DNA from: Sulfobacillus thermosulfidooxidans
GTDB taxonomy: Bacteria; Bacillota; Sulfobacillia; Sulfobacillales; Sulfobacillaceae
DNA length: 64,000 nucleotides
NCBI RefSeq assembly: GCF_001280565.1
Contig: NZ_LGRO01000001.1
Coordinates: 1,302,001-1,366,000 of the forward strand
Direction: 5' to 3'
Below, one piece after another: positions 1 through 64,000 of this stretch. The number at the start of each line of letters is the position of its first letter. The first letter of the stretch is position 1. The notes beneath the pieces were generated by a model, which saw only the letters and a list, made by a program, of their open reading frames with translations, did no database searches and was not told the DNA's origin. A program made the position numbers and the translations under genes.

Positions 1-1140
1 ATAGAACAGGCGAATCGCTAAATACTCTACAAGATTTGCTGGATATTTCGTTTGCCAGATATAATCGGATTGGGCGGCACGCCATTTAATGAAGCTCGCC
101 CACCCAGGAAGCTGACCCAAATGACGGGATAAATATGCCGTCCAGTGTTCCCGAGCAATTCCCAGTTGCGTTAAAAGGGCGAGCAAAGCTTTCTCCGCGT
201 CGTCAGGCAACTGCTGAATTTTTTGTGAAAAGTCACGAATCCCAAAAATCCGTCCCCAGAGATCGCGAGTGGCCAGTTCCTTCCACGTTTGATATAATCC
301 CTTTTCTCGGCCGGGCATAGGCCAGGCCGCCTGACCCTCATCTAAAAATGCTGCACACCACTTGATAAGTTGCGCATTAATTTGCTCCACGGTATCCGTG
401 TTAAGAAGGCTATCGCACCATTCTCCAAGGGTCATCTTCGGACCGATTTGATGGACATCGTCTTCTATGATTTGGGAAAAGACCGCATCCCATTTTTGCT
501 CTGCAAAATGATGAAGGAAATCGTCGGCTGCGTTCTCTTTTGCCATGTCTAGCGAAAAAGAGGATGTTCGGGAGAGCTTGTCAACTAGAACACTCCAAAG
601 CACGTTATCATTGTCTCCCGCAAGGTGTTGATTGTGACCAGTGGCTGAATCCCGATTCGTACCCTGTGGACTCCCGAGGAATGAAGAATACGAAACGGGG
701 ACATATTGATCGCTAAGAGTCAAAAACAATCGGCGCATCCATTCACGCAGTCCCATGGTGATAAGCCGCGGTGTGCTCGCTTCGCGACCTAATTCTTGGG
801 ACTGACGATGGTGCCACACTTCTAACGCGCGGTCAAGATCATCATCTGTGATGCGTCCGGATTGGTAAAATTCGCGAAATTGGTACTCAGAAAGATAACC
901 TCGTCGTCCTAAGAGTTCAAAGCCCTGTTGCACTGCCTCATGAAAAGGTCGGTCATCCAGACCCATTAAGGGATTGCGGGCAATGAACGTGCGTATCGGC
1001 CATAAAGGTGCAATGATTTTCGCCGCCTCATCGACCATAGGGCCAACCGGGTGATAAATATCATCTTGTAACGTGTCCCTCGTTGTGGTCTTGATTGTTG
1101 ACCCACCTTTCCTTACTGGATTTGCCATCGGGTTGCCCAT
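1..1140 (-). CDS. dabA: DabA (DUF2309/UPF0753), N-terminal part, cut by window edge
   Basis: This reading frame is open from ATG at 1140 down to base 1, giving about 380 residues with no stop, so the gene continues outside the window. Two stretches are typical of the DUF2309/DabA family: PLWPIRTFIARNPLMGLDD near residues 45-63, and LPGWASFIKW followed by KYPANLVEYLAIRL at the visible end. DabA is a zinc-dependent, carbonic-anhydrase-like subunit that works with the membrane subunit DabB to accumulate dissolved inorganic carbon. The zinc ligands should lie in the missing part. The DabB-like gene starts 155 bases away in the opposite direction. Family assignment is firm; transport of inorganic carbon here is inferred from the pair. 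Confidence 0.85.
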   Translation of the reverse strand, partial: MGNPMANPVRKGGSTIKTTTRDTLQDDIYHPVGPMVDEAAKIIAPLWPIRTFIARNPLMGLDDRPFHEAVQQGFELLGRRGYLSEYQFREFYQSGRITDDDLDRALEVWHHRQSQELGREASTPRLITMGLREWMRRLFLTLSDQYVPVSYSSFLGSPQGTNRDSATGHNQHLAGDNDNVLWSVLVDKLSRTSSFSLDMAKENAADDFLHHFAEQKWDAVFSQIIEDDVHQIGPKMTLGEWCDSLLNTDTVEQINAQLIKWCAAFLDEGQAAWPMPGREKGLYQTWKELATRDLWGRIFGIRDFSQKIQQLPDDAEKALLALLTQLGIAREHWTAYLSRHLGQLPGWASFIKWRAAQSDYIWQTKYPANLVEYLAIRLFY

Positions 1141-1171
1141 GGTGAACCGGCCTATTTTTGATACCAAAGCA

Positions 1172-1201
1172 TTGACATATGAAGTTTATGTCGTGAATAA
1201 T
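1172..1201 (+). promoter_or_regulatory. Candidate promoter for dabB in the dabA/dabB divergent gap
   Basis: TTGACA at 1172-1177 is followed after 18 bases by AATAAT at 1196-1201. This would start a transcript about 90 bases before the dabB start. The 155-bp gap must also hold the promoter for dabA on the other strand. It is rich in A and T. Prediction by eye only. Confidence 0.4.
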
Positions 1202-1295
1202 AAATCGTGATTATTATAACGAAGTAGCATAGCGAGAGGCAAGTACCGAGCACGCACCCCGGTCTTACGTCTCAGGCCAAGGAGATGGTGGCATT

Positions 1296-3062
1296 TTGGT
1301 TTCTGATATATTGTGGCAATGGGCCCATATTCTTGCGCTGATGATTCCCGTGTCTTTATTTGTGGCTATTGCCGTTCTGCGTCTAAGCGTGACACGGTCT
1401 AACTCTGCACGGTATCCCATTGCCTTTGCGGCGGTGGTTCTCTCGTTCATCCTATCGTTTGCAGTTTTCCTGGGTACCATTAAAGCCCCGATCATCATCA
1501 ACACATCTGTGTCTCTTCATCGGGTCCTCGTTTTGCCTTTTGGATTTTACATCGACCGGCTGACAGCGGTCATGCTCTTGTTAGTAACTTTAGTGAGCAT
1601 GCTCGTACACATCTATGCCATGCGTTATATGCGCGGCGAAAATTATGTTCACCGGTTTATTCCAGCTCTAACCGTGACCACCTTATCCACGGTGATGTTG
1701 GTTATGGCCAATAATCTTGTTATGCTTTATGGCTTCTGGGTGCTCACGGGGCTGTCGGTTATCTATCTTGTATCTTTAAATTGTTCGACCCCTTGGTTCT
1801 CGTGCCGGGCCACACGCCGCATGCTCGCAACATACGTGCTCGGTGACATAGCTTTCGGGCTTGGAGTCCTAGCCATCTCGGTAAGCTACGGCACGGCAAA
1901 TGAATTTGCTCTTTTTCACCTTCTCAGATCGTCAAAGACTCAACCGGTACCCGTGTTATCTCTCTCGAGCTCCGCTCTTTTAACCATCTCTACCCTGTTA
2001 ATCTTCGGCGGAATTATGGCGCGCACGGTACAATTTCCTTTGCATGCTTGGCTTGTTGACACACTGGAGGCCCCAACACCAGTTTCTGCTTTGATGCATG
2101 CCGGAGTTGTGAACATGGGGGGATTTTTGCTAGCGCGTTTGAGCCCCTTGTTTATACTTGTACCTTCGGTGATGTCGATTATCTTTTTCGTGGGTTTTTT
2201 GACAGCATTTTATGGAACCAGTGTGATGTTAACCCAAAACGACATAAAACGGAGTCTCGTGTTTTCTACGGTAGGACAAATGGGTTTTATGGTCATGGAA
2301 GCCGGTCTGGCTGCCTATGCCTTTGTCATTTTCCATTTAGTAAGTCATGGCATCTTCAAAGCCACGATGTTTTTAGGATCGGGTAAAGTGTCCCATCCCC
2401 ATTCCAATTCGCCAGAGCGGTCCGTATCATGGTCCATTTGGTTTTTAGGGTTAATCTTTCCCGCCATTGTGTTTTACGGCATTTCTCACATCACGGGGCA
2501 AGCCATCATAGACTGGCAGCGCCAAGGCATTTTGTTGTTGTTTGCTTGGGCGGCTATTACACAAGCGACCTTGGGAATTTTTCGCTATTCCCGTTCATGG
2601 AGACAGACGCTATCGCTTTCCATAATATTAGCTCTTGTCGTCACAGCTTATCTCACCGCTGTCAGCGCCTTTCAGCGTTTTCTTTCAGCGGCCATTGCCT
2701 CACCCTCCCACTTTGGATGGCCAGGCGGATATGGCATGCTGGTACTCATGGTGGTAATTCTTATCATCAGCTCATTAGCCATCAAATTTCCCTTATCCCA
2801 GCTCTCCACTGACAATGCGTTTGCCTCCCACATTAACGAACTCAAAAAGACGTTATATGTTTTCTCTGCCAATCAATGGTATATCAATGAAGTGAGCCGC
2901 CCGTTACGATTCGTCACGGCGAGATTGCCTTTAGGTCTCGGCCCGCATCTTGGCCGGCGGTCATTAACCTTATCGTCCGTCTCATCTGGCAAACTGGGGT
3001 CGGGGACGCACGCTGAGCCCCAGGAGGAACACGATCAGATATCAGGACTCAAATCCCGATAA
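1296..3062 (+). CDS. dabB: DabB-type NuoL/MrpA-like membrane subunit
   Basis: A 588-residue hydrophobic protein of the proton-conducting NuoL/MrpA family with about a dozen or more membrane segments. The stretch at residues 246-280 (FPLHAWLVDTLEAPTPVSAL, then MHAGVVNMGGFL) is the conserved core. The glutamate of the usual WE motif after the fourth helix is replaced (FWVLTGL at 148-153), as in DabB-type proteins rather than complex I. It should form the ion-conducting partner of DabA. The start is TTG at 1296, about 10 bases after AAGGAGA at 1279-1285; the ATG at 1285 is in another frame. No other complex I genes are nearby, which argues against NuoL. The role is inferred from the DabA neighbour. 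Confidence 0.8.
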   Translation: MVSDILWQWAHILALMIPVSLFVAIAVLRLSVTRSNSARYPIAFAAVVLSFILSFAVFLGTIKAPIIINTSVSLHRVLVLPFGFYIDRLTAVMLLLVTLVSMLVHIYAMRYMRGENYVHRFIPALTVTTLSTVMLVMANNLVMLYGFWVLTGLSVIYLVSLNCSTPWFSCRATRRMLATYVLGDIAFGLGVLAISVSYGTANEFALFHLLRSSKTQPVPVLSLSSSALLTISTLLIFGGIMARTVQFPLHAWLVDTLEAPTPVSALMHAGVVNMGGFLLARLSPLFILVPSVMSIIFFVGFLTAFYGTSVMLTQNDIKRSLVFSTVGQMGFMVMEAGLAAYAFVIFHLVSHGIFKATMFLGSGKVSHPHSNSPERSVSWSIWFLGLIFPAIVFYGISHITGQAIIDWQRQGILLLFAWAAITQATLGIFRYSRSWRQTLSLSIILALVVTAYLTAVSAFQRFLSAAIASPSHFGWPGGYGMLVLMVVILIISSLAIKFPLSQLSTDNAFASHINELKKTLYVFSANQWYINEVSRPLRFVTARLPLGLGPHLGRRSLTLSSVSSGKLGSGTHAEPQEEHDQISGLKSR

Positions 3063-3134
3063 GCAATGCAGGCCTTTGGCTCTCCGGGATCAAAATGGTC
3101 GTACAGCATACCGGTCAAAATTATTGGCATGATA

Positions 3135-3156
3135 GAAACTTTTATTTAAGTTTCTG
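3135..3156. promoter_or_regulatory. Perfect 8-bp inverted repeat after dabB
   Basis: AGAAACTT at 3135-3142 and AAGTTTCT at 3149-3156 form a perfect inverted repeat around a 6-base A/T loop. The second arm runs into GGAACTTTTATC, a near direct copy of the first arm. It lies 70-90 bases after dabB and just before the A/T-rich promoter region of the next gene (TATACT near 3190). It could be an operator or a weak terminator; the sequence does not decide. Confidence 0.3.
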
Positions 3157-3243
3157 GAACTTTTATCCACAGAGGTTTAATAACGCGCTATACTATAAGT
3201 ATAAGGAATGAAAGAAAAAGAAAAATTGGGAGGTGAAAGACTT

Positions 3244-3603
3244 ATGCGCTGGTGTAATATCGGTCTTATCGTGTTCGGTGCGGTGATTGGGTTTGATGTC
3301 TTAGCGATGGACCCTCTCCATCTCTTGTCCTATGAGATTTTGGGTCTTGTCATATCAGCGGCTATCACTGTCTTGAGTATCATGGCCATTATGGATAAAA
3401 AGCCTTTGATGTCGCGAAGCCTCTGGCGTGCGGCACTGGGAGCTTTATGGATGGTATCTCCGTTATACATTGGATTTGTACGTTCTCCCTCGATGACGAT
3501 TGTGACGGTAATGGCGGGCATTGACGTGATTAGTGTTGCCCTTTGGCAGTCACTGCGGCTGTCTCATCATCGAAAACAAGATTTTACCGAAAATGCCGCC
3601 TAA
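3244..3603 (+). CDS. Small four-helix membrane protein, SPW-repeat-like
   Basis: About 119 residues with four evenly spaced hydrophobic segments. The third carries GALWMVSPLYIGF, which resembles the core of SPW-repeat membrane proteins. I place the start at ATG 3244 because GGGAGGTG at about 3228-3235 lies in front of it; the upstream ATG at 3208 would put this ribosome site inside the gene. Function is unknown. It stands alone between dabB and a flavin reductase, closed by a stem-loop. The SPW resemblance is modest. Confidence 0.6.
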   Translation: MRWCNIGLIVFGAVIGFDVLAMDPLHLLSYEILGLVISAAITVLSIMAIMDKKPLMSRSLWRAALGALWMVSPLYIGFVRSPSMTIVTVMAGIDVISVALWQSLRLSHHRKQDFTENAA

Positions 3604-3612
3604 CGCGCGCAC

Positions 3613-3660
3613 AAGCAGACGATACGAAAGATGATTTATTTCTTCGTATCCTCTTTGCTT
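3613..3660 (+). terminator. Long imperfect stem-loop after the SPW-like gene
   Basis: GATACGAA pairs with TTCGTATC across an A/T-rich loop, and the stem extends outward through AAGCA and TGCTT with mismatches. It starts 10 bases after the stop codon. No clear T-run follows, so it may be a weak terminator or a stabilising hairpin. Confidence 0.45.
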
Positions 3661-3875
3661 GTCCCCCGCTCAGTGGGGTACAAGATGGTAATCCGATCCT
3701 CGTCTATCCCCCTCACATATAGTCTTTAGCCGCGTTAAACACAGTTTATGACCATTGAGCTGTCTTGGTTTTCTAGTCTGTTTTAACCCTCTTTATTAGA
3801 AAAATGGCCAAATCTTTTTTGATATGCTATGAATGGTAATGAATCACAGCTACACTATAGGAGGGGTTATGCTTC

Positions 3876-4358
3876 ATGGATCAAGAAGCCAAAAAGAAAA
3901 GTCTACGCATGATTACGTATGGCCTTTATATTCTCACGGTGAAGGATGGTGAGGAATTAGCAGCAGGCACGGTCAACTGGCTCTCTCAAGCCTCATTTAC
4001 GCCTCCGCTTATTATGGTTGGAGTCAAAAAAGATAGCCACTTACACACCTTAATTGAAAAAACCCAAAAATTTGCGGTTAGTGTGCTGGCACAAGATCAG
4101 AAAAATATTGCCTCAGACTTTTTCCGCCCCACCCAGGTCGAAGGAGGTCAATTGAATGGCCATCCCTTTGAATTTTCACCTGATTATCAGTATCCGTTGT
4201 TAACCGAATGCCCCGCGTGGTTTGAAGCAAAAGTCACAGCCACCGTGCCCGGAGGCGATCACACGGTTTATGTCGGGGAGGTTACAGACGCCGGAGTCCG
4301 GCAAGCTGACGCGATTCCGCTTGTGATGCGAGACACCGGATGGTTTTATGGCGGTTAA
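3876..4358 (+). CDS. Flavin reductase family protein (FMN-binding split barrel)
   Basis: 160 residues matching the flavin reductase-like split-barrel family: an early YGLYILTVKDG strand, the A-G-T-V-N-W-L-S-Q-A-S segment (residues about 29-40) that contacts FMN, then IMVGVKKDSH and the later FAVSVLAQDQ. Such proteins bind FMN and either reduce it with NAD(P)H or pass electrons to a partner oxygenase or rubredoxin-type protein. The ATG at 3876 follows GGAGGGG by about 9 bases. No partner gene adjoins, so the substrate is unknown. A clear terminator follows at once, so this is a single-gene transcript. Confidence 0.8.
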   Translation: MDQEAKKKSLRMITYGLYILTVKDGEELAAGTVNWLSQASFTPPLIMVGVKKDSHLHTLIEKTQKFAVSVLAQDQKNIASDFFRPTQVEGGQLNGHPFEFSPDYQYPLLTECPAWFEAKVTATVPGGDHTVYVGEVTDAGVRQADAIPLVMRDTGWFYGG

Positions 4359-4359
4359 C

Positions 4360-4396
4360 AACAGGTCCGATAATGACTCGGACCTGTTATTGTTTC
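4360..4396 (+). terminator. Rho-independent terminator
   Basis: AACAGGTCCGA at 4360-4370 pairs perfectly with TCGGACCTGTT at 4378-4388, followed by ATTGTTTCTTT. It directly follows the flavin reductase stop codon. Confidence 0.85.
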
Positions 4397-4460
4397 TTTC
4401 GGATTGTTCCTTTCAGACACAATAGATTTCCATCTGACGCCAAAGGAGGGCTTATCGACC

Positions 4461-5813
4461 ATGAAACTCGACACCGAGCACCATCCGGCCATTACCCCTG
4501 AGTGGCTTGAAACCTTTTCCGAACGGTATCACAAAGATCCCTTACGCACACGTGTCGCTAATGCTGTCCAACAACATGGTATTCAAGCGGCTGCCCTCAA
4601 TCCGCAACATATCACCGAGATTCCCTTTACCTTTTCCCATGAAATTTCTTCTGGGCCCATCACACATCAGCGTCAAAGTGGTCGCTGCTGGATCTTTGCA
4701 GGGTTAAACACCCTACGGGTTCCGTTAATGCGACAGAATAAAATTAAAGAATTTGAAATCTCCCAAACCTATTTGATGTTCTGGGACAAATTAGAAAAAG
4801 CGAATTATTTTTTGGAAAATATTTTGGAAACATTAGACGAACCCACAGATGGCCGTCTTATTGCGTGGCTTTTGCAAGCTCCGGTGCAAGATGGTGGCCA
4901 ATGGGATATGTTGGTCAATTTGATTCAGAAATACGGTGTCGTGCCCAAATATATCATGCCGGAAACGTTCCATAGTAGCCAATCCATGCTGATGAACCGC
5001 TTATTAACACTTAAACTCAGAGAGGACGCCTTTATCCTGCGGGAAAAATACCGGGTAGGAGAAGACAGTTCTCAACTCTCCGAACGCAAGATGCAAATGG
5101 TTGCGGATATCTATCAGATGCTGGTGCATTTTTTAGGAGAACCGCCCCGGAAGTTCACCTTTGAATTCCGTGACGAGGACAATCAATTTCATCAAGACGT
5201 GAATTTGACGCCCCAGGCATTTTACGACAAATATATTGGGATTGATCTTAACCAATATGTCAGCTTAATTCACGCGCCAACAGCGGATAAGCCGTTTGGA
5301 CGAACTTATACTGTCCAGTTCTTAGGCAACGTCAAAGGAGGGCGTCCCGTTCGCTATCTCAATGTCGAAATACCCGTCCTGAAAGAGGCTGCCAAAGCTC
5401 AGATACTAGACGATGAACCCGTATGGTTTGGTTGTGACGTGGGCAAGATGTCTGACCGAACAACGGGGATTATGGATCCGGATCTATTTGATTATGGCCT
5501 CACTTTAGGGGTGCCCTTCACCATGGACAAGGCAACCCGTCTGGAATATGGAGAAAGTCAGATGACCCATGCGATGGTTCTGACCGGCGTAAATCTTATT
5601 GAGGGCAAACCGAACCGCTGGAAAGTCGAAAATAGTTGGGGCACTGAACCCGGCAACCAAGGATTTTTTGTCATGAGTGACACGTGGTTTGATGAATATC
5701 TTTATCAAGTCGTCGTTCACAAAAAGTACTTATCAGACGAGCTGCTCGAAGCGCTGCATGATGACCCGATTGTATTACCCCCATGGGATCCTATGGGCTC
5801 GCTAGCATATTAA
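4461..5813 (+). CDS. pepC: Bleomycin hydrolase/aminopeptidase C family (peptidase C1B)
   Basis: A cytosolic papain-fold cysteine aminopeptidase of about 450 residues, the normal family length. All three catalytic positions are visible: Cys76 in RQSGRCWIFAGLNTLR, His370 in MTHAMVL and Asn391 in VENSWG. These enzymes form hexameric barrels that trim N-terminal residues from peptides. The start at ATG 4461 is set by AAAGGAGGG at 4442-4450; the frame is open further upstream, but without a better site. It has its own terminator and faces the RpiR gene. With the S9 and M20/M38 enzymes nearby it fits peptide recycling. Confidence 0.92.
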   Translation: MKLDTEHHPAITPEWLETFSERYHKDPLRTRVANAVQQHGIQAAALNPQHITEIPFTFSHEISSGPITHQRQSGRCWIFAGLNTLRVPLMRQNKIKEFEISQTYLMFWDKLEKANYFLENILETLDEPTDGRLIAWLLQAPVQDGGQWDMLVNLIQKYGVVPKYIMPETFHSSQSMLMNRLLTLKLREDAFILREKYRVGEDSSQLSERKMQMVADIYQMLVHFLGEPPRKFTFEFRDEDNQFHQDVNLTPQAFYDKYIGIDLNQYVSLIHAPTADKPFGRTYTVQFLGNVKGGRPVRYLNVEIPVLKEAAKAQILDDEPVWFGCDVGKMSDRTTGIMDPDLFDYGLTLGVPFTMDKATRLEYGESQMTHAMVLTGVNLIEGKPNRWKVENSWGTEPGNQGFFVMSDTWFDEYLYQVVVHKKYLSDELLEALHDDPIVLPPWDPMGSLAY

Positions 5814-5828
5814 CTGTTAGCAATTCGT

Positions 5829-5860
5829 GGAGCCGTAACCCGCACGGCTCCCTCTTTCTT
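5829..5860 (+). terminator. Terminator between pepC and the RpiR gene
   Basis: GGAGCCGT at 5829-5836 pairs with ACGGCTCC at 5844-5851, then CTCTTTCTT. It sits between the stop codons of two convergent genes and could work in both directions. Confidence 0.75.
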
Positions 5861-5866
5861 ATACCC

Positions 5867-6742
5867 TTATTTCGAATTAGGGCGGTTCCAAAACGCATGA
5901 TTGGCTTGATCCCGAGCTTCCAACGCTTCGAGGCGTTGTTGTAATCCTGGCGTCAGCGCTGCAACTTGGCGAATAATATAATTAATCAGGACAAATGGCG
6001 CGGCATAAGAATCAAACAACGAGGCACTAGCCACGGGCACCACAACCACCGGATCCGCCAAATGGACTGCGGGCGATACCCAGCGATCTGTAAAGGCCGC
6101 CACTTGGATATTTTGTCGCCGCAAACGTTCCAACCATGTCACTAACGATAAAGGATACCGTGGAAAAACCCAGGCAACCACCAGTGAATCCGGATCCGGA
6201 TCGAGACCAAAAGTCTCCCAGACAGGCGTATTTGGTGTCGCCATTTCCACCCCGTCTTTGACCTTGCTTAAGAAATAGGCAGCATAGGGAATAATTGTGG
6301 AGGATGCCCGGGCACCAGCCAGAATGACTCGCTTTGCCGAGGCAATGGCTTTCGCCATGGCTTCGACATGACTGTCCGCCATGAGATCGGGAAGACCTTC
6401 CAAATTTTGAATTTCCTGTTCCACTAATAAATCTTTCTGGCCAGCCCATTCAGAATGGACATAGACGGCCCGTTCCGGCGTGTGCCACTCTTCTCGCACC
6501 AGCCCTTGTAGCGTGCGCACAAAGTCGGTAAATCCGGAGAATCCCATGGCGACACTAAAGCGAGTGATGGACGCTTGGCTGACGCCAATGGCATGCGCTA
6601 ATTCACTCGCTGTCATAAATGATGCTTCCCGATAATGTTCTGAGACGTACTCCGCAATCTGCTGATTAATTGATGATGTTTGTGCTGCCGCTGCGACTTG
6701 TGCATGGAATGTTTCCAAGGTGATAGGCTTTGTCCGCACCAT
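5867..6742 (-). CDS. RpiR/MurR family transcriptional regulator
   Basis: About 291 residues. The N-terminal half has the RpiR helix-turn-helix (ASELAHAIGVSQASITRFS, then AMGFSGFTDF), and the C-terminal half is a SIS sugar-phosphate-binding fold with a Rossmann-like ILAGARASSTIIPYAAYFL segment. Such proteins sense phosphosugars or related metabolites and usually repress nearby genes. I prefer ATG 6742, preceded by GGAG at a 5-base distance, over the TTG at 6766. It lies about 115 bases behind an MFS gene on the same strand, which is its most likely target. The effector cannot be read from sequence. Confidence 0.85.
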   Translation of the reverse strand: MVRTKPITLETFHAQVAAAAQTSSINQQIAEYVSEHYREASFMTASELAHAIGVSQASITRFSVAMGFSGFTDFVRTLQGLVREEWHTPERAVYVHSEWAGQKDLLVEQEIQNLEGLPDLMADSHVEAMAKAIASAKRVILAGARASSTIIPYAAYFLSKVKDGVEMATPNTPVWETFGLDPDPDSLVVAWVFPRYPLSLVTWLERLRRQNIQVAAFTDRWVSPAVHLADPVVVVPVASASLFDSYAAPFVLINYIIRQVAALTPGLQQRLEALEARDQANHAFWNRPNSK

Positions 6743-6856
6743 GTTGTCTCCTAATGTGTTTGTCAATGCCGTAATTCATCCGCATCTATTATAGAGAGCA
6801 ACATCCTTAGCAGCAATCACCACATGATAATTTCCCGGAAATTTTGCTGCCAATTT

Positions 6857-8026
6857 TCACAACGCTCGCAAGCGCATACTAAAGGGGATACTTAGCAGCA
6901 GTAATAATGCGGTCGTGTTCAAAGCGATCTCCGTACTTGTATGTTTAGCTAAAATACCTATCGCCCCTACAGCCAGTGCCCCTAAAGTGTTGCCCACACC
7001 TAAGGTGAGGCCTGATGCCATGCCTTTATTGTCGGGAAACAGCGATTGTCCGGCTACCATCACGACGGATCCGGTCGAATATAAAGCAAACCCGAGAAGA
7101 CCTATCGTAATCCAAATCCATATGCCTTGAGCATGCAAAAACCACAAAAGAAAAATCGTCGAAGCTAGGGCTGATCCAATGAGAACAGGTTTGGCTCCAA
7201 TGCGGTCCGAAATGGCACCTCCTGTCATATTCCCTAAGCTCCCCACTAAAAACAGAACAGATAATAGGGCTGCCGCTTCACTCAATGAACGATGCAACGA
7301 GTGCCATAAGATGGGGACCAAGGTCACAGTCGCCATGCTCGCCAAATTTCTCAGCATGACCACAACGAGCAAATTTCCTGAGTGCTTTAACCCTTGGCGA
7401 AACGCCGGTGTCCAAATTTTCACAGCCCTAGTTTGAGGACGCGGGGCAGGACGCATCACCCACCACATGATACCGGCCATCGCCATCCCCGGTATCGCCA
7501 GAACCCATAGCCCTTGCCGTCCCCAGTACAGAAAAGCCGTGGTCGCAGCAATCGGCGCAAGAGCGCGTCCGAAGTTTCCCCCAATCATGAAGAAACTCAT
7601 ACCGAGCCCCTTGCGCGATCCAGCTAAGTCCCCGACCAGCGCTGACGCATGCGGATGAAATGCGGCATTACCCAATCCGGCCACCAGCAATGCCACCACA
7701 AAAATCGCATAAGTGGGCGCATAGGCTAATGCTGCCGCTGATACGATACTTCCCACCATAAGACCCCCGACCACGAAATACCGGGTACCAACCCGATCCG
7801 CCCATAAACCCATCAAAGGTTGTAACAACTGCGTGGTCAACGCGGCAATTGAACTTAACAGTCCGGCTAATGCTACAGAAAAGTGCATGGCGACCATCAA
7901 AACCGGTAGCAAAGCCGGATATAAATTTGGGTAAGAATCGTTTAAAAAATGAGCAAAAGTAAAAAATCCAGTTTTCCAGGCACCGCGTTTTCGACTCGGT
8001 ACGGCCACTGTCTCTGTGGTCACCAT
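6857..8026 (-). CDS. MFS transporter, fosmidomycin-resistance-protein-like
   Basis: 389 residues with about 12 hydrophobic segments. The opening FFTFAHFLNDSYPNLYPALL segment and the later GSLGNMTGGAISDRIGAKPV loop are typical of the Fsr-like branch of major facilitator proteins. Members export small drugs or metabolites by proton antiport; the real substrate is unknown. The ATG at 8026 is preceded by AAAGAGGGCGG. The RpiR-type regulator directly downstream suggests that expression responds to a phosphorylated sugar or similar. A 204-bp gap separates it from the divergent GNAT gene and must hold both promoters. Confidence 0.8.
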   Translation of the reverse strand: MVTTETVAVPSRKRGAWKTGFFTFAHFLNDSYPNLYPALLPVLMVAMHFSVALAGLLSSIAALTTQLLQPLMGLWADRVGTRYFVVGGLMVGSIVSAAALAYAPTYAIFVVALLVAGLGNAAFHPHASALVGDLAGSRKGLGMSFFMIGGNFGRALAPIAATTAFLYWGRQGLWVLAIPGMAMAGIMWWVMRPAPRPQTRAVKIWTPAFRQGLKHSGNLLVVVMLRNLASMATVTLVPILWHSLHRSLSEAAALLSVLFLVGSLGNMTGGAISDRIGAKPVLIGSALASTIFLLWFLHAQGIWIWITIGLLGFALYSTGSVVMVAGQSLFPDNKGMASGLTLGVGNTLGALAVGAIGILAKHTSTEIALNTTALLLLLSIPFSMRLRAL

Positions 8027-8230
8027 GATTCCGCCCTCTTTCCTTATTTACTGTTATTATCAGTATACTGAACTTTTTATTTCTATCAAGTTCTGATGCG
8101 TGTATCTTAAAATTGTCGTCGATAATTTTTGCTTTAGCGGACACCCATAATTCAGAAGGTTATCGCACAATCATCATCGTGGTATCATTAACGGTCCATC
8201 ATCATGGCGTATTGACCATCAATCCTATGG

Positions 8231-8734
8231 ATGATGAGATGGATGGGAATGAAAGGGCAAGAACTCTTTATGATTATCAAAGAAGTATGTACCCCAAACG
8301 AATGGAATATGTTCCGAACACTTCTCGAGGCGTATGCAAGAAGTCTGGATTTTTCCTTGGAATTTCAAAACTTTTCGGCCGAAATCGCCAATCTTTCCCG
8401 TGTTTACTGCCGTCCGAACGGCGTCGCTATTGTGGCGCTTGAAAACACGGAAGCCGTGGGATGTGTGGCTTATCGCCAGTTGGCGCCAAAGATTTGTGAA
8501 ATAAAACGGCTCTTTATACGGCCCGCTTACCGTCAACGCGGCGTTGCCCGGCAGTTAATTTTAACACTCATGACCATCGCAAAGAATGACGGCTATCACG
8601 TGATGCGACTTGACACCGTACCGTCTATGACAGCGGCCATTCATCTTTATCTTGCATTGGGGTTTAAAGATATTCCACCTTATTATTCTAATCCTGTCGC
8701 TGGAGCAAGGTTTATGGAAATTACGCTAAGATAA
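8231..8734 (+). CDS. GNAT family N-acetyltransferase
   Basis: 167 residues as read from ATG 8231. The GNAT core is clear in the second half: CEIKRLFIRPAYRQRGVARQ (motif A, the acetyl-CoA pyrophosphate loop R-x-x-G-V/I-A), followed by GYHVMRLDTVPSMTAAIHLY and LALGFKDIPPYY, the usual end of small GNAT enzymes. The acceptor is unknown. The start is uncertain: ATGs at 8231, 8249 and 8270 are in frame and none has a clearly better ribosome site. It is divergent from the MFS gene and alone on its strand. Confidence 0.8.
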   Translation: MMRWMGMKGQELFMIIKEVCTPNEWNMFRTLLEAYARSLDFSLEFQNFSAEIANLSRVYCRPNGVAIVALENTEAVGCVAYRQLAPKICEIKRLFIRPAYRQRGVARQLILTLMTIAKNDGYHVMRLDTVPSMTAAIHLYLALGFKDIPPYYSNPVAGARFMEITLR

Positions 8735-8820
8735 CCGCGGCTAATTCATAGATAGACAAAATTTTGGCGATTTTTCATTGATATTCAGGAAATCTTCAGA
8801 TTGAAATCCGCAAAACCTTA

Positions 8821-8826
8821 TATAAT
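8821..8826 (+). promoter_or_regulatory. -10-like box before the PQQ-propeller lipoprotein
   Basis: TATAAT at 8821-8826 lies about 75 bases before the start codon in A/T-rich DNA. The best -35 candidate, TTGAAA at 8801-8806, leaves only 14 bases, so the assignment is tentative. Confidence 0.35.
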
Positions 8827-8901
8827 CTAAAATGAATTTTTGATGAGATTTTTATTAAATATTCCGAGCCGTATCACAAAAACACAAAAAGGATCGTGTA
8901 C

Positions 8902-10197
8902 ATGAAGCCTCTACGCTTATTGGCTCTAGGTATTGTAGGTACAAGCGTATTAGCTGGTTGTGGACTTTTTGCCGGAAAACCCGGATGGCCCACGGTGGCG
9001 GATACCCAAATTGGAGCATTAGACTGGACAAGTTATGGATTGGGCGGCACCCATAATGCTGTTATTGCACCCCAAAGCCATTTCACCGCCAATTGGATTC
9101 GACAGTTCTCTCAACCCTTAATGCAGCCGGCCGTCGTGCGGGGCACCGTTTATGTGGGCGGTATCGGCCAAAATCCCGCTGTGTACGCTCTAGACGCGAA
9201 AACTGGGGCAACAATCTGGAAAACACCAGTTGATAATCAAATTATGACTACCCCTATCGTCGTTCATGGCGAAGTCTTTGTGGGCTCAGGGAATCATAAT
9301 TATCCGATGAGCCATGTGCCCCAATATGGCACGGATATTATCCGTGGCAATGGTGCCAACGCTATCTATGCTCTCAGCGCGAAAACCGGACAAATCATTT
9401 GGGAACGCAAAACTGCTGGCGAAAACATGCCAACCTTTGTCTATAAAAACAATACGTTATATATCGCCAACGGCAGCGATGAAGTGTTAGCCTTAAATGC
9501 CACCACCGGACAAACCCTATGGAGATTGCCCATCGGGTCTTACGTCAGCATGTCATCTCCCGAACTGTCGGGCAATCTCTTGTACTTTGGAGGAGCGCAT
9601 CCTTTTGCTATGTATGCCGTGAACATTGAAACTCACAAAATTCAGTGGATGCATCCTTTTTCTCACCCATTAGGGGGATCCGATGATGTCTCACCCGCCG
9701 TGTACAGGAATAACGTTTATGCGGATGTAGTCGTGGCCCGAAATGGCCAACCTCACGAAATCTTTTACGCCTTCAACGCGCAAAACGGTCATATCGAATG
9801 GGAATTTGATGAAGGAACTGGACCTATTCCTCAGGGACCTCATGGTGGTCCCCGAGATGAAACGGTAGCTCCCCTCGTCTATAACAACACCGTCTATGTC
9901 GGCAGCCCGCTCAATAATGTCCTCTACGCATTAAATGCGCAAACAGGGCAGTTATTATGGAAAGATCACTTGACAGGAACTCTGATGCAGTCTCCTATCG
10001 CCTACAATGGAGTGCTCTATGTAGGCGATACTACAGGTAAGTTTTGGGCAATTAATGCCTCGACAGGAAAATTATTAGGGCATCGCCAGTTTAAAGGGCC
10101 TTTTATGCCTTCATCACCGGTCTTAGTGGGTCAAACGATTTTTACAGGCACCCGTTTAGGTCAGTTCATGGCCATTCCGTTATCATCAATCCAATAA
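8902..10197 (+). CDS. PQQ-type beta-propeller lipoprotein
   Basis: About 431 residues. A lipoprotein signal ends in the lipobox LAGC, so it should be anchored outside the membrane. The rest is a run of propeller blades with the recurring pattern YALxAxTGxxxW: YALDAKTGATIWK, YALSAKTGQIIWE, LALNATTGQTLWR, YAFNAQNGHIEWE, YALNAQTGQLLWK and WAINASTGKLLG, that is at least six blades. Such proteins are either quinoprotein dehydrogenases or BamB-like scaffolds; the usual dehydrogenase disulfide and catalytic features are not evident, so a scaffold or binding role is possible. ATG 8902 fits AAAAAGGA better than the GTG at 8896. Confidence 0.82.
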   Translation: MKPLRLLALGIVGTSVLAGCGLFAGKPGWPTVADTQIGALDWTSYGLGGTHNAVIAPQSHFTANWIRQFSQPLMQPAVVRGTVYVGGIGQNPAVYALDAKTGATIWKTPVDNQIMTTPIVVHGEVFVGSGNHNYPMSHVPQYGTDIIRGNGANAIYALSAKTGQIIWERKTAGENMPTFVYKNNTLYIANGSDEVLALNATTGQTLWRLPIGSYVSMSSPELSGNLLYFGGAHPFAMYAVNIETHKIQWMHPFSHPLGGSDDVSPAVYRNNVYADVVVARNGQPHEIFYAFNAQNGHIEWEFDEGTGPIPQGPHGGPRDETVAPLVYNNTVYVGSPLNNVLYALNAQTGQLLWKDHLTGTLMQSPIAYNGVLYVGDTTGKFWAINASTGKLLGHRQFKGPFMPSSPVLVGQTIFTGTRLGQFMAIPLSSIQ

Positions 10198-10236
10198 TGA
10201 TCCCACCATGATGCATTTTATGTAGAACTCAGCTTT

Positions 10237-10276
10237 GGGAACAGGGACAAGTTTTGCTAGACGTGATCCCTGTTCC
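10237..10276 (+). terminator. Stem-loop after the propeller lipoprotein
   Basis: GGAACAGGGA at 10238-10247 pairs with TCCCTGTTCC at 10267-10276 across a 19-base loop. No T-run follows, so termination strength is uncertain. Confidence 0.5.
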
Positions 10277-10354
10277 TGTGCCTTATGGCATAATTGAAAT
10301 CGATTGGACACGTAATAGAGTCCGCCCCGATCAATGGCTCAGGGGGAATCGATC

Positions 10355-10792
10355 GTGAACGAAAAAACGCGAGTGATGGCACGCCTTCGTCATCTTGTAT
10401 CCGATTTGGAACACCCATGGCATTATGTCGACGAGCTTATTGTTAAGGCAATGAACCAGGGCGTTTTCGATAACTTGCCAGGCAAAGGCAAACCCCAATT
10501 CATCGAGTCTCATCATCATCCTGAATATTGGGCGAATAAGCTCCTTAAAGATCACGGGTATGTTCCAGAATGGATGGTATTGGGAAATGATATAGACCGT
10601 TTTGATGAGGAGTTGCAAACAATCCGCCAACAGGTTTTGCATGGTAAGCCGGTGACTCCTGCATTACGCGAACATGTGACCAATTTATGTAATGCGCGGC
10701 AGGTCTTGCTCCGTCTCTATAACCAGAAAGTTCCGGTGCCATCACTGCAACGAGGCCCCAGAACTCCTGATCAGTTTTTGTCTGGAGAATGA
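10355..10792 (+). CDS. DUF1992 (DnaJ-homologue subfamily C member 28-like) protein
   Basis: About 145 residues. The conserved DUF1992 core is present: VDELIVKAMNQGVFDNLPGK, then GKPQF, then the YWANKLLKDHGYVPEW segment. The family is found alone in bacteria and fused to a J domain in eukaryotes; its role is not established. I choose GTG 10355 because AGGGGGAA at 10341-10348 sits about 7 bases in front; the ATG at 10334 lies upstream of that site. It is a single gene, convergent with the MFS gene that follows. Confidence 0.8.
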   Translation: MNEKTRVMARLRHLVSDLEHPWHYVDELIVKAMNQGVFDNLPGKGKPQFIESHHHPEYWANKLLKDHGYVPEWMVLGNDIDRFDEELQTIRQQVLHGKPVTPALREHVTNLCNARQVLLRLYNQKVPVPSLQRGPRTPDQFLSGE

Positions 10793-10840
10793 GAATTGAA
10801 CCGGTTTCCTAAGACGTGTGGTCTCGTTCTCAGCTCAAAC

Positions 10841-12073
10841 CTATTCCACAGTTAAAATGTTACTTTGGTCGATACGTTTTGTGAATAAGGTGAGAATCAA
10901 AGAGACGGTACTGGACAATCCTAGTGTGACAACGCCTGCCACAACAAATCCCTGTGGTAGCAGCAAGGCAAATAAGGGACCGCCTAGTAACGCTCCGATA
11001 TTAAAGACCAGAAAAATCCAACCCGTTACGGTGCCTGCAATCGCATCGTCCACCGAATCCTGGGCCATGGTCGCAACCAAATCGACATAAATCCCCCAAC
11101 CAGCTCCAAAGGAAAACGTCAAAGCCGTTAAGAGCCCAATCTGTTTGGCGACCAGAAACATGCCTAGACTCCCTATCATGATGAGAAATGCCGCGACACT
11201 GACCAAATACTTACGGCCAAAGCGGTCGGCTAAATAACCGAGGGGAAAAGCACAGATTAATCCGCCTAATCCACCCATTGACGCAACTTCTGCGGCCTGA
11301 CTAGGAGCCAAATTTAAACCTTTCAAGAGATAATCCGAGTAGTATCCCAAGTAGCCAAATAACGCAATCCCAAAGAGAAAAATGGATAAGGACAAAATGA
11401 CGACATTGCGGTGAAAAATACCGGCAAAGCCGATACGCCGCTTTTCAATCTTTTTATAGGTTTTGGGGATGACGCCATAAAAGATAAGCAGGGCAATAGC
11501 ACTAGCAATCCCTGAGATAATAAAGGGAATCTGGTAGTGGGGCAAAAAGGGTGTGATCAAATACGGACCCACAAATAATCCTCCACCAAAAAATACCGCG
11601 AATGCGGAAACAGCTCGGCCCCGGGTTTCGAAAAAAATATCGCCAAGCAAAGCGATAATAGCGGGTTGGAAAATACCAATACCGACCCCTACCAATAAGC
11701 GAGCGAGCAATAATTCAACAGAGTTCGTCACAAATCCGGTAACCACGGTAAATACCGCAAAAATGATTACCGAACCCATTACGGTATACTTTACTGAGAA
11801 TCGGTCAAATAAATAGCCTCCGACCATACTAAAGATGGCAATGCCCAAAGCAAATCCGGTACCCACTTCGCCCAACAAGGCACTCGATCCATGAACATTT
11901 TGCACAATGTATGGTGAACCAAAGGAATATAAGTTGGTGTCAAATCCTTCCAAAAACGCTGGAATAGCGGAAACCAGCACAATAATAAAGAAATATAGTG
12001 GGCTTTGTCGTGCGACCGATCGCACAGTCCTTTCAGCCCGATTTTCTGCGGCTCTGTTGGTATTCGTTGACAA
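10841..12073 (-). CDS. MFS transporter (peptide/amide-use operon)
   Basis: About 410 residues and 12 hydrophobic segments, with the DRFG and RxGRK-type loops seen at YLADRFGRKYLVS. The opening FLEGFDTNLYSFGSPYI resembles metabolite:proton symporters of the sugar/aromatic-acid branch. The frame extends back to 12178, but that would overlap the preceding gene by 80 bases. An AGGAGG at about 12082-12087 points to TTG at 12073, which leaves a 23-base gap to the M20 stop codon. It is the last gene of a three-gene operon with two amidohydrolases, so I infer it imports their substrate or exports a product. Confidence 0.82.
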   Translation of the reverse strand: MSTNTNRAAENRAERTVRSVARQSPLYFFIIVLVSAIPAFLEGFDTNLYSFGSPYIVQNVHGSSALLGEVGTGFALGIAIFSMVGGYLFDRFSVKYTVMGSVIIFAVFTVVTGFVTNSVELLLARLLVGVGIGIFQPAIIALLGDIFFETRGRAVSAFAVFFGGGLFVGPYLITPFLPHYQIPFIISGIASAIALLIFYGVIPKTYKKIEKRRIGFAGIFHRNVVILSLSIFLFGIALFGYLGYYSDYLLKGLNLAPSQAAEVASMGGLGGLICAFPLGYLADRFGRKYLVSVAAFLIMIGSLGMFLVAKQIGLLTALTFSFGAGWGIYVDLVATMAQDSVDDAIAGTVTGWIFLVFNIGALLGGPLFALLLPQGFVVAGVVTLGLSSTVSLILTLFTKRIDQSNILTVE

Positions 12074-12096
12074 TTTCAAAACCTCCTCGGTAGCGT

Positions 12097-13287
12097 TCAA
12101 GAATTTTCTGTCTGTCGTGCGCCACTTGGCGATAGGGGTTCTCGAATAAATGCCAAAATCGTTTGCACCATAATCCATACGCCTAAAGGCATCACCGATT
12201 CCGCAAAATTAAATTGGCTATGATGATGGGGATACGGATAACGGGGATCATGCGCCCCTAAATTCCAGAACACACCTGGCCGTTGTTGCAGGTAATAAGC
12301 AAAATCTTCTCCACCCATACGCTGTTCCACGTCAATCCAAACATCACGCCCTGCAAACTTTTCAACCACATCTTTAAAAATCTTCCACTCTTCTTGACTA
12401 TTCACGACCGAAGGATAACCTTTCCGATACTGCAGTTCCGCATGAGCCCCAAATGTCTCGGCCGTGCCCTCCATAACTTGCCTCATCTGCTCGATTATTC
12501 GGTTTTGAACATCTTGGTTAAATGTACGGACCGTCCCTTTAAGTTCTGCTCGGCTGGGGATGGCATTGTATGCCGATCCGCTCTGAGCCGCGCTGATGGT
12601 TAGAACGGCCGCATCTGTCGGATTGATTTGACGCGAGATAATGGTTTGCATAGCCATGATCATTTGCGCCATAACAGGAATCGGATCAATGGTATGGTGC
12701 GGTGCCGATCCATGTCCTCCTTTCCCCTCGATCAGGATGTCGAAGCGATCAGAGTTAGCTGACTGCACCCCGGGCCGAGCCCCAATTTTTCCAGCAGGCA
12801 GCTCCGACTGTAAGTGCAATCCCGTAACCCGGATCACGCCATCTAACACGCCATCACGTATCATCTTCAATGCCCCACCGGGATGCCGTTCTTCCGCTGG
12901 TTGAAAAATCAAGCGGGCTCGCCCGGGAATTTTGTCAAGAAATTGCGGCAACACCTGCGCCACTCCCAGTAACATGGCCGTATGTCCATCATGACCACAA
13001 GCATGCATGACTCCCTCGCGCCGTGAACGATAATCGATAGGGGATTCTTCCTCAATGGGTAACGCATCAATATCGGCACGCGCCAATACGATCGGACCAT
13101 CCGTACCAATATCCACAACGACGCCGGTATCTCCTGCGACGATGGGATGATGCCCCATCGCTCTCAACGTAGACAGGATAAATTTTTGGGTGTCATATTC
13201 CTCGTAGCCTAATTCGGGATGAGTATGGAGATGGCGGCGCCATTGAACCATATTTGGGGCCAAAGCCTGAATATTGTCAGGGATCAT
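12097..13287 (-). CDS. M20 family amidohydrolase (HipO/N-acyl-amino-acid hydrolase type)
   Basis: 396 residues with the M20D pattern: RRHLHTHPELGYEEYDTQ at the N-terminus, the metal-binding HACGHDGHTAMLLG near residues 92-105, FQPAEERHPGG, and RMGGEDFAYYLQQ before the C-terminus. Such metalloenzymes cleave N-acyl or N-carbamoyl amino acids, hippurate or small peptides in the cytosol. The start codon overlaps the stop of the preceding M38 gene as ATGA (13284-13287), a sign of translational coupling. The exact substrate is unknown. Confidence 0.9.
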   Translation of the reverse strand: MIPDNIQALAPNMVQWRRHLHTHPELGYEEYDTQKFILSTLRAMGHHPIVAGDTGVVVDIGTDGPIVLARADIDALPIEEESPIDYRSRREGVMHACGHDGHTAMLLGVAQVLPQFLDKIPGRARLIFQPAEERHPGGALKMIRDGVLDGVIRVTGLHLQSELPAGKIGARPGVQSANSDRFDILIEGKGGHGSAPHHTIDPIPVMAQMIMAMQTIISRQINPTDAAVLTISAAQSGSAYNAIPSRAELKGTVRTFNQDVQNRIIEQMRQVMEGTAETFGAHAELQYRKGYPSVVNSQEEWKIFKDVVEKFAGRDVWIDVEQRMGGEDFAYYLQQRPGVFWNLGAHDPRYPYPHHHSQFNFAESVMPLGVWIMVQTILAFIREPLSPSGARQTENS

Positions 13288-14528
13288 ACGGCTCCCTCCT
13301 TGCTGTTCAAAAGTTCTCCTTTTTTGATTACCTGGTGACGGTCAGTTGGGGTCCATAACGTGGCCGGACGCTCAATGGGGTTATCGGGCCACAAAACCAA
13401 ATCCGCCCAGAAACCCGGCGCAATAACCCCAGTAGGAATGTCCAATAACTCAGCACCGTGGATGGTGGCGGCTTCTAAGGCATCCCAAATGTTTAACCCT
13501 ACCTCTAAGAGATAGCGGATTTCTTGGGCATTGTCTCCATGATAGTTAAAGGGAGTGCCGGCGTCCGTCCCCATGGCAAAGCGTACCCCGGCACGAAAGG
13601 CCCGCTGCAAACTATTTTGGTGGGCCTCTCTGGCAATTTTGGCCTTTTCTACCGACGCCGGGGCAATCCCAGATTCCACGCCATGGTCAATAATTTGTTG
13701 CACAGCTGTTAAGGTCGCAACTAACGTGACCTCACGTTTAATCATTTCTTCAATCGCCCAATCTGATAGATAAAATCCATGTTCAATCGAATCAACTCCA
13801 GCTTTCAGGGCATTTTCAATGCCTTCTTGAGCCTGGGCATGGGCCATAGTTTTTTTGCCCCGATTTTTCGCCTCCGCAACAGCAGCGGCCATCTCTTCCA
13901 ACAATAAGCCACGTTCGGTACTTTTATCTCCTGTTGACATGACCCCCCCAGATGCCATGAACTTCAAGACATCGACGCCCTCACGCAACTGCCGCCGTGC
14001 TTCTTTCCGGGCATCATCTGGAGAATCGACAACAGCGCCACCCTCCCAATGGATGTGCGCGGGAAATCCATTAGCGGGGTCGGCATGCCCTCCCGTAATA
14101 GAAAACGGTGTCCCGGCCACCCGCATATGAGGTCCCTCATGCCAGCCGTGCTCAATAGCGCGGCGGACGCCAACGCCAATGCCAAAAGGCGAACCGGCGT
14201 CACGCACACTAGTGATACCTCTGAAGAGTGTGCGCCTCGCGTGCACCAAGGCGCGTGCTGTCATTTCAGGAACGGTTAAGGTTAAGTCGTCCCATTTATT
14301 TGGATGGCCGGCAGCAGAAAAATGAACATGACAATCGATAAACCCTGGTAACACATAACGGTTTTGTCCATTTATCCGCGTCGCATGCGGAAAACGAACG
14401 CCGATAATCTTTTCGGGGCCGCTCTCACGAATAATGCCATCGTGATCCCATACAAGAGCCCATGGTTCATCGCGCACTTGACGATGAGACACGTCAACTA
14501 AATGAATGTTGTATAATAAATATTCCAC
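13284..14528 (-). CDS. M38/imidazolonepropionase-like amidohydrolase
   Basis: 414 residues of the amidohydrolase superfamily. Metal ligands are visible in DCHVHFSAAG near residue 64, in the carboxylated-lysine region VLKFMASGGV, in MAHAQAQEGIENAL and DSIEHGFYL, and in the final aspartate of MGTDAGTPF. This set matches Xaa-Pro/Xaa-Arg dipeptidases of the peptidase M38 group and imidazolonepropionase relatives. GTG at 14528 follows GGAG by 9 bases. It is the first gene of the operon with the M20 enzyme and an MFS carrier, which suggests stepwise hydrolysis of a peptide-like or N-acylated nutrient. Confidence 0.87.
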   Translation of the reverse strand: MEYLLYNIHLVDVSHRQVRDEPWALVWDHDGIIRESGPEKIIGVRFPHATRINGQNRYVLPGFIDCHVHFSAAGHPNKWDDLTLTVPEMTARALVHARRTLFRGITSVRDAGSPFGIGVGVRRAIEHGWHEGPHMRVAGTPFSITGGHADPANGFPAHIHWEGGAVVDSPDDARKEARRQLREGVDVLKFMASGGVMSTGDKSTERGLLLEEMAAAVAEAKNRGKKTMAHAQAQEGIENALKAGVDSIEHGFYLSDWAIEEMIKREVTLVATLTAVQQIIDHGVESGIAPASVEKAKIAREAHQNSLQRAFRAGVRFAMGTDAGTPFNYHGDNAQEIRYLLEVGLNIWDALEAATIHGAELLDIPTGVIAPGFWADLVLWPDNPIERPATLWTPTDRHQVIKKGELLNSKEGAV

Positions 14529-14796
14529 TAAACATCGCTCCTATTTTCCTGCCGATATATCCTGTATCTTTGAGGAATAGCCTAAGCGTACGAAGAGAAT
14601 GCCTTTGCTTCCTATATGCACCGTTACAAAAATCCCCGTCTGTTTATGTAAATCCCTACAAAACCTCACGGAATGATGAACGAAATCATGAAACCGATCG
14701 CGATCGAACCAGTTGTTGCCGCCCCTTCTGGGCTGGATCGTCTAGCATGAGATCCGGAAAATGGGAAAGACTAGCCAAAAACACGGGAGATGAGCG

Positions 14797-15141
14797 ATGC
14801 GCAAAATATCGACAATCCTGGCAATCATCGTGCTGGTCAGTGGATGCGGAACCGCTGTCCCCTCGCCACATGCTAAGCTTTACACCTATCAACCGCAGTG
14901 GATAGGTCGAGGCCAGAAAATTTTTGAACAAACCTGTGCACCTTGCCATGGTCAAAATGGGCAAGGCATTACGGGTCCGGCTTTATGGGGACCTAATTCG
15001 GCTGCAGCGGGATTTACCCACTTCTCCGACCTCGCTTCATTTATCCAAACGAATATGCCCCAGGATAATCCCGGTTCCCTGTCCCCGAAAAGCGCGCAAA
15101 GTGTGGCATCTTTCATTTGGCATCAAAATCACCGTACGTGA
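14797..15141 (+). CDS. Small class I cytochrome c lipoprotein
   Basis: 114 residues. The signal ends in the lipobox VSGC (Cys17), so it is probably a membrane-anchored, surface-facing lipoprotein. One haem site, C47-A-P-C50-H51, follows a short helix, and Met87 in TNMPQDNPG is the likely sixth ligand, giving a normal class I cytochrome c. GGGAGATGAGCG precedes the ATG. It would carry electrons on the outer face of the membrane, but no oxidase or dehydrogenase gene adjoins, so its partner is unknown. Confidence 0.9.
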   Translation: MRKISTILAIIVLVSGCGTAVPSPHAKLYTYQPQWIGRGQKIFEQTCAPCHGQNGQGITGPALWGPNSAAAGFTHFSDLASFIQTNMPQDNPGSLSPKSAQSVASFIWHQNHRT

Positions 15142-15160
15142 TTCTTGCGAAGAGCAAGAA
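15142..15160 (+). terminator. Short stem-loop after cytochrome c
   Basis: TTCTTGC at 15142-15148 pairs with GCAAGAA at 15154-15160 around a 5-base loop, one base after the stop codon. No T-run follows, so it may only stabilise the message. Confidence 0.35.
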
Positions 15161-15238
15161 GCGGCGTTCATTTTATGAAACATCTATCACATCGCCATGT
15201 GCTACACTGGACCGTAAAGGATTCTCTAGAAAGGGTTT

Positions 15239-17140
15239 ATGATGAATACGAAAAAACTCATGCCATATGGTTTTTGGCCTAGCGTGTTAACGCCCGAACG
15301 GATGGTCGAATTGACCAAAGTTTTTGACGTACAATGGGACCGGCGAGGCCAGGACGTGGTAGTATTTGAGAAACGGGAAGGACAGTCCCGTCTGCTTCGA
15401 ATCAATCCGACTTTTGGATTCCCGCGCGATCTCATTAGCACCAATCCTGTGGTAGTACGCGTGAATTATGGTGGTGGTGAGTATACGGTCGGAAGCGATG
15501 CCGTATTTTTTGTTTCGAGAGGCCGTATTTACCGCAAACCATTGGATGACGGATTAGCTGAAGCGCTAACCAAAGGGAATTTCCAACCAGCGTCCCCGAC
15601 CTTATCGCCCAATGAACAATGGCTTTGTTTTGTTTATAACAATAAAGAAGAAGATGGGTTAGCCGTCGTACCCGCCCTCCCCGGGCCCCATAAACCCGTC
15701 GTACTATTAACCGGGTATGATTTCTTTATGCAGCCCACATGGCATCCCACTGGACAGCAGATAGCAGTCATTGCCTGGAATCATCCCTTTATGCCTTGGG
15801 ATAGCCCCTACTTGCTCTTATTAGATGTATCCACAGACCTACAATATCCTCAAATCACCCAGGTAACCGTCCTACAAGGTCCGGATCAGGGGATTTTGTT
15901 TCAGCCAGAATTCTCCCCGGATGGCCGGTATTTAGCATATGTTGGAGAAGTGGATGATCTCACACAACTCTTCCTATGTGATTTACAAACCCATCAAACG
16001 CGCCAATTGACCCATCAAAATGGCGAATTGGCGATGCCCGCATGGCGCCAAGGAGTCCGAACCATCGGGTGGCACCGAGACAGTCAGCATATCTATTACA
16101 TTGTCAACGTCGAAGGAAAAATGAATGTCTGGCGAACCGATGTTGAGGGGAAAAATCATATCTGTCTGACCACAGATTTACCATTTGATGTTTACCGTCA
16201 AATTGCGGTCTCGCCTAAAGATAACCGAATTGCCATGCGCGCTGTCAGCACAACCCAGCCGGAGCGCATTATTGTTCTTGATGACGACATCGACACTCCC
16301 TGGCATGTGATACGCTACACCACATCCAATGAAATACCGGGGTGTTACTATTCCCGTGCGCAAAGATTAAGATGGGGGCAACACCCGCATATGCGCTATG
16401 GTCTTTATTATCCACCAACGCATCCGCAGTATGAAGATCACGGCCCACCGCCCATGGTTGTGCTATTGCATGGAGGCCCCACGGGCCAAGCCTTCATGAT
16501 GTTTTGTGCCCAAGCTCAGTTTTTAGCTACTCGCGGTTTCGCCGTATTATTGGTCAATCACCGGGGCAGCACAGGTTACGGTAAAGCATACCGGGAAAGT
16601 TTGCGTCATCAATGGGGAATTTATGATGTTGAAGACAGTATTTCAGGGGTTGAGTACTGTATAGAAGAAGGACTGGCGCGCCGTGATGCCATATATATCA
16701 TGGGTTCGAGTGCAGGCGGCCTTACAGTTTATAATGCCTTAATTCATTTCCCTGGAGTTTTTCGGGCGGGAATCACTCTTTATGGAGTTGCTAATCTCTG
16801 GACGTTTTCCAATGAAACACACAAGTTTGAACGGCATTATCAAGACTTTTTAATTGGCCCCTTGCCGGAAGCCACCGAGACCTACAATGATCGGTCCCCC
16901 GTGCTTCATGCCGATAAAATTCAGGATCCGGTGGCGATTTTCCAGGGTAGCCAAGATCCTGTGGTGCCACTGTCTCAAACCATGGAAATGATTGCGGCTT
17001 TAAAGTCCCATCATGTTCCGGTATTTTACCGTGTATTCGAAGGCGAGGGTCATGGATGGCATAGTCCCAAAACCGTCGCACAATTTTATCACGACCTCGA
17101 AGATTTTTTGCAGGATTCGCTTAAATCCCTGAACGATTAA
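15239..17140 (+). CDS. S9 family serine peptidase (acylaminoacyl-/prolyl oligopeptidase type)
   Basis: 633 residues. The first ~370 form a beta-propeller with TolB-like repeats (FSPDGRYLAYVGEVDD, GWHRDSQHIYYI). The last ~260 are the alpha/beta-hydrolase domain with the oxyanion HGGP motif, nucleophile Ser491 in GSSAGG, Asp about 573 in SQDPVVPLSQ and His about 605 in EGEGHGWH. No signal peptide is seen, so it is cytosolic and should trim short peptides or N-acyl peptides. Two ATGs (15239 and 15242) share the site AAAGGG. It ends in a clear terminator. Confidence 0.92.
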   Translation: MMNTKKLMPYGFWPSVLTPERMVELTKVFDVQWDRRGQDVVVFEKREGQSRLLRINPTFGFPRDLISTNPVVVRVNYGGGEYTVGSDAVFFVSRGRIYRKPLDDGLAEALTKGNFQPASPTLSPNEQWLCFVYNNKEEDGLAVVPALPGPHKPVVLLTGYDFFMQPTWHPTGQQIAVIAWNHPFMPWDSPYLLLLDVSTDLQYPQITQVTVLQGPDQGILFQPEFSPDGRYLAYVGEVDDLTQLFLCDLQTHQTRQLTHQNGELAMPAWRQGVRTIGWHRDSQHIYYIVNVEGKMNVWRTDVEGKNHICLTTDLPFDVYRQIAVSPKDNRIAMRAVSTTQPERIIVLDDDIDTPWHVIRYTTSNEIPGCYYSRAQRLRWGQHPHMRYGLYYPPTHPQYEDHGPPPMVVLLHGGPTGQAFMMFCAQAQFLATRGFAVLLVNHRGSTGYGKAYRESLRHQWGIYDVEDSISGVEYCIEEGLARRDAIYIMGSSAGGLTVYNALIHFPGVFRAGITLYGVANLWTFSNETHKFERHYQDFLIGPLPEATETYNDRSPVLHADKIQDPVAIFQGSQDPVVPLSQTMEMIAALKSHHVPVFYRVFEGEGHGWHSPKTVAQFYHDLEDFLQDSLKSLND

Positions 17141-17148
17141 GGCTGAAT

Positions 17149-17168
17149 GGCGGGATAATCATCCCGCC
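17149..17168 (+). terminator. Terminator after the S9 peptidase
   Basis: GGCGGGAT at 17149-17156 and ATCCCGCC at 17161-17168 form a perfect 8-bp stem with a 4-base loop, followed by a pyrimidine-rich CTCCTTGTTCTC. Confidence 0.75.
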
Positions 17169-17212
17169 CTCCTTGTTCTCATGTTGTCATCTTCACTAAT
17201 CTCAGCCGACGA

Positions 17213-17995
17213 TTATGGGCCTTGGCGTCTACTCGGATAACGCCGTAAAACATCATCAATTCGTATGGCAACCTCTTCAGGCGCTTCTAACCCGGGACAG
17301 TAACCACTACGCTGAAATTTGGATAAATTCCGCATGAGTAATACGCTCTAAAGGTTCAACATTTGGCGTTAACATGTGATCATGTTCACCTCTGATGACT
17401 AAAGTCGGGTGAATGCGGGGAACAGCCGATCAATATTCGTCGTCAAATTGGTATAAAGGATTTGTTCTATTTTATTGAGGGCCTGACCTTGGATGTGCAA
17501 AACATCTGCACTGGGCAGTCTATGAAAGGCTTGAAGCCAAATCCGCTGCAAAACTTGCCCCTGTTTATGTTCAGGAGCTTTCTGAACCAATTCACGAACC
17601 CGTTGAAAATGATGCCGGGTTTTGGGATCCACCACCGGAAAATGTGTCCAAAACAATGAGGGAATCAATATAACGGCGAACTTTTGCAGCCACATACAAC
17701 GATTCCGCGCCACCAAACGAATGGCAAATAAGGACGGGTTTGATATTCCAAGCACAAATTAACCGCACAATATCCCGTGCATGATCTTCAATCGCATACT
17801 CTTGAGGCGGTTTGTCGCTATCTCCGAATGCCCGCACGTTACAGATAAATGCGTGGTATTCATCCAAGGACAAATGCTACAGCAAGGAGTACCAACTTTC
17901 TTTAGACATTAACCAACCATGTAAAAAACCAAAGGTCTTGGCCCGTAACCGACGACGTCGAAAGACACCGAGATGTCACCGACGTGCACATACAT
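17213..17995 (-). pseudogene. Frameshifted alpha/beta-hydrolase gene
   Basis: The minus strand reads as one alpha/beta-hydrolase of about 260 codons only if the frame is switched several times. The start ATG at 17995 has AAAAGGGG in front and opens with MYVHVGDISVSFDVVGYG. A frame change follows before FLHGWLMSKESW (oxyanion region), then an in-frame TAG, then FGDSDKP and the nucleophile elbow ICHSFGGAES. Another shift leads to a helical cap, a third to VIRGEHDHMLTPNVEPLER (acid region), and a fourth to GLEAPEEVAIRIDDVLRR ending at TAA 17213. The gene is clearly inactive. Its former substrate is unknown. Confidence 0.85.
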
Positions 17996-18881
17996 TCGCG
18001 TTTCCCCTTTTCCGCGGTTATCTTCTGAGTATCCTTTTGTCCCTTCTTAAAGGCCTTCAGATTTATTAATATTTTCCTCTATCTTTATTTGATAGCCAAT
18101 TGGAGAATCGATGCATTCTTCCACGGCTTGCGGATCGTCGTGATTTCAGGACCGTGAGGGAGGTTTCCCGGTTAAAGGTTGCGCCGATGAATCGAGACAT
18201 CGCGTAGAAGATGGAATTTGTGCAACGTTTCGATCCCACGAAGCTTGTCCTCCCCCATACCATCATTTTGATAGGCCTTCTATTGTGTATCCACATGGTC
18301 GGATTCGACCATAGTTTTCAATATCTGGTCCTATAAGTAACCGCTGTTTGTATGAAGTCAAATCAAGAGCTGTTTTGGTCAAGTTATGGCTGATGAACTC
18401 GCTTATCGGGCATACGGCCGGTAAACCTGCCTCTTATCGCGGGCTAGTTTTCCGGACCACAAGACTTTGCCAGAGATCGAAATTGTCTCATCGTCTTAGG
18501 GGTTAATAGCCGACGATATCGATGGTGCATTCTAAGAGCTCCTTTGCTCGTTTCGACGTATTTTTTCCCCAGAGATCGCTGAGAATTAGCGGCACAGCTA
18601 ATTCTGGATACCCCGTCGGTCCGGGCGGAATCCTGCGCATCGCGAGTGAAGGGAGCCGCACAACCGGGCGATCTAGAATTAGCCTCATCACATCCTCATC
18701 GTTTGTGAGTTACCACATGAGACGGATTAATCTTGACGAATTTCATGGTTACCGACGGCGTAATACAGCTCGTCGTTTTGTGATGAATCACAACGATCCC
18801 TCTGGTCAAAAAGATTCGCATACAATATTCTAAAAAACATCAAAAACATATTTATTATGTGAATGGAGACAAGGAAACAAC
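17996..18881. other. 886 bp without a supportable gene
   Basis: Short open frames exist on both strands (for example 18066-18296 minus and 18522-18833 plus), but none has a ribosome site, a recognisable domain or a consistent frame. The DNA is probably decayed. It ends in the A/T-rich leader of the helicase gene, whose site AAGGA lies just before ATG 18882. Confidence 0.5.
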
Positions 18882-21479
18882 ATGAATGATGAATTCTATT
18901 TGGCCAATGAATGGAACGTGGTGTTTCGGCACAATATTTCTTCGCGAAATGCCGAATATACGACCACCGACGATTTAGCGCTTTCTCCCGTGATAAGTCA
19001 GTATCTCCGGGAAAACTTTTCTCAAGGGATATACTTGCATCAACACGATGCAATATGGGCTGCAGTGATTAAAAAACAGCATTTGTGTTTGGCCACGGGA
19101 ACTGCTTCTGGTAAAACCCTCCCTTTCATGATAACCGCCATGAACATTTTATCATTGGATCCCAAGGCAAAGATTCTCGCGCTATATCCGACCAAGGCAT
19201 TGGGTTACGAACAAGAACAACGATGGCGGGAATCACTACAGCGATCGGGGCTGCCAATTCAGGTAGGGCGTATCGATGGCGACATTCCGAGCGCACGGCG
19301 TCTAGAAATTCTCGTTACGAGCCATATTCTCGTTGCCACCCCGGATGTTATTCACACATGGATGCTTGCCACTCTTGACAACCGCAAGGTTAGAAACTTT
19401 ATTCACTGCCTGAAATTTGTCATTGTTGATGAAGTCCATTCGTTTACGGGAGTTTTTGGGTCTAATTCTGCCTATCTCTTTAGGCGTCTCCACCATGCCG
19501 CGCATATACTCGGCAGCGATTTTCAATATATGGCCGCATCAGCTACCATTGCGAACCCCGAAGAACATCTGTACAAATTATTTGGTGTTCCTTTTGAAAT
19601 CATTGATCAGGATTTTTCCCCCAAGCACGATGTTCAAATCGAAATGGTTATTCCCCCGAACGGCGACTTTTTAACACAAGTGGTTAGTTTGTTATCTCAT
19701 CTGACATCATCCCGCGAGCGATTTATCGCCTTTGTAGATAGCCGCAAGCAGACTGAACAAATCGCCACGATTATGTCTCGGATGGCCAATAACAATTTAG
19801 ATAATGTCCCGTATATCCGGCGATTGGAAACCCTAGATGTCCTTCCCTATCGAGCAGGTTATGAGGAATATGACCGAACCCAGATTCAAGAACGGCTCAC
19901 ATCAGGAAATCTTATTGGTGTGGTCAGTACCAGCGCCCTTGAGTTGGGACTAGATATACCGGCACTTTCAACTGGTGTTTTGGTTGGGGTACCAAATTCC
20001 GCGACGAGCTTCCAGCAACGAATTGGCCGTATCGGACGGCACGCACCCGGTCGAGTCATCGTTATTAAATCCGGAAATCCTTTAGATGACGTGGTTTTCC
20101 GTCATCCCAAGTCCTTATTTTCTCGCCCGTTGTCAGAAGGGGCTCTTTACTTAGAAAATCGGCGGATTCAATATATCCACGCCTTAGCCTTGGCTCGACA
20201 AGGAGGAGAACACGACCTAGCTATTGGGATTAGAGAAGACCAAGAAATTGAGTTAGAATCTTCCATTGATTGGCCCCAAGGATTTTCAGAGATTGTTCAG
20301 GATGAACGCACAGGAACGATCCCGGTAGAGTTTCAGACCATGAAAGAACATGGTGGAGATCGGCCTAACCTGGCCTATGCATTGCGAGACGTTGACCTGC
20401 AATTTAAGGTGATATTAAATAATAATCCGCACGATAGTCTGGGCGCTTTATCTTACGGACAAGTTTTACGGGAAGCATATCCCGGCGCGGTTTACTATTA
20501 CGCGACCGCACCGTACCGCGTCACGCGTGTAGACACGGTTCGCCGTCTGATTACGGTTCGCCCAGAAAAGCACTATACCACTTCGCCTTCATCGCTACCG
20601 ACTCAGATTTACCCAAATTTAACCGAAGGCAATGTTCATCAAGCTTTCCTACACGGCGATCTGATAAGCATTGAGTGTAATCTGCAAATTCATAACGTCG
20701 TGGTTGGTTTTACTGAGCGGCGCGGCCGGGCAGAAAGCCATCATGCCTATCCTTTACCATTAGGAGGCTCTATTCAATTTCGCAGCCCCAGATTTTACCG
20801 ATATTATTTTTCGTCCGGGGTTATTTTCAACCACCCAGAACTGCGGAATCTAGACAATGCAAAGCTAGACTCTCTAGCATCTTTATTATTCGAAGGGTTT
20901 TTAATGACTATTCCTTTTGAACGACAAGATATCGGATACGGATCCGGTCGTCATCGGCGGGAAGCGAACCGCATTGGATTGAATGATCGATTTATAGCGC
21001 TCTTTGATCAAACCTATGGAAGCCTTCGTTTAAGTAGCCGTCTTATGGATACTGACGTTTTCGGTAAATTGCTGGAAAACTGTGTAGCGATTATCGAGAC
21101 GGACTACGACGGATTATATCCTCAGGATCTTCTTGGCCTCGTGGATTTGTTCTATAAAGAGTTCTTAAAGCCCCGTCAAAAGTATTCACCATACGCCCAA
21201 AATACGTTGCTGCTAGATAATGAACCAAACCGGATCCGGGTGATTGCGCCTGGCAGCATGGGGCTCGCACTTGGTAAATCAAACCAGGAAGTGATCATTC
21301 AGGATATTTTCTTTCATCCCTTAAAAAAGTTATCCTATCGTGTCGACTATCCCAACGATCCGCCAAATCATCTCAACCCACCGGACATAATCTGGTCCTT
21401 TGACGAGGTTATCCCCATTGATGGAATATCCGAGTTTGTATACTACGACATGAATACCGGGCAAGTGATAAAAATATGA
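18882..21479 (+). CDS. Superfamily 2 DEAD/DEAH helicase, YprA/Hrq1-like, without the usual C-terminal cysteine cluster
   Basis: 865 residues with a full set of helicase motifs: I ATGTASGKT (71-79), Ia YPTKALGYEQEQR, Ib VATPDVI, II VDEVH (182-186), III SATIANP (220-226), IV FVDSRKQTEQ, V TSALELGLDIPALS (about 350) and VI QQRIGRIGRH (about 378-388). The ELGLDI and QQRIGRIGRH style is that of the YprA/MrfA/Hrq1 group of DNA helicases. In that group a C-terminal domain carries four cysteines; here the last 300 residues have only about one. It has no nuclease or repair partner beside it and lies between two ~0.9-kb decayed stretches. A repair or defence role is possible but not shown. Confidence 0.8.
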   Translation: MNDEFYLANEWNVVFRHNISSRNAEYTTTDDLALSPVISQYLRENFSQGIYLHQHDAIWAAVIKKQHLCLATGTASGKTLPFMITAMNILSLDPKAKILALYPTKALGYEQEQRWRESLQRSGLPIQVGRIDGDIPSARRLEILVTSHILVATPDVIHTWMLATLDNRKVRNFIHCLKFVIVDEVHSFTGVFGSNSAYLFRRLHHAAHILGSDFQYMAASATIANPEEHLYKLFGVPFEIIDQDFSPKHDVQIEMVIPPNGDFLTQVVSLLSHLTSSRERFIAFVDSRKQTEQIATIMSRMANNNLDNVPYIRRLETLDVLPYRAGYEEYDRTQIQERLTSGNLIGVVSTSALELGLDIPALSTGVLVGVPNSATSFQQRIGRIGRHAPGRVIVIKSGNPLDDVVFRHPKSLFSRPLSEGALYLENRRIQYIHALALARQGGEHDLAIGIREDQEIELESSIDWPQGFSEIVQDERTGTIPVEFQTMKEHGGDRPNLAYALRDVDLQFKVILNNNPHDSLGALSYGQVLREAYPGAVYYYATAPYRVTRVDTVRRLITVRPEKHYTTSPSSLPTQIYPNLTEGNVHQAFLHGDLISIECNLQIHNVVVGFTERRGRAESHHAYPLPLGGSIQFRSPRFYRYYFSSGVIFNHPELRNLDNAKLDSLASLLFEGFLMTIPFERQDIGYGSGRHRREANRIGLNDRFIALFDQTYGSLRLSSRLMDTDVFGKLLENCVAIIETDYDGLYPQDLLGLVDLFYKEFLKPRQKYSPYAQNTLLLDNEPNRIRVIAPGSMGLALGKSNQEVIIQDIFFHPLKKLSYRVDYPNDPPNHLNPPDIIWSFDEVIPIDGISEFVYYDMNTGQVIKI

Positions 21480-22420
21480 ATCCCCGGGATTGATTCGGAA
21501 GCACTTTCAGCGGACCATAGGAGGCGAGGCGCAGAAGGCCTTGTGAAGTTGGTTAGCCATATGAAAAAGACGCCGGTTGGTGCCGCCTAGACGCTCGGGT
21601 TGTCCATCGCCGACAGTAATGACCCCGTATACTAGTTGCAACGATCTCCACAATGGAGGGAAATATCCATGACAACCCAGAAATGTGAAGCACTCAAAGA
21701 CTCTCGTACACACATGTCCATGAGTTTCGGGTCAGAGAGTTCAGCAGACCTCAATCATATGGTCCCCGCGGACTCAGTGCGAAACAACTGCACCTTGGTA
21801 ATCGCAAACTCCGAGAAATAAACGCGTCCGAGTCGGAGACCGCTTGGCTTATTATCAGCCGCCCATTGCCGCCGAATTCACCGCTACTCTCGAGGTGTGG
21901 ATTGGCCCTGGTTTCGATTCCGCAAAATATGGGCCTTGACGATCTCGTTTACGCTAAGACGATTACGTCCCTGACAGCCCTGCAGGCTAGGGTTCCTGTA
22001 TGCCGACAGGGCCAACACAACGGCTCGCCCCAACAGGAGTGTAGTGGTTCTGATGAAGAGCTCAAAGGAAGGACGCCTGTCTCCCGCTTCGGGGGTCAAA
22101 ACCGGTCTTGACAATGGGGGGGCCACCTTACCCAGCCGTTTCGTAAGTTCTTCTTTGTCCTCCGCCGGACCATGATTTCCGGCGATTCATAAGCCCAGTG
22201 GATATGGCCCCTAGGAACTCTTAGTGTAAGTCACCTGCCATCAACGACCGGCTCTCTCGAGCAATCACTTGGATATAATAGGGCTTCGGTAGATCCTGCT
22301 GGGCTCGTTATGCACTACCATACATAGTGACTTTTTCCTCAACTCAGTTCCAACACTGTCATGTAACCCGACGTGCTCCTAAGGCGTTATATTCAACAGA
22401 AGACAGAGGAGGAGAAAGAC
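21480..22420. other. About 940 bp without a supportable gene
   Basis: Overlapping short frames occur on both strands (for example 21507-21713 minus, 21866-22111 plus, 21884-22126 minus). None has a start signal plus a recognisable product, and frames with protein-like composition are interrupted. The last ~50 bases hold the leader of the lipoprotein gene. Probably decayed coding or mobile DNA; I could not identify the source. Confidence 0.45.
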
Positions 22421-23425
22421 ATGAAACGACGATCGTTATACATCCCAGGTAGTGCTTTGGCACTCCTCTCGCTAACGGGTTGTGGTTTGTCAGGAGCAGC
22501 CCAAATCACACCGACCCACAATGGCAGTTATAATATTTCCGGTACCGTAACCACTTCAGGCGGGAACCAAACACAGCATAGTGCCCCCGAGACGAGTTCC
22601 CCATCCAATGCCTCCGCACAAAATGCAAACAATTCTCAAGTATCATCTCCGCCATCATCTGGGACATTTTCCGCCACCTCGAGCATCAACTCTCCATTCA
22701 ATCCTGTGGTGCAACAAGCTATGGGTGACATCAAGAATTTTACAGCGCTACCCTTGGAGGCCCCCGAGATTATTCCACCTTCGATCTACCATTTCGCTGG
22801 CGGTTATTTAACGGCTTTGACATCAACCGGACCGAATCACTGGACGGTGCATTTACGGGACACGACCCAACAAGAGCCTGTCAATTCGCCAAATATCGGG
22901 CAGGTTTTAAGTTCCCTGCCGAATGTCGGATCCTTTGGCATTCGGCAATTAGCCAGTAATCAAGTGGGCACCCCATCACTCGATATGACGACTTTACGCC
23001 AATTTAATCCTCTTTGGCGTCCCAATCAAAGCATTCTGAATGCAACCAGCAAGGAACACATCATTGTCGGAGGAGGCAATGCGGCCTTAGGAGCCGTCGC
23101 TTATGGATTTCATGGCACTTTTAATGATGCCAAATTGACATGGCAAGAAGGTGATTGGACGATCGAAATCACTGGTGGAAGTCCACGCTACGAACAGGAC
23201 ATAGCGTTTAAGCTGGTCAATTACTTGCACGCCCATTATCTTCCCCCATTTCCCGGTCTCATTATGATTGATGTGATTAACCAAGGTCCTCAGGGCAACA
23301 CAACGGCCGTTACACATATGGACTGGATCGATGGACGCTATTTAATGCATATTGACGCCCGAATTCCATCGTTTCAAAATCCGGTCGATACGGCTAAAAT
23401 GGCCGTTTCATGGAATCATTATTAA
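22421..23425 (+). CDS. Lipoprotein of unknown function with Ser/Thr/Asn-rich linker
   Basis: About 334 residues. The ATG at 22421 follows AGAGGAGGAG by 6 bases; the frame runs back to 22373 without a better start. The signal ends in the lipobox LTGC, so the protein is anchored outside the membrane. Residues about 30-95 are a low-complexity linker rich in Ser, Thr, Asn and Pro. The folded part has a Gly-rich GGGNAALGAVAYGF segment and a C-terminal region rich in aromatic residues (WTIEITGGSPRY, MDWIDGRYLMHIDARI). I do not recognise the family. Confidence 0.75.
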   Translation: MKRRSLYIPGSALALLSLTGCGLSGAAQITPTHNGSYNISGTVTTSGGNQTQHSAPETSSPSNASAQNANNSQVSSPPSSGTFSATSSINSPFNPVVQQAMGDIKNFTALPLEAPEIIPPSIYHFAGGYLTALTSTGPNHWTVHLRDTTQQEPVNSPNIGQVLSSLPNVGSFGIRQLASNQVGTPSLDMTTLRQFNPLWRPNQSILNATSKEHIIVGGGNAALGAVAYGFHGTFNDAKLTWQEGDWTIEITGGSPRYEQDIAFKLVNYLHAHYLPPFPGLIMIDVINQGPQGNTTAVTHMDWIDGRYLMHIDARIPSFQNPVDTAKMAVSWNHY

Positions 23426-23491
23426 GATTTCACAGCTTTAAATTTTGTATAATCAACTCAAGCTAGCCAACAAGGGTCTTGGGAGGAAATT

Positions 23492-24142
23492 GTGGATACT
23501 GAAGAAATTTGGGTGACGCCTCGACATGGTGCTGAACTTGTTCATTGTTCACCAAAGATTGTAGAAAATCTCATGGCAGAAGGAGTATTGCCCATTCGGC
23601 TAGTCACTAATCCTCACGGGTCACAGTATGCGCCCATGCGTTTAATTCCCCTCAACCAATTAATTTCTTGGCTTCATACTCATCCCAATGCGCTTTACGC
23701 ACGTTCCACAGTTCGAACAGGTCCGGCAACACGTCTCAGGGATGTTGCCGAGCGTCTCCGATTATTGGATGATCAACGACCTTGGATTACTTTATTGCTC
23801 ATCTTACTCCATTGGGAAGGAGATTCTCAGCAAATACACGATTCTTTAGATCAGCTTCTTCCCCTTTTGTGGGATTTAACACCCGTGAGCGAACGGAAAA
23901 TCCGAATGAGTCTCAATGGTCCCCTCATTTATTTTAGCTTTCCGCACATTGGTTATGCCCAGTTTGTGCACGACTGGCAACCACAAGAGGTGTCCATGGA
24001 TTCTGACTCTCAACCAGCAAACACCGAAGGACAATATTATGATCGGTACGTGTCCCAGCGTGAACCCGCCCGCTATCCGCCAGCGTTAATTTTAAGAGAC
24101 CTCCAATCGGCTATAAATCAGTTGCAGCCCCGGTGGTTTTAA
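23492..24142 (+). CDS. Hypothetical protein, possible N-terminal helix-turn-helix
   Basis: 216 residues, start GTG 23492 behind GGGAGG (spacing about 5). The first 60 residues (VTPRHGAELVHCSPKIVENL, then MAEGVLPIRL) read like an excisionase/MerR-type winged-helix opening, in which a short helix pair meets a wing. The rest is helical and leucine-rich (RLRDVAERLRLLDDQRPWIT) with no motif I know. TATAAT at 23448-23453 is a likely -10 box. It lies between the lipoprotein and the convergent pirin gene. Function unknown. Confidence 0.65.
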   Translation: MDTEEIWVTPRHGAELVHCSPKIVENLMAEGVLPIRLVTNPHGSQYAPMRLIPLNQLISWLHTHPNALYARSTVRTGPATRLRDVAERLRLLDDQRPWITLLLILLHWEGDSQQIHDSLDQLLPLLWDLTPVSERKIRMSLNGPLIYFSFPHIGYAQFVHDWQPQEVSMDSDSQPANTEGQYYDRYVSQREPARYPPALILRDLQSAINQLQPRWF

Positions 24143-24177
24143 CCGATACCATTCGTTTCTCACGGACTCGACAAGTG

Positions 24178-25182
24178 CTAGAACTCGTTAGGGGAGGAAC
24201 TATCACCGTCCAAGAGATTCGCTGCCGGAATATGTCCCATCCGTCCCGATTGGAAATCCTCGATCGCTTGTAGAATTTCGGCCCGAGTATTCATCACAAA
24301 GGGTCCATAAGAAAAAATGGGCTCACGAATTGGCACTCCCCCAAGTGCCAAGATTTCAAGTCGCGGGCTCTTTGCACTTTGTATCTTATCGGCTCGCACT
24401 TGTACAACATCACCCGCCCCAAAGACCACCGCTTCCCCTTCCTTGATGGGGACGTCCCCTTCCCCCGCAGTTCCCTGTCCTGAGAGGGCGTAAACTATCG
24501 CACTAAATCCCGTCGGCCACAAGACCCGAAGTTGCGCACCAGGCTGAAGGCTAATGTGAGCATAGGTAATCGGCGTGCGTGTTTTACCTGGGCCTTGATA
24601 GCCGCCTAATTCTCCAGCAATGAGACGGATAATGGCGGTGCCATCGTGAGACGTCAATAAGCGTACGGCGTCGGCTTCAATACTCTGATATTGGGGTGGT
24701 ATCATTTTCAGTTTTCTCGGCAAATTTACCCAAAGCTGCACACCATGAAAGAGGCCGCCTTTTTGGACTAAATCCTCTGGAGGCATTTCATCATGTAAAA
24801 TTCCACTGCCAGCCGTCATCCATTGTGTTGCTCCATTGGTAATGAGTCCCCCACCGCCATGAGAGTCGCGGTGCCGAAACGCACCATCTAAGATGTAGGT
24901 GACGGTTTCAAAACCGCGATGAGGATGCCACGGTGCGCCTTTAGCCTCCCCAGGCGCGTATTCTACAGCTCCCATGTGGTCCAGTAAAAGAAACGGATCA
25001 CTCATGGTAAAAGGAATGTCACGAGAAGGGAACGGCCTTCTCACAGGAAATCCAGCTCCCTCTAAAAGGCTAGGTGCAGTTGTGTGGACAATCACGGGTT
25101 TGGTTCTTCCTATGACATCTGGTTCTTCAAGACGAGGCAACAACAAAATATTGTCTGGTTCTACTGCTGGCATGCCGATCAA
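24178..25182 (-). CDS. Pirin family protein
   Basis: 334 residues with two cupin domains. The N-terminal cupin has the metal-binding pattern HPHRGFETVTYILDG followed by HRDSHGG and a second histidine in FHGVQLWVNLP, so an iron site is likely. The C-terminal segment FVMNTRAEILQAIEDFQSGR, then MGHI, is the usual pirin ending. Bacterial pirins include quercetinase-type dioxygenases and redox-linked regulators; which applies here is unknown. The start is either TTG 25182 or ATG 25173; the AAGGA site lies too close to the first and rather far from the second. Confidence 0.88.
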   Translation of the reverse strand: MIGMPAVEPDNILLLPRLEEPDVIGRTKPVIVHTTAPSLLEGAGFPVRRPFPSRDIPFTMSDPFLLLDHMGAVEYAPGEAKGAPWHPHRGFETVTYILDGAFRHRDSHGGGGLITNGATQWMTAGSGILHDEMPPEDLVQKGGLFHGVQLWVNLPRKLKMIPPQYQSIEADAVRLLTSHDGTAIIRLIAGELGGYQGPGKTRTPITYAHISLQPGAQLRVLWPTGFSAIVYALSGQGTAGEGDVPIKEGEAVVFGAGDVVQVRADKIQSAKSPRLEILALGGVPIREPIFSYGPFVMNTRAEILQAIEDFQSGRMGHIPAANLLDGDSSSPNEF

Positions 25183-25877
25183 GCTTCCTTTCGCTCTTCC
25201 TGTCTAACTCCTATTATAGACCAAAGAGCCAAACACTCCTCGAGCGAAGCCATTGGGTTTGTCTCAATCACAGGCGAAGCACTGGAGAAATATTTTCCAT
25301 TCCACCGAGGAGACTAGCCCAAGAGGACCCCCATTTCACCAATTGATCGGCCCGATGGGTTATAGACTCCTCCCCTTTCCAGATCCAAACGCGGCGGACG
25401 GGGGAAATGCCAAAAACTTTCAAAGTCACTTCGAACCCGCCACGTAAGCCGAGAAATAGCGAGGGAAAATTATATCCCACGACACTTCTCACCATTTGGG
25501 CCCCAAATCTGAGAATTAGCACCCGAAGAAATAACACGCGGTCACGGAATGGACCATATTCGTTCTTTTGCCGGTGCCACCAGGCCGCTGACCCAGTTCG
25601 GCCACGGTCAGTGAAATCCATTGGCCGGCAATACCCAGATGATCATTTAATGCAAAACGCATCATCTTGGATTCAAAGGTTACTACCTGATGGCTAGAAG
25701 GCCCCTAGGCGGTCCTCGTTTTCCAGTGATATCCTTTCCTTAGCCCCAGCTTGACCGTAAAGAAACTTCTCGTCCCACCACGCGTAACGGGTAATCTTCG
25801 TTTTGCCGCGCAAGTCAATAACCCCATTTGCCGTTCTCCCCTTGCTGCCGTTAATTTCACTCTCTTCGGTCCTTTGG
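25183..25877. other. 695 bp of probably decayed coding DNA
   Basis: On the minus strand, protein-like stretches occur in changing frames. One open frame near 25870-25690 reads VIDLRGKTKITRYAWWDEKF, another near 25650-25540 reads FALNDHLGIAGQWISLTVAE, and a third frame spans 25268-25621. No frame is open throughout and I do not recognise the family. It lies directly behind the 3' end of the glyoxylate operon. Confidence 0.4.
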
Positions 25878-26768
25878 TTAACTGATATCGATGTTCGCTC
25901 GCCGCGCCAGTTCGTAAATTAAGATGGAGTGATCCTGTTCACCCCAGCCCTGCGCCAACACGCTGTTCATCATATCGTGGACCATAGCGGTCACAGGAAC
26001 CGACACTTCCAGCTGCTGAGCAGCCTCCAGAGCAATGGTTAAATCCTTGCGGTGCAGCCGAATTCGAAACCCGGGTTCGAACCGCCCCTCCAACGCCCGT
26101 TGACCGTGGACGTCCAAGACCCGGCTTTGAGCAAATCCGCCCAACAAGGCTTGGCGCACGCGGGAAGGATCCACACCGGACTTTTTAGCCAAAACCAGCG
26201 CCTCCCCGACCGCCTCAATCGTTAAAGCCACCACAATCTGGTTACACGCTTTGGTGACCTGCCCGGCACCAGCATCTCCGACGTGCACAATATTTTTCCC
26301 CATGGCTTGAAATATCGGTCGCGCCCGTTCGAACGCATCGACACTCCCGCCCACCATAATGGACAATGTCCCCGCTTTGGCCCCGACATCCCCGCCTGAG
26401 ACAGGTGCGTCCAGACTGTCGGCACCGCGTTCCACGGCCGCCTGATGGATTTTGCGGGCAATTGCCGGGCTGACCGTCGACATGTCAATTAGAAGATGGC
26501 CGGGCCGAACGCGGTTAAACACGCCGTCCACCCCAAAATAGACGGATTCTACATCCGGGGTGTCAGGCAACATGGTGATAACAACGTCACTAGCATCGGC
26601 GGTAGCTGCTGGGCTGTCGGCAGCCACCGCGCCTTCGGCTACCAGGGATGTCTCTTTATTACGTGTTCGGTTGTATACCGTGAGCGGAAATCCCGCCCGT
26701 AGCAAATTCATGGCCATTGGGCCGCCCATAATCCCGAGTCCTATAAACCCTATTCGCGTTTCTGCCAT
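25878..26768 (-). CDS. glxR: 2-hydroxy-3-oxopropionate (tartronate semialdehyde) reductase
   Basis: 296 residues of the beta-hydroxyacid dehydrogenase family. The NAD(P)-binding GLGIMGGPMA is at residues about 10-19, the substrate signature DAPVSGGDVGAKAGTLSIM near 120, and the catalytic lysine in GQVTKACNQIV near 170. It should reduce tartronate semialdehyde to D-glycerate. ATG 26768 follows AAGGAGCG by about 5 bases; the upstream extension to 26819 overlaps hyi and is rejected. It is the last gene of gcl-hyi-glxR, with 11 bases to hyi. L-threonate dehydrogenases belong to the same family, so the call rests partly on the operon. Confidence 0.9.
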   Translation of the reverse strand: MAETRIGFIGLGIMGGPMAMNLLRAGFPLTVYNRTRNKETSLVAEGAVAADSPAATADASDVVITMLPDTPDVESVYFGVDGVFNRVRPGHLLIDMSTVSPAIARKIHQAAVERGADSLDAPVSGGDVGAKAGTLSIMVGGSVDAFERARPIFQAMGKNIVHVGDAGAGQVTKACNQIVVALTIEAVGEALVLAKKSGVDPSRVRQALLGGFAQSRVLDVHGQRALEGRFEPGFRIRLHRKDLTIALEAAQQLEVSVPVTAMVHDMMNSVLAQGWGEQDHSILIYELARRANIDIS

Positions 26769-26779
26769 ATTTTCGCTCC

Positions 26780-27574
26780 TTACCCGGCAAATTGTCCGTT
26801 TTGATAAAGCCGCCACCACTCTAGACTGTCCTCGGTGCGTCCTGGTGGAATATACTCCAAGCCGATGTACCCGGTATATCCGGCCTCGTCCAGGGCCGAA
26901 AAAATCCGGCCGTAATTTAACTCACCCGTTCCCGGCTGATGTCGGCCCGGATTGTCGGCAATTTGGACGTGTCCGATATGGTCCCTTAATGTCCGAAACG
27001 TTCCGATAATCTCTCCTTGCGTCCGTTGCAGATGATAGATGTCATATTGAATCTCAACGTTGGGCCGGCCAACCTCCCGAATCAAATCGACCACATCTGA
27101 GGTCCGGTTGAGAAAAAATCCCGGAATATCGTACGGATTGACTGGTTCCAGCATCAGCGTAAGATGGGCTTTGCCGAGCTCGTCCGCAGCATAGCGCACG
27201 TTGTCCCGCAACACCGCCCACGCCTCGTCTTTCGGCAAATCATCCGGCCGGCGGCCCGCTAGACAATTTAATCGTGGCACATCCAGCTCAGTTGCATAAC
27301 GGATGGCCTCCGCCACCCCCTCACGAAATTCCGCACGGCGCTCTGGCAAAATCGCTATGCCCCGTTCCCCATGTTCCCAGTCCCCGGAGGGCAAGTTAAA
27401 CAGCGCAATGGTCAATGCCGCATCTTGCGCAGCTGTTTTAACTGCCTCCAGCCCGTCCGCATAGGGGAACAAAAATTCCACCGCATCAAATCCGGACGCC
27501 CGGGCCCGGCCAAACCGTTCCAAAAACGGAACATCGGTATATAACATTGTTAAATTCGCGGCAAATTTCAGCAT
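26780..27574 (-). CDS. hyi: Hydroxypyruvate isomerase
   Basis: 264 residues with the TIM-barrel fold of the xylose-isomerase-like family: an opening FAANLTMLYTDVPFLERF, NCLAGRRPDD, the acidic metal ligand in LMLEPVNPYDIPGFF, DIYHLQRTQGEI, HVQIADNPGRHQPGTGEL and the last ligand in YIGLEYIP. It interconverts hydroxypyruvate and tartronate semialdehyde. AAGGAGAG precedes the ATG. Gaps of 12 and 11 bases separate it from gcl and glxR, so the three genes form one operon. The related 2-oxo-tetronate isomerase OtnI is in the same family, but the gcl neighbour favours Hyi. Confidence 0.92.
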   Translation of the reverse strand: MLKFAANLTMLYTDVPFLERFGRARASGFDAVEFLFPYADGLEAVKTAAQDAALTIALFNLPSGDWEHGERGIAILPERRAEFREGVAEAIRYATELDVPRLNCLAGRRPDDLPKDEAWAVLRDNVRYAADELGKAHLTLMLEPVNPYDIPGFFLNRTSDVVDLIREVGRPNVEIQYDIYHLQRTQGEIIGTFRTLRDHIGHVQIADNPGRHQPGTGELNYGRIFSALDEAGYTGYIGLEYIPPGRTEDSLEWWRLYQNGQFAG

Positions 27575-27586
27575 ATTGTCCTCTCC

Positions 27587-29335
27587 TTATCCCTGCCGGG
27601 GTCCCGTCAGTTCCGGCTCGCGATCTATGACCGGCCCAAATTCCCGGATCTGATCCAACGCTGGACCCATGGCCGCATCTGCTTCCCGCTGGATAAAGAC
27701 TTCCACCAGCACTGGTAAACGGTTCGCCTCGGCTTCCTGACGTGCCCAATTTAACGCTGGCTCCAGCTCCTGGGGAACTGTTACCCTTCGTCCCATGCCG
27801 CCCATCGCCTCAACTATGGCCACATTATCCATACCCATCCCGTCGTTATGGTCATAACTGATATCCACTCCGTAGTTCATTTGATACTGGTATTTGGACG
27901 GCTGGCGGATTAGTCCCAGATACCCATTGTTAAGCATGACCATCACTAAAGGAATGCGATATTGGACGGCTACAGCAATCTCTTCTACCAAAAACTCAAA
28001 GGAGTAATCACCGACCACGGCGACCACTTCTTGTTGCGGACGCGCCAACTTGACCCCGATGGCAGCCGGAATTTCCCAGCCCAAGGGTCCTGCCTGCCCA
28101 CACACCAGATAGTGACGAGGACGGTAAACGCGTTGAAACTGTCCGGACCAAATTTGGTACAGGCCAATGGCGGTGGTGAATACCGTGTCCGGACCGAAAG
28201 ATGCATTGATTGCTTTAAAGACCCGAGCGGGATGAATCGGTACCGTGTCAATATCCATGACCCGGTCATAGCTATCGCGCAGCACCTGCACACGGTCGAC
28301 CCAGTCACCGGGACTCTTTGGAGAAACCCGACTTTTGGCCTCGGCCAATACTGCCTCCAAGGCCAGCTTGGCATCGCTCACGATTCCGAGCGCTGGCTCG
28401 ATGATGCGACCAATTTGCCCCGGATCTACATCAATTTGAATAAATTGCCGATCCCGGGTGTAGATGGCCAAATCGCCAGTGTGACGCTCGGCAAATCGCG
28501 CGCCGACCGCCAGTACGAGATCAGACTCCAGAAAGACCCGATTGGCCGACCGCGTGTGGGTCTGAATCCCGACCGTGCCGACGGCCAACGGATGATTGGC
28601 AGGCAGTGCCCCCCACGCCATTAAGGTCGGCGACACTGGAATTTGAAGGTATTCGGCCAATTGTCGTAAAAGATCCTCCGCCTCGGCAGTGATAACTCCG
28701 CCTCCGGCCAAAATGAGCGGCCGCCGGGCCTCAAGCAGCAGATCTACCGCCCGGCGTACAGCTGCCGGATTCGGTGGTGTGCGAAAGACCGGCAACGACT
28801 GGTCAACCGACGGGTCATAAAGGATTTCCGCCTTTTGGACGTCGAGTGGCAAATCGATATGCACCGGACCTGGTCGGCCTTCGCGGGCAATTCGGAAAGC
28901 CTCACGAAACACCCAGGGAATTTGGGCTGCCTCCATGACCAAAAAGCTTTTCTTAACCACTGGTTTGACGATATTGACGATATCAACTGCTTGAAACCCC
29001 TCGCGATGTAATTGTGACCGCGGCACCTGGCCAGTAATCGTAATCATGGGTATGGAGTCCGCCCACGCGGTGTATAGTCCGGTCACCATATTGGTTCCCG
29101 CCGGTCCAGAAGTACCGATGGCTACGCCCACTCGTCCTGTGATCCGCGCCCATCCATCGGCCATGTGAGTCGCCCCTTCTTCATGCCGAGCAGTAATCGC
29201 TCGAATACTATCTGACACCTTCGATAATGATTGATAAAGGGGTAATATCGCCGCTCCAGGAATCCCGAAAACGGTCTCAACCCCTTCATCCATTAAAATT
29301 GAGACCACCGCGTCCATTGCCGGCATTTTCAGCAT
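27587..29335 (-). CDS. gcl: Glyoxylate carboligase (tartronate semialdehyde synthase)
   Basis: 582 residues in three ThDP-enzyme domains. It joins two glyoxylate to tartronate semialdehyde and CO2. It follows E. coli Gcl closely, from MLKMPAMDAV and VFGIPGAAILP to TSGPAGTNM and NCGxxGPLGW-like CGQAGPLGWEIPAA. The cofactor loop reads GDYSFEF (about 441-447) to NNGYLG, matching the GDF variant of Gcl rather than the GDG of acetolactate synthase. One oddity: residue 52 is Glu (RHEEGA), where E. coli Gcl has Val51 (RHVEGA). AAAGGTGGG precedes the ATG at 29335. First gene of the glyoxylate operon. Confidence 0.9.
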   Translation of the reverse strand: MLKMPAMDAVVSILMDEGVETVFGIPGAAILPLYQSLSKVSDSIRAITARHEEGATHMADGWARITGRVGVAIGTSGPAGTNMVTGLYTAWADSIPMITITGQVPRSQLHREGFQAVDIVNIVKPVVKKSFLVMEAAQIPWVFREAFRIAREGRPGPVHIDLPLDVQKAEILYDPSVDQSLPVFRTPPNPAAVRRAVDLLLEARRPLILAGGGVITAEAEDLLRQLAEYLQIPVSPTLMAWGALPANHPLAVGTVGIQTHTRSANRVFLESDLVLAVGARFAERHTGDLAIYTRDRQFIQIDVDPGQIGRIIEPALGIVSDAKLALEAVLAEAKSRVSPKSPGDWVDRVQVLRDSYDRVMDIDTVPIHPARVFKAINASFGPDTVFTTAIGLYQIWSGQFQRVYRPRHYLVCGQAGPLGWEIPAAIGVKLARPQQEVVAVVGDYSFEFLVEEIAVAVQYRIPLVMVMLNNGYLGLIRQPSKYQYQMNYGVDISYDHNDGMGMDNVAIVEAMGGMGRRVTVPQELEPALNWARQEAEANRLPVLVEVFIQREADAAMGPALDQIREFGPVIDREPELTGPRQG

Positions 29336-29808
29336 GATTACATCCCACCTTTGTGTGATTGCCCTACCGGGGTCATTCCCGTTTCAGATAGCCAGTTTTT
29401 TGATACGCTTGCGGCACTAGATCGAGCAGATGAACTGCCGTTGTTTAGTCAACTTCGTTGAAGACCGCATGGGATATGCGCGTGAGATACCTGTATCCCG
29501 GGATTCCATACGCATATCTTCCGTTTCCGTTCGAATAATTTTTGTGTCATTTCTCGAGGCGTTAGGTTATTAGTCCCGACCACTTTGCCAAAACGGTTTG
29601 AATCCAGCATCTCGAACTTGACATATCCGGCTGCTGGCAAGAATTTCACGCTGGTTAGAGGAGCATTAAGCGAAGCCGTATTATCCCAAACGTGTTCGAG
29701 CCAGAATGGCCACCCACCAGATTAAGTTTCACTCTGCGAAACAGTGTTTTGCTATACGGATATTCTCCAATCTTCAAAAAAATCCTGCTATTTTTAGGGT
29801 CGAACACC
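29336..29808. other. 473-bp gap between iclR and gcl
   Basis: A short minus-strand frame (29449-29649) has no ribosome site and no recognisable domain. The stretch nearest to 29335 should carry the gcl promoter and the IclR operator, but I could not point to a convincing palindrome. Part of it may be decayed coding DNA. Confidence 0.4.
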
Positions 29809-30615
29809 TTATTTTTTCCGCAAAGACCCTAATCGTTCGGATACTTGCTGCGCGGCCTTTACAATCTCTGGCCCTACTTCCATCGCTCGTTCCCGTGACA
29901 ACCGGGCGGCTGGCGCTGATATGCCGATAGACGCCACAATATGGTTACGGCTGTCCACAATCGGGGCCGCAACACAGCGAGCCCCGACTTCCTGTTCCTC
30001 GTCATCGACCGCAAAGCCCAGTTGGCGGACCATGACCAATTCGTCCTCCAAGGCAGCCCAGTCAGTAATGGTATGAGCGGTATATGAGGTCAGCTGAGGA
30101 TGTGCTCCCTTCATCCTTTGCACCAATTCCGGTCGATACGCCAACAGAGCTTTCCCCACTGCGGTACAATGAATCGGCGCACGACGACCGATGTTCAGTT
30201 GCATCCGCAAAAGATTGTAAGCATCTACGGTGGCGATATAGACCATATTCATCCCATCTTCCACCGCCAGGTTGACCGCTTCTCCCAGAAATTCTGCTAG
30301 CTGGTCCATCACCGGCTCAGCAGCCCGGTGTAGCGGCCAGGATCGAGTGGCGATTCCACCCATTTCCACCATCCGGATACCCACGCGATAACTGCCTTGT
30401 TCCCCATCCTGCTCTACGTAACCAAGTTCCATTAATGTATGCAACAAGCGGTAAACCGTGCTCTTATGCATACCCACCGCATCGGCCAATTGCCCGAGGG
30501 ACATTTCGTTGTGTAGCACTAGCTTTTCCAATAGTCGAAATGCCCGTTCCACAGACTGCACCCGTACTTGCCCGTCTGATTCGGGAGGGAGTACCCCTAG
30601 TCCCACCGAACTCAC
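29809..30615 (-). CDS. IclR family transcriptional regulator
   Basis: 268 residues. An N-terminal winged helix-turn-helix (LGQLADAVGMHKSTVYRLLH, about residues 40-60) is followed by the IclR effector domain with HCTAVGKALLAY and DDEEQEVGARCVAAPI, the usual ligand-pocket segments. GTG 30615 follows AAGGA by 7 bases. IclR proteins such as AllR and GclR-type regulators respond to glyoxylate or related acids and often control gcl. It lies on the same strand directly upstream of the gcl operon, so I infer it controls gcl-hyi-glxR. Confidence 0.9.
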   Translation of the reverse strand: MSSVGLGVLPPESDGQVRVQSVERAFRLLEKLVLHNEMSLGQLADAVGMHKSTVYRLLHTLMELGYVEQDGEQGSYRVGIRMVEMGGIATRSWPLHRAAEPVMDQLAEFLGEAVNLAVEDGMNMVYIATVDAYNLLRMQLNIGRRAPIHCTAVGKALLAYRPELVQRMKGAHPQLTSYTAHTITDWAALEDELVMVRQLGFAVDDEEQEVGARCVAAPIVDSRNHIVASIGISAPAARLSRERAMEVGPEIVKAAQQVSERLGSLRKK

Positions 30616-32042
30616 CTCTAATTCCTTATGTCTCTATCTCGCTGATTTCATCCATCATACCGTAGCCGCCATCTTTAAAAAAGCAGCTTTGATACGGTCT
30701 TGATGGTTATGAGAGACTTAGGGGCACCTCTTAAGCATGAAACCAGGAAGTTCAGGTCGTTTCTGGTGATATAACCTCGTTACTAAGTTGTACTCACGGT
30801 ATACATCAAGAAGACATCGAACTACGAGGCCACAGCCGTAGGCTATTCAGGTCCAACAAGCCAGACATCAGTCGAAGTAAGCTGCGGTGCTTCATTACGG
30901 GCTCGCCGCCACCGCGTCCCAATTAAGCCCACCAAAACCCAATTTCCACCGGGGCAGCCACACCTTCATCAACAGCAAGAGACGCATGAACGATACCAAA
31001 GGCCCGGTGACGGGTAAGGGAGGACCCGCCCATCGAGAAACCGGAAACAATAATAGAGGCGTTAATCCTAGGTGCTGAACCGAATTTAAGATTTGATGGA
31101 ACACAAATTAATCCCCGGTTTAGAATATTCGGCGAATCTCTAAGCCTGTCTCCTACTCTTTGGGACAATTAACGAAAATTTTTATGCCGACCCCACAACA
31201 TTCATGGGGATTGATGAAATCCATCTCCTGGGAATGATTAAGAGTAGTGCAAGTGCATAATCAGCGTACCATCCCTGAAACATATTGACTAATACCAAAA
31301 CACAAAACAAACTATAAGTTTTCAGAAATATATCCGGTTACCACCATCTCGTGAGAAAAAACTCATTTCCACGATCCATAGCACATCGCTATTGGTGACC
31401 CTCACTGATGGCCAAATACCGAAAAGCAAAGGTCCAGGGCCGCCGACCTCCCTCGTTTGTGTTAAGATTCGAAAACTTTGACCTTCTCCCCTGTCTAGAC
31501 GAAAGCTATCTTTACACGGCAAAAGCATCCCTCCGATGTCGCGGACGCTCCATTTAAGCTAGTTATGTCATCATGGGACGAATGATTATTCTTGGCGATC
31601 CCTTGAGATGAAAAATGGTGACACGTCACTATTTACACAGAACGAATTTGATAACGTTTTTAGCGTTTCGTCATGGACGTCATAGACACGTCTATCCCAG
31701 GCAAACCCTTAGGGCAATTGGGTTACGAGAATGTTCCTTCTGATAGGTTTTGTTCTGTTAGAACCTGTACGTATCATGAAGTTTTTATAATTACTTTTGT
31801 TTTTTGGTATTAGTCGACGGACTCCCTTGATGCTATCCTCAAATTGCAATCCTCGGGGAACCAGTATGACGCAACTATTGGTTAAAGGTGAAATTCAATG
31901 GCCAACAGATTATCTAAGTCTGGCAGGATGGAAATACCAAACTCAAGAGGCACATCTGCCGGCATTTATTCATCGCCTATCTCCTATCGATCACGGCAAA
32001 AACATCTTGACGATTTGAACTTGGTAAAGGAGGTTCTGGCCG
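30616..32042. other. About 1.4 kb with no supportable gene
   Basis: Several short overlapping frames exist (30887-31078 plus, 30923-31168 minus, 31322-31528 minus, 31797-32018 plus). None has a clear start signal and domain. The A/T-rich part near 31780-32042 ends in a very good ribosome site (AAAGGAGG at 32026-32033) for the next small gene. The rest looks like eroded DNA between two metabolic blocks. Confidence 0.45.
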
Positions 32043-32390
32043 TTGTCACGTTTATTTGATTCGATACCAGCATCTGCTCAGTCCACATTTGTCAAAGAAA
32101 AATTAGGAGCCTTATTGGAAGAGAGAACCTATAGTCGCGAGTTGCTTTGGACCTTGAAAGTCTACCTAGACAGCAATGGTCAGGCAGGAGAAGCAGCCAA
32201 ACGTCTTTATGTTCATCGAAACACCCTAGCGTACCGGTTAGCCCGATTGCAAGAACTGCTGGGATGCGATCTCAAGAATTTGGACACCGTCACAGATTTA
32301 CGATTGGCCCTAACCTTTTATTATAACGGAATCCAAGAGAACGGAGGAAAAGATGATGTCAAAATCGAGAAGACCACCCATATTTCTTAA
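32043..32390 (+). CDS. PucR-type helix-turn-helix protein, only the C-terminal domain
   Basis: 115 residues that match only the C-terminal effector-HTH of PucR/CdaR regulators: ELLWTLKVYLDSNGQAGEAA, KRLYVHRNTLAYRL and ARLQELLGCDL. Full PucR proteins have 400-550 residues with N-terminal sensory domains; those are absent. TTG 32043 follows AAAGGAGG at an ideal 9 bases, so it may be expressed as a short protein. It could be a remnant of a regulator of the purine/glycolate type, or a trimmed functional DNA-binding protein. Its end overlaps the start of the next gene by 38 bases. Confidence 0.6.
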   Translation: MSRLFDSIPASAQSTFVKEKLGALLEERTYSRELLWTLKVYLDSNGQAGEAAKRLYVHRNTLAYRLARLQELLGCDLKNLDTVTDLRLALTFYYNGIQENGGKDDVKIEKTTHIS

Positions 32391-32574
32391 ATCATCCCCG
32401 AGAATCTGGGAAGAATGTACACAATGTTTCGGTTATGGTGAAGACATTTGTCAGGACTGTGAAGGCGAAGGATGTGTACACTGTGAGCACCGAGGCTACA
32501 GCGTCTGCCGAATTTGTCACGGCATGGGTGAAGTGCATATAGACGACATTACATGGATTGCCGTACAATCCTAG
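32353..32574 (+). CDS. Small zinc-finger protein with four CxxCxGxG-like repeats
   Basis: 73 residues, start ATG 32353 (or 32356) behind GGAGGAAAAG. Eight cysteines form four pairs at 22/25, 33/36, 41/44 and 52/55. Three pairs read CxxCxGxG (CTQCFGYG, CQDCEGEG, CRICHGMG) and the fourth CVHCEHRG. This is the layout of the DnaJ cysteine-rich domain, which binds two zinc ions, but here it stands alone without J or substrate domains. A small chaperone adaptor or metal-binding protein is possible. The 38-base overlap with the HTH gene suggests coupled translation. Confidence 0.65.
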   Translation: MMSKSRRPPIFLKSSPRIWEECTQCFGYGEDICQDCEGEGCVHCEHRGYSVCRICHGMGEVHIDDITWIAVQS

Positions 32575-33564
32575 CAAAAATATCGCCATAACCAAAAAAT
32601 CTCCTAAGTGGAGCATTATATATGCTTTAAGCCGCCAAATGGATAAGCCATGGCATTATCACCTTTGAAGAATTCTTTCACCTTTCGACCTCAATTTTTT
32701 CCGGTAGGTCTATCATCTTACCTAACTATTCCTCTAAATCGCCAGATGCTTTTAGCATGGGAATTATGGCTGATGATTTGATAGTCAAAGATGCGCACCG
32801 AGATCGCGGGGAATCAACTCAGCACAATACAGAGTCACCCTGGCATAAAACGTTGTGATGCATCGACATCACCCACCCAAGAACACATCTGCCGTTTAAA
32901 TCCGCCACAACCTCAGAATCCCTGCAGTCAAAGAGTTGATGCGAGATTAGAAAAACCAACACAATATTTGTTCATCCCTCATATAGTCGATGTGACCTCT
33001 GGGATGTCATAAGCTGATAGCGACTCGCACATGATCCGATACTTCTGCCGCGTCCAGGGTACGATCATCCCCGAGGCTATGTCGCTGGTGAATTACCAAC
33101 CAGGCTTTTTGTGCTTGATGTTCGCGGGCAGGCCGCAGTTGGGGCGTACGTGAGAAATGGCTGCATCTTCTCTTCCCCGATTTAACTAACGGGTAGGCAG
33201 CGCTCGATGTGAATTCTCGCCCAGTCTCATGCCTTAAGCACACGCTCTTCCGTCATTTGATGATCCCGTTTACCGGACGATTAGTCGGCGAAACGCGTCT
33301 AGAAGACTGATGAATAAATCCGCCATGGCCATCATGTTCTCCTTATGCAAACCATTGAAGGCGACTTCAAATGTTCTGTCTCCCAGTCAGCTAGCGAAAA
33401 GCCGTGGTCTCATGCGTCGCTTCGGTGATTTTTCAGTAGCATAGAGAGGCATGCATCAAAATTAGGAACATTCGCACCCCATGGTAAGTTTAGTAAAATT
33501 TTTGATATCATTTTTCATATGTGTATTTTCTCACTAATGATACATAGTAAAGCGAGGCCAAATT
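32575..33564. other. About 990 bp without a supportable gene
   Basis: Only short frames occur (32791-33012 plus, 33007-33243 minus), without start signals or domains. The last ~100 bases are A/T-rich and should carry the glcDE promoter; they include the palindrome TGATATCA near 33505-33512. No terminator was found after the zinc-finger gene. Confidence 0.45.
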
Positions 33565-36075
33565 ATGCTGATATCCTTACCGAGTTCTTCCTGTCAACAA
33601 ATCCCGGATCAAGGTTCTGGACCAGATGCTCAGCAAAAGGAAGAATTTCTTTGCGCGCTCACCCAGCGTTTCGGTGAGCGTATCATCCGCGATGCCAGTC
33701 GCCTTTTAGCTTATAGTTATGATGCAACGTCGCAACGGCATAGGCCTGATGCAGCCTTTATTGCCGAGAACGAAGAAGAATTGCAATATGTGCTGCAAAC
33801 GGCCAGCCATTATCACATGCCGGTTATTGCCCGGGGATCAGGAAGCAACATCAGTGGCGGCACGTTGCCCATCTCAGGAGGCATCGTCGTATCTTTAACG
33901 CATTTTAAAGAGATTAAATCTATTGACCTTCGAAGACGGCGAACGCACGTGGAACCTGGCGTTGTCAATGCCAGGTTACAAGAGGCATTAGAACCTTATG
34001 GCTTCTTCTTTCCTCCCGATCCCGCCAGTCACCGCATATCAACACTGGGAGGCAATGTTTCCGAGGGATCAGGAGGTCCCCACTGCGTCAAATATGGTAC
34101 AACTAGCCACTATGTTACAGGAATTAAAGCTTTGCTTGCCGACGGAACACCCATCACTTGTCAAGAAAGTTTGTCGATTATAGATTGGCCTGGCTTGTTA
34201 ACAGGCTCGGAGGGCATTTTGGCTATCATTACCGAAATAACGTTGCGAATATTGCCCAAAGCTCCTAACTCCGGAACACTACTTGCGGGATTTCGGTCTG
34301 TGATTGACGCCGTCTCGGCAGTGTCTGGGATTATTCAGGCACAAATGATTCCCTCTACCCTAGAGTTATTAGACAAAGCCACCTTAGATACCGTCAGACC
34401 GTTCATGGACGCAGGATATCCGGATTCAGATGCTGTGCTCCTTATTGAAGTCGATGGTTCGCCCTTATCCGTTCAAGCGCAAATTCAACGGCTCGTTGAA
34501 GTATTACAAAAATATCATGCCGATCCCGTGATCATTGCCGAAAACCCCGAACATGCTCATCAATTGATGGCAGCTAGACGATCGGCTTATGGAGCTGCCG
34601 CACGACTTGCATCCCATGTCTGGACGCAGGATGTGACCGTTCCCCGGCCCCTTTTAGCAGATATGATGAGTCATGTGCTGGCCATATCTCGCCGTTTCTC
34701 GCTGGTAATTAACACCGTGGCACATGCTGGCGATGGTAATTTGCATCCCTTGATTCCGTATCATCCGGATGATGCCGAGGAAGTGGCACGAATGAGGCAG
34801 GCCGATCACGCAATTTTGCAAAAAGCAGCGGAATTAGGCGGATCCATTACGGGAGAGCATGGCATTGGCATTGACAAACTGCATGAATTACCTCTTATGT
34901 ATTCGGCCGACGAATTAGCCGCCATGTACGCCTTCAAAGTGGCCTTTGATCCCCATAATATCTTAAATCCCGGTAAGGCCGTTTATCCTGTTGAGGACAT
35001 GTCTTATATTCCTGATATTGGCCCAGGGCCAGCAATCACGGGGCATGTTCAACCCCGCACAGTCGATGAACTGCGAGATACCATACGCGAAGCCTACATC
35101 CAAAAGGTTTGCCTTACCCTGGACAAGCATAGGGTGCATAAAGGCGCTTGCCGTGTAGATCTGAGTCATCTTCAAGATATCCTGGATTTTGATCCGGACA
35201 ACATGACCATCACAGTGCAATCCGGGATGTCTTATGCAACCCTACAATCCCTTTTGGACAAATATCATCTGATGTTTCCGGTAATTCCTCTACAAAAAGA
35301 CCAAACTCTTGGCAGTTTAGTTGCCGAAGGATTGCCCCATCTGGCGCATTTGGGCTATGGTCCCGTGAAAAACTGGATTCTTGGCCTATCTGTTGTCGAC
35401 GGAACCGGTCGGCAGTTACAATTCGGCCGTAAGATTATGAAAAATGTCGCAGGATTGGATATGCCAAAACTATTTATTGGCTCCTTGGGCCAATTTGGTT
35501 TGATTACCACCGTGATCTTGCGTTTACTTCCCAAATTTTCCGAACAGGTTGTTTATATCATAGATCATCAGAACATGAGTCCAGAGCAATACGAAGCCTT
35601 GATTCGTGCTCTCCTAACAAGGGCTCCAGGACCCCAGGGTCTATGGACCATGGAACATCATCTTGCTATCTATGTGGATGGACATGATTTTCCCAGCCAA
35701 CACCAATATATCGAACAGGTATGCGATCATATTCGTATTCCTTATGAGCGTCATGATGCCTCAGATGTTCTCGCCCAAACACACTCAACACTGCAAACAC
35801 TCTTTGATCATGCCCGGCGCGACCATTCAGGATATGTATTTGGAGTGGGACCATTACCCCATTCTATTACCCCTGCATTTCACGCCCTCGATGACAGTTT
35901 ATGGATTATGCCAAAAGAACCCGAAAATGCCCCCCAACGGCTGCAGCTTCACGGCTGCCGCGTGTTGAATCACAAAGGTTGGCAAGTTATCAACCTTCCT
36001 GATCCATCCTTGATTGAGATCACCCAGCGCCTTAAACAATATTTCGATCCCCACAACATATTTGGAAAGCCATAA
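33565..36075 (+). CDS. GlcD-GlcE fusion, glycolate oxidase-type FAD protein
   Basis: 836 residues in two FAD units. Residues about 20-470 match GlcD: the PCMH FAD fold (ARGSGSNISGGTLPISGG), the C-terminal HAGDGNLHP (about 386), GEHGIGIDK (about 430) and FDPHNILNPGK. Residues about 485-836 match GlcE, a second PCMH-type domain with VKNWILGLSVVDGTG and KIMKNVAGLDMPKLFIGSLG (about 625-645), ending FDPHNIFGKP. In most bacteria these are separate subunits that work with the iron-sulfur GlcF to oxidise glycolate to glyoxylate. No glcF follows. The product would feed the gcl operon. D-lactate or another 2-hydroxy acid is an alternative substrate. Confidence 0.85.
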   Translation: MLISLPSSSCQQIPDQGSGPDAQQKEEFLCALTQRFGERIIRDASRLLAYSYDATSQRHRPDAAFIAENEEELQYVLQTASHYHMPVIARGSGSNISGGTLPISGGIVVSLTHFKEIKSIDLRRRRTHVEPGVVNARLQEALEPYGFFFPPDPASHRISTLGGNVSEGSGGPHCVKYGTTSHYVTGIKALLADGTPITCQESLSIIDWPGLLTGSEGILAIITEITLRILPKAPNSGTLLAGFRSVIDAVSAVSGIIQAQMIPSTLELLDKATLDTVRPFMDAGYPDSDAVLLIEVDGSPLSVQAQIQRLVEVLQKYHADPVIIAENPEHAHQLMAARRSAYGAAARLASHVWTQDVTVPRPLLADMMSHVLAISRRFSLVINTVAHAGDGNLHPLIPYHPDDAEEVARMRQADHAILQKAAELGGSITGEHGIGIDKLHELPLMYSADELAAMYAFKVAFDPHNILNPGKAVYPVEDMSYIPDIGPGPAITGHVQPRTVDELRDTIREAYIQKVCLTLDKHRVHKGACRVDLSHLQDILDFDPDNMTITVQSGMSYATLQSLLDKYHLMFPVIPLQKDQTLGSLVAEGLPHLAHLGYGPVKNWILGLSVVDGTGRQLQFGRKIMKNVAGLDMPKLFIGSLGQFGLITTVILRLLPKFSEQVVYIIDHQNMSPEQYEALIRALLTRAPGPQGLWTMEHHLAIYVDGHDFPSQHQYIEQVCDHIRIPYERHDASDVLAQTHSTLQTLFDHARRDHSGYVFGVGPLPHSITPAFHALDDSLWIMPKEPENAPQRLQLHGCRVLNHKGWQVINLPDPSLIEITQRLKQYFDPHNIFGKP

Positions 36076-36366
36076 TATGCTAATTGTGTTATAGATAAAC
36101 CGTTGAAATCCGATCCACCGCAACAAAATCTGTTGCAGATCGACTGTAGGGGACAAACGGAATCGCTATCCATTAAGCATTGCGGCAATCTTTCACGAAC
36201 AGCCGTTTTCGCGTGAATTGACCATACCCGAGACTTCAGGGAACAGCGGATGCGACCGATCTGGCGGTCAAAGGTGCCATTCGCTTAACCCCTTTGGGCT
36301 ATCGTCTACGAAGGAGAATGCACAGGTATAGAGTTCAAGCTATCGAGTAGGAAAAGAGGACGCGCT
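36076..36366. other. 291-bp gap between glcDE and the DUF1537 kinase
   Basis: No gene is visible. The end of the stretch carries AAGAGGA in front of ATG 36367. No clear terminator was seen, so the kinase may be transcribed with glcDE or from its own promoter. Confidence 0.4.
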
Positions 36367-37566
36367 ATGCTAATCATTGCAGACGATTTAAGTGGAGCAT
36401 TAGATACCGGTGTCATTTTTTCGGGGTTGACTCCGACAAAGGTTGTTCTTAAATTACCTAAACATCTTTTCGACGGGCCCTCCGTCCTCGCCTGGACAAC
36501 CGAATCGCGTCATCTCCCTGCTGATGAAGCCCGGCGCAATCTGCAACAGGTCCTCCCCTATCCCCTTAAGATCCGGCCTCTATACAAAAAAGTGGATGCA
36601 ACGCTCCGTGGACCCGTCGGAGCTGAAATCGAAACCTTGTTGCATCTGACGGGGATGAAAACCGCCGTGCTCTGTCCATCATTTCCCACGGTCAACAAAA
36701 TTGTAAAAGACGGACATCTTTATGTGGATGGGAAACCGTTGGAAACCACAGCACTGGGTACGGATCCGCGAAATCCGTTGCGCACCGGCGACATTCAGGC
36801 TCTCTTGCGAGAAACCACTACACTCAGGGCGGAATACGTTTCCTTAAACACATTACGCCATCACCCTGAACATGTGCATCAGAGCATCACTCGTCACTCG
36901 ACTGGGCAAATTGTTGTGGTCGATGCAGAAACCGATGACGACTTAGCACAGATTGCGAAGATTTTATCGAAACATCCGAACGTTTTACCGTGTGGTTCGT
37001 TGGCTCTTGCCCTACAATTGCGCCCCTATCTTGTTCAATCTCAGACTTTAACCGTGCCAGTAACAGCCAAGGCCGATAAGGCGCTCATAATGAGTGCCAG
37101 CTTGCATCCTGCAACTCAACAACAAATTAACTATTTTCGGACCCGTTTCCCGGACCACTTTTGGGAGATAGACAGTACCTTACTTTCACACCATACGCCG
37201 GAACTGATTAACACCGTAACACTTAGGCTTATCGATTGGTTTTCGACCTCACATTTTGCCCTGCTCTCCGTCAGTCCGGAGCCCCGCATTGATCCCAATG
37301 CCGTAACCGCATTTCTTGGACAGCTTGCTCAGCGACTTATCAATGACATGAAGGGGGTGTTTGCGCTGGCCGCAACGGGAGGAGATATGACATCTGCATT
37401 GTGCCGTGCTTTAGGAATAACCGAATTGGAGCCCGTGATGCAATGGGAACCCGGCATTGTGCAAAGCCGAATGCTTTTTCGTAAGAGCCCATGGACATTG
37501 GTGTCCAAATCCGGCAGTTATGGTTCTGCCCCATTTTTTATCGACTTTGTTCGGCGCTTGCTATAG
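36367..37566 (+). CDS. Four-carbon acid sugar kinase family (DUF1537)
   Basis: 399 residues with the OtnK/DtnK layout. The N-terminal substrate domain opens with IIADDLSGALDTGVIF and has KKVDATLRGPVGAEIE; the C-terminal nucleotide-binding domain has FALAATGGDMTSALCRALG. Known members phosphorylate D-erythronate, L-threonate or 2-oxo-tetronates at the 4-hydroxyl. The partner aldolase/decarboxylase and isomerase of the tetronate routes do not adjoin; instead it sits between the GlcDE fusion and a DapA-type aldolase. It may phosphorylate a C4 or C3 acid (glycerate is conceivable) made from this pathway. The substrate is not readable from sequence. Confidence 0.82.
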   Translation: MLIIADDLSGALDTGVIFSGLTPTKVVLKLPKHLFDGPSVLAWTTESRHLPADEARRNLQQVLPYPLKIRPLYKKVDATLRGPVGAEIETLLHLTGMKTAVLCPSFPTVNKIVKDGHLYVDGKPLETTALGTDPRNPLRTGDIQALLRETTTLRAEYVSLNTLRHHPEHVHQSITRHSTGQIVVVDAETDDDLAQIAKILSKHPNVLPCGSLALALQLRPYLVQSQTLTVPVTAKADKALIMSASLHPATQQQINYFRTRFPDHFWEIDSTLLSHHTPELINTVTLRLIDWFSTSHFALLSVSPEPRIDPNAVTAFLGQLAQRLINDMKGVFALAATGGDMTSALCRALGITELEPVMQWEPGIVQSRMLFRKSPWTLVSKSGSYGSAPFFIDFVRRLL

Positions 37567-37649
37567 CATACTGATAAGAAAACACAGCGCAAGATGTCAC
37601 AACACGCAATTATTCATCGTAAGTATCGTCATCGATAAAGGAGAGCAGC

Positions 37650-38546
37650 ATGTCAGCATATCTATTGCAAACAGCCATGATTACCCCATTAACAAGCGAT
37701 GGCCATCTCGATACTCTGGCCCTCAAACGATTAATTCAGCGCATTTTGGCAGCTCAACACATTGGTCTATCCATTTTAGGTTCGACCGGAGAAGGCGCAA
37801 GTCTTTCCCTGTCCTTAAGACGGCAAGTGCGGGAAGCCGTTTTGGAACGTGTAAACGGCCAACAACCGGTATATTCCGGTATAGTGGGAACCGTTCAAGA
37901 GGATATCGTCAAGGACTTGGATGCATGCCGCGACCTGCCATTAGCAGGGCTTTTGATTCCCCCGCCCTCTTATTATCCGATGACTGCGAGAGATCTCGAG
38001 GTCTTTTATTTGTCTTTAGCTGATCGGTCTCCCTTTCCCATCATGCTCTATAATATTCCCCCCTACACGAAAATCAGCATTCCGGTAGAGGTCGTTGCCA
38101 AATTATCCACCCATCCTCATATTATGGGTATTAAGGACAGTAGTCGTGATTTCGACTACTTCCTGAGGGTTTTGCACCGTACTCGCGATATACCCGACTT
38201 TAAAGTATTAATCGGGACGGAAACACTCGTCCTTCCCGCCTTAGCCGTGGGAGGACATGGCGCCGTAGTCGGGTCAGGCAATATTGTGCCCCAATGGATC
38301 GTGGAACTCGCGGAGCATGTGGCCCATAACCGCTGGCCAGAGGCACGCCAGTTAGAATACCAACTCATCGATTTAGCAACGGCCCTGCGCCAAACCGATG
38401 GGGTCCGAGGTTTTAAATTTGCCACTGCCGCCATTGATCACCATCTGGGTTATTTAATGGCGCCTTATCAACCGCTACCCCAAGATGCTCCCGCTGCTCT
38501 GGCCATTCGCGATGTTCTTAAGCGGTATCACCTGATTTCGGAGTGA
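37650..38546 (+). CDS. DapA-family aldolase/synthase (class I, 2-oxoacid type)
   Basis: 298 residues of the dihydrodipicolinate synthase/N-acetylneuraminate lyase family. The dinucleotide-like GSTGEG loop is at 44-49, Tyr134 lies in LYNIPPYT, and the Schiff-base Lys162 in GIKDSS. GSGNIVPQW is in the usual late position. AAAGGAGAG precedes the ATG. The family spans DapA, 2-keto-3-deoxy-gluconate aldolase and 4-hydroxy-2-oxoglutarate aldolase, all using pyruvate as one partner. The kinase and GlcDE neighbours favour a catabolic aldolase over lysine synthesis. It is closed by a perfect terminator. Confidence 0.85.
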   Translation: MSAYLLQTAMITPLTSDGHLDTLALKRLIQRILAAQHIGLSILGSTGEGASLSLSLRRQVREAVLERVNGQQPVYSGIVGTVQEDIVKDLDACRDLPLAGLLIPPPSYYPMTARDLEVFYLSLADRSPFPIMLYNIPPYTKISIPVEVVAKLSTHPHIMGIKDSSRDFDYFLRVLHRTRDIPDFKVLIGTETLVLPALAVGGHGAVVGSGNIVPQWIVELAEHVAHNRWPEARQLEYQLIDLATALRQTDGVRGFKFATAAIDHHLGYLMAPYQPLPQDAPAALAIRDVLKRYHLISE

Positions 38547-38584
38547 TCACGGAACGCGCAGAATCTAGATCATGAGCATGGAGA

Positions 38585-38613
38585 GCAAGCCCACGAGCAT
38601 CTCGTGGGCTTGC
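38585..38613. terminator. Bidirectional terminator between convergent genes
   Basis: GCAAGCCCACGAG at 38585-38597 pairs perfectly over 13 bp with CTCGTGGGCTTGC at 38601-38613, with a 3-base loop. It lies between the aldolase (plus) and the ATP-grasp gene (minus). T-runs are short on both sides. Confidence 0.8.
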
Positions 38614-38655
38614 TTATGCACTCGTAAATGCTTTGGTGAATGTTTCAGGCGAGAT

Positions 38656-39714
38656 TTATTCTTCGAATGTCCACCATTGGCGAGCGAGATTCTCAATGAG
38701 TTCGGGATACTGCCAACCGAAAACTTGGGCCGCATAAGCCACCAGACTTTGGGCTTGTTCCCGGCCCGGACGATTTCCCCCTGCCAAATCGGGGACAAAA
38801 TTCGCGTCAAAAATCCGAAACTGCCCTGTTGCATCTTGACGAAAATCCACCGTAATCACACTGCGGCTCTGTACTAAATCGGCAAGTTTCATCGCTTGGG
38901 CGGCGGCCTCGCGAACCGTCACCTCATCCGTTGGTTCAAACGGTTCGACAGTCTCTAATAGCGGCAAATCCGGTGGCAAGACGTGATCGACGTGATGGAT
39001 GCGGTGAACTGGCGGCAACGCCCAATATCGTGTCTTTTGAATCTCCGTTTCGTCAATCTGATAATCGCCTGGGGGAAATACCACGATGGTAATTTCCTCT
39101 CCGGGCAAGAAAGCTTGAATCATGACTTCATCACCCGCAATGGAACGGTCCCAATGTTCAACAATATCCATTAACTCTTCACGGTTATGAACAAGCCGCA
39201 CATTGCGTCGACCATAGCCGCGAACTGGTTTGACAATTAAAGGAAAATCCATACCATAGGGAGCTGAATAAATATCGAATTGGCTAATAATGTCTTTGGC
39301 ATCTGCGGAAGTTGCTAAAGGCATCACAATGCCACCATGTTGAATAACATTATGGGAAAAAGCTTTGCTTTCTAATGGGTCAATTAGCACGGGCATTTGC
39401 CCCGTAATCCCCATCCCTTCTTCCAGTCGCGATGATAATGGATGCTCTGTATCCATGGGCACATATGGCCATAAAATACGGGCACCTTGACTGAGCGCCT
39501 GGTTGATACCGTCATTGGTATCCGGGAAACTCCATTGATATGCGTCATGTGGATCCGGTGTAGCGGCGGGCGTAATAATGGGAACATGACGTTCTTGGAG
39601 AGCGTAAGCTATATCCGCCGTTGTTTCCCGGGCTTGTGGTGGTTGTCGCAGGATCGACTGTGTCTCTTGTTCGGCAGGATACAATACCGCAATGGGACCG
39701 AGCCATTCTTTCAT
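38656..39714 (-). CDS. ATP-grasp ligase, D-Ala-D-Ala-ligase-like
   Basis: 352 residues with an ATP-grasp core: FPLIVKPVRGYGRRNVRLV (about residues 157-175) holds the ATP-binding lysine and loop, MIQAFLPGEEITIVVFPPG the second strand pair, and VDFRQDATGQFRIFDANFVP the Mg-binding Asp/Asn end. Such enzymes couple a carboxylate to an amine through an acyl phosphate. It resembles the D-Ala-D-Ala ligase branch but lacks the complete family signatures, so the substrates are open. A GAGGAGGACAAG site precedes the ATG. It stands alone, divergent from the CoA-transferase gene. Confidence 0.75.
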   Translation of the reverse strand: MKEWLGPIAVLYPAEQETQSILRQPPQARETTADIAYALQERHVPIITPAATPDPHDAYQWSFPDTNDGINQALSQGARILWPYVPMDTEHPLSSRLEEGMGITGQMPVLIDPLESKAFSHNVIQHGGIVMPLATSADAKDIISQFDIYSAPYGMDFPLIVKPVRGYGRRNVRLVHNREELMDIVEHWDRSIAGDEVMIQAFLPGEEITIVVFPPGDYQIDETEIQKTRYWALPPVHRIHHVDHVLPPDLPLLETVEPFEPTDEVTVREAAAQAMKLADLVQSRSVITVDFRQDATGQFRIFDANFVPDLAGGNRPGREQAQSLVAYAAQVFGWQYPELIENLARQWWTFEE

Positions 39715-39987
39715 AACTTGTCCTCCTCATTGAATTCATCGTTAAAAATCCCATCTATCGTATCATTCCTCCCCTATGACTTAAAGCGACACCTTGTTAA
39801 GGTGAGTGTCCCAACAGGTACACCTCGCAATGTCACAATAGCCTAGCAAATATTCCTGTTCTGTCACAGTACAGTCATCTTTACTATAATAGGTTTCGGA
39901 AACTAAGAAGAGATTGACGGAAACTTATGATTTCACTTTGCCCTGTTCAATCTATTCTATCTAAGGTTGAATTATCAGGAGGTCATG

Positions 39988-41178
39988 ATGAAACCCTTTG
40001 AGGGACTTCGCATTATTGACTTAACGCGCATTCTCAGTGGTCCTTATTGTACTATGTACTTCGCCGATTTAGGCGCAGAGGTCATTAAAATCGAACCCCC
40101 TCAGGGCGATGATACCCGGCACTGGGGCCCCCCATTTATTGACGGCGAAAGCACCTATTTTCTCAGCATCAACCGCAATAAACGCAGCGTCGTTCTCGAT
40201 TTACGAACCGATACCGATCGCGCGCATCTATCCGAGCTCATACGCCATGCCGATATCGTCGTTGAAAATTTTCGACCCGGAACACTCGAACGCTTGGGGT
40301 TGGGTTTTCAGACCCTCAGGGAACTTAATCCCCAAATTATTCTCGCATCGATTTCCGGGTTCGGCCAAAGCGGACCATATGCTCAAGATCCAGGCTATGA
40401 CGTCATAGCCCAGGGTATGGGAGGGCTGATGGCGATCACTGGAGAAATCGGAGGGCCACCGATGAAAGCGGGGTTTTCTTTAGCCGATATTAGTGCAGGA
40501 ATGTGGGCCATTATCGGGATCCTCACCGCGTTACATCGACGAGTCACTTGCCCCGAACCTCAGTGGATTGACATCTCCTTGTTGGAATCGATGATGGCTT
40601 TTCAAACCTATCTTGCGACTAATTATTTCGCCACGGGCCAAGATCCCCGTCCCATGGGCAATGCGCATCCTAGCATTTGTCCCTATCAAACGTTTCCCGC
40701 ACAAGATGGCTATTTTAATCTCGCTGTGGGCAATGAAAAATTGTGGCAAAAGTTCTGCCAAGTTATCAATCATCCCGAATGGCAGGATGATAATAGGTTT
40801 CGTACCAATGTCGACCGGGTAGAACATCGTGAAGAACTGGTCAACGCCTTAGAGTTAATTTTTCGGGAGAGGTCCGTAAATACGTGGGTCGATCTATTTC
40901 GAGAATCTGGAATTCCCGCCGGCCCTATTTATCATCTCTCCGATTTATATCATGATCCCCACGTCACAGAGCGTCATGCGCTTTTCCCGATTGAGCATCC
41001 TGTAGTGGGCCAAATTTTGCAAGTTGCATCCCCTGTGCGATTTTTGGCCGGACCGGATTCGTCACCCAATTGCAATCCCCCGCCCTTGCTCGGAGAGCAC
41101 ACGCAAATGATTTTGGAACAATTCGGCCTGAAATCATCTTCGCCTCGGACCAGTACCAAGAATCACCTCTCAGATTAG
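39988..41178 (+). CDS. CaiB/BaiF family III CoA transferase
   Basis: About 396 residues. The opening LRIIDLTRILSGPYCTMYFA and EVIKIEPPQGDDTR are the family hallmark, as are NRNKRSVVLDLRT and ENFRPGTLERLGLG. The catalytic aspartate lies in GYDVIAQGMGGLM. These enzymes move CoA between carboxylic acids such as oxalate/formate, succinate/malate or carnitine derivatives. ATG 39988 is chosen because AGGAGG lies at 39977-39982; the TTG at 39967 is upstream of that site. There is no acyl-CoA dehydrogenase or hydratase neighbour, so the acids are unknown. Formyl-CoA:oxalate transfer would fit the glyoxylate theme but is a guess. Confidence 0.88.
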   Translation: MKPFEGLRIIDLTRILSGPYCTMYFADLGAEVIKIEPPQGDDTRHWGPPFIDGESTYFLSINRNKRSVVLDLRTDTDRAHLSELIRHADIVVENFRPGTLERLGLGFQTLRELNPQIILASISGFGQSGPYAQDPGYDVIAQGMGGLMAITGEIGGPPMKAGFSLADISAGMWAIIGILTALHRRVTCPEPQWIDISLLESMMAFQTYLATNYFATGQDPRPMGNAHPSICPYQTFPAQDGYFNLAVGNEKLWQKFCQVINHPEWQDDNRFRTNVDRVEHREELVNALELIFRERSVNTWVDLFRESGIPAGPIYHLSDLYHDPHVTERHALFPIEHPVVGQILQVASPVRFLAGPDSSPNCNPPPLLGEHTQMILEQFGLKSSSPRTSTKNHLSD

Positions 41179-41356
41179 TCATCAGATCGCGTTGGCACCA
41201 AAATTTGATTGTCCTCGGATTGCAAAACCATCATCGTAAGATTATCCACCAAATGAATCGGATGACAAAAACGCGCGATAACGTATCTAATCACGGTTAA
41301 CCTCTTTAACCCAACCACTTGCGTGGACGCTACATAAAATGTCATAGTAGTAAACA

Positions 41357-41395
41357 TATAATTTAGGACAGTAATGCAATAAAGTGCATTGTCCT
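41357..41395 (+). promoter_or_regulatory. -10 box followed by a hairpin in the purA-like leader
   Basis: A perfect TATAAT lies at 41357-41362. Directly after it, AGGACA (41365-41370) plus ATGCA (41374-41378) pair with TGCAT plus TGTCCT (41385-41395), with a 3-base bulge. The hairpin would start at or near the transcription start. It could be an operator for a regulator or a message-stabilising stem. The -35 region is poor. Confidence 0.4.
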
Positions 41396-41432
41396 CAATA
41401 TTCAGAGCGTTGAGAAGAGAGGATGCGAGCGA

Positions 41433-42713
41433 ATGACCGTGACAGCCGTTGTTGGGGCTAATTGGGGCGATGAAGGTAAAGGCAAGATTACCGATTATTT
41501 AGCACGAGATATGGATTTCGTAGTGCGTTTCCAAGGAGGAAGTAATGCAGGTCACACAATTCTGAACGAATTTGGAAAATTTGCTCTGCATATGTTGCCA
41601 TCGGGTGTGTTTTATCCGCATGTCCATAATGTTCTCGGACCAGGAGTCGCTTTGAATATTGTAGGACTGGCCAAGGAACTTCAATATCTTAAAGACCACG
41701 GACTTGTTCCCTCATTCTTCCATATCTCTGACCGGGCCCAAGTCGTTCTTCCCGTTCACATCTTGCTAGACCAAGCCGAAGAAATGCGTCTCGGCGCCAA
41801 TCAGTTTGGTTCCACTCGTTCAGGAATCGCCCCATTTTATGCGGATAAATTTCTTAAAATCGGGGTACAAGTCGCTGATCTGTTTTTTAAGGATCGATTA
41901 CGACAGCGTATTGAACGCAATTTAGCGTTAAAGAATTTCTTATTACCGACGGCTTACCAACTGCCCATTCAAGATCCGCTTGAAATCACAGAAATCGTGT
42001 CGCATTATGCCGACGTCATAGCGCCTTTCGTTTGTGATACCACGTTGCTGCTGCACGACGCGTTAAAGAACAACCAAGGAATTTTGTTAGAAGGCCAACT
42101 CGGTGCATTGCGCGATCCCGATCATGGTATCTATCCTTTCACAACATCATCATCGCCGTTGGCCGGCTTTGCGAGTGTAGGAGCTGGAATTCCGCCTTAC
42201 GCGATCAGAAGAATTATCGCCGTGACCAAAGCCTATTCGACATGTGTGGGAGCCGGGCCATTTGTGACCGAATTGATGGGCCCCGAATCCAATGCGCTAC
42301 GGGAACGAGGCGGCGACGCCGGTGAGTACGGAGCAACCACAGGACGCCCTCGCCGCGTTGGCTGGTTTGATGCCGTCGCTACACGCTATGGGTGCATGAT
42401 CCAAGGGGCTACGGAAGTCGCCCTCACAAATTTAGATGTCCTAAGTTATCGTGAAGAAATTCCCATTGCTACGGCATACACTTTAGGCGACAAGACCACG
42501 ACACAATTTCCGCCAACGGCCGAACTGTCCCAAGCACAGCCTGTGTTCGAAGTGATGCCTGGGTGGAGAACAGATATTACAAGCATTCAACACTACGAGG
42601 ATTTGCCTCCCTCCGCAAGACAATATGTAGAGAGAATTGAAACACTGATTGACACGAAAATTCGCTACATCTCCGTCGGTCCCCAGCGAAAGCAAATCGT
42701 TATAAAGCCGTAA
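41433..42713 (+). CDS. purA: Divergent adenylosuccinate synthetase (PurA family)
   Basis: 426 residues, the normal PurA length. The P-loop GANWGDEGKGKITDYLA with its catalytic aspartate, NAGHT, and TTGRPRRVGWFDAVA are present. Other signatures are changed: the usual GTTGRGIGPAY reads GSTRSGIAPFYADK and the IMP-loop EGAQGTLLDxDHG reads EGQLGALRDPDHG, so the conserved glutamine is displaced. It should join IMP and aspartate with GTP to adenylosuccinate, but this may be a paralogue with altered specificity. It has its own promoter region and no other purine genes beside it. GAGAGGA precedes the ATG. Confidence 0.82.
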   Translation: MTVTAVVGANWGDEGKGKITDYLARDMDFVVRFQGGSNAGHTILNEFGKFALHMLPSGVFYPHVHNVLGPGVALNIVGLAKELQYLKDHGLVPSFFHISDRAQVVLPVHILLDQAEEMRLGANQFGSTRSGIAPFYADKFLKIGVQVADLFFKDRLRQRIERNLALKNFLLPTAYQLPIQDPLEITEIVSHYADVIAPFVCDTTLLLHDALKNNQGILLEGQLGALRDPDHGIYPFTTSSSPLAGFASVGAGIPPYAIRRIIAVTKAYSTCVGAGPFVTELMGPESNALRERGGDAGEYGATTGRPRRVGWFDAVATRYGCMIQGATEVALTNLDVLSYREEIPIATAYTLGDKTTTQFPPTAELSQAQPVFEVMPGWRTDITSIQHYEDLPPSARQYVERIETLIDTKIRYISVGPQRKQIVIKP

Positions 42714-42777
42714 TTCGGAAATTCTCACGTTTTTCTAGACGTTTGTTCTCACTTAGGCAAAGGAAGTACGTGGTCAA

Positions 42778-42912
42778 ATGGCTTATAGGCTGTGTCAAGC
42801 AATCCGTCAGTTAATCGCTCCCGAAAAAGTCTTGATTCACGCCGCTTACATCGGAACCCTGCCTAAAAAGTGGTATCCTCACCATTCTCTCATTGGCAGA
42901 ATGATACAATAA
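42778..42912 (+). CDS. Possible 44-residue small protein
   Basis: A short frame from ATG 42778 to TAA 42912, opening with MAYRLCQAIRQLIAPEKVLI, lies 12 bases after AAGGAAG. It is basic and weakly amphipathic, with no known motif. Its end overlaps the likely -10 box (TACAAT near 42905) of the next gene, which argues against it. Low confidence. Confidence 0.25.
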   Translation: MAYRLCQAIRQLIAPEKVLIHAAYIGTLPKKWYPHHSLIGRMIQ

Positions 42913-42955
42913 GACTGTAGGTGTTGGGGAGAGATATCTCAAGGAGGGATCGTGA

Positions 42956-43216
42956 ATGAAATTCACGTTTAACGATGACACCATTTTTGATTTTGATCGG
43001 CTCGATGCAGGTATCCAGGATTTGTTACACCGCTTTATTCCCTTTGCATCCTTTTCACAAGACACGCTGGGAAAACTTGATGATTTCACATTAAGATCCA
43101 TGTTGAGACGTCTAACGGCCCGTCGGGATACCCTCAATGACGCCATTGATATGATCCAGCAAGAACTCACTAGACGCCAAAGCCCTGCAGATAGTGAACC
43201 CCCTGCTACGCTTTAA
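42956..43216 (+). CDS. Small hypothetical protein (86 residues)
   Basis: The ATG at 42956 follows AAGGAGGG by 7 bases, a strong signal. The protein is mostly helical and charged: an acidic N-terminus (FTFNDDTIFDFDRLDAGI), then LDDFTLRSMLRRLTARRDTL and a helix ending in a Pro/Ser tail. It has no Cys pairs, signal or membrane segment. I do not recognise a family. It is a single gene closed by a hairpin shared with the convergent nitronate monooxygenase gene. Confidence 0.6.
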   Translation: MKFTFNDDTIFDFDRLDAGIQDLLHRFIPFASFSQDTLGKLDDFTLRSMLRRLTARRDTLNDAIDMIQQELTRRQSPADSEPPATL

Positions 43217-43229
43217 TTGTCCAGCCAAC

Positions 43230-43260
43230 AAGCTAAACGGCCGAACCGGCTGTTTAGCTT
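43230..43260. terminator. Hairpin at the convergent gene ends
   Basis: AAGCTAAACGGCCG at 43230-43243 pairs, with one mismatch, with CGGCTGTTTAGCTT at 43247-43260. It overlaps the last codons of the minus-strand gene that ends at 43254. Confidence 0.65.
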
Positions 43261-44204
43261 GATATGACTTGGCTTCTTTCCTTCCACCATGCCTCGGCTC
43301 GTTGCATCAAGTGGACAACAACATCGTGAGCCGATTCACGTCCTTGAACAAATTGCACACTTTCCCCAGCATAAATCGGAATCGTTTCGGGATCATGAGA
43401 CTGGAGTCCCTGTGTTAATTCATTGGCCGCATCATCTGTAATGTTTTGAGATAGCCATCGACGGACAAACTTATTATTCAGTACACGCCCCGGATATCTA
43501 CCGGGCCAGGGGGCATGAAGAATTTGGTCATAGAGACGGGTGACGACGGTATCTTCGGCATGACTTGCGATGAGATAGGAGATAGCCGTGTCGACTAACA
43601 GGGATTCTTGGCACGCTGCAAACCGGGTTCCCATCCAGACTCCTTCCGCCCCCGCCATGAAAGCCGCACAAATGCCTTGAGGTGTCGCGATACCTCCAGC
43701 CGCTAAAACGGGAACGTTCATCACGGGAACAACACTTTGTAAGAGCGTAAGGGTCGACAATTCCCCGGTGTGTCCTCCGGCTTCTCGCCCCTGAACCACC
43801 ACCGCGTCAACTCCGGATTCCTCGGCTCTTTGGGCATCCTCAAGACTATTCACTTGCGTGACAACAACTGCCCCAGCTTCATGGATCCGAGCAACGTACG
43901 GCTTCACAGACCCAAAGGAAATCGAAACCAAAAAAGGTTGAAGCCGTAAAGTCTCCTCCAATATTTCTGGACGGCGTGCCAGGTCCCATTCAATAAATCC
44001 CACACCAAAATTCAATCCCGATGCGATCTTGGCCACTTCGGTTCTAAGCCAATGGTCATCCTGGCCCGGTCCTACGGCGATCATCCCCAAAGCCCCCACA
44101 GAACTTACAGCAGAGGCTAACGCTCCCCCAGATACCCCCAACATGGGAGCAGCAATGATGGGATAACGTAAATGCCATTGTTGGGTAATCTTCGTGGAAA
44201 TCAT
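43254..44204 (-). CDS. Nitronate monooxygenase/FabK-like flavoprotein
   Basis: 316 residues of the 2-nitropropane dioxygenase TIM-barrel family: PIIAAPMLGVSGGALASAVS at the start, VSISFGSV, AVVVQGREAGGHTG (FMN phosphate and catalytic histidine region, about residue 140), PVLAAGGIATPQGICAAFMA and GVWMGTRF. Such FMN enzymes oxidise alkyl nitronates; the closely related FabK reduces enoyl-ACP. No fatty-acid synthesis genes adjoin, so nitronate oxidation or a general flavoprotein role is preferred. AAAGGAGG lies before the ATG at 44204. Confidence 0.85.
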   Translation of the reverse strand: MISTKITQQWHLRYPIIAAPMLGVSGGALASAVSSVGALGMIAVGPGQDDHWLRTEVAKIASGLNFGVGFIEWDLARRPEILEETLRLQPFLVSISFGSVKPYVARIHEAGAVVVTQVNSLEDAQRAEESGVDAVVVQGREAGGHTGELSTLTLLQSVVPVMNVPVLAAGGIATPQGICAAFMAGAEGVWMGTRFAACQESLLVDTAISYLIASHAEDTVVTRLYDQILHAPWPGRYPGRVLNNKFVRRWLSQNITDDAANELTQGLQSHDPETIPIYAGESVQFVQGRESAHDVVVHLMQRAEAWWKERSQVISS

Positions 44205-44238
44205 ATGACCAGCCTCCTTTCCCTACTCGATGACATTT

Positions 44239-44478
44239 CTATCGGAATAGATTATGGGAATCGTCATCGTTCGTGGTATTCTTTGACATAAGACTAGCAC
44301 TAAGAGAAGGTAAAATACCACTTTCATTCGGTTTTGCCAAAGGAATACGGTGAGCTGATTGGCGAAGCATATCTTTGAAATGGTTGATCAATGCTGCGAT
44401 ATGTTGAATAACTGTCCATATCGTAGGTGCGTTCGCTACCCAGTCAATCAATCCACGTCCCGATAAATAGGGGGCCAA
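44239..44478 (-). CDS. Possible small hypothetical protein (79 residues)
   Basis: The frame opens with TTG 44478 and has an amphipathic-helix look (IDWVANAPTIWTVIQHIAAL). It ends 34 bases before the nitronate monooxygenase start on the same strand, so it could be the first gene of that transcript. However, no ribosome site is visible and an in-frame stop lies just upstream. Real gene or chance frame cannot be decided. Confidence 0.3.
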   Translation of the reverse strand: MAPYLSGRGLIDWVANAPTIWTVIQHIAALINHFKDMLRQSAHRIPLAKPNESGILPSLSASLMSKNTTNDDDSHNLFR

Positions 44479-44640
44479 GATCTTTTCGCAAAGGGTCCGA
44501 GGGCATTATCCTGATCCCCTATAATGTGAAAAATGAAGGACATCACATAACACGGCTCTATCCGACGTCGACCATCAATATACCAAGGACATATGATACG
44601 CATAGAGAAAAACCAAGCGGATAAAGAAAGGAATAAAGAG

Positions 44641-46605
44641 ATGCCACGACATTTAGTCATTGGAAATGGACACATTGCTATCGGATTTGATGATACCGCA
44701 CAAATTCGCGACATCTATTATCCCTATGTGGGTGAGCTCAACCACGTAGGGGGGCACCGCTGTGCCATTGGCGTGTGGGTTGACGGTCAATTTTCGTGGT
44801 GGCGCGATCCTGAATGGCAATTTGATCTTGGTTACCATGAAAAATCTCTGGTCACCAATATCCGCGCAACACATCCTGGCATGGAGTTAAGCATCACATC
44901 AGAAGATGCGGTCCATCAACGTCTTAACGTGTATCTTAAACGGATGACTATTACTAACCTTGCCCCTGAAGGGCGCGAAGTTCGCGTCTTTTTCAATAAT
45001 GATTTAATGATTTCGGAAACAGAGGTCGGTGACACCGCGGTGTATGATCCCGAGCGTCACGTCATTTATCATTATAAGCGCGGCACTTACTTCTTGTTTA
45101 ATGGTGCCACCGAAGGCACCAGGTTGTTCCAGTATTCTACGGGCGTTAAGCGGTTCAATCACAGTGAAGGAACGTGGCGAGATGCAGAAGATGGAGAACT
45201 CATGGAAAATCCCATTGCCCAAGGATCAGTCGACAGTGTGATCAGTTTTCGATTGTTTCTTAAACCCGGAGAAACCCAGCTCTTAAATTATTGGATGGCC
45301 ATTGGTTCAACGCTTGACGAAGTCACCGATCTTGACGAATATGTTAAGGATAGTGGGGTTAATATGCTCCTTGATCGGGTGATTGTCTATTGGCAACGCT
45401 GGGCAGAAAAATCCGGCACATGGTTCGCAGACTTACCCTCTCGAGTGCGTGACCTCTTTTATATGAGCTTATTAATGGTGCGCGTCCACACCGATGCCAA
45501 TGGTGCGATCGTGGCTGCTTTGGACTCCGATATTCTGCAGTACAACCGGGATCACTATAATTACGTCTGGCCACGTGACGGGGCACTGGCGGCCATTACC
45601 ATGTCGGAAGCAGGTTACCATGGAATGGTCCGTCCCTTCTTCCGGTTTTGTGCGGATGCTCTTACCGACGAAGGATATTTGCGACACAAATACAATCCGG
45701 ATGGAACTGTCGGTTCGAGTTGGCATCCTTACGTGGTCCAAAAAGAACGGCGCTTACCTATCCAAGAGGACGAAACCGGTCTGACCCTTATCGCGCTCTG
45801 GCGGGACTTTGTGCATCACCAAGAAATCGACTTTCCCCAGTCCGTTTATGACACCCTTATCCGGCCCGCTGCTGCGTTTTTGGCTCGCTATATTGATAAT
45901 GCTCTTGAGTTGCCCAAACCCAGTTATGATCTGTGGGAAGAACGCTACGGCATTTTTACGTTTACAAGTAGTGCGGTCTATGGGGGCCTAATTGCCGCCG
46001 CCAACTTCTTCCGCCTCTATGGCAACGATTACCTTAGTGAGCGTTACCATAAAACTGCGCAAATGGTTAAACGCGGTATCCTATCCCGGCTTTACGATCA
46101 AGAACGGGGCATTTTTGTTAGAGGATTAGTTCGGGAAAATGGCCGCTGGGTTTTTGATAAGACCATTGATAGCAGTGTCTTTGGTTTATGGGCGTTTGAT
46201 GTATTGCCGGCCGATGATGAGCGAATCGTTCGCACTATGGAAGCCGTTGAATCGACATTAACCGTCAAAACGGAGGTAGGGGGCATTGGACGATATGAAG
46301 GCGATAGCTATTTTCGCTCTGGAGACGATGACGCTCCCATTAATCCCTGGTTCATCTCCACATTATGGGTCGCGGATTGGAAAATTGCCAAGGCTCGTAC
46401 CATTGGCGACTTACGGGCTCCCCGTGAGACTTTGATTTGGGTTGCCAATCATGCGCTTCCCAGTGGCCTGCTCCCTGAACAGTTGCATCCCCTCACCGGT
46501 GAAGCTTTGTCTGTCTCTCCGTTAACCTGGTCTCACGCCGCGCTAGCCTCGACCGTTTTACATTATATTGACCGTTACCGCTCACTCGTAAACGCCAGTT
46601 TTTAG
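44641..46605 (+). CDS. Glycoside hydrolase family 15 (glucoamylase/trehalase type)
   Basis: About 654 residues. The N-terminal beta-sandwich opens with LVIGNGHIAIGFDDTAQIRD and YYPYVGELNH; the (alpha/alpha)6 barrel begins near residue 280 with YNYVWPRDGALAA. Likely catalytic acid is Glu433 or 434 in LWEERYG, and the base Glu613 in PEQLHP. It should release glucose from alpha-glucans, glycogen or trehalose. There is no signal peptide, so it acts in the cytosol, probably on storage glucan or trehalose. ATG 44641 fits GAAAGGA; the ATG at 44593 has no site. A TATAAT at 46620 follows for the next genes. Confidence 0.9.
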   Translation: MPRHLVIGNGHIAIGFDDTAQIRDIYYPYVGELNHVGGHRCAIGVWVDGQFSWWRDPEWQFDLGYHEKSLVTNIRATHPGMELSITSEDAVHQRLNVYLKRMTITNLAPEGREVRVFFNNDLMISETEVGDTAVYDPERHVIYHYKRGTYFLFNGATEGTRLFQYSTGVKRFNHSEGTWRDAEDGELMENPIAQGSVDSVISFRLFLKPGETQLLNYWMAIGSTLDEVTDLDEYVKDSGVNMLLDRVIVYWQRWAEKSGTWFADLPSRVRDLFYMSLLMVRVHTDANGAIVAALDSDILQYNRDHYNYVWPRDGALAAITMSEAGYHGMVRPFFRFCADALTDEGYLRHKYNPDGTVGSSWHPYVVQKERRLPIQEDETGLTLIALWRDFVHHQEIDFPQSVYDTLIRPAAAFLARYIDNALELPKPSYDLWEERYGIFTFTSSAVYGGLIAAANFFRLYGNDYLSERYHKTAQMVKRGILSRLYDQERGIFVRGLVRENGRWVFDKTIDSSVFGLWAFDVLPADDERIVRTMEAVESTLTVKTEVGGIGRYEGDSYFRSGDDDAPINPWFISTLWVADWKIAKARTIGDLRAPRETLIWVANHALPSGLLPEQLHPLTGEALSVSPLTWSHAALASTVLHYIDRYRSLVNASF

Positions 46606-46661
46606 TGATAACCTCGGGGTATAATAAATAATTATCGCGATTTTCCGAAAGGATCGATATC

Positions 46662-47117
46662 ATGCTCACACGTCCAAACTGGCAATATCTTTTAGTTGCC
46701 GCCATCCTAGGAATTATTCAGTTCCTCATCGGTTTAGCTGCACCCTTTCATACCATTGTAATCAGTTACATATTGGATTTCTTAATTCTTGTTGTCGCCT
46801 TTATCGCAGGGCAGCATGCTAAAATTTCCTCGGGTCATCCGGGATGGTTTGCCTCCGCAACCGGAGCTATTTATGGATTCTTGGCTGGGATCACGCCGTT
46901 CTTTGTGACCATCACAGCAAACGATTTGAAGCGACAATTGCATCACCATGTGGTCTCTTCCGCGCAACTCCAACAAATTGTGAAAATCGCCAATTCGCCG
47001 GTCGCACATTTTACAGATTGGCTATTATCGGTTTTAACCTACGGGATTCTCACACTCATTATTGGTTCCATTGGCGGACTGGTCATCAAAAAGCCGAGTG
47101 ATCGCGATGCCATTTAA
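46662..47117 (+). CDS. Four-helix membrane protein of unknown function
   Basis: 151 residues with four hydrophobic segments (near 9-25, 31-49, 64-80 and 120-143) and a polar stretch between the third and fourth. AAAGGA precedes the ATG at 9 bases. Its last 11 bases overlap the start of the MacB-type transporter gene, so the two are probably translated together. It may be an accessory membrane component of that transporter; there is no family I recognise. Confidence 0.65.
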   Translation: MLTRPNWQYLLVAAILGIIQFLIGLAAPFHTIVISYILDFLILVVAFIAGQHAKISSGHPGWFASATGAIYGFLAGITPFFVTITANDLKRQLHHHVVSSAQLQQIVKIANSPVAHFTDWLLSVLTYGILTLIIGSIGGLVIKKPSDRDAI

Positions 47118-49131
47118 CCCTGTAGCGACTTCATCCGAACCTTTGGTTCGTCTCAGCCACGTTGATAAAGTGTATCACCGTGGCACAGAAAACGTGATTG
47201 CTCTTCATGATGTGTCTTTTGCTATTTCCTATGGAACTGTAGCGGTGGTTTTAGGCCCCTCAGGCGGAGGTAAGTCGACCCTATTGCATATTCTGGGCGG
47301 CATGGATCGACCTACCTCTGGCGATGTCATGATATCAGGCCAGGATATCAGTCACTGGTCGTCAGACGAGTTAGCCAAATACCGACGGGAAACCATTGGA
47401 TTTATCTTTCAATCCTTTCATCTCATTGCCAATATGACCGCTTTAGAAAACGTCGAGTTACCGTTGATGCTGGCTGGTGTCTCTAAAGAAGATCGCCGTC
47501 GCCGTGCTATCGAACTGCTAAACCGCGTGGGACTCGGTGATCGGTGGGACCATAAACCTGGCGAGCTCTCTGGCGGACAAGCCCAGCGCGTCGCCATCGC
47601 CCGGGCACTGGCAGCCAATCCTCCGCTCATCCTTGCCGATGAACCGACGGGCAATTTGGATAGTACCAGCGGTCAAGAAATTATGGATCTTCTCACGTCT
47701 TTGGCTCATGAGGACGGTCATTGTGTGGTAATTGTGACGCACAATGAAGAATTTGTTCGGTATGCCGATCGAATTCTACGCATCCGTGACGGTATCGTTC
47801 ATGAAGAAATCCGCCATGACAACATTTCATCTTCAAACATTCAACCTGAAACACTGGGCCATATACGTTTATGGACGTTATATCAGTTAGCATGGCATTC
47901 TCTTGTCAAACGCTTAACCCGGGGACTATTAACGGGATTAGGGATAGCCATAGGTGTTGCGGCGATGGTATTGCTCATTGGTCTAGGAACAGGATTAAAG
48001 TCGAATGTCGTTCAGGGAATTGTTTCATTGGGACCCTTAACCGCGATCAATGTCTCACCCCATGGCAATAAAGCCGGTTCAGGACCCTTTGGACCTCAAG
48101 TTGTTTCCGGCCCGTCTCATGCGATTACCGCTCATACATTGTATCAGTTTGCCCATTTGCCTGGGGCACGAGCGGCCTATATCAATGCGACCTTTTTAAC
48201 GGGCGTTACTTATCACGGACGATCTACCACTGCCGCCCTCAATCCCCTGCCCCCAGGTAACTTATGGTCCATTTCAGGGGTTCTCCCGACGGTTGTGCAA
48301 GGTCATTTATCCAATGCCTCTCGGCATATCGTGATTCCCTTGAGCGTTGCCAAAGCGCTTATAGGCGGCCGTCATCCCCATATTAGGCAACTGTTGGACA
48401 AACCCATCATCCTCCATATCGAAACCATGAGTGGTGGACTTTTTGCAGGAGAGGGCTTATCCGGTCCCGTTCATCCCCTGCCCCCACAACAGGTCATAAT
48501 TACTGGATTTGTGAACTCCGGGATTGGATACGTTTCTTACCCTACAGCCCTCAACTGGATTCAGAGTTTTGCCGCCAATCCTCACGATGTGCATTATCCC
48601 GGCGCAACCGTTCTCGCTAACAGTTTGTCCCAAGTTCCATCTTTAGCCAACCGTATCGACGCCATGGGCTACAGCACAACCACGCTCCAACAGGCTCTTC
48701 GTTCCATCAACAAAAGTTTCAGCCTTATAGAAACCGGTTTAGGTGCCGTCGGAGGCATTGCCTTAGTCGTAGCTGGACTCATGATTGGAGTTGTCATGAG
48801 TATGGCGGTATTAGAACGACGGCGTGAAATTGGCATATTACGCGCCATAGGCGCTAGACGCCGCGATATTTCTCGCTTATTTTTACTCGAAGCCTTATCT
48901 ATCGGGCTGATAGGCGCAATCGTGGGCATTGCTTTGGGAGGCGGTGTCGGTGCTATCATCAATGTATTAGTCAAGCAAAATAGTCAAGTCAGCCACGGGA
49001 TTTTTAGTTTGCCCCTATGGCTTGGCGGGCTCGGGCTCTTATTTGGCGGCGGTGTCTCCATTGTTGCCGGCGCCATTCCTGCTTCCCATGCAGCATCGTT
49101 AAATCCCGTTGATGCTCTGCGCCAAGAATAA
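47107..49131 (+). CDS. MacB-type ABC transporter, ATPase fused to FtsX-like permease
   Basis: About 674 residues. The N-terminal ATPase has Walker [10 protein letters not shown] (50-58), signature LSGGQAQR (about 154), Walker [12 protein letters not shown] and the H-loop IVTHNEE. A membrane helix near 290-310 leads to a large extracytoplasmic domain (MacB_PCD type), and three helices with the FtsX fold close the protein ([20 protein letters not shown]). Such mechanotransmission transporters export peptides, lipids or toxins. The start at ATG 47107 overlaps the upstream membrane gene. A MacA-like adaptor or TolC is absent, as expected for a Gram-positive cell. Confidence 0.88.
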
Positions 49132-49151
49132 TTACGAAAGGTCGTAATCTC

Positions 49152-49184
49152 AAGCTGCCTCTTTTTAGACACTAGAGGCAGCTT
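49152..49184 (+). terminator. Stem-loop after the ABC transporter
   Basis: AAGCTGCCTCT at 49152-49162 and AGAGGCAGCTT at 49174-49184 pair perfectly over 11 bp. It lies about 20 bases after the stop codon; no T-run follows. Confidence 0.65.
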
Positions 49185-49665
49185 CCATCTGAAAACCTTC
49201 TCGTAATCCAGTGCGCTTACTTAATAGATTGCCAATTCTCATCCAGCAGATTGCTTCATGGCTCTTACCTCCAAGAGCCATGCTCCCCTGTGCGATCACT
49301 TCAACCGCGCGACAACGCTAGCCTCCCCCATTTCCTGGCCGTTCACTTCACATGATGATTGCCCATTAAGATAGCGGCTCGTGATTACCAAAATGGGCCG
49401 TCAGGCAGACCTTCAGGTCTGGGGATATCAGACGCAACGACCAAGGGGCTTGATGCTCCGCAAGTCGTTCAGGATTGTGGTTTAGCGAAAATGGTGCCAT
49501 CCTATAGGGCTGAGCCCTAGCGACCCAGACGTATCAAACCCAAGGTCAGGACCTCACCCGCTTGCAGTTGGACAAACGGCTCACAGCCCTCAAGCTAAGG
49601 TGAGCCCCTTTGTTCAGACAAATTTTTGGGCCCTAAAGTGTGAGACTGTTCCTCCTTTTTTGGTC
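49185..49665. other. 480 bp without a gene, next to IS remnant
   Basis: No frame of note. The last part, with TGTGAGACTG near 49639-49648, may hold the right end of the decayed IS element that follows, since IS3-family ends begin with TG. No matching inverted end was found at the other side. Confidence 0.35.
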
Positions 49666-50820
49666 TTATTTTGGTGAATTACTCTGGGGATGCGTCGGCA
49701 TCCACCGAGTCCCAGTTTTCGGGTTGTTCTCTTCGATTCCACGAATCGGCGCCGCAAAGGGGCTGATGGTTGAAGGATGCTGATGATACTGCTCTGCCGG
49801 CGTGCAGTACTCTAACGCGTGATGCAGACGTTCTTCATTGTAAAAGGTGAAATACCGGGTCAGGCCCCGATAGGCATCACGTGGTGAGGCATAATCGTGG
49901 AGATCGACTTCTTCGTACTTGACGAAACGCCAGAGCCGCTCGGTAAAGATATTGTCGAATGCCCGTCCGCGGGGATCCATACTGATTTTCACTTCTTGAT
50001 CCAGTAAGAGAGCGGTATAAGTCGGATGCCTAAAATGGCTTCCTTGGTCATGATTCCCAATCGTGGGCACGGCCATCGTGAGCGCCCGCTGCGCGGCCGT
50101 CATCACAAAAGATCATGCCAACGTCTCAGACAATCCCCAGGTGACCACATAGCGCAAGTACCCATCGATCATCGCGACAAGATACAGCCAGCCTTGCCGC
50201 AGTCGACTAGAGGTGATGTCGATTCCCCACACATGATGGGGATAAGCCGGAATAACTTCCTTTAACAAGTAGGGATAGATCGGATGTTTGGCATGCGGCC
50301 TACTCGTGCGCAGTCCGGGAGACAGACCCCAAATTCCCATGTCGCGCATATCGTGCGGTATCCGTTTGCGATTGACGGCATGGCCTTCCTGCTGCAATCG
50401 CGCCGTCATCCGCCGCAATCCGTAAAAGGGTCGATCCGTATCAATGTCATCGATACGGTGTTTCCACATCACTTCCACGGGATCCGGCCCGACGGCCCGG
50501 TAGTACAGGCTCAAACGATTCAGACTCAAGAGTTGGGTTTGCACAGTGCGGGGTAAAACCGCCGCATCTCCATCCAGCAACGCCTTTCGCTCAACGCGAG
50601 ACAGGGTCGAGGCCAGATTTTGTTGAGCCATTCGACCTGCGTGGAGAGCTTGCCAATTTCGGCAAATGTCCCGGCCGCATCGCCCACATAGTATCAAGCG
50701 TTGACAAGTCTTGAGGGCTCGGGCCAGCCAATATTTCGGAATAGATGAAAGGGGCGACCACCCATGGCCACGACGGATCGGCCCATCGTCTTGTGAAACA
50801 TAAGTTGATTTTTTAGACAA
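49666..50820 (-). pseudogene. IS3-family transposase, broken by an in-frame stop
   Basis: The minus strand encodes an OrfB-type rve integrase. The helix-turn-helix region LLSLNRLSLYYRAVGPDPVE, the linker RPFYGLRRMTARLQQEGHAV, the first catalytic Asp in VWGIDITSSRL and the second in IGNHDQGSHF are present, followed by RAFDNIFTERLWRFVKYEEV and its Glu, and FYNEERLHHALEYCTPAEQY. An in-frame TGA at 50115-50113 splits it between SETLA and SFVMTAA. OrfA and the outer end are missing or scrambled in the first 50 codons. The element cannot move by itself. Confidence 0.85.
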
Positions 50821-50891
50821 AATGAGGAATTCTAGAAATTGAGTATCCGCGTTGGCTCCCCCATTTGATAATTTCGTTAGAAGGTGCGAAT

Positions 50892-51746
50892 ATGGCGGTA
50901 GGAGAAATCGAGTGCAAGTCTATTTTAACGAAGTCAAAATTACCGGACGCCGATTATGTGATTAACCCTTATGTTGGCTGTCAATTCGGTTGCTCTTATT
51001 GTTACGCCAGTTTTATGGGACGCTTTAATGGCCATTCCATCGAAGACTGGGGAAACTACATCTATGCAAAAATCAACGCACCGGTAGTACTGAAGCGCGA
51101 GTTCAGGAAAATTAGTGGCACGAAGAAAAAAATACTCCTTAGCTCAGTTACCGATCCCTATCAAGGGGCCGAGGCCCACTACCATTTGACTCGGCAGTCG
51201 TTGCAAATCTTTGCAGCCGAACAGTACTCGGGTCCAGTTAGCATTCTTACAAAATCCCCTTTGGTTCTTAAAGATGTAAGCATCCTCAGGCAGATTCCTG
51301 ACGTTGAAGTTGGAATGACGGTAACGAGCACAGATGACAGCGTTAGCAGATCACTAGAGGATCAGGCCCCCGTTGTGAGCACACGACTAAAAACCCTAGG
51401 AAAACTTCACGATGCCGGGATCAAAACGTATGCGTTCGTCGGGCCGATTTTCCCCCATTTATTTTTGAGGGTGGAGAAGCTCGAATCGTTATTTCAGCAA
51501 CTTGCCGAAGTCGGGGTATCTCAGGTATTTGCCGAGCACGTCAACATGTCGGCATATATTCTGAAACGACTTGCCCCTGCCATCGACCGCGATCCGAGTG
51601 TCGCGGAGTTCTATCGTACCCCAGACAAATTAAAGACCTTGACAAAAAAAATTGATGCTCTGGTGTATGATTTGGTGAAAAAATACGGGCTCCAACTTCG
51701 ACTCAACCAACCCCTTCACCATAGCGATTTACCAAAGAACACCTAA
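50892..51746 (+). CDS. SPL-like radical SAM protein
   Basis: About 284 residues. Cys30, Cys34 and Cys37 in NPYVGCQFGCSYCYASF form the CxxxCxxC site for a 4Fe-4S cluster and S-adenosylmethionine. The layout, with SSVTDPYQGAEAHYHLTRQS and VSILTKSPLVLKDVSIL, is that of the spore-photoproduct-lyase-like radical SAM family. True SplB has different flanks, so the substrate is unknown. I take ATG 50892 behind AAGGTG; ATG 50865 is also possible. It sits directly beside the broken IS, and its 3' end abuts a truncated MFS gene, so it may have arrived by recombination. Confidence 0.82.
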   Translation: MAVGEIECKSILTKSKLPDADYVINPYVGCQFGCSYCYASFMGRFNGHSIEDWGNYIYAKINAPVVLKREFRKISGTKKKILLSSVTDPYQGAEAHYHLTRQSLQIFAAEQYSGPVSILTKSPLVLKDVSILRQIPDVEVGMTVTSTDDSVSRSLEDQAPVVSTRLKTLGKLHDAGIKTYAFVGPIFPHLFLRVEKLESLFQQLAEVGVSQVFAEHVNMSAYILKRLAPAIDRDPSVAEFYRTPDKLKTLTKKIDALVYDLVKKYGLQLRLNQPLHHSDLPKNT

Positions 51747-52571
51747 AGAGGCGTGCTATCGTCGGTGGTGGGGAGTTGTAAGAAAATCACCATGATAATA
51801 TTGATCCGCAAGATTATCGCATAAAAGTTTATGCCCATAGACGGGGAACATGGAGCTCATGAACAGAGGCAAAAGCATTACAAGCAGCGAATATGCCATG
51901 CTACTAAGGGTCAGTGACAACAGCGTCCACATGAACGACTGGTTACTTAAAACCGCACGGTACGACCCCGACCTGCTTTGTGATACCCTGTTTTCTCCGA
52001 CGCGAGACGGTATCCATCGCAAAGCGCTCAAACCATATGTAATGGTTATTCCAGCAAACATTCCAAATGAAAATCGAGGCATCGGCAAAAAGAACGCTAA
52101 AGCCAACAAAGGTGCAACTCCGCCCGCCAAATTAATTACCATGCGTAAAGCGCTGTATATTTCTGTTCTGTTCTTTGGAGTTGTGTTTTCCAGTAGGGCT
52201 TTACTCTCTGCCGGATAGGCTACTCCAGAGAAAAAGGAGGCGGCACATAAGCCCCCGATCGCCATAATGCTCGATGTCGTCGCAGCCATGATGAAGTCCC
52301 CCATTCCAGCGCCAAAGAATCCCAGGCTCATGACCCAGCGCGATGGGGTACGATTGCCCCACCAGCCACCAACCACCGTTCCTAACATATTTGCGAGTGG
52401 TCGTGCTCCTAAGATACTACCGATTACTGCAGTACTAACGTGATTGCGTAGTAGATACAACGCCAAAAATGGGTATATAGAGTAAAAAGCCAGGTTAATA
52501 AGGAATTGGCCCACTATGATAGTCCATACGGCAGGTACCATGCTTTTGAGGGTCAGCAACAACTGTCTCAT
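51743..52571 (-). pseudogene. Truncated and frameshifted MFS transporter
   Basis: From ATG 52571 the frame gives seven membrane segments of an MFS protein (VGQFLINLAFYSIYPFLALY, then GARPLANMLGTVVGGWWGNR). Near 51850 the frame slips: the open frame ends in a nonsense tail at 51756, while the next frame continues sensibly as GINFYAIILRINIIMVIFLQ before meeting TAG at 51743. About 100-120 C-terminal residues are lost. The break coincides with the end of the radical SAM gene, which marks a rearrangement junction. Confidence 0.8.
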
Positions 52572-52583
52572 GACGATCACCGA

Positions 52584-53535
52584 TTAACTAAAAACGTAGG
52601 CGTAAGTCCGAATCATCTCTATTCCTCGACGTTGCTTAGGCCCAGGAGCCCCTGGACCATAGTCGATAAAGCGCAATCCGTGACGGAATCCGAACTGAAT
52701 TGGCGCATGATATCCGACTGAAAAGTATGTGCCGTATCGATCGAGTTCGTAATTTCGGCTTAACATTTTCAGATGCAACACGCCACCACATAAAGAGAGA
52801 AGGACAATAAATCAGAGTCCTGAACAGCCGTGAAAAGTCCAGCAGCATGCCCATAAGTCGCGTCGAGATGCTTGGCAAATGACTCAAGAACGCGTGGGTC
52901 AACCTTTGTGCCGTATTTTTCGAACACGTTGGCACCGAGAACACCGATTTCTAACGAATGATATGCACTTATGGGCTGTTGCTCGATCTTTACACCCCAC
53001 CGGCGAAGAGTCCGTTCTTCGACGACAAAGGAGCGCCGAGCGTTTCTGGATAGCGAAGTGCGGTATCCCATCTAAAGATCCGTAAGATTCGAGGTCTAAT
53101 ACGCCGTATAACTTGTGGGGCATTACGTGGACGGGTACGTCAGGTTCGAAGGTGCTATCAGAAAAGGATCATCTAAAGACGACATCAATGCAAACACGAT
53201 ATACCTGACACCAAAATTCTTCCTTAGAGTGTTCTGAGTAAAGCCATCACTGTTGGTCACTCAATATCTGATGTGTTAACAAGAATAGGACATGGCCACG
53301 CAAAGAGAATGGCACTCGCGGCTACCGTTCCGTGTATCCAATCGCTGGACAAAGCCTCTCTTACTATTTGGTGAGGGTTGGACGGGGAATACCCGCTTTC
53401 TTCTTGAAAAAGAACCACTGGTATTAGGGCAATCGGTGTCGAGTGCCGAAAAACTTCAACATAAATGCTTTGATCCCCAAGCCGCGTTTGGCTGTCGCGA
53501 AGATACTCTGGAGTTCTATAAAGATGAGCAAAGCT
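52584..53535 (-). pseudogene. Broken GNAT/FemAB-like acyltransferase gene
   Basis: Three minus-strand pieces in different frames read as one protein. The first begins LSFAHLYRTPEYLRDSQTRL (near 53530), with IALIPVVLFQEE. The second (to about 52785) has SFVVEERTLRRWGVKI and LESFAKHLDATYG, ending in LLSFSLYVV. The third has DRYGTYFSVGYHAPIQFGFR and the G-x-x-x-K-x-x-RG motif in PGPKQRRGIEM, which is the mark of GNAT/FemAB-like enzymes. The N-terminus is cut where the AbrB remnant begins. At least two frameshifts make it inactive. Confidence 0.7.
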
Positions 53536-53548
53536 GAGGGACCGTGGC

Positions 53549-53785
53549 GTGGTGACCTTACCCAAAGCCGTGCGCCAGCACTACGGGCTGGGGCCCGATA
53601 CGCCGCTCACATTGGTCGATTGGAATGGGGTTTTTATCTTGAGTCCCCGCATTCCGGTCGTCACTGACCTGGCTAAACAAATTGCGGTAGAACGCGCTGC
53701 AGCGGGTCTGTCGGTTCAAGACCTGTTAAGGACCTGGGACCAAGAACGCTATGGCGCGGATGTCCCGCAATCCGAGGACGCATGA
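53549..53785 (+). pseudogene. AbrB/MazE-type antitoxin, 5' end missing
   Basis: The 78 codons from GTG 53549 match the swapped-hairpin AbrB domain from its second strand on: GVVTLPKAVRQHYGLGPDTP, LTLVDWNGVFIL, then a helix. The usual first strand is absent: a stop lies 24 bases upstream in frame, and an ATG at 53524 is one base out of frame. It overlaps the next frame as ATGA, as expected of a toxin-antitoxin pair. Probably a recombination remnant; a shortened product from GTG cannot be excluded. Confidence 0.6.
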
Positions 53786-53877
53786 TTCCGCCTCTGCGCG
53801 TCTTTTTTGATGCTGATGTGATCATTGCGGGCAGCGCGTCCTCGGAAGGGACATCGCATGCCTTGTTGCGATTGTGA
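53782..53877 (+). pseudogene. PIN-domain toxin fragment
   Basis: ATG 53782 overlaps the antitoxin stop. The 31 codons read MIPPLRVFFDADVIIAGSAS and then SEGTSHALLRL, the first strand of a PIN nuclease with its first acidic residue (FFDADVII), before a TGA at 53877. The next frame continues briefly with VAEIAKQHQRRP, so a frameshift plus truncation destroyed the toxin. Together with the AbrB piece it marks a dead type II toxin-antitoxin locus. Confidence 0.6.
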
Positions 53878-54202
53878 TGGTGGCTGAGATCGCCAAACAA
53901 CATCAACGCCGACCCTCAAATGACATTGCAAAGAATAAAACATGCTATTTCAATCCTTATCGGGTTTTTAACGCTGCTATTTAATGTCATTAGGCTAAGA
54001 GGATTTTACGTGTCCAACGAAGCAGGAATTCGTCGAATCACCGCTAAATATATGAAAGGAGCAAATGACAGTTCCGGTAAATATTGACAGGAATTGTCAT
54101 AGCTATCGACGACCATCAAGAATGCTTTGGATCTGTCTTGTTCTCCTTATCAGTGGACAAGATCTGCGAATTGTCTGTGGCTTTTCTACTAGGAGGTTGT
54201 TC
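53878..54202. other. Leader region of the GH18 gene
   Basis: About 325 bp with no gene of its own. The GH18 frame is open back to 54065, but the strong AGGAGG at 54191-54196 lies just in front of ATG 54203. The A/T-rich stretch 53930-54000 is the likely promoter area. Confidence 0.4.
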
Positions 54203-56431
54203 ATGCAGTATTACCAATCGCGGCGATATCGTAAACGCTCTAAGATGTCGACTCTTTTAGGGCTTTCTCTGTTGTTCACAGGGTCGTTCACCTTACTCAC
54301 CAACCCTGGCGCCAAAGCTTTTTCGCTAAATCACATTCAATATGTACGACTCGCTAATACCAAGCCGGTTTTTGTGTTATCGCATAAGACTTTGTATCAC
54401 GTCCCTAATCCCGCGACATTTTTTGCGCTAGGGGGTACCTGGTCAAATGTCCAAAGCCTATCCTCATTGAATGGCGACACGTTAGGATTGCCAATGGTGG
54501 TGCCTTATCCATCAGGCACACTCCTAAAAACATTTAATGCACCGACAGTCTACCTGGTTGTTCATGGAATACTGCGGCCTATCGCTACGGCTCAGGTTTT
54601 CAATCAAATGCATTTAAATTGGAACGCTATTCATGCGATTCCACAGATCATGAGTAATTGGCCTGTCGGCTCTGCGATTACGCGTCCCATGAGCTATTGG
54701 CCGTCAGGAGCTGTCCTACGGCAATCGGGGCATCCACAAGTCTACGAAGTAGAAGATGGGACACTCTCCCATATAATTTCTCCGAATCTATTTCACCAAT
54801 TAGGTTATCATTGGTCTGATGTCAAAGTCGTGTCTCAATTACCCTATCCCATAGGAGCCGCGATGACACAACCCCTTCGCGAATATCCCACGGGGACAAT
54901 ATTACAACTCGATGGACATCGTGCCGTGTATGTCGACGAAGAGGGAACTTTACGCCATATCCCAAATCCCACCATTTTTCATGAATTGGGCTATCATTTT
55001 AGCGAAATTCTCCATGTTTCGAACTTGGGCGGAAACACCATGGGCCCGCCTTTGGATTCCACCATCATCCCGGGCGATCCTTCCTCATCGCCGTCACCAA
55101 GTCAGCCTCCATCCTCGTCCCCAACCCCGCCTCTCAGTGCATTCTTATCCATGGGATATGGATATTATGCTGACAATGAACCAAATGGACCAAACAACTC
55201 ATCTTATCTTGATTTGTTAAACCATGCCAATGCCTTATCGGTGATTAACCCCGTATGGTATTTTGTGCAGTCTTCCTCACAGGGAGGATGGATAGTGAAC
55301 GATTGGACACGTTCTATTCCCACAATAAATGGGGAAAAGAACGTTCAAGTCGTTACGAAAGCTGCCCATAATCAAGGCGTGTTAGTTATGCCTTCGGTAG
55401 GAATTTACTATAATCCGTCATCGGGTCCGATTACGACTCCAGCAGAACAAAAACAACTCGTACAGCAACTCGTGACGATTGTCCAAAAAAACGATTATGA
55501 TGGGCTCACCATCGATTTTGAAAGCCAAGGATCCGGTAATTTGAGCGTGAGTGCCGCGTCAACGCAATATACCCAATTCATTCAACAACTAGGTGCTGCC
55601 CTACACGCTATCGGCAAGAAACTAATGATTGCCGTATACGCAAGTCCCTATCCCCACACCATTTATAATTATGCAGCCTTAGCTCCTTATGTGAATTGGA
55701 TTAATATCATGGCCTATCCAGAACACAACAGTTCCACGCCCCCCGGACCGACTCAGGGCTTTCCTTGGCTTGAAAATATAGTGCAAAACGCATTAGCCAC
55801 CGGAGTCAATCCCGGGCAAATTATCTTAGGAGTCGCCCCGTATGGTCACTCCTGGACTTATACTAATTCGGGACATACTCCTAACTCCTATGAATCTAAT
55901 CGGACTATCAAAAACTATATTGATACCCATCATATCGTGCCGTTATGGGATTCAACAGAAAAAGCCATTGTCTTTACCACGGGACCTTTAGCTCAAACGC
56001 CTCCGGCCCCCTTATCCTATAATGTTAACCAGTCTTCTCCAGCAGTCGCCAATCTCCAGACCATCTTAAATGTGGTTCTGTTACAATATGCCAGCACGCA
56101 TCATCTTCCCGCACCGCCTTTGTTGTGGGCCAATGGCTATTATGATTCAGAAACCAGCCGAGCCGTCGCGATGTTTCAACAAGACTTTCACGTCGAAAAC
56201 GCACAAAGTGGGATATATGATACACAAACGGCACAAGCCCTGGCTCAAGTCATCAGTCAATATCAGATTGGTCAAACCCAATGGTGGGATCAAACCTCCC
56301 GATCCTTTGCTGATTTGTTAAAATTAGCCTTACAGGACCATTTGGCTGGAGTCGCTTCCTGGCGGTTGCCGTTTGAAACGACAAATTATTGGAGCACATT
56401 AACGTCCCTGACGTCTATTTGGAAGCCATAA
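54203..56431 (+). CDS. Secreted GH18 glycosidase with four N-terminal repeats
   Basis: About 742 residues. A basic N-terminus and hydrophobic core end in NPGAKA, a good signal-peptidase site, so it is exported. Residues about 45-300 hold four ~60-residue repeats of the pattern L-x-H-I-x-x-P-x-x-F-x-x-L-G-Y-x-W-x-x-V, followed by a Pro/Ser linker (SSSPSPSQPPSSSPTPP). The GH18 barrel has DGLTIDFE (433-440) with the catalytic Glu440 and the MAYPEHN strand. A peptidoglycan-binding-like segment follows (NGYYDSETSRAVAMFQQDF). The layout fits a spore-cortex or cell-wall hydrolase of the germination type. AGGAGG precedes ATG 54203. Confidence 0.88.
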   Translation: MQYYQSRRYRKRSKMSTLLGLSLLFTGSFTLLTNPGAKAFSLNHIQYVRLANTKPVFVLSHKTLYHVPNPATFFALGGTWSNVQSLSSLNGDTLGLPMVVPYPSGTLLKTFNAPTVYLVVHGILRPIATAQVFNQMHLNWNAIHAIPQIMSNWPVGSAITRPMSYWPSGAVLRQSGHPQVYEVEDGTLSHIISPNLFHQLGYHWSDVKVVSQLPYPIGAAMTQPLREYPTGTILQLDGHRAVYVDEEGTLRHIPNPTIFHELGYHFSEILHVSNLGGNTMGPPLDSTIIPGDPSSSPSPSQPPSSSPTPPLSAFLSMGYGYYADNEPNGPNNSSYLDLLNHANALSVINPVWYFVQSSSQGGWIVNDWTRSIPTINGEKNVQVVTKAAHNQGVLVMPSVGIYYNPSSGPITTPAEQKQLVQQLVTIVQKNDYDGLTIDFESQGSGNLSVSAASTQYTQFIQQLGAALHAIGKKLMIAVYASPYPHTIYNYAALAPYVNWINIMAYPEHNSSTPPGPTQGFPWLENIVQNALATGVNPGQIILGVAPYGHSWTYTNSGHTPNSYESNRTIKNYIDTHHIVPLWDSTEKAIVFTTGPLAQTPPAPLSYNVNQSSPAVANLQTILNVVLLQYASTHHLPAPPLLWANGYYDSETSRAVAMFQQDFHVENAQSGIYDTQTAQALAQVISQYQIGQTQWWDQTSRSFADLLKLALQDHLAGVASWRLPFETTNYWSTLTSLTSIWKP

Positions 56432-56447
56432 AAGGAGAATTTACTGT

Positions 56448-57098
56448 ATGCAGGTTTCTTACCGTTCCGTCCTAATAGGCCTTGGATTTAGTCTCGGTAT
56501 TGGGCTTTTAGCAGGTTGCGGGCAACAATCGGCCACACCCTCCACTGCCACATTCGGTGCGTCGACCGCAAAGACACCTAGCCCTCCGTCATCAAGGAGT
56601 GCGGCACCGGCATCGGCCACGCCAGTGTCCCCTAAACCCAGTCAAGCCTCGGATACGACCACGATGACCATTCCGAGTACGCCCATTCCTCCGCAAGCCG
56701 GTGTCTACTCGGAGATGACCATCCAGGTCTCTCACGCGGTTGCAGAAGGACACGCGATGGTCAATGGCCAAAGTGTGAACGTCTACGCCTTAACCGTATC
56801 GATTCATAATCCGACTTCGGCGATGATTCCCTTAGCGCTCAATGATTTTAGTGTCGAGCCGCTTCATGCCTCGGCATATACCTATTCATATAATGATGTC
56901 ATGCATTCGCCATTGACCGCCAGTTCCTCGTTATTTCCGCTACCGGTTGATTCCTCTAGCCCTTCCAGTGTGGTGCGCTACATCCAACCGGGCTCAAACA
57001 TTAGTGGCACTATTACGGTCATGGTTCCGCCGTCTTCGGCCTATCAAATTGTTTGGGGCGACTCCTCCACGCCCGCTGCAACCTTTTCCGTTTCTTAA
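56448..57098 (+). CDS. Lipoprotein with DUF4352-like beta domain
   Basis: 216 residues. The signal ends in LLAGC, so it is a surface lipoprotein. A Ser/Thr/Pro-rich linker (about 30-75) leads to a beta-rich domain with VNVYALTVSIHNPTSAMIPL and ISGTITVMVPPSSAYQIVWG, the style of DUF4352/telokin-like domains. It starts 17 bases after the GH18 stop with GGAG nearby, so the two are probably cotranscribed, and it may act with the hydrolase at the cell surface. Function unknown. Confidence 0.78.
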   Translation: MQVSYRSVLIGLGFSLGIGLLAGCGQQSATPSTATFGASTAKTPSPPSSRSAAPASATPVSPKPSQASDTTTMTIPSTPIPPQAGVYSEMTIQVSHAVAEGHAMVNGQSVNVYALTVSIHNPTSAMIPLALNDFSVEPLHASAYTYSYNDVMHSPLTASSSLFPLPVDSSSPSSVVRYIQPGSNISGTITVMVPPSSAYQIVWGDSSTPAATFSVS

Positions 57099-57113
57099 GA
57101 AGGCAAAGAGGTT

Positions 57114-57153
57114 AGAGTCCGAACACTGAGATTCAGTGTTCGGACTCTTTTTT
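57114..57153 (+). terminator. Strong rho-independent terminator
   Basis: AGAGTCCGAACACTGA at 57114-57129 pairs with TCAGTGTTCGGACTCT at 57133-57148 as a perfect 16-bp stem with a 3-base loop, followed by a run of six T. It closes the GH18-lipoprotein transcript. Confidence 0.93.
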
Positions 57154-57309
57154 GATGGCTCCTGGTCATCCGGGCATCTCACGTACCACTGCCAAATTTC
57201 ACTATTCAGGACTTCTTCCCCTTTCCTTTGGATTCCCTCCCCATGTGTCCAGCATGCTAAGAACACATCGGCTATACTAAGTGCTAAGAATACAGAGGAG
57301 GGATACGAT

Positions 57310-58059
57310 ATGGCAGGATTATTAGAGCGGGTCAAGACCATTCTCGGTTCAAAAGCCAATCGCGTGTTGGATTCCGTTGAGGATCCCACCGAGACGATTG
57401 AATATTCTTATCAAAAGATGCAAGACGCCCTACAAGAAACTCGGCGGCACATCCTTGAAGTGGCTACGGCTAAGAAACAACTCGAAATGCAAGTCGCCGC
57501 CTTGCAACAAAAAGCCAATCAATATGCATTAGATGCCAAAGATGCGGTCCAAGCCGGGCGTGATGACTTGGCCACGCAAGCCTTATCCCTAAAGGCCACA
57601 ACCGAACAACAAATTCAGGAACTTCAATCGCACATCCAACAGACCCAAGCAGAACAAGATAAACTCACCGCAGCACAACAAAAGCTAGAAACACAAATCG
57701 AAACCTTCCGTACCCAAAAAGAAGTGATGAAAGCTCAATATTCTGCAGCTAAGGCGGAAGTCCAAGTTGGAGAAACTGTTCATGGCATTACCCAGCACGC
57801 CGAAGATATCTCCGGTGCTCTGCAAAGAGCCCAGGACAAAATTGCTCATATGCAAGCTAAAGCTTCCGCCCTCGACGAATTAGAATCCTCACCCGACCTA
57901 AGCGCCTTACCCGAATCCAATAGTGATAGTATTCGCCAACAACTTAATAAGGCAAGCCAAGACTCGGCAGTACAAGAAGAACTCGCGAAATTAAAACAGG
58001 AAATGCAACAAACTGCTAAACCCTTAAACCCTTCTTCTGACAACCAGGAAGAACAATGA
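57310..58059 (+). CDS. pspA: PspA/IM30 family membrane-stress protein
   Basis: About 249 residues, almost entirely coiled coil: LERVKTILGSKANRVLDSVE, then DPTETIEYSYQKMQDALQE and long Gln/Lys/Glu helices. This is the ESCRT-III-like PspA/Vipp1 fold. It binds the inner face of the membrane and protects it from proton leak, which matters for an acidophile. GAGGAGGG precedes ATG 57310, with TATACT at 57273-57278 as a possible -10 box; the frame back to 57136 crosses the terminator and is rejected. It is a single gene; no PspF-like regulator is nearby. Confidence 0.9.
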   Translation: MAGLLERVKTILGSKANRVLDSVEDPTETIEYSYQKMQDALQETRRHILEVATAKKQLEMQVAALQQKANQYALDAKDAVQAGRDDLATQALSLKATTEQQIQELQSHIQQTQAEQDKLTAAQQKLETQIETFRTQKEVMKAQYSAAKAEVQVGETVHGITQHAEDISGALQRAQDKIAHMQAKASALDELESSPDLSALPESNSDSIRQQLNKASQDSAVQEELAKLKQEMQQTAKPLNPSSDNQEEQ

Positions 58060-58073
58060 GATGGAAACCATTC

Positions 58074-58102
58074 AAAAGGAGCCGCACTATGTGGCTCCTT
58101 TT
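58074..58102 (+). terminator. Terminator after pspA
   Basis: AAAAGGAGCC at 58074-58083 pairs with GGCTCCTTTT at 58093-58102, and the inner GCA/TGT bases extend the stem. The T-run is part of the right arm. Confidence 0.8.
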
Positions 58103-58484
58103 CCGCTGTCAACAGTCTTCCCTTGTCTGATCTTTCCATAGCTCCCATCAGTTATGGAGAGCGCTGGAAAACATTTAACCTGAGGATTAGAGTTTTGACC
58201 AAATCTTCTGAGTCTGTTATTTTGGATAAGGTTTAGACTCGAAACCGGTTGTCGTGTCATGCCCCACATTTTTGCCGTCATCATTAGCCCGTACACGACA
58301 GCCGTGTCTTTTATGGCGTTTGGGACAGCTTGTGAAGGATTTATAGTATTTTAATCCCACAAGTCTGTGCAGTATCCTAAATATTCTTCCAAAACGACGA
58401 ATTTTACGGATAAACCCGTAGGAATGGACATCTCGGTGCTGATAAGATCAAGACGCCATTGATGATTGTCGCATTGAGGAGTGA
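58103..58484. other. 382 bp without a gene
   Basis: No frame with a start signal. The last 20 bases carry GAGGAG in front of the 51-residue gene. The DNA before it should hold that promoter; I could not place it. Confidence 0.4.
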
Positions 58485-58640
58485 ATGCATAATGATAACA
58501 CTAAAATTTTACAGGAAGATCATCCCAATTGGCAAGACCGTATTATATTACGGGTTATTTGCTTCCATTGTCGCCTCAATCAGCTGACCATTGAACAAGA
58601 TAGGCCCATTTGGATTCCAAGGAGGTACCCCGATGAGTGA
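58485..58640 (+). CDS. Tiny CxxC protein (51 residues)
   Basis: ATG 58485 directly follows GAGGAGTGA (spacing 3-4, slightly short). The product starts MHNDNTKILQEDHPNWQDRI and holds one CFHC pair within RVICFHCRLNQLTIEQ, then a basic tail. Its last eight bases overlap the start of the next gene (ATGAGTGA), typical of coupled translation. The CxxC suggests a half zinc site, perhaps dimeric. No family is recognised; it is too short for ordinary gene-finding thresholds. Confidence 0.55.
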   Translation: MHNDNTKILQEDHPNWQDRIILRVICFHCRLNQLTIEQDRPIWIPRRYPDE

Positions 58641-58824
58641 AACCAAGCAAACCACCATTCGTTTTGCTGGCACGATCTACCACCGGTTGGAATTAGCCAG
58701 TCAACGCACGGGACTGACCATCAATTCCATCGTCACGGTGGCGTGCCTTGATTGGTTACGACGTCACGAAGAACAATTGTCTTTATGGGAAAAAGGCACA
58801 GATCCTCACCACGAAAGCGAATAA
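58633..58824 (+). CDS. Ribbon-helix-helix (CopG/Arc-like) protein
   Basis: 63 residues from ATG 58633, which follows AAGGAGGTACCCCG. A short beta strand (KQTTIRFAGTIYHRLELA) and two helices (QRTGLTINSIVTVACLDWLR) match the ribbon-helix-helix fold of CopG/Arc DNA-binding proteins, many of which are antitoxins or small repressors. The gene in front overlaps it by 8 bases and encodes a 51-residue CxxC protein, so they form a tiny two-gene unit. It is convergent with prkA. Confidence 0.7.
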   Translation: MSETKQTTIRFAGTIYHRLELASQRTGLTINSIVTVACLDWLRRHEEQLSLWEKGTDPHHESE

Positions 58825-58841
58825 CGGCGCATAAATTATGT

Positions 58842-60737
58842 TTATCGCCCTAGTAAGTGACCGACATATTGGAGGGCCGCATGACTACAATGGGAACAAT
58901 ACCCGTGATCATTTATCAAACGTTCGGCTACTTCATTTCGTTTTTTCTCTTGAGCAGGATCCGTAACGTTAGCAGATGTCGTGATTTTAACAATATCTTT
59001 GAGATTGGTAAATAATTTGGCCTCAATCGCCGTCTGAAGTCCCGGGTGGGAGCGATAGTCGAAGTGCTGACCACGGCGGGATAAGGTAGAAATACGTATT
59101 AAAATCTCTTCGCGAAAAGGACGTTTAGCATTTTCGCTCACCCCAATGTATTCTTCGATGGACCGCATTAACATTTCATCCGGTTCAATTTCCTCATCGG
59201 TCAACGGATCCATAATCTTCCTGTGATTCACATAAGCGTCAATGTTATCGAGATACGTGTTTAAGAGCATTTGCGCGGTATCCTCAAAAGAATACATGAA
59301 GGCTTTTTGTACCTCAAGGGTGACAAGCTCATCATATTCGCGGCGCACCTCATAAATCAAGTTGAGCAAAGACTCACGGGTTTGTGCAGTGAACCCATTT
59401 TGTTGTCCTAGACCATCTTTTAAGGCACGCAATGCATCTAAGGGATTTAGACACGGTACGTGGCTTTTGCCGAGGGCAAGGGACAGACGATTGATAACAT
59501 ATCTCGGTGAAAGACCCGTCATGCCTTCATCAGGCCACTCATCTTTGAGGCTTCGGATATCTGCTTCGGTAAACCCATCGACGAATTGGCCATCATAAAG
59601 TTTCAACTTTTTTAACAGGGTCACACCTGACCTTTTGGACTCTTTCAGCCGGGACAGAACGGCAAACATGGAGGCTATCTGCAAAGTGTGAGGAGCAATA
59701 TGCACCCTACGAAGAGCGGACTCCCGAATTAGCTTGTCGTAAATTTTCACCTCATCGGATACGCGTAAATTATAGGGCATCCGAATTAAAATAATGCGAT
59801 CACGCAAGGCTTCATTTTTTTTATTTTGGATAAACTGTTGATACTCGGCTTCGTTAGTATGTGAGATCAATACTTCATCAGCATAAATCATGGCATAACG
59901 GCCGGTTTTGATTTGTTGCTCTTGAGACAGACTCAGTAAGCCATAGAGAAATTTTTCATCGACTTTGAGCATCTCAATGAATTCCATAAGACCCCGATTG
60001 GCAATATTTAATTCGCCATCAAAGCGGTATGCGCGGGGATCTGACTCGGATCCATATTGGCCAATAGTCGCAAAATCGATACTCCCGGTTAATTCAGAGA
60101 TATCTTGACTTTTGGGATCGCTAGGCGAGAAAGTGCCAATCCCCACCCGATTCATTTCGGAAAGCACAACACGTTCCACCGGAAATTCTTCAATGCTCCC
60201 GCGAAATTCTTCCGTTAACCGCTTGCGACAGACCGGGCAGAGTTCTCCTTCAACATAAATGCCGTACTCCTGATAGATATCCTCACGTAGTGTTGGCGGA
60301 ATTAAATGTAATGGTTCTTCATGCATCGGACAGCCTTCTAATCCATATAGAGCTCCCTGATTGGTCCGTGAATAGCGTTCTAAACCGCGTTTCAATAAGG
60401 TGACCACGGTAGATTTTCCTCCACCCACAGGGCCCATAAGCAGCAAAATTCTCTTGCGTACCTCTAAACGTTGAGCGGCCGATTGAAAATATTCGACAAG
60501 TTGATCCAATGCCTCTTGCAATCCAAACAATTCCCTTGTAAAAAACCGGTAATGCTTCTGCCCGGTGTCATCCCACTCGATGCCTTGTTCGGCTACCATG
60601 TCATAAATACGGGCGTGAGACAATCGACATAACCGGGGATCTTGAATGACTCGTTCAAAATATTCCCGAAAAGTGCCGTGCCAGCTCAACTGCTGTTCTC
60701 GCTGTTGATATTCCCGTAATCGTTCCCATAAATCCAT
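58842..60737 (-). CDS. prkA: PrkA family serine protein kinase/AAA protein
   Basis: 631 residues, as in B. subtilis PrkA/E. coli YeaG. The AAA-type P-loop GPVGGGKST is at 102-110, a zinc-like pair CPMH and CPVC lie near 136 and 167, and the Walker-B-like region reads RYAMIYADEVLISHTNEAEY. The C-terminal part holds the kinase-like domain. In Bacillus it supports sporulation; in enteric bacteria the same protein acts in starvation. TGGAGG precedes the ATG. It is the third gene of yhbH-spoVR-prkA, 24 bases after spoVR. Confidence 0.95.
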   Translation of the reverse strand: MDLWERLREYQQREQQLSWHGTFREYFERVIQDPRLCRLSHARIYDMVAEQGIEWDDTGQKHYRFFTRELFGLQEALDQLVEYFQSAAQRLEVRKRILLLMGPVGGGKSTVVTLLKRGLERYSRTNQGALYGLEGCPMHEEPLHLIPPTLREDIYQEYGIYVEGELCPVCRKRLTEEFRGSIEEFPVERVVLSEMNRVGIGTFSPSDPKSQDISELTGSIDFATIGQYGSESDPRAYRFDGELNIANRGLMEFIEMLKVDEKFLYGLLSLSQEQQIKTGRYAMIYADEVLISHTNEAEYQQFIQNKKNEALRDRIILIRMPYNLRVSDEVKIYDKLIRESALRRVHIAPHTLQIASMFAVLSRLKESKRSGVTLLKKLKLYDGQFVDGFTEADIRSLKDEWPDEGMTGLSPRYVINRLSLALGKSHVPCLNPLDALRALKDGLGQQNGFTAQTRESLLNLIYEVRREYDELVTLEVQKAFMYSFEDTAQMLLNTYLDNIDAYVNHRKIMDPLTDEEIEPDEMLMRSIEEYIGVSENAKRPFREEILIRISTLSRRGQHFDYRSHPGLQTAIEAKLFTNLKDIVKITTSANVTDPAQEKKRNEVAERLINDHGYCSHCSHAALQYVGHLLGR

Positions 60738-60761
60738 GATTTCGCCTCCACTATACTTGCA

Positions 60762-62042
60762 CTAACTCATCAGCCGGGTATTCACCATCCCATCGTATTG
60801 CAATATCATCCGGCGTCCTTCGTGAAGCGTTTCCAGAAAAATAGGCCGCCCCCACAACTCGTACACATAGGCTAATGTTCTTTCCGCGTACAGTAAGTCA
60901 AGATCTTGCCCGTCATGCTGGTGAACTAAATAGAGTTCGCCCCGGTGATGAAAATCCCCATCTCGTACATGAATAACCGGAATTCCTCCATGAGTCAGAC
61001 GTTGCAGCAGGTACCGACGAATATCCTTAAAATCGCGTCCAATTTCCCGGGCTATTCCCTGTTCTTTTTCATAAACAAATAATCCGAGCCCTTGTGCAAT
61101 GTCAGGAGTTAAATAGTTGCGGATCAAGCTCACATCATCATGAATTTGACGAACCACAAAAGCCTCTTGGACCCCTTGGGTACGGACAATCCTTTGAAAA
61201 ATGGCATAACCTAGTGCATAGGGATTGATTTGGTTTCCCCTCGGTGAAAGAATCTGGGCATGCAAGCGCGCAAAATCCCAGTAATCCGCCTCATCCAAAT
61301 CCATGTGCTGTATTAAATATTCATGCCATAAGACAGCCCACCCTTCATTGATGATCTTTGTGCGCCTATGCGGCCAGAAATACGTCATTTCCATTGCGAT
61401 CATCGAAGCAATATCGCGTTGCCAATCTTTCAATACCGGACTATGGCGCGAAATAAAACCCAGAATATCCTCCGGATCAGAATCATGGTGCTGGATGACA
61501 TGCCTTAAGAACGAAGCACACCCAGGCGAAGACTCGAGGCGTGCCGAAGCAAGCCCTGGCATAAAATACGCAACGTGCTCTGCGATGGATAACACGGCAT
61601 CTAAGAATCGTTCTACTACGTCAATGCCATAAAGATATTCATAATGGCGTATTCTTCGTGCATGAGCGCGAACCATCATTAAAAGATGTTTTTTATCCGA
61701 TTGGAACAGAAAATTATTCCCAAAAAAATCAGCGTGACCCATAACGTGGCAATGAACCAAGATATTTTCTAAAGGCGAATTATGCGCCAATACGAATGCA
61801 TAAGCGGGAAAGGTGTCCAAAACCAGTTCATAAATCTTGCTAAAACCATATTCGTAGGACGTCTTAAGTAATTGGTACTGCTTTCCAAACGACCAATGAG
61901 AAAATCGTCCGGGCAACCAATAGGCAGCATATTCATATAAAATCGATGGGGGCACGTCCTCAAAGCATACCGGCAATGGATCGAGCCCGGCACTGCGAGC
62001 TAGGTCTTCTATATCTTCATCTGTAGGATAGGAACGTGGCAT
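60762..62042 (-). CDS. spoVR: SpoVR family protein
   Basis: 426 residues with the SpoVR hallmarks: FGKQYQLLKTSYEYGFSKIY, HVMGHADFFGNN (a histidine-rich metal-type motif), RTKIINEGWAVLWHEY and GGIPVIHVRDGDFHHRGELY. In Bacillus it is needed for a normal spore cortex; in E. coli the relative YcgB acts with YeaG/YeaH. The start ATG lies one base after the yhbH stop (TGATATG), behind CAGGAG. It is the middle gene of the operon. Confidence 0.95.
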   Translation of the reverse strand: MPRSYPTDEDIEDLARSAGLDPLPVCFEDVPPSILYEYAAYWLPGRFSHWSFGKQYQLLKTSYEYGFSKIYELVLDTFPAYAFVLAHNSPLENILVHCHVMGHADFFGNNFLFQSDKKHLLMMVRAHARRIRHYEYLYGIDVVERFLDAVLSIAEHVAYFMPGLASARLESSPGCASFLRHVIQHHDSDPEDILGFISRHSPVLKDWQRDIASMIAMEMTYFWPHRRTKIINEGWAVLWHEYLIQHMDLDEADYWDFARLHAQILSPRGNQINPYALGYAIFQRIVRTQGVQEAFVVRQIHDDVSLIRNYLTPDIAQGLGLFVYEKEQGIAREIGRDFKDIRRYLLQRLTHGGIPVIHVRDGDFHHRGELYLVHQHDGQDLDLLYAERTLAYVYELWGRPIFLETLHEGRRMILQYDGMVNTRLMS

Positions 62043-62043
62043 A

Positions 62044-63183
62044 TCAGCTCTCCTGAGACAACGGAAAAAAATGTTGCAATGTCGGATAGACGTCCTTAAG
62101 ATGCGACAACATAGCCGTCTTAAAGTGAGAATGTTTAATATGGCGAAATTGATTCATAAGGGTACTCGGATAAGAGCCCTCACGAATTTCCGCATAGCCA
62201 AATAAATTAACTCCCGGTAATATTTGCTCGAGATAGTCACGGGCTCGCTGATTATCTGTTTCCGACCAATTGTCTCCATCAGAAAAATGCACGGCATAAA
62301 TATTCCATTGTTCTGGGGGATATTGTGTTTCTATCACATGCTGACACAATGCATAGGCCGATGAGACCTTTGTCCCGCCACTTTCTCCTAAGGCAAAAAA
62401 GTCTTCCTGATCCACCTCCCGGGCCTCTGTGTGATGAACAATAAAAATCTCTTCGACCGATTCATAACGCGTGCGAAGAAATTTCAGCATCCAGGAGGCA
62501 AAAGTACGCGCCACTCTTTTTTTTAAATCACCCATAGATCCGGAAATGTCCCGCATGGCGATAACTACCGCATTATGTGTCGGTTCCGATTCCATCTGCC
62601 ATGTTCTAAATCGTAAATCGTGCGATATCCACGATCCCACTTGGGGCTGCCCTGCTCGAGCATGACGCAAAAGATTTTGCTGCAAACTCCGCCGTTTATC
62701 TAAATTGGCTATCAAACCTCGTTCCCGCACATCCTTAAAGCGCGGTTGACACGCGGAACTCGCACGAACAGGCTTAGGTTGTAAGTCAGGTAATCCCAGT
62801 TGGCTAAATAAAACGTCATCGATTTCGTCAATGGACACGTCTGCTTCATAATAATCCACTCCTGTCATATCCTGGCCCCCAGGGTGCCCTCCTTGCGGGC
62901 GAGGAGCAGACGACATCGTCACCGCATTATCTCCTGGCAATGGAATACTACCCTGACCGACATCGATTCCCCGATAAGGATCAAAGCGAAATCGATATTG
63001 TTCCAGCGTTTTGATAGGAACTTTAAGTATTTTGCCACCTTGTGCCGTAATGATATGTTCTTCGGTGATAATTTCAGACAATTGCGCTTTAATGGCCTCA
63101 CGGAGTCGTCGTTGATGACGAGCTTGGTCCAACGCACCTTGACGCTCCAAATCCCAGTCAGTATGGAAAGACTGCAAACTCAT
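62044..63183 (-). CDS. yhbH: YhbH/YeaH family protein (DUF444)
   Basis: 379 residues with the DUF444 pattern: a basic helical opening (ARHQRRLREAIKAQLSEIIT), IKTLEQYRFRFDP, then a von-Willebrand-A-like domain with MRDISGSMGDLKKRVARTFA (a MIDAS-like DxSGS), FIVHHTEAREVDQEDFF and SDGDNWSETDNQ. It is the partner of PrkA and SpoVR in sporulation or starvation. AAGGAGGCGTTA precedes the ATG at 63183. It opens the operon; in many bacteria prkA comes first instead. Confidence 0.95.
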   Translation of the reverse strand: MSLQSFHTDWDLERQGALDQARHQRRLREAIKAQLSEIITEEHIITAQGGKILKVPIKTLEQYRFRFDPYRGIDVGQGSIPLPGDNAVTMSSAPRPQGGHPGGQDMTGVDYYEADVSIDEIDDVLFSQLGLPDLQPKPVRASSACQPRFKDVRERGLIANLDKRRSLQQNLLRHARAGQPQVGSWISHDLRFRTWQMESEPTHNAVVIAMRDISGSMGDLKKRVARTFASWMLKFLRTRYESVEEIFIVHHTEAREVDQEDFFALGESGGTKVSSAYALCQHVIETQYPPEQWNIYAVHFSDGDNWSETDNQRARDYLEQILPGVNLFGYAEIREGSYPSTLMNQFRHIKHSHFKTAMLSHLKDVYPTLQHFFPLSQES

Positions 63184-63442
63184 TAACGCCTCCTTGACCG
63201 GTTAGGTAGTAAGTATCCTATGCCTCACCTAGAAGTCCATGACAGCCACTGTAAAAATATTTCTAGAGCACATCTTGCCGAACAAGAGATCTGTGACCCC
63301 AATCAAAATCAATGCTGCTACCGTGCCAATATCTTGGCTTGGAAAAGCAAACGGAAGAAACATCAGTTCTTGAAACCTCACAGCAAGCGTCCCACAATGT
63401 AAACATAAGCACATTCCATGGGCAAAACGTGAGGGACTGATG
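63184..63442. other. 259-bp divergent region before yhbH
   Basis: Should hold the promoter of the yhbH-spoVR-prkA operon on the minus strand. No sigma-E or sigma-F box was convincing by eye. The other end carries the GAGGGA site of the broken HIT gene. Confidence 0.35.
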
Positions 63443-63611
63443 ATGTGTATTTTCTGCCAAATAATAAACGGCGAAACAGCATGCCACGCAATCTTTGAAG
63501 ACGACACGACTTTAGCAATTCTGGACGTTCGACCTTAATCCAGGGCATATATTAGTGATTCCAAAAGAACACGTACATCACATTTACGAATTAAGCGACC
63601 GGAATTATTGG
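63443..63611 (+). pseudogene. Frameshifted and truncated HIT family gene
   Basis: ATG 63443 opens a classical HIT protein, MCIFCQIINGETACHAIFED and DDTTLAILDVRP, then hits TAA. One base shift restores NPGHILVIPKEHVHHIYELS, the next HIT segment. After NYWG (about 63611) the similarity ends and the HxHxHxx catalytic triad is missing. GAGGGA precedes the start. The gene is dead by frameshift and by loss of its 3' half. Confidence 0.8.
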
Positions 63612-63637
63612 GGACGGCGTCCTTCCGGTGCATATTC

Positions 63638-63899
63638 TTACCAAAACGCTGTCAAGTACGATTCCACGAGAAAGTTTCCGAAACCGACCATGAGCAACGC
63701 CAATCCCGCCCACACAACAGCATAATGCCGTAAAAGATCACATAACGTGGCGCTACTATACTGAGAACTGACCAGGCAATGCACCATGGACTCTCGTGTC
63801 CGTGCTTGGTGCCATCCAGAGCGCCACGGGACCAAAAAGCCGGTCGCAGACATCGGCTACACTGTATAATACAAAAATCAGCATCATATTGCGTTTCAT
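63638..63899 (-). pseudogene. Remnant of a membrane-protein gene
   Basis: ATG 63899 follows GGGGGAACAGGCA and opens MKRNMMLIFVLYSVADVCDR, LFGPVALWMAP, a hydrophobic start. The frame closes after 47 codons, and membrane-like sequence continues in another frame (VVWAGLALLMVGFGNFLVES) to about 63650. Possibly an MFS carrier; too short to be sure. It abuts the lost end of the HIT gene, which suggests one rearrangement harmed both. Confidence 0.4.
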
Positions 63900-64000
63900 T
63901 GCCTGTTCCCCCATGCACAAATTATAACAATGCCTTCTGCAGAGGATCAGGGAGATTCACGACATTCGACAGGGTTGCCAATAAAGATGACCTCCTGGCC

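Follow-up and report, generated by a model that had tools for sequence, protein, structure and literature searches.

The glyoxylate carboligase (Gcl) of Escherichia coli is the standard exception to the conserved catalytic glutamate of ThDP enzymes, since it carries Val51 at this position. In the DNA analyzed here, a stretch of 64,000 nucleotides from Sulfobacillus thermosulfidooxidans (contig NZ_LGRO01000001.1, in the following called the window), a gcl-like gene encodes a glutamate instead. The question is whether this gene belongs to a Gcl that never lost the glutamate, to a Gcl that regained it, or to an enzyme related in function to acetolactate synthase (ALS). Based on our analysis we would rather assume the first, namely a true glyoxylate carboligase of an early-branching lineage that retained the ThDP-activating glutamate, and assign to this reading a probability of roughly 0.85. 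It is based on the alignment, the tree, the single origin of Val51, the changes co-occurring with it, the operon context and the presence of a separate ALS. The relevant features of the window are:

27587–29335, minus strand: gcl, predicted Glu-type glyoxylate carboligase of 582 aa (matches to NF008431 and to PDB entries)
29180–29182, minus strand: codon of Glu52, GAA (column of E. coli Val51)
29090–29092, minus strand: codon of Asn82 (Asp82 in every surveyed Val-type Gcl)
28001–28003, minus strand: codon of Ser445 within GDYSFEF (Asp448 in every surveyed Val-type Gcl)
26780–27574, minus strand: hyi, hydroxypyruvate isomerase, 12 bp after gcl (TIGR03234, 354.7 bits, cut-off 353.45)
25878–26819, minus strand: glxR, tartronate semialdehyde reductase (TIGR01505, 367.9 bits, cut-off 340.75)
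29809–30615, minus strand: regulator of the IclR family, located upstream of gcl (best NCBIfam match BhcR, under its cut-off)
33565–36075, plus strand: GlcD-GlcE fusion (glycolate oxidase subunits) of 836 aa (TIGR00387, 477.8 bits, residues 68–471; NF008439, residues 528–666; both below their cut-offs)

The gcl ORF was intact, with the start codon ATG and the stop codon TAA. The deduced protein scored above the cut-off of NF008431 (810.6 bits, cut-off 791) and below that of TIGR01504 (644.2 bits, cut-off 711.2), the latter probably leaving out a part of the Glu type. The top PDB matches were the E. coli Gcl structures 8i05 and 2pan with E values of ~1e-172, whereas acetolactate synthases matched far more weakly (~1e-94 and worse). 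The Gcl of Sulfobacillus benefaciens was found among the nearest matches (82% identity). Additionally, one genome of the same genus carried two gcl-hyi-glxR operons (L258 and L259), the Gcl proteins of which were 82% and 73% identical to that of the window.

Residues 50–55 of the protein read RHEEGA. When the protein was aligned to E. coli Gcl (2PAN) with phmmer and with MAFFT, Glu52 fell on the Val51 column, as the preliminary description of this DNA had claimed, with a single nearby gap about 10 residues upstream. The same description had named the cofactor loop GDYSFEF and an operon with hyi and glxR as marks of Gcl, and both were confirmed: the loop reads GDFDFQF in E. coli and GDYDFQF in most other Val-type Gcl, and hyi and glxR follow directly after gcl and exceed their family cut-offs. 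A sequencing or base-calling error at Glu52 was ruled out by the nearest orthologues, which encode it by GAG instead of GAA, and by the strong purifying selection on gcl (dN 0.037 and dS 0.61 compared to a 93% identical orthologue).

The E. coli Gcl (P0AEP7, PDB 2PAN and 8I05) shared 47% identity with the window Gcl over the full length. Common to both were Phe114, Gln115, Arg284, Ile393, Leu421, Leu478 and Ile479 (E. coli numbering) as well as the gene order gcl-hyi-glxR. Among these residues F114 and R284 (PMC5298238) as well as Q115 and I479 (PMC13327070) are active-site positions of the E. coli enzyme. The two proteins differed in Glu52/Val51, Asn82/Asp82, Ser445/Asp448, Glu283/Asn283, Trp396/Ala399 and Tyr482/Arg484 (window/E. 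coli) and by small insertions and deletions around residues 338–342 and 497–504. Judged from positions 283 and 484, differences on the acceptor side are possible.

The biosynthetic ALS large subunit (TIGR00118) also belongs to the ThDP decarboxylase family and shares with the window Gcl the catalytic Glu, Asn82 and the loop Ser (ALS loop GDGS). However, the identity was only ~35–37%, the ALS genes are located in a leu/ilv context, and around the cofactor the window protein has kept the Gcl letters Ile393, Leu421, Leu478 and Ile479 where ALS has Val/Met/Met/Val. With TIGR00118 the window protein reached 512.4 bits and stayed under the cut-off of 538.35, while the host's own ALS reached 676.6 bits and was found between leuB and ilvE in a leuA-leuB-ALS-ilvE cluster. 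For TIGR00119 the host genome contained only a sub-threshold match, located ~4 kb from this ALS gene. No ALS small subunit was detected near the Glu-type loci by tblastn with E. coli IlvN/IlvH, queries that were also blank beside the ALS-like controls. An ALS misannotated as Gcl was ruled out by the family scores, the diagnostic sites, the operon and the separate ALS.

To place the protein among its relatives, sequences were gathered from plasmid records, from a genome-contig scan, from the genus and phylum of the window and from phylum samples around five other genomes. The contig scan retained the sequences most similar to the query and therefore over-represents the Glu type; the phylum samples give a fairer picture, but their centre genomes were non-random. 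In the Val51 column only two states were found, Glu in 117 Gcl-like sequences and 7 of deep Bacillota, and Val in 85, comprising all E. coli-type Gcl. The 117 sequences include some cases of the same gene under different locus ids, and with identical proteins removed 88 Glu, 7 deep Bacillota and 83 Val sequences remained. The loop was of the type GDYS, GDYG or GDFG in the 117 Glu sequences and GDGG in the 7 deep Bacillota. Glu was present in all Gcl-like matches read from Chloroflexota (10/10) and Desulfobacterota (5/5), whereas the Actinomycetota loci read were divided into 18 with Glu and 12 with Val. In the Pseudomonadota sample all 30 fetched loci had Val, with the exception of the centre genome Alsobacter, which had been picked for having Glu. 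Both types coexisted in 5 of 38 Glu-type genomes, namely Nonomuraea cypriaca, three Pseudonocardia and Actinophytocola oryzae.

In Actinomycetota (Nonomuraea and Pseudonocardia, for example) and Chloroflexota the Glu-type Gcl were mostly 57–64% identical to the window Gcl. Like the latter they carry the motif RHEEG[AG], with the loop GDY[SG]FQ[FY], and mostly lie in hyi/glxR operons, though mostly in the order hyi-glxR-gcl as opposed to gcl-hyi-glxR in Sulfobacillus.

A maximum-likelihood tree (78 rows, 582 columns, LG+C20+F+G4, trait columns removed, ALS as outgroup) united the Val-type sequences in one crown clade (support 100/100) nested inside Glu-bearing Gcl. Counted from the root, deep Bacillota, Desulfobacterota, one Chloroflexota group, the locus L057 and Sulfobacillus branched off, followed by the remaining Chloroflexota and Actinomycetota, the actinobacterial L190, and finally Alsobacter (L086), L100 and L103, which all have Glu and are the sister of the Val clade. 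The window protein thus fell inside the Gcl clade (100/100) and diverged after the Bacillota, the Desulfobacterota and one branch of Chloroflexota; how the later Actinomycetota and Chloroflexota groups follow one another was only moderately supported. A faster tree with five extra rows, long-branched ones included, was in agreement. Forcing all Glu types into one clade cost 94 log-likelihood units and was rejected (AU test, p=0.0006). The stem of the Val clade is long (0.40), but long-branch attraction would draw this clade to the ALS outgroup, so that its nested position is not the artefact to be expected. As the Val clade is nested and a single change explains the Val51 column, Glu is ancestral and retained, and Val51 is derived and has arisen once.

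These results bear on several earlier statements. That this branch has kept the ancestral glutamate, one of two options in the preliminary description, agrees with our data, since the ALS outgroup and each branch that splits off before the Val clade carry Glu without exception, and one Glu-to-Val change suffices. The rarity of Glu implied there was wrong, as many Gcl genes in Actinomycetota, Chloroflexota and Desulfobacterota are of the Glu type. A wide occurrence of RHEEG in Gcl proteins had been counted there against the proposal; it proved to be real in our survey, and as the motif is so widespread it is no oddity of one species, which strengthens the ancestral reading. Furthermore, a family-wide analysis described Val at this position as characteristic for Gcl throughout the family, from which a different mechanism would follow (PMC3534367). 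With wider sampling this statement does not hold. Val marks the crown clade only and therefore cannot serve to define Gcl in general, and a motif built on Val51 misses many Gcl genes. Read strictly, the published statement would make the window protein merely 'Gcl-like', while its putative membership in Gcl is based on descent and context. Our search of the open literature gave nothing on V51E, V51D or Glu-bearing Gcl and no characterized enzyme of the Glu branch.

Other explanations were weighed against the retained glutamate. A reversion, in which the ancestor had Val51 and the Sulfobacillus branch regained Glu, would be a small step at the DNA level, because Glu and Val codons can differ by one base (GAA/GTA, GAG/GTG). 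Nevertheless we consider it hardly credible: ALS and all successive outgroups have Glu, one change is enough, the tree and the AU test reject it, and Asn82 and Ser/Gly448 would have to be restored as well, in all deep branches. The mixed activity put forward as the other option in the preliminary description would mean a bifunctional or mixed carboligase, with acetolactate as a further product or with pyruvate serving as donor or acceptor. Of the 46 sites that distinguish ALS from Val-type Gcl, 12 indeed carry the ALS letter in the window protein, among them Glu52, Asn82 and Trp396, and 9 a letter of its own; moreover, the added Val-type Gcl in the five genomes mentioned suggests separate roles there. 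Yet 25 sites, the cofactor-lining ones among them, have the Gcl letter, the gene lies in a hyi-glxR operon and an ALS is encoded elsewhere in the genome. Such a mixed activity is thus not supported by the sequence and appears unlikely.

Alternatively, the enzyme could form a related 2-hydroxy-3-oxoacid from another 2-oxoacid, with hyi and glxR acting on that product. Position 283, which is Asn in all surveyed Val types and Asp or Glu in most Glu types, and the difference at 484 would be compatible with this. We regard it as very improbable, however, because the neighbours score above the cut-offs for hydroxypyruvate isomerase and tartronate semialdehyde reductase and the glycolate oxidase fusion is found ~4 kb away.

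Returning to the retained glutamate, its loss in the crown clade was accompanied by further changes. Asn82 to Asp and Ser/Gly448 to Asp, the latter in the cofactor loop, each occurred once and on the same stem as Val51. Positions 82 and 448 together separated 83 distinct Val-type sequences from 88 distinct Glu-type, 7 deep Bacillota and 20 ALS sequences with no exception in the surveyed alignment, and the ALS letter at both is common to Glu types. Among the other replacements on or near the Val stem were Thr424, Leu404, Trp412 and Ser396. Asn283 and Arg484, on the other hand, predate Val51, as the Alsobacter group already has both alongside Glu51. Since the stem is long, the co-occurrence of the three changes is no proof of coupling, and any functional coupling of these positions is our interpretation.

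Restoring the glutamate in E. coli Gcl reportedly helps the first step and slows later ones, as Kaplun et al. are said to have found in 2008. This trade-off may depend on context, for E. coli offers a background of Asp82 and Asp448, whereas Glu occurs naturally together with Asn82 and Ser/Gly448. A more far-reaching proposal, which we hold only tentatively and at somewhat less than even odds, is that most Gcl lineages would carry out glyoxylate carboligation at full rate by the canonical Glu mechanism. Val51 would then be part of a one-time rewiring (Glu51Val, Asn82Asp, Ser/Gly448Asp) and dispensable to the chemistry, and the V51E penalty would come from the Asp82/Asp448 background. The natural 'V51E' background of the window Gcl and the Glu sister lineages (Alsobacter, L100 and L103) offer a before-and-after series for the question of why Gcl lost its glutamate, with 82 and 448 as two candidate compensating sites.

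The genomic context was compared across relatives. Within 6 kb, hyi and/or glxR were present at 45 of 50 Glu-type and 30 of 30 Val-type genes and at none of 18 ALS-like loci, the flanks of which were shorter than those of the Gcl loci. In the eight Glu-type loci examined from the deepest Chloroflexota and Desulfobacterota branches, some of them on short contigs, neither gene was found (0/8), which leaves it uncertain whether the root of the Glu group already had Gcl function. For the Sulfobacillus node and everything above it, the context supports this function well. Deep Glu-type homologues outside hyi/glxR operons were L249–L252 and L262 (Chloroflexota, Desulfobacterota). Two of these had unrelated neighbours, resembling an arylsulfatase and sugar ABC permeases at L250 and an acyl-CoA dehydrogenase at L252.

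From these comparisons we infer the reaction and the pathway. Glycolate, derived from phosphoglycolate or from the environment, would be oxidized to glyoxylate, the GlcD-GlcE fusion being the likely source. Gcl would convert two glyoxylate to tartronate semialdehyde and CO2, and Hyi and GlxR would take this product on to glycerate. As in acetolactate synthase and judging from the family, Glu52 would form the canonical hydrogen bond to the aminopyrimidine N1' and accelerate ionization at C2. In E. coli Gcl the Val51 state goes back to a single event on the crown-clade stem, where Asn82Asp and Ser/Gly448Asp also arose. The host genome encodes Rubisco, which makes phosphoglycolate salvage plausible.

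The glycolate cluster of S. thermosulfidooxidans with gcl, hyi, glxR, glcD and glcE is already drawn in a figure of PMC5418355; the operon itself is thus not new. As a metabolic operon it is ordinary; what makes it informative is the enzyme Gcl. The true start of glxR is probably nearer to 26768, because the family match starts at residue 22. Separate glcE and glcD genes were not seen just after glxR in the window, unlike in the same-genus locus L257. Matches to the IclR-family regulator flanked gcl in 7 of 50 Glu-type loci. Between this regulator and the GlcD-GlcE fusion, nearly 3 kb (30616–33564) contained no long ORF other than one of 115 aa (32043–32390, plus strand) with only the C-terminal PucR helix-turn-helix domain (PF13556), possibly what is left of a complete PucR regulator that once served the glycolate cluster. 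After the fusion, a DUF1537/OtnK-type kinase (SBD_N, NBD_C) and a DapA-family aldolase were found at 36367–38546 (plus strand); speculatively, this kinase could replace glycerate kinase.
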